This document shows positions 1 to 64,000 of a stretch of DNA of 64,000 bases, piece after piece (positions within the stretch are counted from its first letter, which is position 1; each line of letters starts with the position of its first letter). Source of the stretch: Mytilus galloprovincialis. Its lineage: Eukaryota; Mollusca; Bivalvia; Mytilida; Mytilidae. Location of the stretch: positions 60,412,181 to 60,476,180 of the forward strand of contig NC_134848.1 in NCBI RefSeq assembly GCF_965363235.1. The letters are read 5' to 3'. The notes under the pieces are model-generated. The model saw nothing but the letters and a program-made list of their open reading frames with translations, made no database searches and had not been told where the DNA came from. The translations under genes were made by a program, and so were the position numbers.

Positions 1-3000
1 ATCACCAAATCATGAAAACTGATATTAAAGTCCATTCCACATTTTACAGCATGCCTTACATTACTTTAAACATTTTCAGATTATGAGGGCAATACAACAA
101 GAGTGTTTAGATTGCAGTTAACTATTATTCCGTAACCTGTTTGACAATACATGTACTAGAATACATCTCTAAGTTGACTGATTGTCTATTTCTCATGTAT
201 GCATTAAGTTAAATTATGTCCCCTTACATAATCAATTTGCATTTATTGTGCTTTTCACTGTCAGAAAATCTTAACAACTAATGGTATTTGCATGGAAAAT
301 GAATAAATCATTTAATCTTGCTGATATAGCATCATAAATACATTCTTTGTCAAAAATAATGTCTATTCAATGTACAGAAACCCCTATTTCTATCTCTATT
401 TCATACCAATATGAGAGCTAAATGAATAAGTAAGGACCCCTTAACCACTTACTGGTTCCCCAAAAGCTCCTACTGGTGTCATGTAACGTCAGAACTACTA
501 ATTAAACCTTAAGAAAGCTAGTATAGCTGTACTTATGTTGAAAAAAAATAAGAAATTATGCAATTTATTTATTTCGGTGAAAATAATAGAATGAACATGC
601 AACCGTAGAATGTCGCGTCTCAAATTTCAGTGGTTGCACATGTGTCAGACACTGCGAAAAGTTAAAGCGAGCATTTATAATTAAAAATGTATTGCAAGTT
701 ACATAAATATAATGAAGTTCTACTTTCTATGAAAATTTTTACATTATTACCTACAGATCAGGCAAAATTTGCTGAATCAGCAATTTTTACTCTCAGGGGT
801 GGAATTTAAGGCTTGTTTTATCATAGTTGCACTTAATCAACTTTTTATTGATAAACTTACAAATTGCATAGGTAAAAAAAGTTCCTTCATTGATTTAGTG
901 TAAAAATATATATCCCCCTTAACCAAGACATAACAAACTTGAAACCAGTCATGACACCTATGATGCATAGACTTCTTACTTTGGAACATATTACAATAAA
1001 GAATACTAGTCTGCACTCATTTCTTATAAAAAAAAAAATGAAACATTACATCCCTACCCCATCTGGCAGATTTTCACTTTTTTTCATCTTACCATTTTTA
1101 CTTAAGAAGTGAACAAAACCCAAATATATGATGTTTCAAATCAACACAGAAGTCAAACATGGTGATTTAGGAGGAATTATTGGATTGCCAACTCTGTTTA
1201 TGGTTAATCTGAGTAAAAGAAACAGTTTAATCACCAAATCATGAAAACTGATATTAAAGTCCATTCCACATTTTACAGCATGCCTTACATTACTTTAAAC
1301 ATTTTCAGATTATGAGGGCAATACAACAAGAGTGTTTAGATTGCAGTTAACTATTATTCCGTAACCTGTTTGACAATACATGTACTAGAATACATCTCTA
1401 AGTTGACTGATTGTCTATTTCTCATGTATGCATTAAGTTAAATTATGTCCCCTTACATAATCAATTTGCATTTATTGTGCTTTTCACTGTCAGAAAATCT
1501 TAACAACTAATGGTATTTGCATGGAAAATGAATAAATCATTTAATCTTGCTGATATAGCATCATAAATACATTCTTTGTCAAAAATAATGTCTATTCAAT
1601 GTACAGAAACCCCTATTTCTATCTCTATTTCATACCAATATGAGAGCTAAATGAATAAGTAAGGACCCCTTAACCACTTACTGGTTCCCCAAAAGCTCCT
1701 ACTGGTGTCATGTAACGTCAGAACTACTAATTAAACCTTAAGAAAGCTAGTATAGCTGTACTTATGTTGAAAAAAAATAAGAAATTATGCAATTTATTTA
1801 TTTCGGTGAAAATAATAGAATGAACATGCAACCGTAGAATGTCGCGTCTCAAATTTCAGTGGTTGCACATGTGTCAGACACTGCGAAAAGTTAAAGCGAG
1901 CATTTATAATTAAAAATGTATTGCAAGTTACATAAATATAATGAAGTTCTACTTTCTATGAAAATTTTTACATTATTACCTACAGATCAGGCAAAATTTG
2001 CTGAATCAGCAATTTTTACTCTCAGGGGTGGAATTTAAGGCTTGTTTTATCATAGTTGCACTTAATCAACTTTTTATTGATAAACTTACAAATTGCATAG
2101 GTAAAAAAAGTTCCTTCATTGATTTAGTGTAAAAATATATATCCCCCTTAACCAAGACATAACAAACTTGAAACCAGTCATGACACCTATGATGCATAGA
2201 CTTCTTACTTTGGAACATATTACAATAAAGAATACTAGTCTGCACTCATTTCTTATAAAAAAAAAAATGAAACATTACATCCCTACCCCATCTGGCAGAT
2301 TTTCACTTTTTTTCATCTTACCATTTTTACTTAAGAAGTGAACAAAACCCAAATATATGATGTTTCAAATCAACACAGAAGTCAAACATGGTGATTTAGG
2401 AGGAATTATTGGATTGCCAACTCTGTTTATGGTTAATCTGAGTAAAAGAAACAGTTTAATCACCAAATCATGAAAACTGATATTAAAGTCCATTCCACAT
2501 TTTACAGCATGCCTTACATTACTTTAAACATTTTCAGATTATGAGGGCAATACAACAAGAGTGTTTAGATTGCAGTTAACTATTATTCCGTAACCTGTTT
2601 GACAATACATGTACTAGAATACATCTCTAAGTTGACTGATTGTCTATTTCTCATGTATGCATTAAGTTAAATTATGTCCCCTTACATAATCAATTTGCAT
2701 TTATTGTGCTTTTCACTGTCAGAAAATCTTAACAACTAATGGTATTTGCATGGAAAATGAATAAATCATTTAATCTTGCTGATATAGCATCATAAATACA
2801 TTCTTTGTCAAAAATAATGTCTATTCAATGTACAGAAACCCCTATTTCTATCTATATTTCATACCAATATGAGAGCTAAATGAATAAGTAAGGACCCCTT
2901 AACCACTTACTGGTTCCCCAAAAGCTCCTACTGGTGTCATGTAACGTCAGAACTACTAATTAAACCTTAAGAAAGCTAGTATAGCTGTACTTATGTTGAA

Positions 3001-6000
3001 AAAAAATAAGAAATTATGCAATTTATTTATTTCGGTGAAAATAATAGAATGAACATGCAACCGTAGAATGTCGCGTCTCAAATTTCAGTGGTTGCACATG
3101 TGTCAGACACTGCGAAAAGTTAAAGCGAGCATTTATAATTAAAAATGTATTGCAAGTTACATAAATATAATGAAGTTCTACTTTCTATGAAAATTTTTAC
3201 ATTATTACCTACAGATCAGGCAAAATTTGCTGAATCAGCAATTTTTACTCTCAGGGGTGGAATTTAAGGCTTGTTTTATCATAGTTGCACTTAATCAACT
3301 TTTTATTGATAAACTTACAAATTGCATAGGTAAAAAAAGTTCCTTCATTGATTTAGTGTAAAAATATATATCCCCCTTAACCAAGACATAACAAACTTGA
3401 AACCAGTCATGACACCTATGATGCATAGACTTCTTACTTTGGAACATATTACAATAAAGAATACTAGTCTGCACTCATTTCTTATAAAAAAAAAATGAAA
3501 CATTACATCCCTACCCCATCTGGCAGATTTTCACTTTTTTTCATCTTACCATTTTTACTTAAGAAGTGAACAAAACCCAAATATATGATGTTTCAAATCA
3601 ACACAGAAGTCAAACATGGTGATTTAGGAGGAATTATTGGATTGCCAACTCTGTTTATGGTTAATCTGAGTAAAAGAAACAGTTTAATCACCAAATCATG
3701 AAAACTGATATTAAAGTCCATTCCACATTTTACAGCATGCCTTACATTACTTTAAACATTTTCAGATTATGAGGGCAATACAACAAGAGTGTTTAGATTG
3801 CAGTTAACTATTATTCCGTAACCTGTTTGACAATACATGTACTAGAATACATCTCTAAGTTGACTGATTGTCTATTTCTCATGTATGCATTAAGTTAAAT
3901 TATGTCCCCTTACATAATCAATTTGCATTTATTGTGCTTTTCACTGTCAGAAAATCTTAACAACTAATGGTATTTGCATGGAAAATGAATAAATCATTTA
4001 ATCTTGCTGATATAGCATCATAAATACATTCTTTGTCAAAAATAATGTCTATTCAATGTACAGAAACCCCTATTTCTATCTATATTTCATACCAATATGA
4101 GAGCTAAATGAATAAGTAAGGACCCCTTAACCACTTACTGGTTCCCCAAAAGCTCCTACTGGTGTCATGTAACGTCAGAACTACTAATTAAACCTTAAGA
4201 AAGCTAGTATAGCTGTACTTATGTTGAAAAAAAATAAGAAATTATGCAATTTATTTATTTCGGTGAAAATAATAGAATGAACATGCAACCGTAGAATGTC
4301 GCGTCTCAAATTTCAGTGGTTGCACATGTGTCAGACACTGCGAAAAGTTAAAGCGAGCATTTATAATTAAAAATGTATTGCAAGTTACATAAATATAATG
4401 AAGTTCTACTTTCTATGAAAATTTTTACATTATTACCTACAGATCAGGCAAAATTTGCTGAATCAGCAATTTTTACTCTCAGGGGTGGAATTTAAGGCTT
4501 GTTTTATCATAGTTGCACTTAATCAACTTTTTATTGATAAACTTACAAATTGCATAGGTAAAAAAAGTTCCTTCATTGATTTAGTGTAAAAATATATATC
4601 CCCCTTAACCAAGACATAACAAACTTGAAACCAGTCATGACACCTATGATGCATAGACTTCTTACTTTGGAACATATTACAATAAAGAATACTAGTCTGC
4701 ACTCATTTCTTATAAAAAAAAAATGAAACATTACATCCCTACCCCATCTGGCAGATTTTCACTTTTTTTCATCTTACCATTTTTACTTAAGAAGTGAACA
4801 AAACCCAAATATATGATGTTTCAAATCAACACAGAAGTCAAACATGGTGATTTAGGAGGAATTATTGGATTGCCAACTCTGTTTATGGTTAATCTGAGTA
4901 AAAGAAACAGTTTAATCACCAAATCATGAAAACTGATATTAAAGTCCATTCCACATTTTACAGCATGCCTTACATTACTTTAAACATTTTCAGATTATGA
5001 GGGCAATACAACAAGAGTGTTTAGATTGCAGTTAACTATTATTCCGTAACCTGTTTGACAATACATGTACTAGAATACATCTCTAAGTTGACTGATTGTC
5101 TATTTCTCATGTATGCATTAAGTTAAATTATGTCCCCTTACATAATCAATTTGCATTTATTGTGCTTTTCACTGTCAGAAAATCTTAACAACTAATGGTA
5201 TTTGCATGGAAAATGAATAAATCATTTAATCTTGCTGATATAGCATCATAAATACATTCTTTGTCAAAAATAATGTCTATTCAATGTACAGAAACCCCTA
5301 TTTCTATCTCTATTTCATACCAATATGAGAGCTAAATGAATAAGTAAGGACCCCTTAACCACTTACTGGTTCCCCAAAAGCTCCTACTGGTGTCATGTAA
5401 CGTCAGAACTACTAATTAAACCTTAAGAAAGCTAGTATAGCTGTACTTATGTTGAAAAAAAATAAGAAATTATGCAATTTATTTATTTCGGTGAAAATAA
5501 TAGAATGAACATGCAACCGTAGAATGTCGCGTCTCAAATTTCAGTGGTTGCACATGTGTCAGACACTGCGAAAAGTTAAAGCGAGCATTTATAATTAAAA
5601 ATGTATTGCAAGTTACATAAATATAATGAAGTTCTACTTTCTATGAAAATTTTTACATTATTACCTACAGATCAGGCAAAATTTGCTGAATCAGCAATTT
5701 TTACTCTCAGGGGTGGAATTTAAGGCTTGTTTTATCATAGTTGCACTTAATCAACTTTTTATTGATAAACTTACAAATTGCATAGGTAAAAAAAGTTCCT
5801 TCATTGATTTAGTGTAAAAATATATATCCCCCTTAACCAAGACATAACAAACTTGAAACCAGTCATGACACCTATGATGCATAGACTTCTTACTTTGGAA
5901 CATATTACAATAAAGAATACTAGTCTGCACTCATTTCTTATAAAAAAAAAATGAAACATTACATCCCTACCCCATCTGGCAGATTTTCACTTTTTTTCAT

Positions 6001-9000
6001 CTTACCATTTTTACTTAAGAAGTGAACAAAACCCAAATATATGATGTTTCAAATCAACACAGAAGTCAAACATGGTGATTTAGGAGGAATTATTGGATTG
6101 CCAACTCTGTTTATGGTTAATCTGAGTAAAAGAAACAGTTTAATCACCAAATCATGAAAACTGATATTAAAGTCCATTCCACATTTTACAGCATGCCTTA
6201 CATTACTTTAAACATTTTCAGATTATGAGGGCAATACAACAAGAGTGTTTAGATTGCAGTTAACTATTATTCCGTAACCTGTTTGACAATACATGTACTA
6301 GAATACATCTCTAAGTTGACTGATTGTCTATTTCTCATGTATGCATTAAGTTAAATTATGTCCCCTTACATAATCAATTTGCATTTATTGTGCTTTTCAC
6401 TGTCAGAAAATCTTAACAACTAATGGTATTTGCATGGAAAATGAATAAATCATTTAATCTTGCTGATATAGCATCATAAATACATTCTTTGTAAAAAATA
6501 ATGTCTATTCAATGTACAGAAACCCCTATTTCTATCTATATTTCATACCAATATGAGAGCTAAATGAATAAGTAAGGACCCCTTAACCACTTACTGGTTC
6601 CCCAAAAGCTCCTACTGGTGTCATGTAACGTCAGAACTACTAATTAAACCTTAAGAAAGCTAGTATAGCTGTACTTATGTTGAAAAAAAATAAGAAATTA
6701 TGCAATTTATTTATTTCGGTGAAAATAATAGAATGAACATGCAACCGTAGAATGTCGCGTCTCAAATTTCAGTGGTTGCACATGTGTCAGACACTGCGAA
6801 AAGTTAAAGCGAGCATTTATAATTAAAAATGTATTGCAAGTTACATAAATATAATGAAGTTCTACTTTCTATGAAAATTTTTACATTATTACCTACAGAT
6901 CAGGCAAAATTTGCTGAATCAGCAATTTTTACTCTCAGGGGTGAAATTTAAGGCTTGTTTTATCATAGTTGCACTTAATCAACTTTTTATTGATAAACTT
7001 ACAAATTGCATAGGTAAAAAAAGTTCCTTCATTGATTTAGTGTAAAAATATATATCCCCCTTAACCAAGACATAACAAACTTGAAACCAGTCATGACACC
7101 TATGATGCATAGACTTCTTACTTTGGAACATATTACAATAAAGAATACTAGTCTGCACTCATTTCTTATAAAAAAAAAATGAAACATTACATCCCTACCC
7201 CATCTGGCAGATTTTCACTTTTTTTCATCTTACCATTTTTACTTAAGAAGTGAACAAAACCCAAATATATGATGTTTCAAATCAACACAGAAGTCAAACA
7301 TGGTGATTTAGGAGGAATTATTGGATTGCCAACTCTGTTTATGGTTAATCTGAGTAAAAGAAACAGTTTAATCACCAAATCATGAAAACTGATATTAAAG
7401 TCCATTCCACATTTTACAGCATGCCTTACATTACTTTAAACATTTTCAGATTATGAGGGCAATACAACAAGAGTGTTTAGATTGCAGTTAACTATTATTC
7501 CGTAACCTGTTTGACAATACATGTACTAGAATACATCTCTAAGTTGACTGATTGTCTATTTCTCATGTATGCATTAAGTTAAATTATGTCCCCTTACATA
7601 ATCAATTTGCATTTATTGTGCTTTTCACTGTCAGAAAATCTTAACAACTAATGGTATTTGCATGGAAAATGAATAAATCATTTAATCTTGCTGATATAGC
7701 ATCATAAATACATTCTTTGTCAAAAATAATGTCTATTCAATGTACAGAAACCCCTATTTCTATCTCTATTTCATACCAATATGAGAGCTAAATGAATAAG
7801 TAAGGACCCCTTAACCACTTACTGGTTCCCCAAAAGCTCCTACTGGTGTCATGTAACGTCAGAACTACTAATTAAACCTTAAGAAAGCTAGTATAGCTGT
7901 ACTTATGTTGAAAAAAAATAAGAAATTATGCAATTTATTTATTTCGGTGAAAATAATAGAATGAACATGCAACCGTAGAATGTCGCGTCTCAAATTTCAG
8001 TGGTTGCACATGTGTCAGACACTGCGAAAAGTTAAAGCGAGCATTTATAATTAAAAATGTATTGCAAGTTACATAAATATAATGAAGTTCTACTTTCTAT
8101 GAAAATTTTTACATTATTACCTACAGATCAGGCAAAATTTGCTGAATCAGCAATTTTTACTCTCAGGGGTGGAATTTAAGGCTTGTTTTATCATAGTTGC
8201 ACTTAATCAACTTTTTATTGATAAACTTACAAATTGCATAGGTAAAAAAAGTTCCTTCATTGATTTAGTGTAAAAATATATATCCCCCTTAACCAAGACA
8301 TAACAAACTTGAAACCAGTCATGACACCTATGATGCATAGACTTCTTACTTTGGAACATATTACAATAAAGAATACTAGTCTGCACTCATTTCTTATAAA
8401 AAAAAAATGAAACATTACATCCCTACCCCATCTGGCAGATTTTCACTTTTTTTCATCTTACCATTTTTACTTAAGAAGTGAACAAAACCCAAATATATGA
8501 TGTTTCAAATCAACACAGAAGTCAAACATGGTGATTTAGGAGGAATTATTGGATTGCCAACTCTGTTTATGGTTAATCTGAGTAAAAGAAACAGTTTAAT
8601 CACCAAATCATGAAAACTGATATTAAAGTCCATTCCACATTTTACAGCATGCCTTACATTACTTTAAACATTTTCAGATTATGAGGGCAATACAACAAGA
8701 GTGTTTAGATTGCAGTTAACTATTATTCCGTAACCTGTTTGACAATACATGTACTAGAATACATCTCTAAGTTGACTGATTGTCTATTTCTCATGTATGC
8801 ATTAAGTTAAATTATGTCCCCTTACATAATCAATTTGCATTTATTGTGCTTTTCACTGTCAGAAAATCTTAACAACTAATGGTATTTGCATGGAAAATGA
8901 ATAAATCATTTAATCTTGCTGATATAGCATCATAAATACATTCTTTGTCAAAAATAATGTCTATTCAATGTACAGAAACCCCTATTTCTATCTCTATTTC

Positions 9001-12000
9001 ATACCAATATGAGAGCTAAATGAATAAGTAAGGACCCCTTAACCACTTACTGGTTCCCCAAAAGCTCCTACTGGTGTCATGTAACGTCAGAACTACTAAT
9101 TAAACCTTAAGAAAGCTAGTATAGCTGTACTTATGTTGAAAAAAAATAAGAAATTATGCAATTTATTTATTTCGGTGAAAATAATAGAATGAACATGCAA
9201 CCGTAGAATGTCGCGTCTCAAATTTCAGTGGTTGCACATGTGTCAGACACTGCGAAAAGTTAAAGCGAGCATTTATAATTAAAAATGTATTGCAAGTTAC
9301 ATAAATATAATGAAGTTCTACTTTCTATGAAAATTTTTACATTATTACCTACAGATCAGGCAAAATTTGCTGAATCAGCAATTTTTACTCTCAGGGGTGG
9401 AATTTAAGGCTTGTTTTATCATAGTTGCACTTAATCAACTTTTTATTGATAAACTTACAAATTGCATAGGTAAAAAAAGTTCCTTCATTGATTTAGTGTA
9501 AAAATATATATCCCCCTTAACCAAGACATAACAAACTTGAAACCAGTCATGACACCTATGATGCATAGACTTCTTACTTTGGAACATATTACAATAAAGA
9601 ATACTAGTCTGCACTCATTTCTTATAAAAAAAAAATGAAACATTACATCCCTACCCCATCTGGCAGATTTTCACTTTTTTTCATCTTACCATTTTTACTT
9701 AAGAAGTGAACAAAACTCAAATATATGATGTTTCAAATCAACACAGAAGTCAAACATGGTGATTTAGGAGGAATTATTGGATTGCCAACTCTGTTTATGG
9801 TTAATCTGAGTAAAAGAAACAGTTTAATCACCAAATCATGAAAACTGATATTAAAGTCCATTCCACATTTTACAGCATGCCTTACATTACTTTAAACATT
9901 TTCAGATTATGAGGGCAATACAACAAGAGTGTTTAGATTGCAGTTAACTATTATTCCGTAACCTGTTTGACAATACATGTACTAGAATACATCTCTAAGT
10001 TGACTGATTGTCTATTTCTCATGTATGCATTAAGTTAAATTATGTCCCCTTACATAATCAATTTGCATTTATTGTGCTTTTCACTGTCAGAAAATCTTAA
10101 CAACTAATGGTATTTGCATGGAAAATGAATAAATCATTTAATCTTGCTGATATAGCATCATAAATACATTCTTTGTCAAAAATAATGTCTATTCAATGTA
10201 CAGAAACCCCTATTTCTATCTCTATTTCATACCAATATGAGAGCTAAATGAATAAGTAAGGACCCCTTAACCACTTACTGGTTCCCCAAAAGCTCCTACT
10301 GGTGTCATGTAACGTCAGAACTACTAATTAAACCTTAAGAAAGCTAGTATAGCTGTACTTATGTTGAAAAAAAATAAGAAATTATGCAATTTATTTATTT
10401 CGGTGAAAATAATAGAATGAACATGCAACCGTAGAATGTCGCGTCTCAAATTTCAGTGGTTGCACATGTGTCAGACACTGCGAAAAGTTAAAGCGAGCAT
10501 TTATAATTAAAAATGTATTGCAAGTTACATAAATATAATGAAGTTCTACTTTCTATGAAAATTTTTACATTATTACCTACAGATCAGGCAAAATTTGCTG
10601 AATCAGCAATTTTTACTCTCAGGGGTGGAATTTAAGGCTTGTTTTATCATAGTTGCACTTAATCAACTTTTTATTGATAAACTTACAAATTGCATAGGTA
10701 AAAAAAGTTCCTTCATTGATTTAGTGTAAAAATATATATCCCCCTTAACCAAGACATAACAAACTTGAAACCAGTCATGACACCTATGATGCATAGACTT
10801 CTTACTTTGGAACATATTACAATAAAGAATACTAGTCTGCACTCATTTCTTATAAAAAAAAAATGAAACATTACATCCCTACCCCATCTGGCAGATTTTC
10901 ACTTTTTTTCATCTTACCATTTTTACTTAAGAAGTGAACAAAACCCAAATATATGATGTTTCAAATCAACACAGAAGTCAAACATGGTGATTTAGGAGGA
11001 ATTATTGGATTGCCAACTCTGTTTATGGTTAATCTGAGTAAAAGAAACAGTTTAATCACCAAATCATGAAAACTGATATTAAAGTCCATTCCACATTTTA
11101 CAGCATGCCTTACATTACTTTAAACATTTTCAGATTATGAGGGCAATACAACAAGAGTGTTTAGATTGCAGTTAACTATTATTCCGTAACCTGTTTGACA
11201 ATACATGTACTAGAATACATCTCTAAGTTGACTGATTGTCTATTTCTCATGTATGCATTAAGTTAAATTATGTCCCCTTACATAATCAATTTGCATTTAT
11301 TGTGCTTTTCACTGTCAGAAAATCTTAACAACTAATGGTATTTGCATGGAAAATGAATAAATCATTTAATCTTGCTGATATAGCATCATAAATACATTCT
11401 TTGTCAAAAATAATGTCTATTCAATGTACAGAAACCCCTATTTCTATCTCTATTTCATACCAATATGAGAGCTAAATGAATAAGTAAGGACCCCTTAACC
11501 ACTTACTGGTTCCCCAAAAGCTCCTACTGGTGTCATGTAACGTCAGAACTACTAATTAAACCTTAAGAAAGCTAGTATAGCTGTACTTATGTTGAAAAAA
11601 AATAAGAAATTATGCAATTTATTTATTTCGGTGAAAATAATAGAATGAACATGCAACCGTAGAATGTCGCGTCTCAAATTTCAGTGGTTGCACATGTGTC
11701 AGACACTGCGAAAAGTTAAAGCGAGCATTTATAATTAAAAATGTATTGCAAGTTACATAAATATAATGAAGTTCTACTTTCTATGAAAATTTTTACATTA
11801 TTACCTACAGATCAGGCAAAATTTGCTGAATCAGCAATTTTTACTCTCAGGGGTGGAATTTAAGGCTTGTTTTATCATAGTTGCACTTAATCAACTTTTT
11901 ATTGATAAACTTACAAATTGCATAGGTAAAAAAAGTTCCTTCATTGATTTAGTGTAAAAATATATATCCCCCTTAACCAAGACATAACAAACTTGAAACC

Positions 12001-15000
12001 AGTCATGACACCTATGATGCATAGACTTCTTACTTTGGAACATATTACAATAAAGAATACTAGTCTGCACTCATTTCTTATAAAAAAAAAATGAAACATT
12101 ACATCCCTACCCCATCTGGCAGATTTTCACTTTTTTTCATCTTACCATTTTTACTTAAGAAGTGAACAAAACCCAAATATATGATGTTTCAAATCAACAC
12201 AGAAGTCAAACATGGTGATTTAGGAGGAATTATTGGATTGCCAACTCTGTTTATGGTTAATCTGAGTAAAAGAAACAGTTTAATCACCAAATCATGAAAA
12301 CTGATATTAAAGTCCATTCCACATTTTACAGCATGCCTTACATTACTTTAAACATTTTCAGATTATGAGGGCAATACAACAAGAGTGTTTAGATTGCAGT
12401 TAACTATTATTCCGTAACCTGTTTGACAATACATGTACTAGAATACATCTCTAAGTTGACTGATTGTCTATTTCTCATGTATGCATTAAGTTAAATTATG
12501 TCCCCTTACATAATCAATTTGCATTTATTGTGCTTTTCACTGTCAGAAAATCTTAACAACTAATGGTATTTGCATGGAAAATGAATAAATCATTTAATCT
12601 TGCTGATATAGCATCATAAATACATTCTTTGTCAAAAATAATGTCTATTCAATGTACAGAAACCCCTATTTCTATCTCTATTTCATACCAATATGAGAGC
12701 TAAATGAATAAGTAAGGACCCCTTAACCACTTACTGGTTCCCCAAAAGCTCCTACTGGTGTCATGTAACGTCAGAACTACTAATTAAACCTTAAGAAAGC
12801 TAGTATAGCTGTACTTATGTTGAAAAAAAATAAGAAATTATGCAATTTATTTATTTCGGTGAAAATAATAGAATGAACATGCAACCGTAGAATGTCGCGT
12901 CTCAAATTTCAGTGGTTGCACATGTGTCAGACACTGCGAAAAGTTAAAGCGAGCATTTATAATTAAAAATGTATTGCAAGTTACATAAATATAATGAAGT
13001 TCTACTTTCTATGAAAATTTTTACATTATTACCTACAGATCAGGCAAAATTTGCTGAATCAGCAATTTTTACTCTCAGGGGTGGAATTTAAGGCTTGTTT
13101 TATCATAGTTGCACTTAATCAACTTTTTATTGATAAACTTACAAATTGCATAGGTAAAAAAAGTTCCTTCATTGATTTAGTGTAAAAATATATATCCCCC
13201 TTAACCAAGACATAACAAACTTGAAACCAGTCATGACACCTATGATGCATAGACTTCTTACTTTGGAACATATTACAATAAAGAATACTAGTCTGCACTC
13301 ATTTCTTATAAAAAAAAAATGAAACATTACATCCCTACCCCATCTGGCAGATTTTCACTTTTTTTCATCTTACCATTTTTACTTAAGAAGTGAACAAAAC
13401 CCAAATATATGATGTTTCAAATCAACACAGAAGTCAAACATGGTGATTTAGGAGGAATTATTGGATTGCCAACTCTGTTTATGGTTAATCTGAGTAAAAG
13501 AAACAGTTTAATCACCAAATCATGAAAACTGATATTAAAGTCCATTCCACATTTTACAGCATGCCTTACATTACTTTAAACATTTTCAGATTATGAGGGC
13601 AATACAACAAGAGTGTTTAGATTGCAGTTAACTATTATTCCGTAACCTGTTTGACAATACATGTACTAGAATACATCTCTAAGTTGACTGATTGTCTATT
13701 TCTCATGTATGCATTAAGTTAAATTATGTCCCCTTACATAATCAATTTGCATTTATTGTGCTTTTCACTGTCAGAAAATCTTAACAACTAATGGTATTTG
13801 CATGGAAAATGAATAAATCATTTAATCTTGCTGATATAGCATCATAAATACATTCTTTGTCAAAAATAATGTCTATTCAATGTACAGAAACCCCTATTTC
13901 TATCTCTATTTCATACCAATATGAGAGCTAAATGAATAAGTAAGGACCCCTTAACCACTTACTGGTTCCCCAAAAGCTCCTACTGGTGTCATGTAACGTC
14001 AGAACTACTAATTAAACCTTAAGAAAGCTAGTATAGCTGTACTTATGTTGAAAAAAAATAAGAAATTATGCAATTTATTTATTTCGGTGAAAATAATAGA
14101 ATGAACATGCAACCGTAGAATGTCGCGTCTCAAATTTCAGTGGTTGCACATGTGTCAGACACTGCGAAAAGTTAAAGCGAGCATTTATAATTAAAAATGT
14201 ATTGCAAGTTACATAAATATAATGAAGTTCTACTTTCTATGAAAATTTTTACATTATTACCTACAGATCAGGCAAAATTTGCTGAATCAGCAATTTTTAC
14301 TCTCAGGGGTGGAATTTAAGGCTTGTTTTATCATAGTTGCACTTAATCAACTTTTTATTGATAAACTTACAAATTGCATAGGTAAAAAAAGTTCCTTCAT
14401 TGATTTAGTGTAAAAATATATATCCCCCTTAACCAAGACATAACAAACTTGAAACCAGTCATGACACCTATGATGCATAGACTTCTTACTTTGGAACATA
14501 TTACAATAAAGAATACTAGTCTGCACTCATTTCTTATAAAAAAAAAATGAAACATTACATCCCTACCCCATCTGGCAGATTTTCACTTTTTTTCATCTTA
14601 CCATTTTTACTTAAGAAGTGAACAAAACCCAAATATATGATGTTTCAAATCAACACAGAAGTCAAACATGGTGATTTAGGAGGAATTATTGGATTGCCAA
14701 CTCTGTTTATGGTTAATCTGAGTAAAAGAAACAGTTTAATCACCAAATCATGAAAACTGATATTAAAGTCCATTCCACATTTTACAGCATGCCTTACATT
14801 ACTTTAAACATTTTCAGATTATGAGGGCAATACAACAAGAGTGTTTAGATTGCAGTTAACTATTATTCCGTAACCTGTTTGACAATACATGTACTAGAAT
14901 ACATCTCTAAGTTGACTGATTGTCTATTTCTCATGTATGCATTAAGTTAAATTATGTCCCCTTACATAATCAATTTGCATTTATTGTGCTTTTCACTGTC

Positions 15001-18000
15001 AGAAAATCTTAACAACTAATGGTATTTGCATGGAAAATGAATAAATCATTTAATCTTGCTGATATAGCATCATAAATACATTCTTTGTCAAAAATAATGT
15101 CTATTCAATGTACAGAAACCCCTATTTCTATCTCTATTTCATACCAATATGAGAGCTAAATGAATAAGTAAGGACCCCTTAACCACTTACTGGTTCCCCA
15201 AAAGCTCCTACTGGTGTCATGTAACGTCAGAACTACTAATTAAACCTTAAGAAAGCTAGTATAGCTGTACTTATGTTGAAAAAAAATAAGAAATTATGCA
15301 ATTTATTTATTTCGGTGAAAATAATAGAATGAACATGCAACCGTAGAATGTCGCGTCTCAAATTTCAGTGGTTGCACATGTGTCAGACACTGCGAAAAGT
15401 TAAAGCAAGCATTTATAATTAAAAATGTATTGCAAGTTACATAAATATAATGAAGTTCTACTTTCTATGAAAATTTTTACATTATTACCTACAGATCAGG
15501 CAAAATTTGCTGAATCAGCAATTTTTACTCTCAGGGGTGGAATTTAAGGCTTGTTTTATCATAGTTGCACTTAATCAACTTTTTATTGATAAACTTACAA
15601 ATTGCATAGGTAAAAAAAGTTCCTTCATTGATTTAGTGTAAAAATATATATCCCCCTTAACCAAGACATAACAAACTTGAAACCAGTCATGACACCTATG
15701 ATGCATAGACTTCTTACTTTGGAACATATTACAATAAAGAATACTAGTCTGCACTCATTTCTTATAAAAAAAAATGAAACATTACATCCCTACCCCATCT
15801 GGCAGATTTTCACTTTTTTTCATCTTACCATTTTTACTTAAGAAGTGAACAAAACCCAAATATATGATGTTTCAAATCAACACAGAAGTCAAACATGGTG
15901 ATTTAGGAGGAATTATTGGATTGCCAACTCTGTTTATGGTTAATCTGAGTAAAAGAAACAGTTTAATCACCAAATCATGAAAACTGATATTAAAGTCCAT
16001 TCCACATTTTACAGCATGCCTTACATTACTTTAAACATTTTCAGATTATGAGGGCAATACAACAAGAGTGTTTAGATTGCAGTTAACTATTATTCCGTAA
16101 CCTGTTTGACAATACATGTACTAGAATACATCTCTAAGTTGACTGATTGTCTATTTCTCATGTATGCATTAAGTTAAATTATGTCCCCTTACATAATCAA
16201 TTTGCATTTATTGTGCTTTTCACTGTCAGAAAATCTTAACAACTAATGGTATTTGCATGGAAAATGAATAAATCATTTAATCTTGCTGATATAGCATCAT
16301 AAATACATTCTTTGTCAAAAATAATGTCTATTCAATGTACAGAAACCCCTATTTCTATCTCTATTTCATACCAATATGAGAGCTAAATGAATAAGTAAGG
16401 ACCCCTTAACCACTTACTGGTTCCCCAAAAGCTCCTACTGGTGTCATGTAACGTCAGAACTACTAATTAAACCTTAAGAAAGCTAGTATAGCTGTACTTA
16501 TGTTGAAAAAAAATAAGAAATTATGCAATTTATTTATTTCGGTGAAAATAATAGAATGAACATGCAACCGTAGAATGTCGCGTCTCAAATTTCAGTGGTT
16601 GCACATGTGTCAGACACTGCGAAAAGTTAAAGCGAGCATTTATAATTAAAAATGTATTGCAAGTTACATAAATATAATGAAGTTCTACTTTCTATGAAAA
16701 TTTTTACATTATTACCTACAGATCAGGCAAAATTTGCTGAATCAGCAATTTTTACTCTCAGGGGTGGAATTTAAGGCTTGTTTTATCATAGTTGCACTTA
16801 ATCAACTTTTTATTGATAAACTTACAAATTGCATAGGTAAAAAAAGTTCCTTCATTGATTTAGTGTAAAAATATATATCCCCCTTAACCAAGACATAACA
16901 AACTTGAAACCAGTCATGACACCTATGATGCATAGACTTCTTACTTTGGAACATATTACAATAAAGAATACTAGTCTGCACTCATTTCTTATAAAAAAAA
17001 AATGAAACATTACATCCCTACCCCATCTGGCAGATTTTCACTTTTTTTCATCTTACCATTTTTACTTAAGAAGTGAACAAAACCCAAATATATGATGTTT
17101 CAAATCAACACAGAAGTCAAACATGGTGATTTAGGAGGAATTATTGGATTGCCAACTCTGTTTATGGTTAATCTGAGTAAAAGAAACAGTTTAATCACCA
17201 AATCATGAAAACTGATATTAAAGTCCATTCCACATTTTACAGCATGCCTTACATTACTTTAAACATTTTCAGATTATGAGGGCAATACAACAAGAGTGTT
17301 TAGATTGCAGTTAACTATTATTCCGTAACCTGTTTGACAATACATGTACTAGAATACATCTCTAAGTTGACTGATTGTCTATTTCTCATGTATGCATTAA
17401 GTTAAATTATGTCCCCTTACATAATCAATTTGCATTTATTGTGCTTTTCACTGTCAGAAAATCTTAACAACTAATGGTATTTGCATGGAAAATGAATAAA
17501 TCATTTAATCTTGCTGATATAGCATCATAAATACATTCTTTGTCAAAAATAATGTCTATTCAATGTACAGAAACCCCTATTTCTATCTCTATTTCATACC
17601 AATATGAGAGCTAAATGAATAAGTAAGGACCCCTTAACCACTTACTGGTTCCCCAAAAGCTCCTACTGGTGTCATGTAACGTCAGAACTACTAATTAAAC
17701 CTTAAGAAAGCTAGTATAGCTGTACTTATGTTGAAAAAAAATAAGAAATTATGCAATTTATTTATTTCGGTGAAAATAATAGAATGAACATGCAACCGTA
17801 GAATGTCGCGTCTCAAATTTCAGTGGTTGCACATGTGTCAGACACTGCGAAAAGTTAAAGCGAGCATTTATAATTAAAAATGTATTGCAAGTTACATAAA
17901 TATAATGAAGTTCTACTTTCTATGAAAATTTTTACATTATTACCTACAGATCAGGCAAAATTTGCTGAATCAGCAATTTTTACTCTCAGGGGTGGAATTT

Positions 18001-20571
18001 AAGGCTTGTTTTATCATAGTTGCACTTAATCAACTTTTTATTGATAAACTTACAAATTGCATAGGTAAAAAAAGTTCCTTCATTGATTTAGTGTAAAAAT
18101 ATATATCCCCCTTAACCAAGACATAACAAACTTGAAACCAGTCATGACACCTATGATGCATAGACTTCTTACTTTGGAACATATTACAATAAAGAATACT
18201 AGTCTGCACTCATTTCTTATAAAAAAAAAATGAAACATTACATCCCTACCCCATCTGGCAGATTTTCACTTTTTTTCATCTTACCATTTTTACTTAAGAA
18301 GTGAACAAAACCCAAATATATGATGTTTCAAATCAACACAGAAGTCAAACATGGTGATTTAGGAGGAATTATTGGATTGCCAACTCTGTTTATGGTTAAT
18401 CTGAGTAAAAGAAACAGTTTAATCACCAAATCATGAAAACTGATATTAAAGTCCATTCCACATTTTACAGCATGCCTTACATTACTTTAAACATTTTCAG
18501 ATTATGAGGGCAATACAACAAGAGTGTTTAGATTGCAGTTAACTATTATTCCGTAACCTGTTTGACAATACATGTACTAGAATACATCTCTAAGTTGACT
18601 GATTGTCTATTTCTCATGTATGCATTAAGTTAAATTATGTCCCCTTACATAATCAATTTGCATTTATTGTGCTTTTCACTGTCAGAAAATCTTAACAACT
18701 AATGGTATTTGCATGGAAAATGAATAAATCATTTAATCTTGCTGATATAGCATCATAAATACATTCTTTGTCAAAAATAATGTCTATTCAATGTACAGAA
18801 ACCCCTATTTCTATCTCTATTTCATACCAATATGAGAGCTAAATGAATAAGTAAGGACCCCTTAACCACTTACTGGTTCCCCAAAAGCTCCTACTGGTGT
18901 CATGTAACGTCAGAACTACTAATTAAACCTTAAGAAAGCTAGTATAGCTGTACTTATGTTGAAAAAAAATAAGAAATTATGCAATTTATTTATTTCGGTG
19001 AAAATAATAGAATGAACATGCAACCGTAGAATGTCGCGTCTCAAATTTCAGTGGTTGCACATGTGTCAGACACTGCGAAAAGTTAAAGCGAGCATTTATA
19101 ATTAAAAATGTATTGCAAGTTACATAAATATAATGAAGTTCTACTTTCTATGAAAATTTTTACATTATTACCTACAGATCAGGCAAAATTTGCTGAATCA
19201 GCAATTTTTACTCTCAGGGGTGGAATTTAAGGCTTGTTTTATCATAGTTGCACTTAATCAACTTTTTATTGATAAACTTACAAATTGCATAGGTAAAAAA
19301 AGTTCCTTCATTGATTTAGTGTAAAAATATATATCCCCCTTAACCAAGACATAACAAACTTGAAACCAGTCATGACACCTATGATGCATAGACTTCTTAC
19401 TTTGGAACATATTACAATAAAGAATACTAGTCTGCACTCATTTCTTATAAAAAAAAAATGAAACATTACATCCCTACCCCATCTGGCAGATTTTCACTTT
19501 TTTTCATCTTACCATTTTTACTTAAGAAGTGAACAAAACCCAAATATATGATGTTTCAAATCAACACAGAAGTCAAACATGGTGATTTAGGAGGAATTAT
19601 TGGATTGCCAACTCTGTTTATGGTTAATCTGAGTAAAAGAAACAGTTTAATCACCAAATCATGAAAACTGATATTAAAGTCCATTCCACATTTTACAGCA
19701 TGCCTTACATTACTTTAAACATTTTCAGATTATGAGGGCAATACAACAAGAGTGTTTAGATTGCAGTTAACTATTATTCCGTAACCTGTTTGACAATACA
19801 TGTACTAGAATACATCTCTAAGTTGACTGATTGTCTATTTCTCATGTATGCATTAAGTTAAATTATGTCCCCTTACATAATCAATTTGCATTTATTGTGC
19901 TTTTCACTGTCAGAAAATCTTAACAACTAATGGTATTTGCATGGAAAATGAATAAATCATTTAATCTTGCTGATATAGCATCATAAATACATTCTTTGTC
20001 AAAAATAATGTCTATTCAATGTACAGAAACCCCTATTTCTATCTCTATTTCATACCAATATGAGAGCTAAATGAATAAGTAAGGACCCCTTAACCACTTA
20101 CTGGTTCCCCAAAAGCTCCTACTGGTGTCATGTAACGTCAGAACTACTAATTAAACCTTAAGAAAGCTAGTATAGCTGTACTTATGTTGAAAAAAAATAA
20201 GAAATTATGCAATTTATTTATTTCGGTGAAAATAATAGAATGAACATGCAACCGTAGAATGTCGCGTCTCAAATTTCAGTGGTTGCACATGTGTCAGACA
20301 CTGCGAAAAGTTAAAGCAAGCATTTATAATTAAAAATGTATTGCAAGTTACATAAATATAATGAAGTTCTACTTTCTATGAAAATTTTTACATTATTACC
20401 TACAGATCAGGCAAAATTTGCTGAATCAGCAATTTTTACTCTCAGGGGTGGAATTTAAGGCTTGTTTTATCATAGTTGCACTTAATCAACTTTTTATTGA
20501 TAAACTTACAAATTGCATAGGTAAAAAAAGTTCCTTCATTGATTTAGTGTAAAAATATATATCCCCCTTAA
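1..20571. repeat. Satellite array, ~1,228-bp unit, 16.75 copies
   Basis: Head-to-tail copies begin at 1, 1230, 2459, 3687, 4915, 6143, 7371, 8599, 9827, 11055, 12283, 13511, 14739, 15966, 17194, 18422 and 19650; the last stops after about 920 bp. Periods are 1,229, 1,229, then 1,228, with one of 1,227; the differences come from one A-run (11, 11, 10 and, in copy 13, 9 A). Only a few substitutions separate copies: CTCT to CTAT in copies 3, 4 and 6, two changes private to copy 6, one in copy 8, and GCGAGC to GCAAGC in copies 13 and 17. The unit is AT-rich and has no frame of 60 codons, so it is probably non-coding. Such uniformity implies recent amplification or strong homogenisation by unequal exchange. 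The left end lies outside the window. Function is unknown; centromeric, knob-like and plain satellite roles are all possible. Confidence 0.97.
235..293 (-). promoter_or_regulatory. Paired octamer motifs in the satellite unit (first copy)
   Basis: The octamer ATTTGCAT, which is ATGCAAAT on the minus strand, occurs at 235-242 and 286-293 in the same orientation, 51 bp apart, and recurs in every unit that includes this segment. ATGCAAAT is the classical POU/Oct binding octamer of animal histone, snRNA and other promoters. Whether these sites bind anything here is inference; chance occurrence in AT-rich DNA cannot be excluded. Confidence 0.3.
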
Positions 20572-21007
20572 GGTGGCACGGTAGTATTTCCTGGCCCATA
20601 GGGATAATGATAGCCTTTTTAGAATTTTCACCACTTTCTAACACTGCAAAAAAATCTACATTCACACTTAACTGAAGTACTTTCATTTTACTATTCAGAA
20701 ATGAATTTGAATATGTATCATGACCGTTTACTTTTTTTGCTATTTTTAGAAACCTAAGGCCACTAGTAATTTTAGGTCTTTTATGGTGCAGTGAATACAA
20801 AATTTAAAAAAATTCTCAAAAATTCATTTTCATCTGCATGTAAAATTATTTCATATTTTTCTACACCTGATTCATCCCTCGGTTTGGGAAAGTATGTTCA
20901 GTTGATACTGTATTTTTTGTCCAATCACACTGTTTAGATACATTTACCTAAGTAGGGTACACAAAAGAGCAACCTAAATTCTGGAATGCAAATACTACCG
21001 TGCCACC
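20572..21007. mobile_element. Non-autonomous inverted-repeat element (MITE), 436 bp
   Basis: The ends are perfect inverted repeats: GGTGGCACGGTAGTATTT at 20572-20589 and its complement at 20990-21007. The left flank is TTAA (20568-20571) and the right flank TCAA (21008-21011), which would suit a piggyBac-type TTAA target with one later change; this family assignment is tentative. No transposase frame lies inside. The left end abuts the satellite at a TTAA that occurs in every satellite unit, and the satellite does not resume to the right, so the element marks the array boundary. Confidence 0.8.
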
Positions 21008-21269
21008 TCAACGGTGAACCCAAGAAGTATAATATTTATATCAGAGTGCACAGCAAATCATGAGTACTTCTCAAAATCACACTATATAGCCATTTATTTT
21101 TAAATGCAGAGTGAAAAACATGCATTTTCTCCGAGTAAATGTTCTCCAACTAATCTTTCAGTGCTTTTAACAAGTTCCTTAACTACTATCAAAGAGTTGA
21201 ATTGCTGCAACTTTTTAAAGCCCTTTTCTCTAATGAGAAAGGTAAATATGTTAGATACTAGTATGCAAA
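21008..21269. other. AT-rich spacer, no feature seen
   Basis: No convincing reading frame, repeat or RNA gene was recognised between the terminal-repeat element and the retroelement remnant. Confidence 0.5.
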
Positions 21270-21455
21270 ATGATTGAAGCTGTGAATTTTCTCCTGGATA
21301 ATATTTATATACGTTTCTGCAAAAAAAAAAGGGTTGCAGGTATTCCTATGGGCACTAATTGCACCCCTTTAATAGGAGACTTATTTGTGTACTGTTATGA
21401 ATCACAGTGTATGACCCAACTCCGAAAATACCTGTCTAAATTGTATTTAAATTGA
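21270..21455 (+). pseudogene. Reverse transcriptase palm fragment
   Basis: The translated segment has the conserved order VNFLLDNIYIRF, then IPMGTNCTPLIGDLFVYCYE, then a stop after LSKLYLN. The GIPMGTNC block is characteristic of a widespread invertebrate reverse transcriptase clade. The piece is far too short for a functional enzyme, which needs several hundred residues and the catalytic aspartate block, not seen in this frame. Confidence 0.75.
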
Positions 21456-21666
21456 TTAATTCAACAACACTTACCAATCTTTAAATAATCAAGAATTTTC
21501 TCAATATACTGCCGAAATATACCAAACGAACTTACTTTCAATAAATCAAACTGTCCTTTCCTAGAGATATTTCGTTTTTTTTAACAGGACACTGCACACT
21601 AAAACTGACCACAAACGTGACGATTTTTCGTTCCCCATTGATATTTTTTTTATTTTCACTACTGAT

Positions 21667-21772
21667 AAAATTGAGAATGGAAATGGGGAATGTGTCAAAG
21701 AGACAACAACCCGACCTTAGAAAAAACAACAGCAGAAGGTCACCAACAGGTCTTCAATGTAGCGAGAAATTC
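21667..21772 (+). repeat. SINE-like dispersed repeat inside the RT remnant
   Basis: The segment runs from AATTGAGAATGGAAATGGGG through GTGTCAAAGAGACAACAACC to a block about CAACAGGTCTTCAATGTAGC. The core GGGAATGTGTCAAAGAGACA recurs at 61965-61990 and, reversed, at 58444-58482, so it belongs to a dispersed family. It interrupts the RT-like sequence, since RT-like residues lie on both sides. I recall this motif as common in mussel genomes. Confidence 0.6.
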
Positions 21773-22715
21773 CCTTTTCTTGGGTACCATCTTACGGTGT
21801 TTAAATTTCACAACTCGTTCGCTTTTTGAAGTTTGGTTGTTCCTGTAGAAAACTTATGCCAATGGGATAGCACATCCTAATTTTTTATGGAAATGTTGTT
21901 TACCGTGCCCGATAATTTAGAAATGATCCTGGTAAACTTATCGTTTATTTGGATAAACTTATTCTTAAAGGTTACAAACTAAACACTGTAGATCATTAAA
22001 TATTGTTTTCATTGGTATCAGTAATATTTATTTTGTTATCAGTAAATTAAAACCCAACTGAATATCATTGTTATATACATAAGTTACATGCGTGGATCTA
22101 CAATCTTGCGATACCTGTATTTTGGCATTGCACAAAGTCGTATTTTTCTCTGACTGTCTATGCCGTCTTTACTAAATCCATTGGATATCGGATGTGTACT
22201 GATTGATAATTTAGTCTTAGATGCATGCTTTTTGGTGGAAGTTGGCAGTGGATTTGAACTAACTGTCAGTAACTGTGAGTAGTACTCTCATGTCTGTTCT
22301 TGGTGTCTTTAATTTGTGTTGTTTGGATGTGCAAATACCCAGCCACGTACACTTGTATTTGTAGTATTCGTAATTTTATTCATGAGATGAGCCTTTTTTC
22401 AACTGATTTTTATAGTTCGTTCTTTTGTTGTACTGTTACACCACTGTCCCAGCCCCCAGGGTTGGGATCCCGCTACCATGTTTAGCCCCGCCTCATTCTG
22501 CATTCATGTATGCGTTTGTCCCAAGTCAGAAGCCTGTAATTCAGTGGTTGTCGTTCGTTGATGTGATACATATTTATTTTTCGTTCATTTTTTGTACATA
22601 AATTAGAACATTGGTTTTCTCGTTTGAATTGTTTAACATTGTCATTTCCGGGCCTTGTATGGCTGACTATGTGGGTTGGTCTTTGCTCATTGTTGTCGGC
22701 CGTAGACGGTACTGT

Positions 22716-22724
22716 GACCTATAG
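22716..22724. repeat. Left 9-bp target-site duplication of the MULE
   Basis: GACCTATAG, identical to 28164-28172. Removing 22725-28172 restores a continuous retroelement tail (ACTGTGACCTATAG then TTGTCAGTAG), which proves the insertion boundaries. Confidence 0.95.
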
Positions 22725-22831
22725 GGGGTCCGCTCGACAGTCCGACGGTTCGATAGTCCGACGGTTCAATAGTCCGACGGTTCGATAATCCGACAGTTCT
22801 ATAGTCCGACGGTTCGATAGTCCGACATATC
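22725..22831 (+). repeat. MULE left terminal inverted repeat, six 16-bp units
   Basis: After an 11-bp outer block (GGGGTCCGCTC), six 16-bp units follow from 22736. The commonest form is GATAGTCCGACGGTTC, with one or two changes in most units. The core TCCGAC is the most conserved part. A repeated terminal motif of this type is a plausible multiple binding site for the transposase; that role is inference. Confidence 0.9.
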
Positions 22832-23817
22832 ACACCGAATATGATATAAATAGGTTACACTACAGACCTGAACTGAATGGTCCCTTCATTAAACTAAAAT
22901 TTTTAGGAAATCCATTGAAGAATTAAAAAGTTAATTTAATTTTAATATATCGACACATATACGGGCCCAGGTCATTTCATGTCCACTTTCAGGTCTTTGG
23001 TGTATCCCGATATGGACTACTTAGCCCCTAAGAAAGACCGTATACAATAAAGATCGACTTGTTTTGGAAGAGAAAGTCGCTTAATTACACCACATTCGCC
23101 AATTAGTTGAAACGTTAAATAAAGAAAGATGCTTATTAAACACAGGGTACATTTTATATTTTAAAAACCTTTACAGCTAGGTATATTCAACGTTCCGAAT
23201 CCTCTAGTCCTATTATATAAACCTTCGTAGGTATATATCGTCTTCATTCGACGTTTTTAATCGGATCTTTTTTACTATCAATTCTGAACCACGTCGTATA
23301 AAGAAGAAATGAACCTACGAAGGCTTATATTATAGGACTAAGAATTGTCAGGCGTTAGCCCTATGTGCAATTGTGCAATTTTTAAACTATGATAAAAAAT
23401 TAACTGATCATAAGATTAATGGTTGGATTTTAACTTCATATACTTGCTTTAATACATCAAAAATGCGTCGGATATGTTTTTTAAAGATATAACTTGTTTA
23501 AAAAAAAAACGAATATTGATACTTAAATTATCATAAAAGCGATTACAATTGCAGACACGTGTGCCGCTTATTCCCCCTTTTTTATTTATTTTTTATAAGA
23601 AAATATTCTTTCATATTTCAACCTATTTTAAGCTATTCAAGAATTTCTCACTTTGCACGTGTGTAATAACGGTGATGCGCGTTACCACGTTGATGATGCA
23701 AGCACAGGAAGTGTCAAAATATGGCACTGCATTGGCCCCTATTCCTTATATAGAAATGTCAATTTTGTTTTGAAATTGACATCTTTGAGTAAATTGAAAG
23801 TTCCCATGAAAAGATGG
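22832..23817. other. MULE 5' subterminal region, no gene seen
   Basis: AT-rich sequence between the left inverted repeat and the transposase promoter. Short frames are present but show no recognisable domain and precede the likely transposase start. Confidence 0.5.
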
Positions 23818-23826
23818 TATATAAAG
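23818..23826 (+). promoter_or_regulatory. Probable TATA box of the MULE transposase
   Basis: TATATAAAG lies 34 bp upstream of the best start codon (23860), so transcription would begin only a few bases before that ATG. This argues for the start at 23860 and against an upstream ATG in the same frame at 23653. Confidence 0.55.
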
Positions 23827-23859
23827 GACTCTACTGCCCTTTACCATTACATCTCTAAA

Positions 23860-25962
23860 ATGGCTGCTAGGGTCATTGCTGGAAATCGCGGAGGAAAAGT
23901 GTTAATATACAACGGTTTCAAATACCAGAAAAACCGACAGAGGATTCATGCTATATACTGGCGATGTTGGAGGCAAGAGTGCAGGGCCAATCTTCAAACA
24001 AATATATTCAACTTAGATGACCAAGCACCTAATATAATTATTTTGCAAGAAGGTCCCCATACACACGAAGAAGACGAGACGGTTATAGGAGTCGATACAA
24101 CATTACAGTCTTTGCGTAGTGCAATTCAACAAGACCCAAGCGTCCCAATAAAGCGGGTATACAAAAACTTTGCGAGAAATGTGGCACAAGGAGGCGGGGA
24201 TCGAGAACATATTCCTGAATTCCACAGAGTCCGTTCCGCAATGACACGAACTCGACTAGCTCACGTCCCCGCTGTGCCTCATGATATTGATGAAGTTTCC
24301 ATTCACGGGCATGGGAAACGAACATGGTCGGAAGATAGATTTCTGTTGTACAAAAACAATGATTGGGGTGTTCTGATATATGCAACACATGAAAACTTAT
24401 TGAATCTTAGACAATGTAAAGAGATATATTGCGACGGGACCTTCAGAACTTGTCCAAGGCCATATTCACAATATTTTACCATTCACGGCCGGTACCGTAA
24501 TAGGGTGATGTGTTTTGTAAACTGTCTAATGACTGATCGCAATATTGGTGACTATAGACATATTTTAGAAACACTGAAAGTCAAAATTCGACAAATCACA
24601 CGGCACAGATGGCGCCCAAGAAAAGTCATCTGTGATTTTGAGCTCGCATTGATAGCAGCAGTAGAAACTGAGCTTCCACGCGCTCAAATTAGTGGTTGCT
24701 ATTTTCACTTCAATCAGAGTTTGTGGCGAAAAGTCCAGAACTTAGGTCTTGCGGCAAGTTACCGACGACGACCAGCAGTAAAAAGCCTAGTCCGTAAAGT
24801 TATGGCCATTGGATACCTACCAATTGCTGTTGTGCGCCAGAACTTTCGTTTGTTGAGAACATCCCGTAGAACTCAGAGACTCTGCAGGCGGTATAATGGA
24901 CTAAGGGACTTTCTTGACTACTTCGAAAGGAACTATTTGAACGGGTTGTTCCCTCCCCAGATGTGGAATGTTTATGAAAGAGATATGAACAACAGAATAA
25001 ACAACAGCGTTGAAAGTAAGTGTTATCTTTTTATTTCAAAAGTAAATCTGACGAGAAAAAGGTCTCAATTTAAACTTCACATTCAGAATATTTTTTACTT
25101 AAAACGATTTAGATTTAAATTTTCGCTTGGTATACAAATGCATTTCTACAGTTAAACTGATATGCAGGGGTTAGGGGGGCTTTAGTATAAGGTTTAAAAT
25201 TTCGTAATTTTATTTAATACACAATTTTTCGTTTATTCTTTAATTATTAAACATTCTTTTTCTAAAATAGTGGACACCATTTACCCCCCCCCCTCCTTTT
25301 CCGGCTACTGAAGGTGTAAATGATTTGATTTATTATGTATAAAATCACGTCAGTACAAGTATGTATAGCTGTAGCGTTTGCTTCTCCGTTCCATATTACG
25401 AATTTGGTTTTATGTTTAAGAAAATCTTAAAAAATATGAACATAAGTGCCACCAATACGTCTATATAAACATCAGAATATGTGATATGATTGCAAATGGG
25501 ACAACTCTATCTAAAACCTAATTAGGTAGTAAATTTAAGCAATTTAAGCCTTGACTCACACAGCAAAGTAAACTTTCAAGGGCTACAAAATGACAAGTGT
25601 AAAACAGTCATGTCAAACACAAAGAAGTATTTAATTATGTATCACATATTTTTACTTGATATTAATATCGTTTAATATTATTAATTATTATTAATATTGT
25701 AGGTTTCCACCGACTCTGGAATAACACTGTTTCGGTTAGACACCCTTCTTTGTGGACTTTCATAAGATGCTTAAAAGACCAACAAGCAACTTTGGAGAAC
25801 TCCGTGGAGACTGTCGATAGGGGCGATCCAGCGCCGAAAAGAAAAAGAAAATGGCGAAATCTAGAAGCACGGATGATGAGATTGAAAGAGGAATATAATA
25901 ATGGAACGAGAAATTTAGACCAATACTGGAACGCAGTGTGCTATGGAGTGGTTCAGTTTTGA
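23860..25962 (+). CDS. FLYWCH + MULE transposase, two exons (23860-25015, 25703-25962)
   Basis: The spliced product is 471 residues. The first exon ends at a GTAAGT donor (25016) and the second begins after a TAG acceptor at 25702; the reading phase matches and joins NNSVE to SFHRLWNN, a junction conserved in this family. Residues ~13-70 form a FLYWCH zinc-binding domain (YWRCW, then CR, then HTH). The transposase domain has D192 in CDGTF and D259 in ICDFE, followed by C280 and H283 in GCYFHFNQ. The third acidic residue is probably E385 in NNSVES. The start at 23860 has A at -3 and G at +4 and sits just behind a TATA box; an in-frame ATG at 23653 would add 69 residues without domain similarity. 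Unspliced reading would end at 25155. The protein would bind the 16-mer ends and cut and paste the element in the nucleus. No break is visible. Confidence 0.9.
25465..25630. repeat. Dispersed repeat within the transposase intron
   Basis: Sequence such as GTGATATGATTGCAAATGGG with ACAACTCTATC, then ACTCACACAGCAAAGTAAAC, resembles, in reverse orientation, the tail of retroelement copies elsewhere in the window (compare 54384-54480). It lies inside the intron 25016-25702 and leaves the splice sites intact. Confidence 0.45.
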
Positions 25963-26389
25963 CACTTTGTTGTATTTTCTTTAAACATTGTGTAAATTTA
26001 AAAGTGAACTTTTTGATAAAACTATTTAGTTATGAAAACTACTGAATTTTTGCTGACAATTTGTGATATTTTTCAAAGATAAATAATTCCAAATTTGATT
26101 ATAGTGTTTTGCATGAAAATATTTGATGAATGAAATGCATCACCAACAAATGCAAAAAAAAAAGCACAAACGGATTAGTAACACATTCTTCTTCTAATGC
26201 AAATACAAGAACTAAATGCCGTTACCCCCCCCCCCCCCCCCCCCAAAAAGCAAAGAACAAAAGAAATGTTTGCGGTAACGCTATACCACTTACACCAGGA
26301 AACGGACTAATTGGTACTGTATGTTTTTATTGTGTAATTTTTATCAAATCATTTGATATAATTATAATTGTTAAATGTTTATTTGGCCT
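25963..26389. other. MULE region 3' of the transposase, no gene seen
   Basis: AT-rich sequence following the transposase stop, with a run of about 20 C near 26226-26244. A short open frame crosses it but is low complexity and shows no domain. Confidence 0.5.
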
Positions 26390-26399
26390 ATATCAATTT

Positions 26400-26765
26400 G
26401 ATGATTTTTGGTCGTTTTCAACTGATTTTTGTCGTTTTCAACTGATTTTTATCGTGCTGTATACCACCGCTGTCTAAGGGAATCTTGGATCCAGAAAAAA
26501 TGTTTAACCCGGCTGTGGTTTTTGTTTGTTGCTGTATTTTCACACTTGTTTTTCTTTTATTGGTTTTCTCATCTGAATTGTTTTATACTGGTCATACTGG
26601 TAATTTAGGGGGCCTTTATAAAGCCCCCAATTGCTTTATAGTGTTATCCGATTCTCCATGTTGAAGATCATACAGTAACCTAGCTATAATTGCTTACTTT
26701 AACGACATGTGGTCTTGGATGGACAGTTGTGTCGTTGGCAATCACAAACACATTGTCTTATTTTA
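26400..26765 (+). repeat. Retroelement tail copy inside the MULE
   Basis: TTTTCAACTGATTTTTATCG, a variant of the TACCACTGTCCC block, GGTTTTCTC with GAATTGTTTTA, and GTTGTGTCGTTGGCAATCAC follow the same order as the retroelement tail at 22385-22724 plus 28173-28250, but diverged. It is therefore a second, older or variant member carried within the transposon. Confidence 0.6.
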
Positions 26766-26989
26766 ATATGAATTAAGCGTAAACCTTGATAAGTAGTAAG
26801 CAATATTAATGAATAACAAGAGTAAGTAAGGAATCACAAGAATATACAAAGAAATTATTTTTTAGTCCGACAAAATGTGTAATATAACTTAGGTGTCGTA
26901 TCATACAGGTACCACTGTATTGAATATTGCATACTCACCCATATCGTGTTGGCAGTAATAAATCATTTGGAGAGATGTCTTGAACATCT

Positions 26990-27245
26990 AAGAAACAACA
27001 ATCATAAAAATGAAATAGCAATTCATAAAAGAGAGGCGAAAGATACCAGAGGGACATTCAAACTCATAAGTCAAAAATAAACTGACAACGCCATGGCTAC
27101 AAAAAAAAAACAACAGACAAATAGACAAACAATAGTACACAAAGCACAACATAGAAAACTGAAAACTGAAGACTTGAGAAACACGAATGCCGCCAAAAAC
27201 TGGAGTGATCCCATGTGCTCCGGAAGGGTAAGCACCTGCATATAC
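26990..27245 (+). repeat. SINE-like dispersed repeat, copy 1
   Basis: The copy includes GAGGCGAAAGATACCAGAGG, AAATAAACTGACAACGCCAT, a block naming many CAGACAAATAGACAAAC steps, and ends in GCTCCGGAAGGGTAAGC. A second, collinear copy lies at 47870-48073, so this is one dispersed family of about 200-250 bp. No coding potential. Confidence 0.75.
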
Positions 27246-27249
27246 ATCA

Positions 27250-28040
27250 ATCAACTTTAACCAAATAGAATGATCATAATCAATACGTCTTGCACAGGTT
27301 TATACTGAATCATTTATAGCTAAGCTAAATTTGGATGGTACTATAATAATATTGATTAATAAACAATAAATTTCCCTCAAATGTAGGAGCTTTTATAAGC
27401 TCCCGCAGGAAGCTATTTTGGTAGAATTGTCGATTTGTGCCATTGTGCTTATAGTAAGATGATTTCTTCAATTAGAAGTAGAAATCTAACTTCCGGTTTT
27501 GTGTAAAGACACAGAAGGCTTAAGTTTGTTCGTTCGTCCTAAGGTCCGTCTTTTCGTCACTGGATCCGTTCACAGCTGTAGTTAATTGTCCGATATTTCG
27601 TTGAATCATTTTTCATGGAAGATATGGATACACATTTCCAAATAACAATTCTTTAAAATCTCCGAGTAGTGTGAACACGTGAAAAACAGTCATTTGAGAC
27701 CGGAACTGATTATTGGAGGCCTCCATCTTTCATGATGAAAAACATGAGTGACCGGAAGTCACATCCAGCTTACCTCCGATAGATGAGTAGGATCACTTTT
27801 CATTTGGTTTGAACTATTTTCAGCGGACTACTGTTTCTTTGGTTCGTCTCAACAGACGATTCAAATGAACCGAACTTACGGTTCGTGTTCCACTTCCGGT
27901 TCGACTGCGAAGTCGGTACGAGCCTCATAATGAAAGCAGCCTTTCAAATCAATTCCTGTCATACGACTTTCATCACATATGCGCAGTACCCTCATTCCAC
28001 ACGGGACTTCCGATTCAAATATAGAAGCAGAAATAACACT
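27250..28040. other. MULE 3' internal region, no gene seen
   Basis: No clear gene. It has a short palindrome at about 27388-27412 (GGAGCTTTTATAAGCTCC) and is less AT-rich near the right terminal repeat. A short frame entering the terminal repeat at 27885-28172 is explained by the regular 16-bp units. Confidence 0.4.
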
Positions 28041-28163
28041 GAACTGTCGGACTACCGAACTGTCGGACTATTGAACTGTCGGACCATTGAACCGTCGGAC
28101 CATCGAGCTGTCGGACCATCGAACCGTCGGACTATTGAGCTGTCGGACTATCACTACGGCCCC
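28041..28163 (-). repeat. MULE right terminal inverted repeat, seven 16-bp units
   Basis: Seven 16-bp units from 28041 to 28152 of the form GAACTGTCGGACTATT, the inverted counterpart of the left repeat, followed by an 11-bp outer block ending CGGCCCC. The core GTCGGAC is invariant or nearly so. The right end has one unit more than the left. Confidence 0.9.
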
Positions 28164-28172
28164 GACCTATAG

Positions 28173-28250
28173 TTGTCAGTAGTAATTTTTGTGTCATTTG
28201 GTTTCTTGTGAAGAGTTGTCTCATTGTCAATCCTAGCACATCTTCTTTTC
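28173..28250 (+). mobile_element. Retroelement 3' tail, continuation beyond the MULE
   Basis: The tail interrupted at 22724 continues with TTGTCAGTAG, GTGTCATTTGG, GAGTTGTCTCATTGTCAATC and CACATCTTCTTTTC, in the order seen in the minus-strand copies at about 44590 and 54384. It is the 3' end of the element. Confidence 0.8.
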
Positions 28251-28366
28251 TATATATAACACTAAGTACAATTAAATTAAATTATGAATCTGTTATTTGA
28301 TATCGCAATTGTTCAGTGGCAAATATTACATGAAACCAGGATTCGAGCATGTTTATATAATGTCGC

Positions 28367-28411
28367 ATCTTCGCTAGCCAGTGGTTACGATCCACTCCCG
28401 CAAGCGAAGAT
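28367..28411. other. Small hairpin
   Basis: The arms ATCTTCGCT and AGCGAAGAT enclose a second, inner stem AGTGG/CCACT with a 7-base loop. The two-level stem is unusual in its surroundings, but no RNA family is recognised. Confidence 0.5.
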
Positions 28412-28519
28412 AATAATATCGGTGTGCAGACAAATTGCCTTACTGTAATGTCTTAGACATGTAAGAGAGAAGCAATTCATATCCTTATCATTTGTCTGTA
28501 AAAATTCCCTTTTCTATAA

Positions 28520-29745
28520 CATATAGGTAATCTGGACAGGATTCTCGCTAAGACACGTTCTGGACGCATCATTTTTGAAACCCGTGAGTCCCTGGGACGC
28601 GTCCTCGTTGTATCCCCTAAGTCCAGACTGGAGTTGAATTTTAATAAGCTCGAATTTAAGGTTTGCGTGGCCTTTGGTTTTACATCACAGGGTTCTTTCT
28701 TCTCTACGGAAAGAATTCATGACAAAATTGATGGTGATGTAAGTGTTTGTATATCTCATTTTACTGAACATTCTTGCTGTTTACAATTATCTCTTTATAA
28801 TGAAGTTGGCCCAGTAGTTTCAGAGGAAAATATTTTGTAAAAACTTACAAAAATTTACGAAAAAATTGACATTGTACATGTTGTAGGGCAATTACTCTTT
28901 ATGGAGTCAATTGACAATTTGGATCATGATGTCTTACTTTGGTGAACAATTTTGCTGTTTACAGTTCATTTCTATCTATTAAAATTTTGAAGATAGTAAC
29001 CAACAAGAATATGTCCCAAGTACACGGATGCCCCACTCGCACTATCATTTTCTATGTTCGGTGGACCGTGAAATTTGGGTAAAAACTCTAATTTGGCATT
29101 AAAATTAGAAAGATCATACCATAGGGAACATGTGAACCAAGTTTGTTGATTGGACTTCAACTTCATTAAAAACTACCTTGACCAAAAACTTTAACCTGAA
29201 GAAGGACGAACGGACGGACGAACGGACGGACGAACGGACCCACAGACAAGAAAACATAACGCCCCACTACTTAGGTGGGGCATAAAAACTGCAAAATTTC
29301 CATAAAATTATGAATTCAACATTGATCAAGAACAGCAACCAAACAAGGGGTTATCTGATGGATGCAACTTAAAATTTCAGGGCTGATATATCTTGACCTT
29401 ATGAACAAGTTTACCATGTTTACCACGTCAGATTTGTTTTATAGATGCTTTAGTTTCAGCATGTTCAGAGATATAAATCTGTAATTAATTCACATGTTCT
29501 TTTTTAAGCTGTGGTGACCATCTTGTTTGATGGGCAAGGTCACCAGATACATTTTGTTAAAACTAAATACACTAAGAATGTTGCAGGCCAAGTTTGGTTT
29601 AGCTTGGCTCAGTTGTTTCAAAGAGAGACTTTTGTAAAAGTAAAGACAACTAATGACAGACGTTATGTTATAACAAAAGCTCACATGGCCCATTTGTGTC
29701 AGTGAACAAACAATAAAGATACATGTGATATAATAAAACAATTGT
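28520..29745. repeat. Composite dispersed repeat
   Basis: Contains GGCCCAGTAGTTTCAGAGGA, AGCAACCAAACAAGGGGTTA, GTGGTGACCATCTTG and AAAAGCTCACATGGCCCATT. The same order of motifs (AACCCAACAATGGGTTGTTA, CATGGCGGCCATG, TAGTTTCAGTGGAAATG, GGTGAGCTAAAAAA) is seen at 61965-62915, so both are members of one long repeat family. Short open frames here (for example 28634-28840) are part of the repeat and show no domain. Confidence 0.6.
29010..29286 (-). mobile_element. ATGCCCC-type short element, copy 1 (reverse)
   Basis: Ends GGATGCCCCACTCGCACTAT and GTGGGGCATAAAA, with a GGACGAACGGACGGAC block near the second end. Two further copies, in the other orientation, lie at 56955-57262 and 58701-58968. It is non-coding and MITE-like; no clear target duplication was identified. 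Confidence 0.6.
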
Positions 29746-29749
29746 TGAC

Positions 29750-30116
29750 TTTTGAAATCATTTGATTATGACATTGATTTATCAAACTATAAAATAACAT
29801 GTATAAACATGATAAACATGATAAACATGATAGAGTTAAACATATAGTCAGTGTGCAATCTCATGTGTTTCTGAACGCCAGGTCTCTGGCCAAGTCCTTT
29901 ATAACATTCATAACATATTATGAAATTGAATAATCAGATGCTCGTGTGAGACTGTAAATATAAACTGACAAAACCCTATACCTCATATGTCCTAATTAAG
30001 AGTTTAATAACTAGCTAGCACCATGACTTGTGTGTGTCTCTCTGTTATGAATTTGTCTGACTTATTTTAAAACTATACAAACATGTACACGTATAAATAA
30101 CATACATAATACTCAT
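29750..30116. other. 3' flank of the zinc-finger gene with a decayed finger
   Basis: On the minus strand, about 29869-29930 reads CYECYKGLGQRPGVQKHMRLH, with Cys-X2-Cys and His-X3-His spacing of a C2H2 finger but outside the open frame. The rest is AT-rich with a short GATAAACAT repeat at about 29810-29830. Confidence 0.5.
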
Positions 30117-30122
30117 TTTATT
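30117..30122 (-). terminator. Polyadenylation signal overlapping the zinc-finger stop codon
   Basis: The minus strand reads GGTGATTAATAAAATG: AATAAA overlaps the TAA stop. If used, the 3' untranslated region would be very short. Confidence 0.35.
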
Positions 30123-30831
30123 AATCACCAGTGTGTGTTCGTACATGTTTATCTCTGCTAGTACTTTGAGTAAACCATTTCCCGCACACATCACATTTAT
30201 ACGGTTTATCTCCAGTATGGGATCTCATATGTTTCTGCAAGTCATTACTTTGAATGAATTCTTTGTCACATTTGTCACATTTGTGTGGTTTATCACCAGT
30301 GTGTGTTCTTATGTGCCTTTGTAAATTTCCATTATCACCAAACCCTCTTCCACATACACTACATTTAAAAGGTTTATCACCAGTATGTGAATTTATGTGT
30401 CTCTTCAGGTGCATATCCCTACTAAACTCTTTTCCACAGTCTCCACATTTGTAAGGTTTATCTCCAGTGTGTATTTTCTCGTGTCTTTTTAAATTGTGAC
30501 TCGAACTAAACGCTTTACCGCATACTTTACACTCATGGGGTTTATCACCAGTGTGTATTCGCATGTGCCCCTTTAAGTGCTGACCCATACTAAATTTTGT
30601 ACCACATACATCACATTTATAAGGTTTATCACCAGTATGTGTTCTCATGTGTTTCTCTATGTCACACTTTTGTAAAAATTCTTTATCACATTCGTCACAT
30701 TTAAACGGTTTATCACCTGTGTGTGTTCTCATGTGTCTCTGTAAGTGACCCCTCTGGCTAAACCTTTTACCACATACATCACACATAAAAGACAAATCCT
30801 CGGGGTGTGTTCTTTTTTGTATCTCCGACAT
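30121..30831 (-). CDS. C2H2 zinc-finger protein, eight fingers
   Basis: The 236-residue product consists almost wholly of eight C2H2 fingers of exactly 28 residues each, starting near residue 15. Every finger keeps Cys-X2-Cys and His-X3-His, and all linkers are of the form HTGDKP; the last finger ends HTGD at the stop. Such poly-finger proteins bind DNA in the nucleus, usually as transcription regulators. There is no separate effector domain. The fingertip residues differ between fingers, so a specific DNA target is likely. The first Met (MSEIQKRTHPEDL) lies behind a degenerate finger that reads in part in another frame (30832-30960), and another decayed finger lies past the stop. The gene is therefore either a trimmed member of a longer array, or the last exon of a gene whose upstream exons start beyond a possible acceptor (TTTTCTTATTCAG, minus strand) near 31130. 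Alternatively it is an intact segment of a decaying copy. Confidence 0.8.
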   Translation of the reverse strand: MSEIQKRTHPEDLSFMCDVCGKRFSQRGHLQRHMRTHTGDKPFKCDECDKEFLQKCDIEKHMRTHTGDKPYKCDVCGTKFSMGQHLKGHMRIHTGDKPHECKVCGKAFSSSHNLKRHEKIHTGDKPYKCGDCGKEFSRDMHLKRHINSHTGDKPFKCSVCGRGFGDNGNLQRHIRTHTGDKPHKCDKCDKEFIQSNDLQKHMRSHTGDKPYKCDVCGKWFTQSTSRDKHVRTHTGD

Positions 30832-31130
30832 GATTTTGACTTATAAAACCTTTACAACGTATATCACATTCAAAACCTTATATCCAGTATGTGTTTTCTA
30901 ATGTGTTCTCTAAGTTTGAACAATATGCATTCACCACAATTTACTCATGATAATTTCAATAAACCAGTAGGAAATCTTGTGCGATCTTGAATAAAGTGAC
31001 CTATAGTCTACAATGGTCTTATACATGTATCAAGGGAGTATCTGTATTTTGGTGTGAAACTTTTATTTTCTTCAGGTTCTATGAGTTTTCTTTCCTGCAT
31101 TTTGCTCTCTCCAACAGGCTTGCATTCTGA
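30832..31130 (-). pseudogene. Degenerate finger-coding sequence upstream of the zinc-finger gene
   Basis: Minus-strand translation gives VNCGECILFKLREHIRKH and then FECDIRCKGF, clear relics of C2H2 fingers in differing frames with stops between them. Further upstream a pyrimidine-rich acceptor precedes CKPVGESKMQERKLIEPEE, which might be a former or real exon start. The relics show that the ancestral array was longer. Confidence 0.55.
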
Positions 31131-32220
31131 ATAAGAAAAGATAATCATTAAAATTTGAAAACCACCACGATTTGTTCAAATGATGTCCGGGATTTTTTTT
31201 TCGAATGCTACGTGGGACAGATTATTGTTTTCGTTGTTCAATGTAATTTTTTTTCCCCCTAATTGGAAAAATGTGGGTAAGATTATTTTTTTTTCAATTC
31301 AAGTGCTGGACAGATATTTTTTTTTACCTAAATCAGGGCCAGGAAATTTTTTATAAAAAGACCCCCTGCCCCCCATAAAGTCCAATGGTTAGTGTCTAAT
31401 CGTGTCTGTCTAGTATAACGTATAGTGTTCATAATCAAATAGTATATATTGTGTTTAAGTCGTTCCTAAACCACAGCTTGTTAACGATTATGCTGAATTT
31501 CACAGTTTTTTTCCCTGAATTTTAAAAGAAATTGTATCAAACTAGACAATAAATAATAATTTATAAATATTATAAATATAATCAGCTTAACATTCAATTT
31601 GATTTAAGTTTTATTCCTATTTTGTTTTGTTTCTTTTCTTTTCGTTGGTTCCTATTTCGTTTTGTTTCTTTTCGTTTTGTTTTGTTTCTTTTCGTTTCGT
31701 TTTTCGTTTCTTTTCGTCTCTATTTTGTTTCGCACTTTATAGGCACCCCTATATTGTGATAATCAACTAAATATTCACCTCACACTTAAATTTAGTTGTA
31801 GCTGTGATAGAGGGAGTATATATATTTATAAAGTTAAGAAGAATTTAGTGCAAAAAGTAATGAAATATTACATGATTTTACCTAAAACCATAGTGGCTGA
31901 GTTACATGTCATCTGGCAGGTTATTTCCATCTTTACAATTGTATGTGCAGATATATTTGTAACTGATTTGTCCTCAATTGTATACTCAGTACCAAGAGAG
32001 AAAAATATTTCCTCGATATAAGAAAAGAAATCACTGATAAAATCACACCAGCAAACTGCAACAGCACCTTCATGAACAAAACTGCAATAGTACAATTGCT
32101 AATAGCAAAAATATTATAAGGAGTTGTTTGATAACTATGAAAAATTCATGGAAAATATTGAAAACAAAACTAGAAACATGTAATTTCAAATGTACATAGA
32201 GAGACTGAAAATTTTAGACA
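31131..32220. other. Gene-free, low-complexity stretch
   Basis: Contains T-rich tracts between 31190 and 31350 and a TTTTCGTTTTG-type pyrimidine repeat at about 31610-31735. Weak minus-strand frames at 31868-32095 show no domain. Confidence 0.5.
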
Positions 32221-32261
32221 ACAAATAGAAACACACATTGTGCATATCTATAATACTAAAA

Positions 32262-32890
32262 TTACGAGGTCCAATTTGTCAGCCGTCATCACGTAAAAAC
32301 AACGAATCAAAGAATTCAACTTTATATACAACTAATATAGTACTGAGGTGTAGATTAAAAATTACACCACTCCAGGCCCTTTTGTTTTCCACGTAATTAA
32401 TATCGCCAATAATTAGGAAGTTCCGGGTCGAGTCCGATACCGATACCAATAGTATAATCACCTGTTACCTATTACCTTATCTGTACGTTCCGCATCTGAC
32501 AGGCGCACCACCAAACGGTGTATTCAGGATTAATATGCTATATAAACGGGTCATAATCACAGGGTTGACACTACTAAATTGTCAAATTGTTACCTATCGT
32601 AGTATTTTAATTCGTAAGACTTTCTAAGATAACAATACGAATACTAAAAATCTGGACTAAAAATAAGTCTCAATTTGTAAGCGGGCATGACGTAAAACAG
32701 CGAATCAAAGAATTCAACTTTATTTATAACTAATATAGGACAATGCTGTTGATTAAAAAATACTCCATTCCAGGACCTTTTGTTTTCCAAATATTTAATA
32801 TTACCAATAATTGATAAGTTCCAGTTCGACGGGTTCAAACAGAAAGATTTGAAAGCAGAGAAAATTGTGAATCTTATAATCGGCATGACT
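32262..32890 (-). repeat. Two diverged direct copies of one repeat
   Basis: The segment 32262-32460 and the segment 32660-32890 share GAATCAAAGAATTCAACTTT, CTTTTGTTTTCCA and other blocks in the same order. Both minus-strand translations keep the pattern N(F/L)xIIG(D/N)I then ENKR(A/S)W and KVEFFDSLF, in frames of 60 and 80 codons. Probably two insertions or a duplication of one dispersed element; no known domain. Confidence 0.6.
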
Positions 32891-33341
32891 TTATCAGATG
32901 ACAGTACTAATATTAAGATAAGGCTTGCGCATAGTTATATACTTTAATTCAGTCACGGACCCGCGATATCACGGGTGTCTTCTAGTAGTTATATAAATAT
33001 ACATATACATGATATATATCGTAAAGTGGAGGACTTGACAACCAAATGAGAATAATGATTATCATATAAGTAACACATGTATAGATAGTACCAACAGAGT
33101 CTGTCATTTAATAATTGTAGTAAGAAGCTTAAATAATTAATGATCATTCCTATCCTTAACTGGCTTATACATTTATGATATGGTCCTTATCATTTATAGA
33201 ACCTTTTTAAATTTATTGATGGTGACAAAACACGGTTTTATAACTTTTTAAAGATTTTTATATACATTGATCATGAAGTACATATAACATTCCACTGAGA
33301 AAATCTGCCTTTTTAGATTTTATTAAATTCTTACATCTTAA

Positions 33342-33540
33342 GGGGACGACCATTTGATATTCTGTGGGGGCCAGGAGGATTTTGAAAATAGATAACTCAG
33401 CCTTGATAATCACAAAAATAAATGGTTTGTTCTGTGGTAGTGCAGAAAATGAATAATCTGTCCTCTTAGTTTGCAAAAATAAATAACCGATCAAAAACAA
33501 ATCCTCCTGGCCCCCCCCAGAATATCAAATGGTCGTCCCC
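33342..33540. mobile_element. PIF/Harbinger-like MITE, 199 bp
   Basis: Inverted ends GGGGACGACCATTTGATATT and its complement, flanked by the 3-bp duplication TAA (33339-33341 and 33541-33543). G- and C-runs lie just inside the ends. TTA/TAA duplications are the hallmark of PIF/Harbinger elements. The same ends bound the longer copy at 40130-41374. Confidence 0.8.
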
Positions 33541-33544
33541 TAAC

Positions 33545-34030
33545 TTATTATTTCAATACATAGATCTTATTAAATGAAACCTCCTTTTAATGTACCTTTA
33601 TGCATATTAACATGATTAAAAAGCAAATTCAAATGAAACATAGTTTTAAATATAAATAAAACTCAGTCACATACATAAGAGAATATACTTGTATGTAGAT
33701 TAATTTGTTATAAAAAGGTCCATGTAAATATGCCATGCATGACATTTCTATTGCTTATTGTTTATTTATATGTGCCGTTACTGCCGTACATTTGTTGGAA
33801 ATAGAACATTTTTGTTTTATCGTTTTAAAATTTTAAAGTTAGGGAAAACTCCATATATATTTGGAGGTGCTCCTAATTAAAGGAGGCTCATACTACAATG
33901 TACTAAGAAGAAGATATAATCAAAAGAGGGGAATTTGCAAAAATATTACACAGGATAATTTTTAAACATGATAGCCTGTTTCACTTTATTATTTATATCA
34001 ATATTCTATGTGTATTATAGCTAGCCTACG
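33545..34030. other. AT-rich spacer, no feature seen
   Basis: No convincing frame or repeat family recognised. Confidence 0.5.
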
Positions 34031-34035
34031 GAACC

Positions 34036-34168
34036 CAGGGGCGGATCCAGCCATTTTTAAAAGGGGGGTTCCCAACCGAGGACAAAGGGGGGGGGGGGGG
34101 GGGGTTCCAACTACATGTCCCCATTCAAATGCATTGATCGTCCAAAGAAAAGGGGGTCCAACCCCCGG

Positions 34169-34199
<31 letters not shown>

Positions 34200-34205
34200 T
34201 GGAAC
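34036..34205. mobile_element. CAGTGGCGG-family MITE, copy A (degraded right end)
   Basis: Left end CAGGGGCGGATCCAGCC and internal ATTCAAATGCATTGATCG as in the other copies. It holds a run of more than 15 G and a C-run of more than 30, the longest homopolymer in the window. The right end stops at CTGG and lacks the usual terminal bases. Confidence 0.65.
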
Positions 34206-34362
34206 CATAGCTCTTAGGTCTCTTAAGTATTTTTTACTACAAATGTACATAGACACAAATGATAGATGGTTCACAAAATAAAAAAAATATATAAAAAGGA
34301 CCTTTCATCATTCACAACTAGGTGTATTATCACGATTATACTTGTATGAACATCATGTAAAG

Positions 34363-34511
34363 CAGTGGCGGATCCAGCCATTTTAAAAAGGGGGGGTTCC
34401 CAACCCAGAGTAAAGGGGGGTTCCAACTATATGCTCCCATTCAAATGCATTGATCGGCCAAAAAAAGGGGGGGTTCCAACCCCCGGACCCCCCCCCCTGG
34501 ATCCGCCACTG
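34363..34511. mobile_element. CAGTGGCGG-family MITE, copy B, 149 bp
   Basis: Perfect ends CAGTGGCGGATCCAG and CTGGATCCGCCACTG with the 5-bp duplication TAAAG (34358-34362, 34512-34516). Internal ATTCAAATGCATTGATCGGC. The CAGTGG end with a short duplication would suit a hAT-like group, but the family is not certain. Confidence 0.85.
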
Positions 34512-34516
34512 TAAAG

Positions 34517-35457
34517 CACCATGTTTTAAAGATTATATGTGTAAATGTGCCCTCTTAGGGGACCTAAATTGGAAAATAATAAAATACGTGTCTCTTATCA
34601 TTAGGAAAATATGTTATTTTTTTTTTTTTTTTTTTTTATTTTTGGGTTTGTATTTTGTAAATGACAAATGTCAGCTGGTATCATTCCTGTATAGGAATTT
34701 TCACCAATACACTTATTTGATTTGATAAAATTTACATCTTATATTATCTATTCTCTGTACCTGAGATTAGTAATACTAATACTACGTATAGACTACTGTC
34801 TCAAGACTGTATCCTCGCCTTCAAGTATTCCAACACGTGTAAATTATTTTTCATTTATAAATAGATCATGAAATTGATAAGACAACCCATAACTTCAGAA
34901 ACCAAGAGACTATATTCTCACCATATTATTACGTTTTGATGCATCATATCACTGTTTCGTATTATTTTAAAATACAATATTTACGGAAAAACTGGACTCA
35001 CAAAAATGGAATACGCACTTCAGGTTAATATTTAGGACGTTCAGGTTGGAATGAAGACAGCTCGGACCAAAAATAAAACTCGGACCAATCCAAATCGATA
35101 TTTTGTGAGGGATGGCTACAGAATAGAGACTAATGGCATAACGGCCCATCAAAAACGAATAGTGAACATTGAGCTAACATAATTGAGAATAACTATGGAA
35201 AATTAAAGAATTTAACAGGTAATTAATAATTATAAGTAAACATACTCAGTTACGTTGCAGATTTAATTGAAAATGATTTCACAGAATAGGCGTAATTTTC
35301 AGATATAAAATGAATGAACAAAAAGATCCCAATCAATTAGAAAATCAATACATAAACGAGGAATCCTTCTAATCAAGACCCGCCTTTTTGAGAAAGGCAT
35401 GTTCTTTTAATGTAATGTCAAAGCAACTATATTTTTTTCCAAATTAACTACTGAAAC
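34517..35457. other. AT-rich spacer, no gene seen
   Basis: Includes a run of about 20 T at 34617-34638. No feature supported. Confidence 0.5.
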
Positions 35458-35462
35458 CAATG

Positions 35463-35636
35463 CAGTGGCGGATCCAGGGGTCGGGGGGGGGGGGGGTGGG
35501 GGTGGGGGTTCCGGGGGTTGGAACCCCTTATTTTTGGCCGATCAATGCATTTGAATGGGAGCATATATTGGAACCCCCCCCCCCCTTTTACTCTGGGTTG
35601 GGACCCCCCTTTTTAAAATGGCTGGATCCGCCACTG
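35463..35636. mobile_element. CAGTGGCGG-family MITE, copy C, 174 bp
   Basis: Same ends as copy B, in the opposite orientation (GCCGATCAATGCATTTGAAT internally), with the 5-bp duplication CAATG (35458-35462, 35637-35641). G-rich on the left, C-rich on the right. Confidence 0.85.
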
Positions 35637-35641
35637 CAATG

Positions 35642-36599
35642 ACTTAATTTGATCGGTGCTAAATGCAGATCATCGAAACCATTTTTTTTTTTTTTTTTAT
35701 TCTATGAAAGATGGGTTTATGTAACATGGTTAATATACAGTTACTCCATGTATATTGTATGATCTCACCTTGTAAAACTGTTAGATTATTAATTGCATAT
35801 TACTATATGCGTTTTATTGATGATGGTAGTTTTACTAAGTATATGGGACACATTTTCGACCCCTTCTATACAAATTTAGTAATCTTGAAAAATACTGCTA
35901 TACATTATTGAAGCGGTCTTTTTTACAAGACATCATTCAAATTGCCAAATATGGTGTATGCAAATAAAGTTATTGTATATATCAAAGAGACAGAAGATAT
36001 AGAAGGAATACAAGTCTAAGTCAAACTGACATCCCACTTAAAATCGGCGAGATTGCAGTCAGTGCTCTGGAAGGGTAAGCAGATACCGATCCACACGTGA
36101 CAATATAAGAATCTAGCAGACATAGGATTCAAATAGACGCTATGAGCAAACACCTACAATCAACTGTGACGTTGACAGACATTTGATTTAATTAATTGAT
36201 TTTATGTGTTTGCTTATAAATACGCTTATATTGGCAATTATTTTATAAAGGTGACTTCTTGCACTAATTTGGTCTGTATTACTCATCTGACCTGTTCAGC
36301 GTTCAAATTCGTATTATAAAAAGTCAATATGTCGTCATCATGTGAAATTGGCCTAACAAAGTGACATATTGATTGAAACTATTGAATGTTTTAAGTTTAG
36401 TACATGCATTACAGTCCCTATTATAATCACTTCATTTAAATTTGATACCTTTTAAGTTTATCAGATGAATTTTATAATTGTTAACAGATTTATCAATGCA
36501 AACATACACCATCTGTATTTGAAAGTTCGATCTGTAATTGTTTTACCCTTTGTATAGCATACCGTGTAGGTGTTACGTCGTCATAATAGGTGCACCATT
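35642..36599. other. Spacer upstream of the TIMP-like gene
   Basis: Mostly AT-rich. A partial dispersed repeat lies at about 35980-36110 (CAAAGAGACAGAAG, then GCTCTGGAAGGGTAAGCAG), related to the SINE-like family at 26990 and 47870. No gene recognised. Confidence 0.45.
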
Positions 36600-36607
36600 T
36601 ATATAAG
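36600..36607 (+). promoter_or_regulatory. Possible TATA box of the TIMP-like gene
   Basis: TATATAAG, followed about 70 bp later by a good donor (AAAAC then GTGAGT, 36676) that could end a short untranslated first exon. The matching acceptor would be the TTTTTGTAG ending at 37118, eight bases before the start codon. This arrangement is a reading of signals, not proven. Confidence 0.35.
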
Positions 36608-37125
36608 TTGATTTGTTAGGGCACGGACACAATAATCTTTAACTAACCACTAACCAAGAGATATAAGGACAAAACGTGAGTAGATTCTATAAATTTTATC
36701 ATCAGCATTTATTCACATGTTCAACCAAATATATATAAAATAATTGTTTATTTCGTCGATTTTCTGTTTTGTAATGGTGTTGCCCGTTTTTTTTTAAATC
36801 TTACATTTCGTTATTTTCTCTATAAAAAAAAAATATATATTATTTTTTCTCGAATGTGTTAGTTTGCTCTTAAATGGGCTTCAGATCTTACGGATGATGT
36901 GGCGGATTATTCCAGTGCTAATGTGGACGGTTAAATCGACGCTAAAATATTCACTAAATCGCATTGCACCTATTAAATCTGCATATTGGGGCATATATTT
37001 TCAGGTAAATCGGGACAAATTTTAAGATACTTTACACAAGCGGGTTTAATATAAGCAAAACTGTATATAGATGGGAGTAAATTATTTTTGTTTTTATTTG
37101 TTCTATTTGTTTTTGTAGAAGAAAA

Positions 37126-40100
37126 ATGTACTCGCTATACGTGTTCGTGTTAGTTATCACCAGTACTATAGCAGTGTCAGAAGCATGCGACTGTACTAAA
37201 ACATCATTGAAATCTGTGCTGAAAGACAACGATTCATTCTGTAAGTGAAGTGATAACATTTTCTTTAATTTTTTTTCATATTAAACTGATTGAAAGTTAC
37301 AAATTTTCTTTCAGTCAAACCGAAGGATATTATGAGACTTAATAAACAGCTGCGCCATGAGCGCATATGATACGCCCGACGTCTTGTGTGGAAGTTTTAT
37401 GCAATAATCATAAATAGTTTCTGAGAAAGTTTAAAGCAATAACCATATATTGTTTTTGAGACATGGCGGGACATGTGAAACCCCCCACCCTGTTTGTTTT
37501 TTTTACAAAAAACTAAATATCACTAAAATAAAATTTTGAATCAAAACCAAAAAGTATACAGATCTTTAGATTAATATAACAAAGACGTGTGTAAAGTTTT
37601 AAGCAATAATCATAAATCATTTTTGAGATACTGCGCGACATGTAAAAAAACCCTCCCCTGTATAACAAAATACTCAATAACTCAAAAATAAAATTTTGAG
37701 TCATCACCAAAAAGTATACAGATCTTTAGATTAATATAACAAAGACATGTGTAAAGTTTTAAGCAATAATCATAAATTGTTTTTGAGATATGGCACAACA
37801 TGTAAAAAAAAAACCTTCCCCCTTTTTTTACAAAATACTCAATAACTCAAAAATGAAATTTTGAATCATCACCAAAAAGTATACAGATCTTTAGATTAAT
37901 ATAACAAAGACATGTGTAAAGTTTTAGGCAATAATCATAAATAATTTTTGAGACATGGCGCGACATGTAAAAAATCCCTCCCCCTTTTTTACAAAATACT
38001 CAATAACTCAAAAATGGAATTTTGAATCATCACCAAAAAGTATACAGATATTAAGGTTAATATAACTAAAAAGTGTATATAGTTTTAAGCCATAATCAAG
38101 AATCGTTTTTTAAATACGGTGCGACATGTGAAAAAAAACCACACCCCTGTTTTAGTTACAAAGTGCCGTAACTCAAAAAGTTTAAATTTTATTTTCACCA
38201 AAAAGTATACAGATCATTTGACCATCATAAGAAACAACTATAATAAGTTTCAGGAAATTTGGATAAGTCGTTCTCAAGTTACGGTGCGACATGTTTACGC
38301 CGGACAGACGGACAGACGGACAGACAGACGGACAGACGGACGGACACCGGACATTTGTATACCATAATACGTCCCGTCAAAATTTTGACGGGCGTATAAA
38401 AATCCTTCCGATGTACTTTAAAAGAATTGATTGATAGCGATCAAGTCAGAGTTTCTAGAACTTACAAGTGATGTGTCAACTATGTCATAAGAAAGAGCCA
38501 CATCATCTCCATACGGTCCATAAGCAGGGGCAGATCCAGCCATATAAAAGGGGGTCCTAATCCAGGACAAAGGGGGGTTTAAACTATATATATATGTCCG
38601 CATTCAAATGCACTGATCGTCCCAAAAATCATTCCAACCACCGGAACACTCCCTCTGGATTCGCCACTGCAATATGTATTGATAAAGTTGACAAAAGTGT
38701 AAAGCTAGTCTACCCAACATTCTGAGTGGGGAGATAACTCTTCTGATGACATTTGTTGTCCATTCGTTTGATATGTTTGAGCTTTGATCAGCTTTTGATT
38801 TTGCCATTTGCTTTAAATCTTAACGTTTGGAATTTTCTTTGGAGATCGGTATTTTTGTAAATTTACTCATTTTTTTGTACCATCATGATTTTTTCATAAT
38901 TTTTATAACCTATAATCCAACCTGTCAAACGTGTGTTAGTAGGCCTAGAACCTCAATTTTATGAAACCCAACACATTAAACGTATCAATTGGAAATGGCG
39001 TGACCTATCTGATCTGCACGAAGCACACAGGTCAAATAACACAAAGACGAAAAAACACAAAATACCGGATTAAGAGAACTTGCAGTTACTGTATATTAAT
39101 TTATATTTTTTATTTCTTATTGTAATAGTAATCAAAGGAAAAGTTCTGAGCTCTGCTGAATGGTTTACAGGATTGAATATTGATTTTAATATCGAAACAG
39201 ATTATAAAGTAAGTATTGTAATCCTTCAAATTTTGATTGCGAAAGAATCATAATAATGTATTTTATGTTAATTCTCAAAACATCGAGTTTTGTATTGACT
39301 TCGTTTATGGTTCTGATTTTTAATTACCCCAAGGCACCTACATGTACCATTCGGAATATATATGGTAATCATATGCAAACTGAAACTTACATTTTAACAA
39401 GCATGATAAATTCAGCAAACTATACCTTTATATTATTAATTCGTATATTTTAACAAATTTGATTCGTTTAGAGATAGTCACATGTTAAACTATATTTTCG
39501 AAGGTAGAGAGAAAACGGCGGATAGCAAAAAGCATATTGATCGGCAAAAAGCATATTGCACGGTTATTTTTAGAATATTTAAAAACCGACTGACTTTGTG
39601 ACGTCATGTAATGAATTTCAGGATATCGTTAAACATTTTGAAACAAATGATATCTGTGATCGATTATTTGACGAAAAAAATCTTCAAATACATAAGATGT
39701 CAAACAAACAAAAAAAATAAAAATAAATAACAACTAATATGTTGTTATTGTCAAGGAGACAATATGATATCTTTCAAACAAAATCAAATGACGATTTTGA
39801 TTCAAATATGCATAATGGTCTGAAATTAATAATATAACAAATATAGCCTTTGTATGAAGTCAATACAGGATATATCGACCTAAAGAAGTATATCGACCTC
39901 GGACTTCGTCCTCAGTCAATATACTTCTTTGAGGTCAATATATCCTTGTATCGACCTCATAAAAAGGCTTTATTTGTATAATATCTCTATAAGAATCAAA
40001 ACAATCAAAAATATAATTACCGAAACGTGCCTAAGAATAGCCCAACCATTTATAATATTAGTTTTGCACGAGGCAGTTAGAAACCTAATTTCTTTATTAT

Positions 40101-43100
40101 TTCAAAATTTATATTTACGTATGAGTTTAGGGGACGACCATTTGATATTCAGGGGGGGGGGGGATGGTCAAGAGGATTTGTTTTTGATCGGTTATTTATT
40201 TTTGTAAACTAAGAGGACAGATTATTCATTTTCTGCACTATTAAAGCAAGATTTTTCATTTTCATTTTCACAGCTATATTTTTGATATTCGAAAACATAC
40301 AATTTTTTAAATGATTTGTTTATTATAAATAATACATATAGTATAGTCAAGTCATTATGTACCATTTAATCAGATTAACCATACCCCTCTGCAGAAATGA
40401 ATCTTTTAAATTCCCAACTGCATATACATGTATTGCATACATACATAGTATTAAAGTTAAGTTATAACTAGGCACTTTTAAATATATCGGCAAACATACT
40501 ACGCCGAGCAGAGCGAGGCAAAATTTTTTTTGAAGGGTTTTGGAGCCACTGAAGGCCCAAGAAGCTATAGAACAAATGGTGCAAAATCATGCTTTCTGGA
40601 TGCTCTGAAGACCCTTTCATAATCTGAAAATGAAGTTTTGTTTTAATAATTTTTTGACAATATTTTGGTCTCAAAGCAAAATGTATAAATTCAGTGTTAG
40701 ACTGAAGTTTCTAGGGACAACATCAAAAGACCAATGTGCATGATAAAGCAAAAATGGAATTCACATAGTTAAGCCTGGCTGCTGTTTTTTTAAACTCATG
40801 ATCAAGTTCATAACAAAATTACTAGATTACAAAAGGAATGCAACACTAACAGAATACAGAAGGGCTATAAATGAACAAAAGACAAATAAATAAGAAACAT
40901 TGATCCCGAAAAATCAGGGCTATAAGTCTGAGGGAAAACAGAACTTTCTTCTTGCAAGGCCGTGAACACAATTTGATATAAAGACAAGCGTTTGGTTTTG
41001 AAATTTCCTACATGTAGTTACGTCCCTGTTAAAATAAAAGTGAGGTAAGGTTTCCTGAGACAATATACCTCAAGTTAAATGAAACCAAATTTCAGACATT
41101 TCAGGTATATTTAAATAATACTTTTGTTATTAAAAAATTTGGGAAATGTTTCCCCGATTTTTTGGGGGAAAAAGATGAACTTATGAAGAATCTGGTGCCA
41201 TCTCATACTTTCGATTAGACCTGCTGAGTTATTTATTTTCTATACATTGCAAGTCAGGTAATTTATTTTCAAACTACCACAGAACATTTATTTTTGTGAT
41301 TATCAAGGCTGAGTTATTTATTTTCAAAATCCTCTTGCCCCCCCCCCCCGCCAGAATATCAAATGGTCGTCCCCTTATAAATGTTTGTTATAAATCTATT
41401 ATCCTCCCAGTACCGAAATACTGACTATTGACCTGATGATACAGAGACATGATAGTCCACCAGCAGAAGTATCCCGACAACCGAATACTTGAAAGCCAAT
41501 AATATTAAAAAGCCGGTATAGTTGAAGAGCTATATTTCTGCATGAATATATCTTTTGTCCATTTTGTATATTGTCGTCATATTTTTATATAGTTTTTTTT
41601 ATAGAAAAGAAAGGATACGAGGTATCCATTCTTCACACGAAATCAGTATGTACACCAAACAACAGAACAAAAAACAAAAAAAAAGCGGTTCTATGGCCGT
41701 TTGTCATCTTAAAGACACATTGAGGCTTTCGACACAGAGGAAACACTCTTTTTATTTGCTTGGGGATTTTTTGATATTTTCTTCTCTTGAGCACTTACTT
41801 TATTTTGTACTTATTTCCTACTATTCTCTGTTCTGCAAGAGACCAAGACCCTCTTGCATTAGGTTTCGTGTCTCGATGATTTACACATGTATAAAAATGC
41901 ATATATATACCTACATCTTTTTTTCCCAACATGATGTACAGAAGCAAAATTTAGAATAACAGGTACAATTTTTAAGGGGCTGTCAGAAATTTTATGAAAA
42001 TAAAAAAAATAAAAATATTCATAGCATACCTGTTTTCTTTTAAAAACAATAAATCAAATAGGAATGAACAGCCCATAGGTTAGTGCTACGGTACTGATAT
42101 GATTTATTAGATGTACAAATGTACTTAACATCTGGAATATTGCCATTTACATATTTTATAAATAATTAAGAAACTTAGGGAGCTACCATTTGATTTTTAT
42201 GGGGGGGGGGGGCTATGATGAAATTTGAAAAAAATAGGCAGGACAGGAATTTTGAGTAAAAAAAAAAGGCAGGATGAGACACTTGCAAAAAAAAAGTCAG
42301 GATGACAATTTAGGTAAAAAAAAAGTCAGGATAAGCTAAGAAAAAAAAAGGCAGGACCGAAAAGACTGAAAAATAAAAAGGCAGGACAGAGATTACAACT
42401 AAAAAAAAAGGCAGGACACAATTTCTCATCCTAGCCCCCCCCCCCCCCCCCCCCCCCCCCCATAAAAATCAAATGGTAGCTCCCTTACTAGGTTCGAAGT
42501 CCTTCTGGCAAATCCATTTAAGGTCAATTTTACTAAATCAAATGAGTACCGAAGCACTGACATATGGGCCGACCAACCATTTTGATTGATTGTCTATAAA
42601 TTTAGAAAAAATGTATATGGATATCCCATATTGAAGTAGTTAATACAGTCTTCGGCTTTCAAATTTCTGTGTTTCAGGGTTTCTGATCAATGTAAATCCA
42701 GAAAAGCTCGTCAGGACTGGGAACAGTATCTGAAATTAATTTATGTGTTCCTAGTCGAACTCACCAAAGTAAAGGTGTCATTTTCATCATTTAAGTTTTT
42801 GTTTGTGATTTTCAGAGCAATGTAAAAGATATAAATGGTATTCCTCGTAAACAAGTCGTTTTATTGTCACCAGTTATTCAGATGCATTGTGGGATAAGTC
42901 TCGAGGTTGACAAATGTTATCTTATATCGGGTAGGTATACAACATAAAAGCAAATAAGGCAAAATGCATTTATTATTTAATTTGACAAAGATAGCATCTA
43001 ATATTGGAATATGTGTGTGGTGATAGTCAGATTGACAATATATATGCACATAATCTGACACTTGTCAAAATGAATCACAAGGAGTTAGGAGTCAAATTCC

Positions 43101-44054
43101 GATACAAATATATGCTAGGTGAAATGTTTGGTGACCCGATGTCTATTCCACCCTCGATTCCATCTGTTATATAGATATCTATGACAACTTGTGATCTGTT
43201 GAAACGATTCAATATATGATGGTACGAATGGGGTTTAATAACAAAACAGGGAAGCATGGATACAAGGTGTTGAACAAACTATATATTAAGAATGTATAGA
43301 TTGTTTTTGGTTTTTAGTTTTAGTAAATTTAAATATCAGTATAGCTAACTGAGTTAGGTTGTTGCTATCCATATTGACTTTAAGCCGGAGAAATCGCGAT
43401 ACAATTGAGCAAGTGTTAAAGCAATATTTTTTGAAATTTTCGCGGGCTTTACGTGGACTGAGAATGCGCGAAAAGCGTATAAGACAGGGATCGATAACGG
43501 TGTCAGAATTTGGATATTTTCTTAAAAATTTGCGTTTTCGGTGGAAAAAAATGTAATTGCAAAGAAAAATTTAGGAAGTAAAAACACTAAATTTATACGT
43601 CATATCTCAAATATAACTGATTTTGTACGGTTTCAGAGGTGTTGCGGCTCCACGAAATAGCTCTCTCCCTTCAGAAATACAGAAACCCAGAGTTAAAAAA
43701 AGAAGTTAACCGTATAATTGCTTACATATAACTTTAGGAAAATAATTAAGAAATGTATGGTTACTTTACATCATTAAACTTTAAGGCTCATCTATGCTTA
43801 TGATGATAATTTCTTAAACTTTACGAATATCAGTATGCGCATACTTCGAAGGCGATTGCTTTATAGTTGACGGCTTTGCTTAATACAACAGTTACTGTAT
43901 TTATTTTGTAGGAAAACTTCAGCGTGAGACTCATGACATTTATTACAGAGTAGACTCTTGTCAGCTTCTGGTGGAATGTGGTAAAGCAAGGAAACTTAAG
44001 AGAATGGAGAAAAAAGTTAAAATTTACCAGGCTTTAGCTAAGCTATCTGGTTAA
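37126..44054 (+). CDS. TIMP-like secreted inhibitor (NTR module), four coding exons
   Basis: Coding exons are 37126-37240, 39129-39208, 42816-42930 and 43912-44054; all introns are GT-AG with matching phases 1, 0 and 1, giving 150 residues. Residues 1-20 (MYSLYVFVLV to VSEA) are a signal peptide; the mature chain would start at Cys21 with Cys-Asp-Cys. In tissue inhibitors of metalloproteinases this free N-terminal Cys binds the catalytic zinc of the protease. LIKGKVLS (39-46), then CGISLEV (90-96) and CYLISGK (99-105) match the TIMP N-domain, as in CGVSLDV with YLIAGK. Cysteines fall at mature positions 1, 3, 70, 79, 100 and 106; the 1-70 and 3-99 pairs of TIMPs are thus available, but the usual Cys13 is absent and 79/106 may replace that bond. 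The C-terminal three-loop domain is lacking; the chain ends in a lysine-rich tail. A single-domain extracellular inhibitor is likely. A more general netrin-like protein is the alternative. Confidence 0.85.
37370..38398 (+). repeat. Dispersed element with ~162-bp internal tandem units (TIMP-like intron 1)
   Basis: About five to six units, marked by CCAAAAAGTATACAGATCTT at 37546, 37706, 37871, 38032 and 38197, period 160-165 bp. The right end has a GGACAGAC tandem block (38297-38345) and a palindrome around CCCGTCAAAATTTTGACGGG; the left end begins ATACGCCCGACG, resembling the complement of the right end. Open frames inside are repeat-derived. Confidence 0.75.
38525..38669. mobile_element. CAGTGGCGG-family MITE, copy D, 145 bp
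   Basis: Ends CAGGGGCAGATCCAGCC and CTGGATTCGCCACTG, internal ATTCAAATGCACTGATCGTC. More diverged than copies B and C, without a clear target duplication. Located in intron 1 of the TIMP-like gene. Confidence 0.7.
39829..39983. repeat. Fold-back palindrome in intron 2 of the TIMP-like gene
   Basis: Arms around GGATATATCGACC with AAAGAAGTATAT and their complements fold around a small GGACTTCGTCC hairpin, with several mismatches. A non-autonomous fold-back element is the simplest reading. Confidence 0.65.
40130..41374. mobile_element. PIF/Harbinger-like element, 1,245 bp, non-autonomous
   Basis: Same ends as the 199-bp copy (GGGGACGACCATTTGATATT and complement) with duplication TTA (40127-40129, 41375-41377). 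G-run near the left and C-run near the right. The interior has no transposase frame. It lies within intron 2 of the TIMP-like gene. The shorter copy could be an internal deletion derivative of this type. Confidence 0.8.
42178..42484. mobile_element. PIF/Harbinger-like MITE, second subfamily, 307 bp
   Basis: Ends GGGAGCTACCATTTGATTTT and complement, related to but distinct from GGGGACGACC; duplication TTA (42175-42177, 42485-42487). The interior is a tandem of A-runs followed by GGCAGGAC, and a C-run of about 27 lies near the right end. Also in intron 2 of the TIMP-like gene. Confidence 0.8.
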
Positions 44055-44078
44055 AAAATATATTTATGGACACAAACG

Positions 44079-44084
44079 AATAAA
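44079..44084 (+). terminator. Polyadenylation signal of the TIMP-like gene
   Basis: AATAAA, 25 bp past the stop codon at 44052-44054. Confidence 0.55.
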
Positions 44085-44589
44085 AATGAATAATTATATT
44101 ATTGCTGTTAAATTATATATAAAATCTGCATCCACACATTCAGGTACAAACAAGAATAGTTTTGTTATGTCTTAAGATTTTTGTGCGATGCTTTGTTATT
44201 ATTGGTTTGTCCTTTCTTCGTTTTTTTTTAAATCATGATATTGTCCGTTTTATTGTATTTTTTATTTCCCAAGTGCCTCGTATCTTCGCTCTGTTTTACT
44301 TCTACAAGCAACTTGTTTATCATTTCACTACTCGTAAATACTTTTTTTGAGCTACTTGTTTGTTTACGTTATGCACCTAATACTTTTTTTCATGTTCCAC
44401 TCCTAACGGTCCCTAGTTTGCGACCCCTTCAATATTCTAGTCTGACAATCCCTTAAAAATAAAAAAAAGCATGTAATCATTCAAACAAAATGTTCTTCCT
44501 TTGTAAATATAGCCCTGAGATTTCAAGTTTATTATTTTTTTTTTGATTACACGTTTTATTATTAATGATAATTAAAAGTCACGTTAACT
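44085..44589. other. Downstream flank of the TIMP-like gene
   Basis: AT-rich, no gene recognised; short overlapping frames at 44162-44456 are hydrophobic, low complexity and without domain. Confidence 0.45.
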
Positions 44590-44880
44590 ATGAAAAAGGA
44601 AGATGTGGTATGTATTCATTGAGAAAACTCTCCGTACAAGACCGGATGACACGGAAATTAACAAATAATTGGGTCTTCAACAATGAGAAAAAACACACTA
44701 TGTATTCAGCTAGCTAGAAAGGCCCCTGAATGGGAAATGTATTTTAACGATTCAAACGAGAAAAATTAGCGGCATGATTTTTGTACAAAATAATGAAAGA
44801 AAAACCAATATATATATATATCAACAAACGAGTTGACAACACTGAATTACATGCTCCTGACCTGAGGTGAGAGTTTGGTT
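44590..44880 (-). mobile_element. Retroelement 3' tail copy (minus strand)
   Basis: AGGAAGATGTGGTATG, CTCTCCGTACAAGACCGGAT, CTTCAACAATGAGAAAA and TTCAAACGAGAAAAATTAGC are the reverse complement, in order, of the tail at 22385-22724 plus 28173-28250. A truncated copy without the reverse transcriptase part. Confidence 0.7.
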
Positions 44881-46215
44881 TAAGCTAAGTTGAAGGCACA
44901 GACCCTCCCTTACCTGTAGTGTACAGCATAAGAACAAGCTATATATAGAAAACAGTTGAAAGGGGCCGAACTAATCAGATCAATACAAAGCAAAAATACA
45001 TCTAACAAAAACACAACCCGTACGTGGCACAGTACTTATACATCACCACAACAAAAAAGGCACGAGGTACATTTTTTAGAGTACTGTACTTGCCACCACT
45101 GACAACTAGTACAAAGGGAAAACAACTTATAAAAATATAATGCATCTAAGACTAAACTATCATTTAGTACACATGCAACATCCATGGCAATGTAAAGACG
45201 TCATTAACAATTAGACCTTGTACAATGACAATCGACAGATTGTAGACTAGCTAAATGCACAGTTTGGAGTAAAAAGGCGTATGATCTTTATGAAACTAAT
45301 TGGCTGTTTTTCTTTTTCCTTTTTAATCTTTTATACTTTTATCAGTACCTTAGTTTAAACAGTAGCTACATCAACTTCCGAAGCAAGGATGTCGGCTCTC
45401 CGGACATTCCCGAAGTCCTGCGTTTAACATGATTGCCGAGTTTATGAGCTTCGGTCCTTGCTTGGAAGTTGTACATACTCTTTAAATCTTTGTCTTGCAT
45501 CCACTACAATTTTTTTTTAAGTCGATGAAAAAACATTCACTGCGAAAAGCAAACGATTTGGCATTCACAAATAGTTTTTATTTTTGGTTGAATTATCTTT
45601 TTAAATTCATATTAATTTGCTTGAAAAAGTAAACACTGAACAGAAAATGAGGTTGACATTATTGTTCAATAAACAAAACAGGGTGAGGGGAAATAAACAA
45701 ATTTACACACTGTAGTTACTCAAACATTTCAAAATTCTCAAATCTAATACAAAAAAAAAAGTTTTCTGAAGCAGTTGAACATGTTGAAATGTTTGCAATT
45801 ATAATTCTATCATTTCGGCCTTAGACTGTCATTATCATTATTCTTAATTTTGAATTTGTTAGCATTTTCATAAATTGTCAAAAACTAAAATTTTGATTTA
45901 CTCAATGTAACAACTGCATAGAAACGAAAATTGACAATTTTATGGAATAATTATAGTCCACTTATATGTAAAACAAATGTGGTATATATAGATACGAGTC
46001 CAGAGCTCGAGGACATATATCGAACCTTGACCAGCAGATGACATACGGTGAAATTTTAAAATAACGCAATTTAACTTTGATTACGTTCTCCATCAACAGA
46101 TAAAATCTTATTATTGAAAACAAAGTACTTATATAGGTTTGTAGGCTATAGTTTTGAAAATGCCTGCGGAATTTATCTTCGATACCGTCAAATGATTAAA
46201 ATATATTTATGCTTA
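44881..46215. other. Intergenic, repeat-rich
   Basis: Contains probable dispersed repeat sequence to about 45130 and a fold-back at 45373-45470. The remainder up to the beta-helix gene is AT-rich with no recognised gene. Confidence 0.45.
45373..45470. repeat. Short fold-back
   Basis: AACTTCCGAAGCAAGGA (45373-45389) pairs with TCCTTGCTTGGAAGTT (45455-45470), one bulged base, around a 65-bp interior. Confidence 0.6.
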
Positions 46216-46224
46216 TATATAAAT
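46216..46224 (+). promoter_or_regulatory. Possible TATA box of the beta-helix gene
   Basis: TATATAAAT lies 56 bp before the ATG at 46272. Transcription about 30 bp downstream of it would exclude the upstream in-frame ATGs at 46209 and 46230. Confidence 0.4.
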
Positions 46225-46271
46225 ATACTATGTGGTTTTCGAAAACAAGAATAATTCAGCATAGAGGAAAC

Positions 46272-49200
46272 ATGTATCTCTCATTAATTTTCATGTCTTT
46301 AATAATTGCGAGTTCCGCCGAGTTCTCGAGATGGCGATATTGGAGGAGAGCGAAAACAATGGATATCTACGTTAGTCCGTGTGGTTCGGACAAAAATAAA
46401 GGGTAAGAAACATATTCCGTAATTTAAGATAAAACTACGCAGGCACTTGTTATATGTATTTTTTTTCTCGACTAATGTTTATTATTATATTGTACATATG
46501 CTTTTGTCAAATTTTGCACAAAAAGGATATCAAAGTTTGTGTTTGAAAGACGAAACCTCCAAATATATAGTCGGCACTTCTATTTTGAAGTGAATTATCA
46601 TTGAAAAGATATGCTCATATTAATAAATCTACTGTTTTCAAAACTTTGAATTTCAGGAAATACAAATGATTTTCTATATCCTAGGTATAGAATTTAACTT
46701 TTTTTTATTCGAGCGTCACTGTTGATTCGTTTGAAGACCAAATTGTGCGACTGAAATAACATAGCAGATACATCTATCTATGTTGAGTTTATACTAGTAT
46801 GCGGTTACCGTAATATAATTGTCTTAAAATTTGTTGCATTGTCGAAAAAACTTTAATTGATTGATAAAAGAAATATAAAGAATATGTTGTATTCATTCAA
46901 TACACAAAAATCAGTACATGCATATTACAACACACAGAAAGAAAAGGAACAATGCATGTGTTGTTTTTTCATCTCAAAGTTACAGTATGGCCTTCAACAC
47001 GGAGCAAAAACCACAAAGACAAATTTCTACCTCATACCTCTACAACATAACCCACTAAATACATATAGTCACTGGATTATTCTGCACTAATCTTGAAATA
47101 TTGTCTGAGATGACTGCTTTAGTTAACCACGACTTTTGCGTTAGCTTTGTTAAAAAAATTTCCACTATTATCTGTTTGATATATGTATCCGATCTAATTT
47201 ACACAGAACGAGTAGCGGGTCCCCTTTGAAGACAATAGAACATGCGCTGTCATTAATAAATACTGATAATTACAATGGAAACGGTGAGTTAGAATTAAAC
47301 TTTAGTAAAAAAAAAAACCAAAATAACAACTATAAATGGTATCTATATGAACCTGCACTTCGATTATACATGGGATATACAATGGGAGATAACGAAAAGT
47401 TTCCTTTAGCGTAGAGCACAAGCCCTTGCGAAGGGACCCCCCTTCATTTTGGTGTTAATTTAATTCAGAAATTGTAGTTTTTGAATGTCACGGCACTTGC
47501 TCTTATCCATACGATATTATTATACATGAGAAGTGGTTGGAACCAATTTGAAAGAGATTTCAAACTCACAAGTCGATAACAAATATCACAACACGGCGAA
47601 ATACCGAAAAACGACCAATTTACAAATAAAAGTTTGTAACTCACAATTCAGAAAAAATTTAAGGACTTGGCAAAATGAACCCTACCAAAATCCTGGGTTC
47701 ATCCCGGGTACTATGATAGGATAAGAGGATCCAGTTACACACTAGGAACTTATCGTGTTGCATTCGTCTCAACTCGGCCGATTCCGTACCCTCAGAAGGA
47801 GAGTAGCGGATTCTACCGAGGATTGCCGACTGATCGTGTTGCTTATTTAAGTAGAAAATAACAGTAGTTTATAGGAGAGGGGCGAAAGATACCCGGGGGA
47901 CAGTCAGACTCATAGATCAAAAATAAACTGACAACTCCATGGCTAAACATGAAAAAGACAAATAGACAAATAATACTACACAAAACACAGCATAGAAAAC
48001 TAAAGACTAAGCAACACGAACCCCACCAAAAACTGGGGGTGATCTCAGGTACTCTGGAAGGATAAGTAGATCCTGTTTTTTCTTGGTTGTGCTATTCGTT
48101 AAATGTTAGTATGAAGGTTACCGGTCAATAACATGTCGTCACGTTAAATGTTAGTATGAAGGTTACCGGTCAATAACATGTCGTCACGTTAAATGTTAGT
48201 ATGAAGGTTACCGGTCAATAACATGTCGTCACGTTAAATGTTAGTATGAAGGTTACCGGTCAATAACATGTCGTCACGTTAAATGTTAGTATGAAGGTTA
48301 CCGGTCAATAACATGTCGTCACGTTAAATGTTAGTATGAAGGTTACCGGTCAATAACATGTCGTCACGTTAAATGTTAGTATGAAGGTTACCGGTCAATA
48401 ACATGTCGTCACGTTAAAATCATTCAATACCTTACATTACATTACATGTTTCAAATATTTAATTATACTTATTGGTATCACTTGAAATTGAGAATGGAAT
48501 TTTTTCTTGTATTGTTAGTAAAATTTAATTAAAAAAAATGTAAGACAGACATATATGTTCCGTAGTAATTGTCCACGGTGTAATATGTATTTTTTCGGAG
48601 AATAGAACAATGATATATTTTACTCAAGAAAACAAATGGATCAGGTAATGATGAAAATGAGGACCAGCTATGCCTTCTTTTTTCAGATATTGTAATAGAA
48701 TTGATGTGTGGAACTTGTGGATCTACATGTTACTTTGATCTAAAGTCTACTTTAGTCATCACAAACAAGGAGTCCCGAAAACTAACCATCCGAACAAATA
48801 AAAAAGATAAAGTTCGAGTGGTACGTATATTCTAAGACTATCTTGATTTGATTATTTATTTTGATTAAATATTTCATTTAAATAACCTGAAAAAAGTGCA
48901 AAATTTCATAATACTATTGCCAATTTGGCTTTTTGTTCCAAAACCACGGTGCTCGTTTTCATACACGTATCTTAAATACAACCAGAACAGATCAAAGCAA
49001 AGGGTACTCGCAGTAACTGTAACGATCTCATAGCACATTCAGCAACTAGATTTTTATTTGATTTAAATTGCCATTATATTACTTTCAACAAGAATCGAAA
49101 TGTGCACAAAGCGCTATCCTATTTCATTTGGTGAGATGTATTCGATTATTTTAACTTTCAGACAGGAGGGCAACGGATACCTTGGAACAAGTTTAAACCA

Positions 49201-52200
49201 GTTAAATTTCACGAAAAAATATCGTCCGCTGCTCTTAAAGCGGTAAGTGGAACAATTTTGAACTAGTTACCAGCCATGAAAAGTTGTTTTCGTCTGCTAC
49301 ACTAAAAATGGTAATTTGATCAAGTTTAAACCAGTTACCAGTCATGAATTTTTTTGTCTGCTACTCTGAAAACGGTACCTATTACTCCGTAGTATCTAGA
49401 GTATCTTAATTTTCAACCGGTAACATACTTTGTGATAGGACGTTCTGGCACTCTGTGAATAAAGAATAACCAAAAGAAGTTTAATCAAGCGGTGCAGTTT
49501 CGGAAAAAAAATCTGTTTTATGTGTTCTGTACATGAGTAAATCAAAATAAGGTAATTTAAAGATGTCAGGAATGTAGACAAAAAGACTCCAAACAAAAGA
49601 AATTAGTCTCCTTAATTAAAACAATGAAGAAAAAGATTAATAGGCGTTTGTCTTGCACAGTTATGTTTTATATTCTCATCTTTTTTCTTCTTTGTCAAAC
49701 TTATATTGTATTACAGTGCTGCTTTATTTACTCATTTCATATATAATGTTTTTTTTCCAGAGAAGGGACGACAGTCAAGATGCCGTGTGCAAATTTTGTT
49801 CTTGTCACGAGGTTCGATTTCAGCTTGCGTTTGGCAATTTCAAATTTTGTAAAAGATCGATTAGGACATATTTTAGAATACAATGTTCTCTACTACATTG
49901 AGAAAGATTAATTGTAAAATCACTTCTACGTAAAAAAAATAATTAATGTTTTACTCTTTTTTGGAAAATTTTATTTTTGAAGATTATATTCCGTAATGGC
50001 TTGAATTTCATTCGATGTCTTAAAAAATACAAGACTCAGGCTGTTGTTAATATTCCGTTAGCTCGCCAGTAGAAATAATTGAAAATTGTAACAAGTAAAG
50101 AATATTGTTCATACAAACTAATACATAAAGGGTCCCCTTAAGTCTCCACCCGTTGCTGCATAGTACGGCACTAAAACGACGATTTTCTAATAAAATGTCC
50201 AAATTTATTTGTCAAATACGCGAGTAGAAACAAACCTTTTGCATAAAAAAAACAACATTTTTGTGTATTTTGATTATATTCAAGATATAATGAAAATGTT
50301 TCGCCCAATAAAAACCATGCTATGAAACAGCTTTTAACGCTTTTTTAAAATTGTATATTATTTGTGTATTGGTAGGCTTCTAATAATATTTGTCAGATGA
50401 TGTTTTACTTATGTTGTATGAACATCAGCATCTTTGCTGACCAAGAGGGAATTGGTCGTAACCTTTAACCAGTGAAGATGCTATGCGCCTGACAAAATCC
50501 GCTGCCGATAGATGGAAACGATTAAAAAAAAATGTTCTATTTAGTTCTCATCACTTTTCTTAAATTGTTGTGACAGTAATAACTTATTCCCGTAAGAATA
50601 TACTTATTTCTGGCATTTTTCTTTTTATGTTCAGGTACAGCAGGTGTCGTTACCGGATGTTGGCATTACAGACTTGGGAGAAATGTCTACATTCGGATAT
50701 TACACCCGGCGTACGTCTTGGTTGGAAATCTTTGAAAATGATCGACCTCTGACCTTAGCAAGATATCCAAATGAGGTATGTTAAATAAATCTATTTGTTT
50801 CTTGTTTTTATTTTATAACAGTATTTAGGTATCGTTAAGGCTGCATTTATATATGCTCATTTAAAAATATTTTAATCTTTACGTCAGCCTCAAGCTAATT
50901 TGATATTTGTAATGATTTTCATCAAATGATTATGTATTCCACTTTTGTACGACTTTGCCCCCCGCAGAGCTATAGAAAAACAGTACATTAACGGGTGTTA
51001 CACGGACTCTTTTTAGACGATACACGGACTCTTTTTAGTTGTTACACGGACACTTTTTATAAATAGAATCACTCGTGCATGATAAGTGAGTTCATGGACA
51101 CTTTAACTTTCAATTAGATTTGAACTTTTTGGTTCACCGACTTATTTCCTGTCTTTTTATTGAACAAAATATTAACGTTAGCATCAATATCTTTTTTTTT
51201 TTAAACATTTCCAGTTAAATACTATTCATATCAGTACACTAAGGGATTAGACATTTAACTTAAAAAAAAGGGGGGTATGGTTTTCTCCTAAAATAGATAT
51301 TTTGATCCCAAATTTTATGAGAAAACAATTATTATAGTCAAGCAGATGACAAATTAATGTTTTGCATGATTCCTGATTTTCCGAATACCGTTAATAGTGC
51401 TAATTTAAACAAAAACATTTGGGTGATGGCGTTGAAAAGTAAATAGTTAATATACTCAAAAAAGAACATACCGCCCCCTTTATGAAGCAAAATATTCGGT
51501 CAATAAATTATGGACATGAATAGTATTTTGGACAATGCTGAAAGTAAAGAAATGCTAATACTTACGTGTATATTTCAATAAAAATAAGACAGGAAATAAG
51601 TAAATAAAAATCAAAGATCTAACATCAAAAGATAAAGTCCCTATCAACTCACCAACGATTGATCCTATAAACTAAAAGTGTTCATGTAATACACGTCCAA
51701 ATAAGCAGCAGATCTAGGAGAAAATCATTCAACTTATGTCATCAATTTTGGGCGGTAAGCTGCGATTGGATCATATATTAACACGTGTTTAATCCCGATC
51801 AACACTTGCAAATCTAGAGACCAGCATGAATTAAAAAAAAATCAAAATATATGCCTGAATATATATAATATTAAGACAAAATCCATTTTTTTCATAAACA
51901 TTTCATTCACTATTGAAGTAGGAAATTCATTCTTTTGATACATTTATATTGTTATCGAATTTATATCAGTGGCGGATCCAGGACAAAACAGGGGGGGGGG
52001 GGGGGGGGGTCCAACTCTATGTCTGCATTTAAATGCATTGATCGTCCAAAAAAGGGTTGTTCCAACCCCTGCGACTCCATCACTGAATATTAAATTCATG
52101 CATTTTGCAACAAATGGGCGATTTTTACCATTTTTTTTATGGGGGGGGGGGGGGGGGGATGGAATGGCATATCCTACATTTTTTTTTTATCAAAAATAAA

Positions 52201-55200
52201 GATCACAGCCTCTTTATTTTAAAATGAATTAGACCTCCCCCTCTCCGTTTTCCGTTTCATTGATAAAAATCAAACGTTATCTTACTTACCACTAAACTAT
52301 TTCTGTAATACATTACCTTTTTGCGAAGTTGCATTTTAAAAAGTCTTAAATGCGTACAACATTCACTTTTTACTTGAAATGGTTCTTTTTTTTTTATCAA
52401 ATTATTAGATTCCTGATTTTTTTTTCTCAAATGTTTAGTCTTGCTAAATGTATAATTACTTTCTTGAAACGTCGTACAAGTCAGATAAAAAACAAAAGTA
52501 ACAAAAGAAACAGGCCGGTTACAACCAGCCGAATAGTTTTTCTGCACTTGTAGTCAGGTCAAGGTCCTCGGCTATCGCCTCGGACCTTGACCTGACTACT
52601 CGTGCAGAAAAACTATCCGGCAACGGTTATTACCGGCCTGTTTCTTTGTTACCTTTGTATTTTATCTAATACTTAAAACAAATGAAATTCAGGGGACGTG
52701 ATGGGTGTATGTTATTACTGAACACGTGGTAATCTCTGTCGAACCAACATTCAAAGTTGTCTACAGAATGAGGCAATACAATTTTTTAAAATGATAATTT
52801 ATGCTTGTTTACTTTGAATTTTCCGACGCGAATGAAAACCAGGCAACAATACAAGTTAGTTTCTGACTATGAGAAGTATATCAAGTTAGTATCGATCATG
52901 ATCAGACTTTCCATTCGGGAAATTTATCGAAAAGAGTATTTATGTAACCTCTCTTCCTTTCGAAAATAATGATGGAACGTAAAATCACAAAAATACCGAT
53001 CACCGAGGGAAATTCAAAACGGAACGTCCCAAATCAAAATATATATAAAACACACCAATAGAATGGACATCAACTGTCATATTTTTGACTTGGTACAGCT
53101 AGGCATGTTCAAATGCAGAAAATGGTGCATTGAACTTGGTTTTATAGCTAGCTAAACCTCTCACTTGCACTTGTATGACAGTCGCATTAAATTTATTGTA
53201 TTCTATTTGATCTGTTTGATTGAAGGGTTATATTAACATCGACAAACCGGATGCGAATGGTCAATCGTTTCATTACGAATCAAAAGAACCATTTAAATGG
53301 ATTCCTGAAGACGATCTCTGGGTACATGGATTCTGGTAAATAATATAATATTTATAGAGGCCCTTCATGGGGGTGTCCAAGTAATCACATAATCACAAAT
53401 GTCTTGCTTTTATAATCACATAATCATATTTTTTAAAATAAGATAATCATTTCAAATAATCAAAAATACAGTCCTAGATTATCAAATAATCAAATGTTCA
53501 TCAAATAATTGGACTTGTAATCAAATGTTCATCAAATAATTGGACTTGTAATCAAATAATCATCAAATATTTGGACTTGTAATCAAATAATCATCAAATA
53601 TTTGGACTTGTAATCAAATAATCATCAAATATTTGGACTTGTAATCAAATAATCATCAAATATTTGGACTTGTAATCAAATAATCACTATATAAAATCGA
53701 CAATGTAATTACATAATCAAAAACCCTATCAGCAAGCTGTGCCGCCCTATGTTACATACTATTCAATTTGATGCTAATGTGTAAAATCGTACCTTGCAAA
53801 TAACAAATATTTGAACTGTGCTTTCAAATTCAACACATAATGTTTTTCATGGTTTAAGCACGATGAGTTAAAGTATGCAACTCTGAATTTAAATGTAAAT
53901 AGATGTGTTCTGTTGATATGATTTTTTGTTCGTACATGCATTTTAATTCTATCATATTTATGGCCATGCTTTTTCTTCGATGAAATTTTGGAGACTTTTT
54001 TTTATTGTTTTATATAATTTGAATGTCAGAAATTTAAAAGATTAACACACGTGAAATATAAAATTATTTATATAAAATTTTGAACATTTTCCACAGGTTC
54101 TGGAGCTGGGCTGATAAAGCTTACAAAGTTGCTAAGTTTGACCCCAAAGGTCAATGGTTGTCAGTCACAGAAAAAGTCATGTACGGACTGAAGAAAGGTA
54201 AACATTGACCTTTTGATGCTAAGGAGTCCATTTGTAATTTGTTTTGGGGAATTAATTATTGTGCGGTATGAGTTTTTGTTCATTGCCGAAAGCATATTGT
54301 TACCTATAAGTGTTAACTTTTATATCATTTGATATCGGTAAAGAGTTGAATCGTTATAATCATTTCACGTACTATTACAGATAAAAGAAGATGTGATACT
54401 AGTGCTATTGAGACAACTCTCTATCCAAGTCACAATTTGTAAAAGTAAACCATCATAGTCCAAAGTACGGTATATTTTGTCCTATAATATTATAAGCATA
54501 CCGTGTCATTTCTGCTAGTGTGTACGTCTGAAAAATAATAAAGTTTGATAAAATTCTTATATAATTTAAACATTTTATTTGTTCCTTTACAATATTTTTG
54601 TATTTTGTTTCAGGAAATTATAACGAGAAAAATCCTGGTAAGGTAGATTACCATAATCAAGGTGGCTATTTCAGATTTATAAATGTGCTGTCCGAACTTG
54701 ACCAACCTGTAAGTATAACCTGCTACTTCGTTTCCATGTTAATTCATACACAAATAATGACCACAATAATATACGCTAGTTACATGATTGTTTAAGGATT
54801 CAATATTTTATTTAAGTCTCAACACTCCATTCCAATACATTCCAATATAAAAAGCATATAAAGCATTGCGTATAAAAACGTTTAAACGAACTTTGTAGGT
54901 ATGAGTATCACTTAAACAACTATACAAAATAAGGAAAATCAATTAAAGGAAATGAAATTAAAGTAAAATAACAAAAATAGTCCGAGAAAAATTCCAAACA
55001 GAAAGTCCGTAATCAAATAACAAAATCAATGCGTATTTTTCGATAATTAAGATCCAATCAACAACCTTGTATTTTATATTTCATCTACATTTCTCGATCT
55101 TTCATATATCACGAATGTGCTCATCCGGTTTTTCTGCCACAAATTACATAGACAATAATAGTGCATTGACTTGACATATCAACGATATAAGGATGAGGCT

Positions 55201-58200
55201 TAGAAACGGGAAATGCGAGGCTGTGCCGAGCTATTTCCTCGTTTCGGGCCGAATCCTTATATCGTTGATATGTCAAGTCAATGCACTATTATTGTCTTTA
55301 TACTGCAATCTAAAACAACCTTTTCAATGGTTGTTTAATGCGTTAAGGTTATTTATTGGATTTAAATATTGGGGAAAATCCCCTTTAAAAAGGCCTCATA
55401 TCATGCTCGCGGAGAAATATACAACACAATGAAATGTACATATTTACCTGTTGAAACTCACACTCGACGGTGAACGAAATTGTTTGAGTCTGGACTTAAA
55501 TAGAAACCATAAGCATGAAACATAATAATTTATAGGTTGCAAACAAAAAATATTAACAAATGAAATATGTTTTCCCAATTATTGCAAAAGAAACAAGGTT
55601 TAGTCGATCCACGCGTCGTTGTATGCATTGGAAACAAGAACAGGTTGAAGAGGTCGTATGAATAATTAAATATTATTTCGGCATTTTCTATTTAAATATT
55701 CATGAGGAAAAGTGATATCGGGTCAGTGACTGTATATGACATAGAAATATACAGTCAATGCATTTTGACTGCTCAAATAGAACGAGTGCAGTATAAATAG
55801 TAATATGCTCCCGAGTAATTAAAAGTGGCGTTGTTGTATCCATTAGGTTAAATTAACTCCAATTTATTATTTGACAGAACAGTCCCCCCCAAAAAATTAA
55901 AAAATAAATAAAAAAAATAATAAAAAAAAAGAAAAATGAACACAATCTTATATTATGCAAATTGTTTCTTTATTAGCTAAATATTTGTAAATTTATATTT
56001 GATTATTTCTAGGGGGAGTTCTATGTGGATAGGAAGACTAAAATGTTATACATATGGCCCTTGAAAAACGCTCATTATGCCAAAGGTGACGCAATAGAAG
56101 CTTCTATCATCGACACGTGCATCTCGTACGTATATATTTATCTTATTTAGCATTTTACATATTTTTACATATATTTGATTCGTTCTGAAGATTCAAATGT
56201 CATCTATATCTTCAAAGGTAGAATATAAAAAAGATTCAGCTACCATTGAACGAAGGGAAATTATTTGATAAACGAAAATCAGTGAAATTAAAAAAAAAGA
56301 ATGTTTTTCGTAGAATATTAAAAGATTTGGCTACTATTGAACGAAAGGAAATCTTTTATTTCTTAAATATCTGCACGTATATCTGTTTTTAAAAAACATC
56401 CCTGAATTCTGTCCAAGTACTAGGTACAATTTTTCACTAAGGGAGTCACTATTTTATAGTTTACAAATGTGATATTTTGTCCCGTGAACGAAATATCACA
56501 GATGAACTGTGAAATATAGTTCAAGAAGACACGATTTCATAGGACATATTTTTTGCTTACACACGATCTAAACTGAATATTTTCTTGCAGAATTTCAAAA
56601 GATTCGGCTAATATCGTACTTGAAGGGTTCACACTTCAGTGTTGTCGGAAGTTTGGAATAGAGGCACCTCAAGTAAAAAGTATAACATTTACAGGACTTA
56701 GAATTCAAAACATAGGTAAATATTTAAGGATTCAAAACATACGTAGATATTTTAGAATTCAAAACATAGGAAATAATTTAGGATTTAAAACATAGTATTA
56801 GGTAAATATTTTAGTATTCAAAACATAGGTAGATATTTTAATTTCAAGATGGCGTGTATGTCTACTTAAACTAAAAGCTCCGCACCGTGATGCGAAGCAA
56901 CAATGTACACTTGAAGGTTATTAGAAACATATCTTTTTTTATTAATCTTTTTATTGTTTTTATGCCCCATTTATGGACATTATGTTTTCTGGTCCTTGCG
57001 TCCGTTCGTTCGTTCATCCGTCCGTTTGTCCGTCAGTTCATTCTTCCGCCTGTCCCGCTTCATGTTATAGTTTTTGGTCAAGGTAGTTTTTGATGAAGTT
57101 GAAGTTCAATCAAATTGAAATTTAGTACACGTGTTCCCTTTGATATGATCTTTCTAATTTTGATGCCTTATTAGAGTTTTTACCCCATTTTCACGATCCA
57201 CTGAACATAGAAAATGATAGTGCGGATGGGGCATCCGTGTACTAGGGACACATTCTTGTTTTAAAGTATAAGTTTATCGTATTGTCTATTGAATCATGAT
57301 ATTCTATTGTCTCTTTACCTTAGTTATACATCCTTTTCACCACTTATTCACGCTAATCGAATTTCCTTTCATGTTTTTAAAAACAAATTTCAGGATCATA
57401 CGGTATAACAATAACAGGGACCAATTTGAAAATTAATCAAAATCTGATAAGAAATACAGATGGTGGAATCGATATCAGAGGTTTGTAATAATACTTTATT
57501 CCAAAAGCAATACAGCTTATAGGATACCTCCACATACTAATAACAATTTTATATGCACTTATATACGAATATTAAAATAGTTACACAATATATGAATATA
57601 AAGGTGTGTATGAAAAAAATGTAATATTTTTAATACAAAATACGAGCGGTCAATGATATACTAAAATAAAGTGAGTGCAAATATACGATATAGCTGATTT
57701 TAAAAACATAAATTAGTTATTTAATTTTTTAATATTTCTGACAGAAAAAAAAACCTGGATAAGTTTGTTTGAAAGGCTTGAAACAAAATATATTTTTTTG
57801 AACGAATTTATGCAAAAATATCTTGTTAATCGTCAAAAACTTGATATAATATTTTTTTGCGATCAAAAGAAGGCGTACTCTTTCTGCGCACCCGCTAGAT
57901 CCGCCATACTTATCTAAGCAGGTCATTAATTTGCTAGCTAACTAAGTAACAATCCATAGGAAGATATTGGTTACACTGCAAAGCCACACAATGCTAACCA
58001 GGTAACAGTTTTATGGAAGAAATGATACCCGTGATGGACACATTATTTTGTGTACGGCGATCCAATGATACCCGTGATGGACACATTAGTGTACGGCGAT
58101 CCAATGATACCCGTGATGGACACATTAGTGTACGGCGATCCAATGATACCCGTGATGGACACATTAGTGTACGGCGATCCAATGATACCCGTGATGGACA

Positions 58201-60017
58201 CATTAGTGTACGGCGATCCAATGATACCCGTGATGAACACATTAATGAATGGCGATCGAATGAGTTGGCCGCTTTCTTCTGAATCAGTTGAATACATAAA
58301 GATAAGGTTCATATTCAATTTTTGAAGCATGGGACATGGAATTTAAAATAGAATTCTTATACCTTGCTAATCAATACGTAGGTTGCTTCTACTAGCCTAG
58401 AGCATAGGCAACAATTTATTTACATGACTTATTTAGGTGTATTGTAGTCTCTTTGACACATTCCCAATTTCAATTCTCTATTTTATTTTAATTAATTTCT
58501 AGGCGGTGATCGAAAAACATTAACTTCTTCAAAGAATGAAGTTGCTGATAATATTTTATCTAATTTTGGACGAGTTGGTTATGTTGGCAGTGATGGAGTC
58601 AACTGTGATGGCGTTGGTGCACATGTGCATCATAATATTTTCTTTCAAGGAGCATACACAGGAATAAAATGGGCTGTAAGTAGACGTTTAATTAATTTTT
58701 GGTTTTTATGCCCCACTTTAGGGCATTATCTTTTTCGGTCGGTCGGTTCGCTCGATCGTTCGTCCGTTCGTCCGTTCGGCAACCTGTCTGGCCTTGTTCA
58801 GGTTAAAGTTTTGATCAAGGTAGTATTTCATAAGGTTGAAGTTTATGCAAATTAAAACTTCAATTTTTCCTTAGTGTATGATCATTCTAATTTTCACGTT
58901 CCACTAAATATAGAAAGAAATGATAGTGCAAGTGGGGCATCTGTGTACTATGGACTTATTTTTGGTAATTTCTTAGAAATATAGCAACTTTTCAAGATTC
59001 AAGATTCAAAGTTTTATTTAGAGTCGATATTCTATAAACTACATAACACAAGCTCTAGTGAGCTTTTCAAATCGACTTAATAACAAAATACAATACACAC
59101 ACACAATACAATACACACATACAAAAGTCATGAAAACAGCACAATTTTAAACATATAATGCATAGTAAGATACCATAAATGACATATATAAGTTAAAAGC
59201 ATATAGTACACTTAAAACATAGCACATAGAATGTAGACTGTCTGATAAAAAGTTTTATTTACCTGACTTGGTATAGGATATTTTAAGAAATATTGGTAAG
59301 CTTAACCTGGTTTTATTGCTTGCCAAACACTACAAATGAAAGATATAGATTAAAAATAGGAGAAATGAAATGCAGGGTCCGAAATGATTTTACTTCATTC
59401 TATGAATATCCAGAAATTTAGAATAAATATTTCCGGCAAAACACTAAAGAGATAAAAGCACAGACTGATGCGTTTAAAATTACCCAAAACAAATGGCAAG
59501 TCGTTGTACTAATGTGGGTGTTTTTCCTGGGTGTAAAATAGCATTAAAATATCGAGAGTTTTATTACATGAAAAATAACGTGATTTTTATTTCATGAAAA
59601 ATATGGTGATTTTTATTACATGAAAAATATCGTGATTTTTATTACATGAAAAATATCGTGATTCTTATTACATGAAAAATATCGTGATTTTTATTGAATA
59701 TAAGTTGCAATGATTTTCATTGAATAAGAAACTAGTAACAAATATTTTAGCGGTTTAAAACTTTTTATGCAACACCAGTGCATGCATACTATTGAAATTG
59801 TGGAATTTATGTTGGCGATTTTGTTATGTTGGCGAAAATAAGAGAAAAATTACACCCGGCGAAAATAACCCTCTATACAGATGTTGACCAAAGTAACATT
59901 GTACATTATCTGATTTTGCAGGGAAACGATCACATATTTGAATACAATCATTTATCCGAAATGTGTCGATATTCCAGTGATTGCGGAGCGTTCATGAGCG
60001 GCAGAGATTGGACATGG
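46272..60017 (+). CDS. Secreted right-handed parallel beta-helix protein, 13 exons, 3' end outside window
   Basis: Exons: 46272-46402, 47207-47283, 48687-48820, 49162-49242, 50635-50775, 53226-53335, 54097-54197, 54614-54708, 56013-56125, 56591-56715, 57394-57480, 58503-58675, 59922-60017. All twelve introns are GT-AG with matching phases, giving 488 residues without a stop; the gene runs past the window. MYLSLIFMSLIIASSA is a signal peptide. DIYVSPCGSDKNKG (31-44) with SPLKTIEHAL (49-58) is the usual entry to a beta-helix fold. Then come GITDLGEM (151-158), LARYPNEG (182-189), LSELDQPGEFYVDRKT (285-300), YGITITG helix coils from ~340, GGDRKTLT (399-406), GNDHIFEYN (457-465) and CGAFMSGRDW (477-486). 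From memory this order resembles bacterial beta-helix proteins, perhaps glycoside hydrolases or lyases. Extracellular polysaccharide binding or cleavage is plausible; the reaction is unknown. D459, E463 and R484 are candidate active-site residues. Confidence 0.85.
47540..47760 (+). repeat. Dispersed repeat in beta-helix intron 2
   Basis: AACTCACAAGTCGATAACAA, CCTACCAAAATCCTGGGTTC and GATAGGATAAGAGGATCC resemble the order and spacing of the SINE-like family at 26990 and 47870 but are distinct. Non-coding. Confidence 0.45.
47870..48073 (+). repeat. SINE-like dispersed repeat, copy 2
   Basis: GGGGCGAAAGATACCCGGGG, AAATAAACTGACAACTCCAT, CACCAAAAACTGGGGGTGAT and CTCTGGAAGGATAAG align collinearly with 26990-27245. 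In intron 2 of the beta-helix gene, directly before the 45-bp minisatellite. Confidence 0.75.
48098..48412. repeat. Minisatellite, seven perfect 45-bp units
   Basis: Units start at 48098, 48143, 48188, 48233, 48278, 48323 and 48368, each GTTAAATGTTAGTATGAAGG followed by TTACCGGTCAATAACATGTC and GTCAC, with no difference between copies. In intron 2 of the beta-helix gene. Confidence 0.95.
49762..49901 (+). other. Exon-like segment in beta-helix intron 4
   Basis: A strong polypyrimidine acceptor (ATGTTTTTTTTCCAG) precedes an open stretch. Joined to exon 4 in phase 0 it would add about 46 residues, cysteine-rich (AVCKFCSCHE), then stop. It is not needed in the main transcript, since exon 4 to exon 5 is continuous with the family. 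It might be an alternative terminal exon or a decoy. Confidence 0.3.
51041..51705. mobile_element. Element with long diverged inverted repeats, ~665 bp
   Basis: The first ~125 bp (from GTTACACGGACACTTTTTAT to CTTATTTCCTGTCTTTTTAT) are the inverted counterpart of the last ~125 bp (AATAAGACAGGAAATAAGTA to ACATGTAATACACG), clearly homologous but with many differences. A TTACACGGACTC motif is repeated just to the left (50997-51040). No coding frame. In intron 5 of the beta-helix gene. Confidence 0.6.
51967..52085. mobile_element. CAGTGGCGG-family MITE, copy E, 119 bp
   Basis: Left end CAGTGGCGGATCCAGG, internal AAATGCATTGATCGTCC, right end CATCACTG. The flanks TATAT and AATAT are an imperfect 5-bp duplication. 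A G-run of about 18 lies near the left end and another is just outside at 52141-52159. In intron 5 of the beta-helix gene. Confidence 0.7.
52483..52667. repeat. Large palindrome, 185 bp
   Basis: The left arm (AGATAAAA, AAGAAACAGGCCGG, GAATAGTTTTTCTGCACT, GTCAGGTCAAGGTCC) is mirrored by the right arm with few mismatches around a centre at about 52575 (CGGCTATCGCC). It could fold into a hairpin over nearly its full length. In intron 5 of the beta-helix gene. Fold-back element or part of one. Confidence 0.85.
53485..53690. repeat. 31-bp tandem repeat, about six units
   Basis: TTGGACTTG recurs at 31-bp spacing (53511, 53542, 53573, 53604, 53635, 53666 for GGACTTG), each with AATCAAATAATCATCAAAT. 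Preceded from 53380 by related AATCA-rich sequence. In intron 6 of the beta-helix gene. Confidence 0.85.
54384..54480 (-). mobile_element. Retroelement 3' tail fragment (minus strand)
   Basis: AAAGAAGATGTGATACTAGT, TATTGAGACAACTCTCTATC and ATAGTCCAAAGTACGGTAT match the reversed end of the retroelement tail. In intron 7 of the beta-helix gene. Confidence 0.6.
55150..55297. repeat. Perfect 45-bp inverted repeat, 148-bp fold-back
   Basis: 55150-55194 and 55253-55297 are exact reverse complements over 45 bp (AGACAATAATAGTGCATTGA at the outer end, ATCAACGATATAAGGAT at the inner). The interior extends the stem imperfectly (AAACGGGAAAT opposite ATTTCCTCGTTT). The perfect arms suggest recent origin or gene conversion. 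In intron 8 of the beta-helix gene. Confidence 0.92.
56955..57262 (+). mobile_element. ATGCCCC-type short element, copy 2
   Basis: Begins TTTTTATGCCCCATTTATGG, with CGTCCGTTCGTTCGTTCATC, then TTTTGGTCAAGGTAGTTTTT, and ends AGTGCGGATGGGGCATCCGT. Collinear with 58701-58968 and reversed relative to 29010-29286. In intron 10 of the beta-helix gene. Confidence 0.75.
58018..58255. repeat. 39-bp minisatellite, about six units
   Basis: GTACGGCGATCCAATGATAC begins units at 58052, 58091, 58130, 58169 and 58208, with degenerate units at both ends. Because 39 is a multiple of three and the unit lacks stops in four frames, four overlapping frames of 82-95 codons are open; this is a consequence of the repeat, not evidence of a gene. 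In intron 11 of the beta-helix gene. Confidence 0.92.
58444..58482 (-). repeat. Fragment of the GTGTCAAAGAGACA dispersed repeat
   Basis: AGTCTCTTTGACACATTCCC and AATTTCAATTCTC are the reverse complement of 21680-21705. Located just upstream of exon 12, ending 20 bp before its acceptor. Confidence 0.6.
58701..58968 (+). mobile_element. ATGCCCC-type short element, copy 3
   Basis: TTTTTATGCCCCACTTTAGG, CGTTCGTCCGTTCGTCCG, TTTTGATCAAGGTAGTATTT and AGTGCAAGTGGGGCATCTGT follow the order of copy 2. In intron 12, about 25 bp after exon 12. Confidence 0.75.
59570..59720. repeat. 26-bp tandem repeat, about five units
   Basis: GTGATTTTTATTACATGAAA at 26-bp spacing (TGAT at 59581, 59607, 59633, 59659, 59685), with few differences. 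In intron 12 of the beta-helix gene. Confidence 0.85.
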
Positions 60018-61096
60018 GTAAATACATTGTACACATAGTATAGAATATGAGTATTACATGAAAACATTTTTTTTTAATGTTGGGTGCTTAAAAAAATAAT
60101 CATTATGTATGCGTTGTTGATTATTTCATAGATTTCCAGTCATCATTTCTTATCTTATATCGGTTACATGAGATAATTAAACTGTCAAACCAACGATAAA
60201 CATGTACCGAATGCATTGTTAAGTACCGGTCTTTGTAAGAATCATGCAGGTTCCTGTTGATAGGCGATTCATGACCCATCTTCAAATGTCTTTATATTTT
60301 GTTTATGAGGAGGGTATGGTATGAAAATAAGTTTCATGTATCAATTTTTTTCTTTTGAACCTTGGTTGCCATAGAAACCATCCTTACAAAATGTTGCCTA
60401 AATACGTTCATAAGTAGCCTTTGAAAATTGAAATATAAGGGGTTTTAAAGTCCCATAGAAATAAAGTTAATCAATACAAAAAATATGTATATTTACAGTA
60501 TTGACAAACAAAACCCCTAACTATACAAAAACGTTAAAATTTTGAATTTACTAAATAGTTTGTTTCCATAGCAACCATTTAAAAATGTGTTAAAATTCGA
60601 AAATGAAAAATTTCAAAAAATCTTTAATTTTAAATCTGTTTATCTCCCAAGACCAACAATACCATGAAATGTCATTGACAAATTTTGAAAGACCACATTC
60701 TATATATTGATAAAATAAAAAGAAAGTCGTGTGTTTTTTTTTCTTTAAAAAAATAATTTTAGTCAAAAATTGTCAATTTTCACCAAAATTCAGATTACCA
60801 AACAGATGAATACTGAAACATTTTGAACTGAAAAAGCTAAAACATTCCATTTATACGTGCATTTCTGACACAAATTTGGTAATTATAAATGAGAATATAT
60901 GATTGATAGAGATATTTTGGTAGAGAAGGAATTTTTTTCTCTCTGGGCATGGTTCCACCCCCCCCCCTTTTTTTCAAAATTCAAAAAATTATTAAAAATT
61001 TAAAAGATGGAATTCAATTGTGAACATTTTGAGCATTAAAACATGAAATTTCTTCAAAGGGTGAGCGCAATAATAGAAACCCCCTACACCATTTTT
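60018..61096. other. Beta-helix intron 13, no further exon seen
   Basis: AT-rich sequence with homopolymer A, T and C runs. I looked for an exon continuing the RDWTW end of exon 13 and found none up to the window end, so the next exon probably lies beyond 64000. Confidence 0.5.
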
Positions 61097-61936
61097 ATAC
61101 GACCCCAAAAAAAATTTGGGATCGTATAATGGTATGATGTCGTCGTCTGCGTCGTCTACGTCGTCTGCGTCGTCGTCGCCCGAAGACACATTGGTTTTCG
61201 GATAATAACTTTAGTTTAAGTGAATAGATCTTCATGAAACTTTTTCAGAAGGTTCAATACCACAAAAGGAAGGTTGGGATTGATTTTGGGGATGATGGTC
61301 CCAACCGATTAGGAATTAGGGGCCCAAAGGGGCCCAAAACAAGCATTTTTTTAGTTTCAGGATAATAACTTGTGTAGAAGTATTTCAATTGCTCTGAAAT
61401 CATATCGCAATGTTTAAAACCACAAGTAGAAGGTTTGGATTAATTTTAGGGGTAATGGGGCCAAAGTTTAGGAATTAAGGGCCAAAAAGGGGTCAAAACA
61501 AGCATTTTTCTAGTTTCAAGACAATAACTTATGTGTAATTGTATGGATCTCTCTGAAATTGTACTACAATGTTCAATACTGCAATGGAAAGCATGGGATT
61601 GAGTTTAAGGGTTATTGCTCCAAGGGGGTTTAAAAAAATTGGGGGGGGGATTTTTTGTTTACGATTTTTGAAGGGCTTCCTTTTTTTTCAAAATTTTTCA
61701 AATTTCGAATTTTGAAAAGTTTCAAGAAGAAATCTTCAATTGCACAGTATTGTGCAATAGATTTGTTAGATCTTTGACCACATTAATTTTGTGACAAAAA
61801 CCTATATTATTTCAAAAATTTGATCACAATCCAAATTCAGACAGAATCAAGCTTGAATGTTGTGACCAAATTTGCCCTAACTGTTCAGGGTTCAACCACT
61901 GGGGTCGTATAAAGCTGCGCCCTGCGGAGCACCTGG
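61097..61936. repeat. Dispersed element with ATACGACCCC inverted ends
   Basis: ATACGACCCC (61098-61107) and GGGGTCGTAT (61901-61910) are inverted; the right end continues AAGCTGCGCCCTGCGGAGCA. A GTCGTCTGC trinucleotide-rich block lies at 61139-61180. Three successive blocks of roughly 150 bp share TTTTAGTTTCAGGATAATAA or TTTCTAGTTTCAAGACAATA. No coding frame. Confidence 0.7.
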
Positions 61937-61964
61937 TTATATATTAAGATCTTTTTTTAGATAT

Positions 61965-62915
61965 GGGGAATGTGTCAAAGAGACAACAACCAAAGCAATC
62001 AACAGAAAATAGCCGAAAGGCTGAAAACTGAATGAAGGATAGCTGCGTCCCTAATTACACTTGTTTTGTGCAAATTGAAATTTAAAATCTTTAAGTGCTA
62101 TTTCATGGTCTTTAAAATTGACTCTGTCCTAGTTTCATAAATTTTGCATCAATGATTATTTGTGTCTTTCAATATATATCAATGAGTGGCTTAAAAATTC
62201 CATTTAAATGTTCTTTGTATCTGTCGTTTTTTCTTCAAAAGCAAAAAAATGCATTTTACCCCTATGTTCCATTTTAGCCATAGTGGCTAAGTTTCTTGAA
62301 GTACAAGGAAATAAAATACAAAGTTTATACAAGATACTCCCAAGTTGGGCCGAAATCGATTTAGCATATTCAGAAGAAGACTTTTTTTAAAGTAAGCAAA
62401 CTAGATGAACAAATTGTGAAAAAATTCTTTAAAGGGCTATAACTCCACAGGATTCAATTGACAATTTTGGTCATATAAACTTATTTGTAGATCTTACTTT
62501 GCTGAAAGTTGTGCTGTTTACAGTTTATCTTTGTCATTAATGATATTCAAGATAATAACCAAAAACTGCAAAATTTCCGTACAATTAACAATTTAGTGGC
62601 CGCAACCCAACAATGGGTTGTTAGATTTATCTGAAAATTTGCTCTCAAGGCTTTAGTGTTTGAGATATAAGCTACACACTGCATGTTACCCCTATGTTCT
62701 ATTTTTACCCATGGCGGCCATGTTTTTTTACAAAATTGAAAATAAAACACAAACTTTATTCTAGATATCCTAAGGATCATTCAGTTTAATTTTTACTGGG
62801 ATTGGTTCAGTAGTTTCAGTGGAAATGTTTCAAATATTTAACACCGAATAGACGACGACGGACGCCAAGTGATGGCAAATTTCACAGTTCCTTTGAAACG
62901 GTGAGCTAAAAAAAA
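61965..62915. repeat. Composite dispersed repeat, second copy
   Basis: Starts with GGGGAATGTGTCAAAGAGAC, then AACCCAACAATGGGTTGTTA, CATGGCGGCCATG, TTCAGTAGTTTCAGTGG, a GACGACGACGGACG block and GGTGAGCTAAAAAA. The order parallels 28520-29745. Short frames on both strands carry no domain. Confidence 0.6.
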
Positions 62916-63544
62916 CTACGTCCGTCCTATTAGAAATAAACTGAAAATAAAAAATTAAAAACTTGTACCATCGAGAGCGCTAACGAGGCCACTTTCCATA
63001 AATTTTAATATTTTTAAGGGTCATAACTCTTTAAAAAAAGTCCATTGTCCATCATTATAGAACTTAATTTCGAATTTTTTATTTATAAAAATACTATTTT
63101 TGATATAACAAAAATAAAAAAATATTTTATTTTTTTTGTCTTAAAACAGTGGTTTTGATAAGAAAATAACACTCTGTAAAGATTAGACCAATGGACAGTT
63201 TTAAGCTTGGTACAGTGTATCCAATTTCATTATCTATGGAAAATACATTGCCTTGTATCGTTTCTTTTGTGGACTAGTATACTATTGCGCAGAGTCAGAT
63301 TATGTACACATAATGGCTGTTACTATTTACCTCCAATGTAAATCGACATGTACATCAAAACCTTTATGCAAACACTTATTTGTCACTATGTCAATTTAAC
63401 TGGGTTAAAATTGAAATTGAAGAAGAACTACAGAACCTTTCTTTCTATTCTAATATATAATAAATTAATCTAACTTATGTAAAAGATTTGAAATACATGC
63501 GGAATGTGTCCATTGGACACAGATGATGCTCCCGCTTGCATATC
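62916..63544. other. AT-rich sequence, no feature seen
   Basis: No gene or clear repeat recognised. Confidence 0.45.
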
Positions 63545-64000
63545 ATAAAAGTTATAAACGGACATAACTGAAGAACAGTAAAAGTGACACTTACCAATTG
63601 TGTACTAACTTTTATGGTGATAAGTATTGTGTAAAAGTTTCATAACATTTTGTTGAGGCAAACTAAAGAAAGAAATACAAAACAAAAAATTCAGCAACTT
63701 TTTTCCTCTATAAAGAGGCATTGCATAGAACAGTGAAAGTGACACCACCAAAATTCAAAGTTGATCTGTATATGGTGGTTTTAAGCATTGTGTATAATTT
63801 TAATAACATCTGGTAAAGACAAACTAAAGTTAGAGAACATAAACGGAAAATTCAGCAATTTTTCTATCTGTAAAGGGGCATAACTCTTGGACGGTTTAAG
63901 TGACACCACCAAAATTCAAACTAAGTCTGTGTTTTATGGTAATAAGCAATGTGATTAAGTTTCATAACATTTGGTTGAGGCAAACTAAAGATAGAGAACA
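63545..64000. repeat. ~158-bp tandem repeat, about three units, open at the window end
   Basis: AAAGTGACAC with ATTCAGCAA and TTTCATAACATTTGG-like motifs recur at about 156-160 bp; the starts GGACATAACTGAAG (63558), AGGCATTGCATAG (63716) and GGGCATAACTCTTGG (63876) mark the units. It may continue past the window. Confidence 0.75.

What the first reader, a model, noticed from the sequence alone, without database searches (positions are those of the whole stretch)
22725..28163. Apparently intact MULE whose terminal repeats are arrays of 16-mers
The element has a perfect 9-bp duplication, an open two-exon transposase with FLYWCH domain and the expected acidic residues, a TATA box, and ends built of six and seven tandem 16-bp units. 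Tandem-unit ends differ from the long unique inverted repeats of classical Mutator and may provide multivalent transposase binding. Unit number differs at the two ends, so they can expand or contract.
Basis: partly seen in the sequence, partly recalled or inferred. Interest (0 to 1): 0.72.

Follow-up and report, generated by a model that had tools for sequence, protein, structure and literature searches.

The report
Mussel-like genome Mutator transposon, repeat-built ends
A complete-looking jumping gene carries short end tags followed by rows of a repeated 16-letter site, probably docking sites for its own enzyme; this design is already known from mosquito and nematode relatives, and here two related families and many copies hint at which part of the site is kept and show how the rows grow and shrink.

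Summary
The finding is real. Window 22725-28163 is a 5,439-bp FLYWCH-type Mutator-like element (MULE) with a perfect 9-bp target duplication, an open two-exon transposase (471 aa; D192, D259, E385) and inverted arrays of a 16-mer at both ends. It is not a local minisatellite: patterns for the left and right end match 41 and 29 places genome-wide (up to 3 mismatches; reversed controls 0), and 10 of 18 two-ended copies keep flush perfect 8- or 9-bp duplications. Each end is an end-specific 15-bp cap plus the shared array. Arrays change by whole units: one exact 16-bp loss, one exact 48-bp gain, one exchange between ends. A sister family (transposase about 42-54% identical) has its own 15-bp caps and 15-mer arrays sharing 13 contiguous bases with the 16-mer, which points to a transposase site. 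Limits: 8 of 18 copies lack duplications; this copy alone has W152G and T380I; binding and activity are untested. The architecture is known: Tm1 in Meloidogyne has unequal caps and variable unit numbers, and Muta1 and most long-TIR MULEs of Aedes have tandem-unit ends. New member of a known kind.

The parts
22716..22724 (.). left copy of 9-bp target site duplication GACCTATAG
22725..22739 (+). left cap GGGGTCCGCTCGACA, end-specific, outside the array
   Evidence: genome-wide cap+core pattern 41 matches, reversed control 0; exact in 22 of 41 left ends held
22740..22826 (+). left array: 5 full 16-mers (GTCCGAC(G/A)GTTCNATA, one starting with A) plus a 7-bp partial unit GTCCGAC
23205..23340 (.). 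internal imperfect inverted repeat (50-nt arms, 84%), role unknown
23820..23825 (+). TATAAA box candidate, about 1.08 kb inside the left end and 40 bp before the ATG; same stretch in the C3 copy
23860..25015 (+). transposase exon 1 (FLYWCH about 23875-24066; MULE domain about 24427-24717; D192, D259 and E385 all in this exon)
25016..25702 (+). GT-AG intron, one base after the catalytic E codon; sister-family matches also break at residue 385
25703..25962 (+). transposase exon 2 with stop
28037..28148 (-). right array: 7 full 16-mers, inverted relative to the left array
28149..28163 (-). right cap GGGGCCGTAGTGATA (read inwards), end-specific
   Evidence: genome-wide cap+core pattern 29 matches, reversed control 0; exact in 12 of 25 right ends held
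28164..28172 (.). right copy of 9-bp target site duplication GACCTATAG

Best explanation
A cut-and-paste DNA transposon of the MULE superfamily (FLYWCH + MULE transposase, Phantom-like by domain architecture, Mutator/Foldback-like by its ends). Shown: end-specific 15-bp caps; inverted arrays of a 16-mer; 8-9 bp duplications on insertion; coding sequence conserved more than the non-coding DNA; change of array length by whole units. Inferred: the FLYWCH domain binds the stretch GATAGTCCGAC of each unit, so each end offers several docking sites at about 1.5 helical turns spacing; the transposase multimer gathers both ends and cuts next to the GGG(G) of the caps, which mark left and right.
For: Copies: 41 left and 29 right cap patterns, reversed control 0; 13 of 13 cap pairs within 20 kb are convergent and one left plus one right (not independent). 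Duplications: 10 of 18 two-ended copies have flush perfect ones, five of 8 bp and five of 9 bp; Muta1 too makes both lengths, 21 and 39 of 60 in yeast (PMC5225508 section 8). Transposase: Pfam domains; exons 17 of 1416 substitutions against non-coding 143 of 3712 versus the C3 copy, Fisher P 1.9e-7; dN/dS 0.41 against C3 and 0.22-0.46 against four diverged, partly broken copies with dS 0.24-0.34. Sites: 245 of 291 spacings between core-like words are multiples of 16; in 295 units GTCCGAC holds 1.47-1.93 bits per position. A sister family (transposase 42% identical over 321 aa in one copy, 54% over 198 aa in another) has 15-mers ACTCGATAGTCCGAC sharing 13 contiguous bases with GGTTCGATAGTCCGAC (1 of 2000 shuffles as good for these chosen variants), its own two unequal 15-bp caps, and perfect 8-9 bp duplications in 4 of 4 pairs tested.
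Against: 8 of 18 two-ended copies have no 8-9 bp duplication, among them 3 of the 4 long (over 5 kb) window-subfamily copies with both ends: C3, C14 and C6. dN/dS against C14 and C11 is 0.91 and 0.83, on few changes. Conservation inside the unit is not confined to GTCCGAC: positions 10, 11 and 15 hold 1.52-1.75 bits and only 8, 13 and 16 are clearly variable (0.87, 0.44, 1.02), and the first units were partly picked by a pattern containing GTCCGAC. In the sister copy c9 the array end is not the best DNA match (E 7e-4, below dispersed repeats); it is in c12 (E 5e-12). C6 keeps only one full left unit. In Aedes, natural Muta1 derivatives of differing TIR length all moved, though less than the construct with 250 bp of each end, and Muta5, with a like array, did not move in yeast (PMC5225508). 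No binding, expression or excision was measured here. The structure model is weak (mean pLDDT 56.1, FLYWCH region under 50).
Confidence: 0.72

Rival explanations
1. The arrays are bound not for transposition but for control of silencing or transcription, as VANC proteins of Arabidopsis VANDAL elements bind tandem repeats in non-coding DNA; the caps alone carry the transposase site.
For: VANC targets often form tandem repeats that vary between related copies (PMC5735166, passages). Arrays here also vary in unit number.
Against: No second long frame: besides the transposase the longest frame listed in the element is 115 aa; VANC homology itself was not searched. VANC21 sites lie in introns, intergenic and terminal non-coding regions, whereas the arrays seen here lie at the ends. 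The candidate TATA box is about 1.08 kb from the left array.
Confidence: 0.12
2. The arrays are a by-product: short end sites repeatedly duplicated by slippage or unequal exchange, with no need for more than one or two units.
For: Exact whole-unit gain and loss; copies with 1-2 full left units exist (C6, C10:65138619, C4:61143801), one of them with an 8-bp duplication (C10:65138619). Natural Muta1 derivatives of differing TIR length all moved in yeast. The 16-mer itself looks like two related 8-mers (3 mismatches; 281 of 20000 shuffles).
Against: Units keep position-specific identity between copies (same-position 91-98% against different-position 78-90%), so arrays are old and not turning over freely. 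Counted by eye, the 7 of 8 sister-family ends read to their inner border have six or more core words each, though the right end of the C9 sister copy has four. A third, younger family also has repeated motifs at its ends.
Confidence: 0.14
3. The 16-mers are a local minisatellite or chance repeat unrelated to transposition.
For: None found beyond their being tandem repeats.
Against: Cap-anchored, inverted, genome-wide, with duplications and 0 reversed-pattern controls.
Confidence: 0.01

Closest known systems
Tm1 (Mutator/Foldback family of Meloidogyne, PMC3169594; passages read)
   Same: FLYWCH + MULE transposase; asymmetric terminal motifs outside the inverted part; variable number of 13-15 bp tandem repeats differing between the two ends; 8-10, mostly 9 bp duplications (45 of 53); short non-autonomous copies.
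   Different: Caps 7 bp plus a 3-bp motif instead of 15 bp; 7 exons instead of 2; unit similarity not significant (94 of 1500 and 537 of 1500 shuffles). Its purine-rich motif D was not searched for here.
Muta1 and other MULEs of Aedes aegypti (PMC5225508; section 8 and passages read)
   Same: FLYWCH transposase of about 500 aa in two exons; 8 or 9 bp duplications; terminal motif plus 9 copies of a 12-bp repeat with 3-4 bp spacers; non-autonomous copies with variable unit number; Muta1 moves in yeast.
   Different: [quoted passage not shown] here the two caps differ from each other.
Phantom family of animal MULEs (as used in PMC6446971; passages read)
   Same: FLYWCH and MULE domains; 8-10 bp duplications; variable TIR length.
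   Different: Phylogenetic placement could not be tested: no reference proteins were at hand.
VANDAL/VANC system of Arabidopsis (PMC5735166; passages read)
   Same: Transposon with tandem repeats that gain and lose units.
   Different: There the repeats are targets of a separate anti-silencing protein; no second long frame was seen here.

Membership tests
MULE superfamily | MULE transposase domain with acidic triad | tested here: met
   PF10551 E 4e-10; D192, D259, E385 within CDG, CDFE and NNxxE contexts
MULE superfamily | 8-11 bp target duplications (range as given in PMC6446971) | tested here: met
   10 of 18 two-ended copies: five 8 bp, five 9 bp; 8 of 18 none
MULE superfamily | RNase H-like fold related to IS256 | tested here: inconclusive
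   Foldseek: 3 matches at E <= 0.001, two ISCth4 chains (best E 2e-4) and Hermes (E 6e-4), but mean pLDDT 56.1 and TM under 0.3; Argonaute and integrase chains follow closely; that ISCth4 is an IS256-family enzyme is recalled
Phantom | N-terminal FLYWCH plus MULE domain | tested here: met
   PF04500 E 2.8e-10 and PF10551
Phantom | transposase falls in the animal Phantom clade (group 20 of PMC6446971) | not testable with these tools
   no Phantom reference proteins available
Mutator/Foldback (Tm1-like) | composite terminal repeats with variable numbers of short tandem units | tested here: met
Mutator/Foldback (Tm1-like) | asymmetric terminal motifs outside the tandem part | tested here: met
   two distinct 15-bp caps; 13 of 13 pairs are left plus right
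Mutator/Foldback (Tm1-like) | shared unit sequence with Tm1 | tested here: not met
   alignment score not clearly better than shuffles; not a defining feature of the architectural class
VANDAL/VANC type | second TE-encoded protein bound to the repeats | tested here: inconclusive
   no second long frame listed; VANC homology not searched

The most novel reading that the evidence does not exclude
In this animal MULE lineage 'where to dock' and 'which end' are written in separate modules: a shared, expandable array of GTCCGAC sites serves both ends, while the outer 15-bp cap alone tells left from right. The arrays then act as exchange platforms that let a cap be joined to a new interior, as in the C8 copy, where a right cap and right units run into left-type units and left interior DNA, inside a perfect 9-bp duplication.
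Probability: 0.28. Interest if true: 0.5.

Novelty: new member of a known kind. Interest (0 to 1): 0.36.

Why it matters
Tandem-unit ends recur in FLYWCH MULEs of insects, nematodes and now this genome (probably a mussel). In the passages I read no binding site within such units has been mapped; in Aedes, derivatives with differing TIR length all moved, at lower frequency than full ends. Two families here share part of the unit but differ in linker sequence and length (16 against 15 bp), and copies show an exact gain, an exact loss and an end exchange. That gives a defined candidate site and a natural unit-number series for binding and excision tests. Otherwise it is an ordinary transposon annotation.

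Tried and rejected
Similarity of the 16-mer to the Tm1 repeat looked striking by eye but was not clearly better than shuffles (94 of 1500 and 537 of 1500): rejected. A minisatellite reading: rejected. A viral relative (Phantom is listed for ichnoviruses in PMC6446971): no match in viral contigs (exact peptide patterns only). Solved structures: best match 2rpr, a FLYWCH domain, E 0.084. Tandem arrays near other MULE domains, L001-L008: none of the terminal kind within 1.5 kb; those loci stopped short of the ends, and wider pieces of the L006/L008 family did show arrays. The structure model is too weak for conclusions on DNA binding. Literature: searches (open-access full text only, listings capped; Repbase and supplementary files were not searched) listed no paper whose title or shown abstract describes this family; passages of six papers and one section of one of them were read.

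Full report
Setting. The window lies at G000:C11:60412181-60476180 of a 1.385-Gb genome in 331 contigs.

The observation. The element runs from 22725 to 28163 and is flanked by GACCTATAG on both sides. Its left array has 5 full 16-mers and a 7-bp partial one, its right array 7. Outside each array lies a 15-bp cap, GGGGTCCGCTCGACA on the left and GGGGCCGTAGTGATA on the right (read inwards), which agree at 8 of 15 positions. The transposase has FLYWCH and MULE domains, is open over 471 codons in two exons, and places D192, D259 and E385 in exon 1. The intron starts one base after the E codon; its donor and AG are kept in C3, C14 and C11, and matches of the sister family also break at residue 385 in 3 of 3 loci.

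It is a family. Searches with the coding DNA, the left end and the right end returned 48, 41 and 41 matches, which are lower bounds. Cap-plus-core patterns with up to 3 mismatches gave 41 left and 29 right matches, with 0 for the reversed patterns. Thirteen pairs lie within 20 kb, all convergent and all left-right; common descent makes these pairs non-independent. Five more two-ended copies, each with a damaged or interrupted end, were found by eye. Of the 18, 10 have flush perfect duplications (9 bp in the window copy, C8:90070124, C6:73557404, C10:36581931 and C2:75229349; 8 bp in C10:65138619, C12:57114703, C5:75917431, C1:32175801 and C2:98693375). Eight have none: C3:20053660, C14:32231039, C6:15136013, C14:70601790, C3:61566492, C9:14950763, C2:13851426 (4 bp only) and C5:53802843. 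Among the four long window-subfamily copies with both ends only the window copy keeps its duplication; ectopic exchange or flank loss are possible reasons and were not tested.

State of the transposase. Against C3 (exon 1 disrupted by a 4-bp insertion) the exons differ at 17 of 1416 aligned bases and the non-coding parts at 143 of 3712, Fisher P 1.9e-7; dN/dS in exon 1 is 0.41 on 15 changes. Against four diverged copies, with 1, 3, 1 and 0 stops that were skipped along with gaps, dN/dS is 0.22, 0.38, 0.23 and 0.46 at dS 0.24-0.34; against C14 and C11 it is 0.91 and 0.83 on 15 and 8 changes. Three of the 10 rows I set aside: C6 (7 codons aligned), C1 (7 stops, 0.68) and C7 (many gaps, 0.37). 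C14 lacks the start region; C11 shows no match upstream of element position 1493, has a 5-bp insertion in exon 1 and one stop in exon 2. From residue 61 on, five residues of exon 1 in the window copy differ from the unanimous family copies; two of these are also conserved outside the family: W152 (in C3, C14 and the one sister copy that covers it; not in the third family) and T380 (in 6 of 6 other sequences that cover it). So 'intact' means open and complete, not shown to be active.

Arrays. I held 66 ends: 40 of the 41 left and 24 of the 29 right pattern matches plus one further end of each kind. In-phase full units counted from the cap range 0-9 on the left and 0-8 on the right; low counts are partly phase breaks. 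In 63 arrays (3 segmental duplicates dropped) 245 of 291 successive spacings of core-like words are multiples of 16; 36 more are 8, because the second half of the unit (GTTCGATA) resembles the first (GTCCGACG). In 295 units the core holds 1.47-1.93 bits per position, but positions 10, 11 and 15 are similarly constant; the clearly variable ones are 8, 13 and 16. Units keep their place: same-position identity is 91.4, 96.5 and 98.2% in three sets against 78.4, 90.3 and 82.9% for different positions (the sets hold 5, 3 and 5 hand-picked arrays of equal unit number). Events: the window left array equals the C14 array minus exactly 16 bp, 0 mismatches (against C9 the best such fit has 2); the left array at C5:49347088 carries an exact 48-bp duplication, 0 mismatches. 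At C8:90073021 a right cap and right-type units pass into left-type units and left interior DNA (element positions 12-565 inverted), within the perfect duplication TACTGAATC.

Sister family. MULE loci L006-L008 encode a transposase 42% identical over 321 aa (C9 copy), 54% over the 198-aa catalytic part but 32% over residues 67-190 (C12 copy), and 49-55% over 41-61 residues of the FLYWCH domain. Their ends carry caps GGGATAACGTCGATA and GGGGTCGTCCCGATA followed by tandem 15-mers with the core GATAGTCCGAC. A pattern of two units matched 68 places, many of them overlapping within arrays, reversed control 0. Four pairs of ends were tested and 4 of 4 have flush perfect duplications, three of 8 bp and one of 9 bp; the other loci were not tested. 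The two units, in the variants chosen, share 13 contiguous bases and differ in the linker (AC against GGT); 1 of 2000 shuffles scored as well. For the C12 copy the array end is the best DNA match to the whole window element (E 5e-12); for the C9 copy it is weaker (E 7e-4) than matches to dispersed repeats. The transposase of the third family (L109-L111) is about 25% identical and its end motif is unrelated. Site and transposase thus diverge together over three families, as expected if the transposase binds the site; three families are few.

Mechanism. Shown: family, ends, duplications, coding constraint, whole-unit change. Inferred: FLYWCH binding of the core, several transposase molecules per end, caps as cleavage and end-identity signals. 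Multiple subterminal binding sites are established for hAT and CACTA transposases (recalled). The model of exon 1 (mean pLDDT 56.1; best between residues 170 and 360) finds ISCth4 and Hermes as nearest solved folds, with weak scores.

Known or new. Tm1 shows asymmetric terminal motifs, a variable number of 13-15 bp units that differs between the two ends, 9-bp duplications and a FLYWCH-MULE transposase. In Aedes aegypti 10 of 12 long-TIR MULE families have 9-15 bp subterminal tandem repeats; Muta1 is active in yeast, makes 8- and 9-bp duplications, and moves natural derivatives of differing TIR length, none as often as the construct with 250 bp of each end; Muta5, with nine 15-bp units, did not move in yeast. 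A 2026 arthropod survey suggests that longer TIRs may offer several cooperative binding sites (PMC13359780, passages). Molluscan MULEs are known from library work (PMC10294476, passages), but the passages read do not describe ends. I therefore file this as a new member of a known kind; the specific gain is the shared stretch of the unit across two families and the catalogue of array events.

Noticed in passing
L109, L110, L111 (C13:28762400-28766200, C4:103167300-103171300, C2:35407500-35411300): A second, very young MULE family of about 2.68 kb: 11 places (the query itself among them) cover the full 1,378-bp coding query and 3 more nearly all of it, all at 100% after rounding. Its ends carry irregularly spaced repeats of GGACATTTGAGCG, and two of three copies show 8-bp duplications by eye (AGTATTTA, AAAATGAC). 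A good candidate for current activity.
   Followed up: partly
C6:48374726-48379786, C11:70255936-70261068, C2:24384390-24391956, C9:30980563-30991933: Sister MULE family with 15-mer arrays and its own two 15-bp caps; perfect 8-9 bp duplications in 4 of 4 pairs tested.
   Followed up: yes
C8:90070124-90073021 (L046, L043): Copy whose right cap and first right units run into left-type array and left interior DNA, inside a perfect 9-bp duplication: an exchange of ends through the arrays.
   Followed up: yes
C1:56536719, C3:83258536, C14:30070041, C10:78030986, C11:44704050: Right-cap-like matches with 3 mismatches sharing GGGGTCGTAG(T/G)GATAGTC, perhaps a further related family; not fetched.
   Followed up: no
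window 30121-30831 (-): 236-aa frame of tandem C2H2 zinc-finger-like repeats near the element; naming by motif is recalled, no family search was run on it.
   Followed up: no
window 48097-48418: 45-bp minisatellite, 7.2 copies, 100% identical.
   Followed up: no
window 23205-23340: Imperfect 50-nt inverted repeat with a 36-nt loop inside the 5' non-coding part of the element.
   Followed up: no
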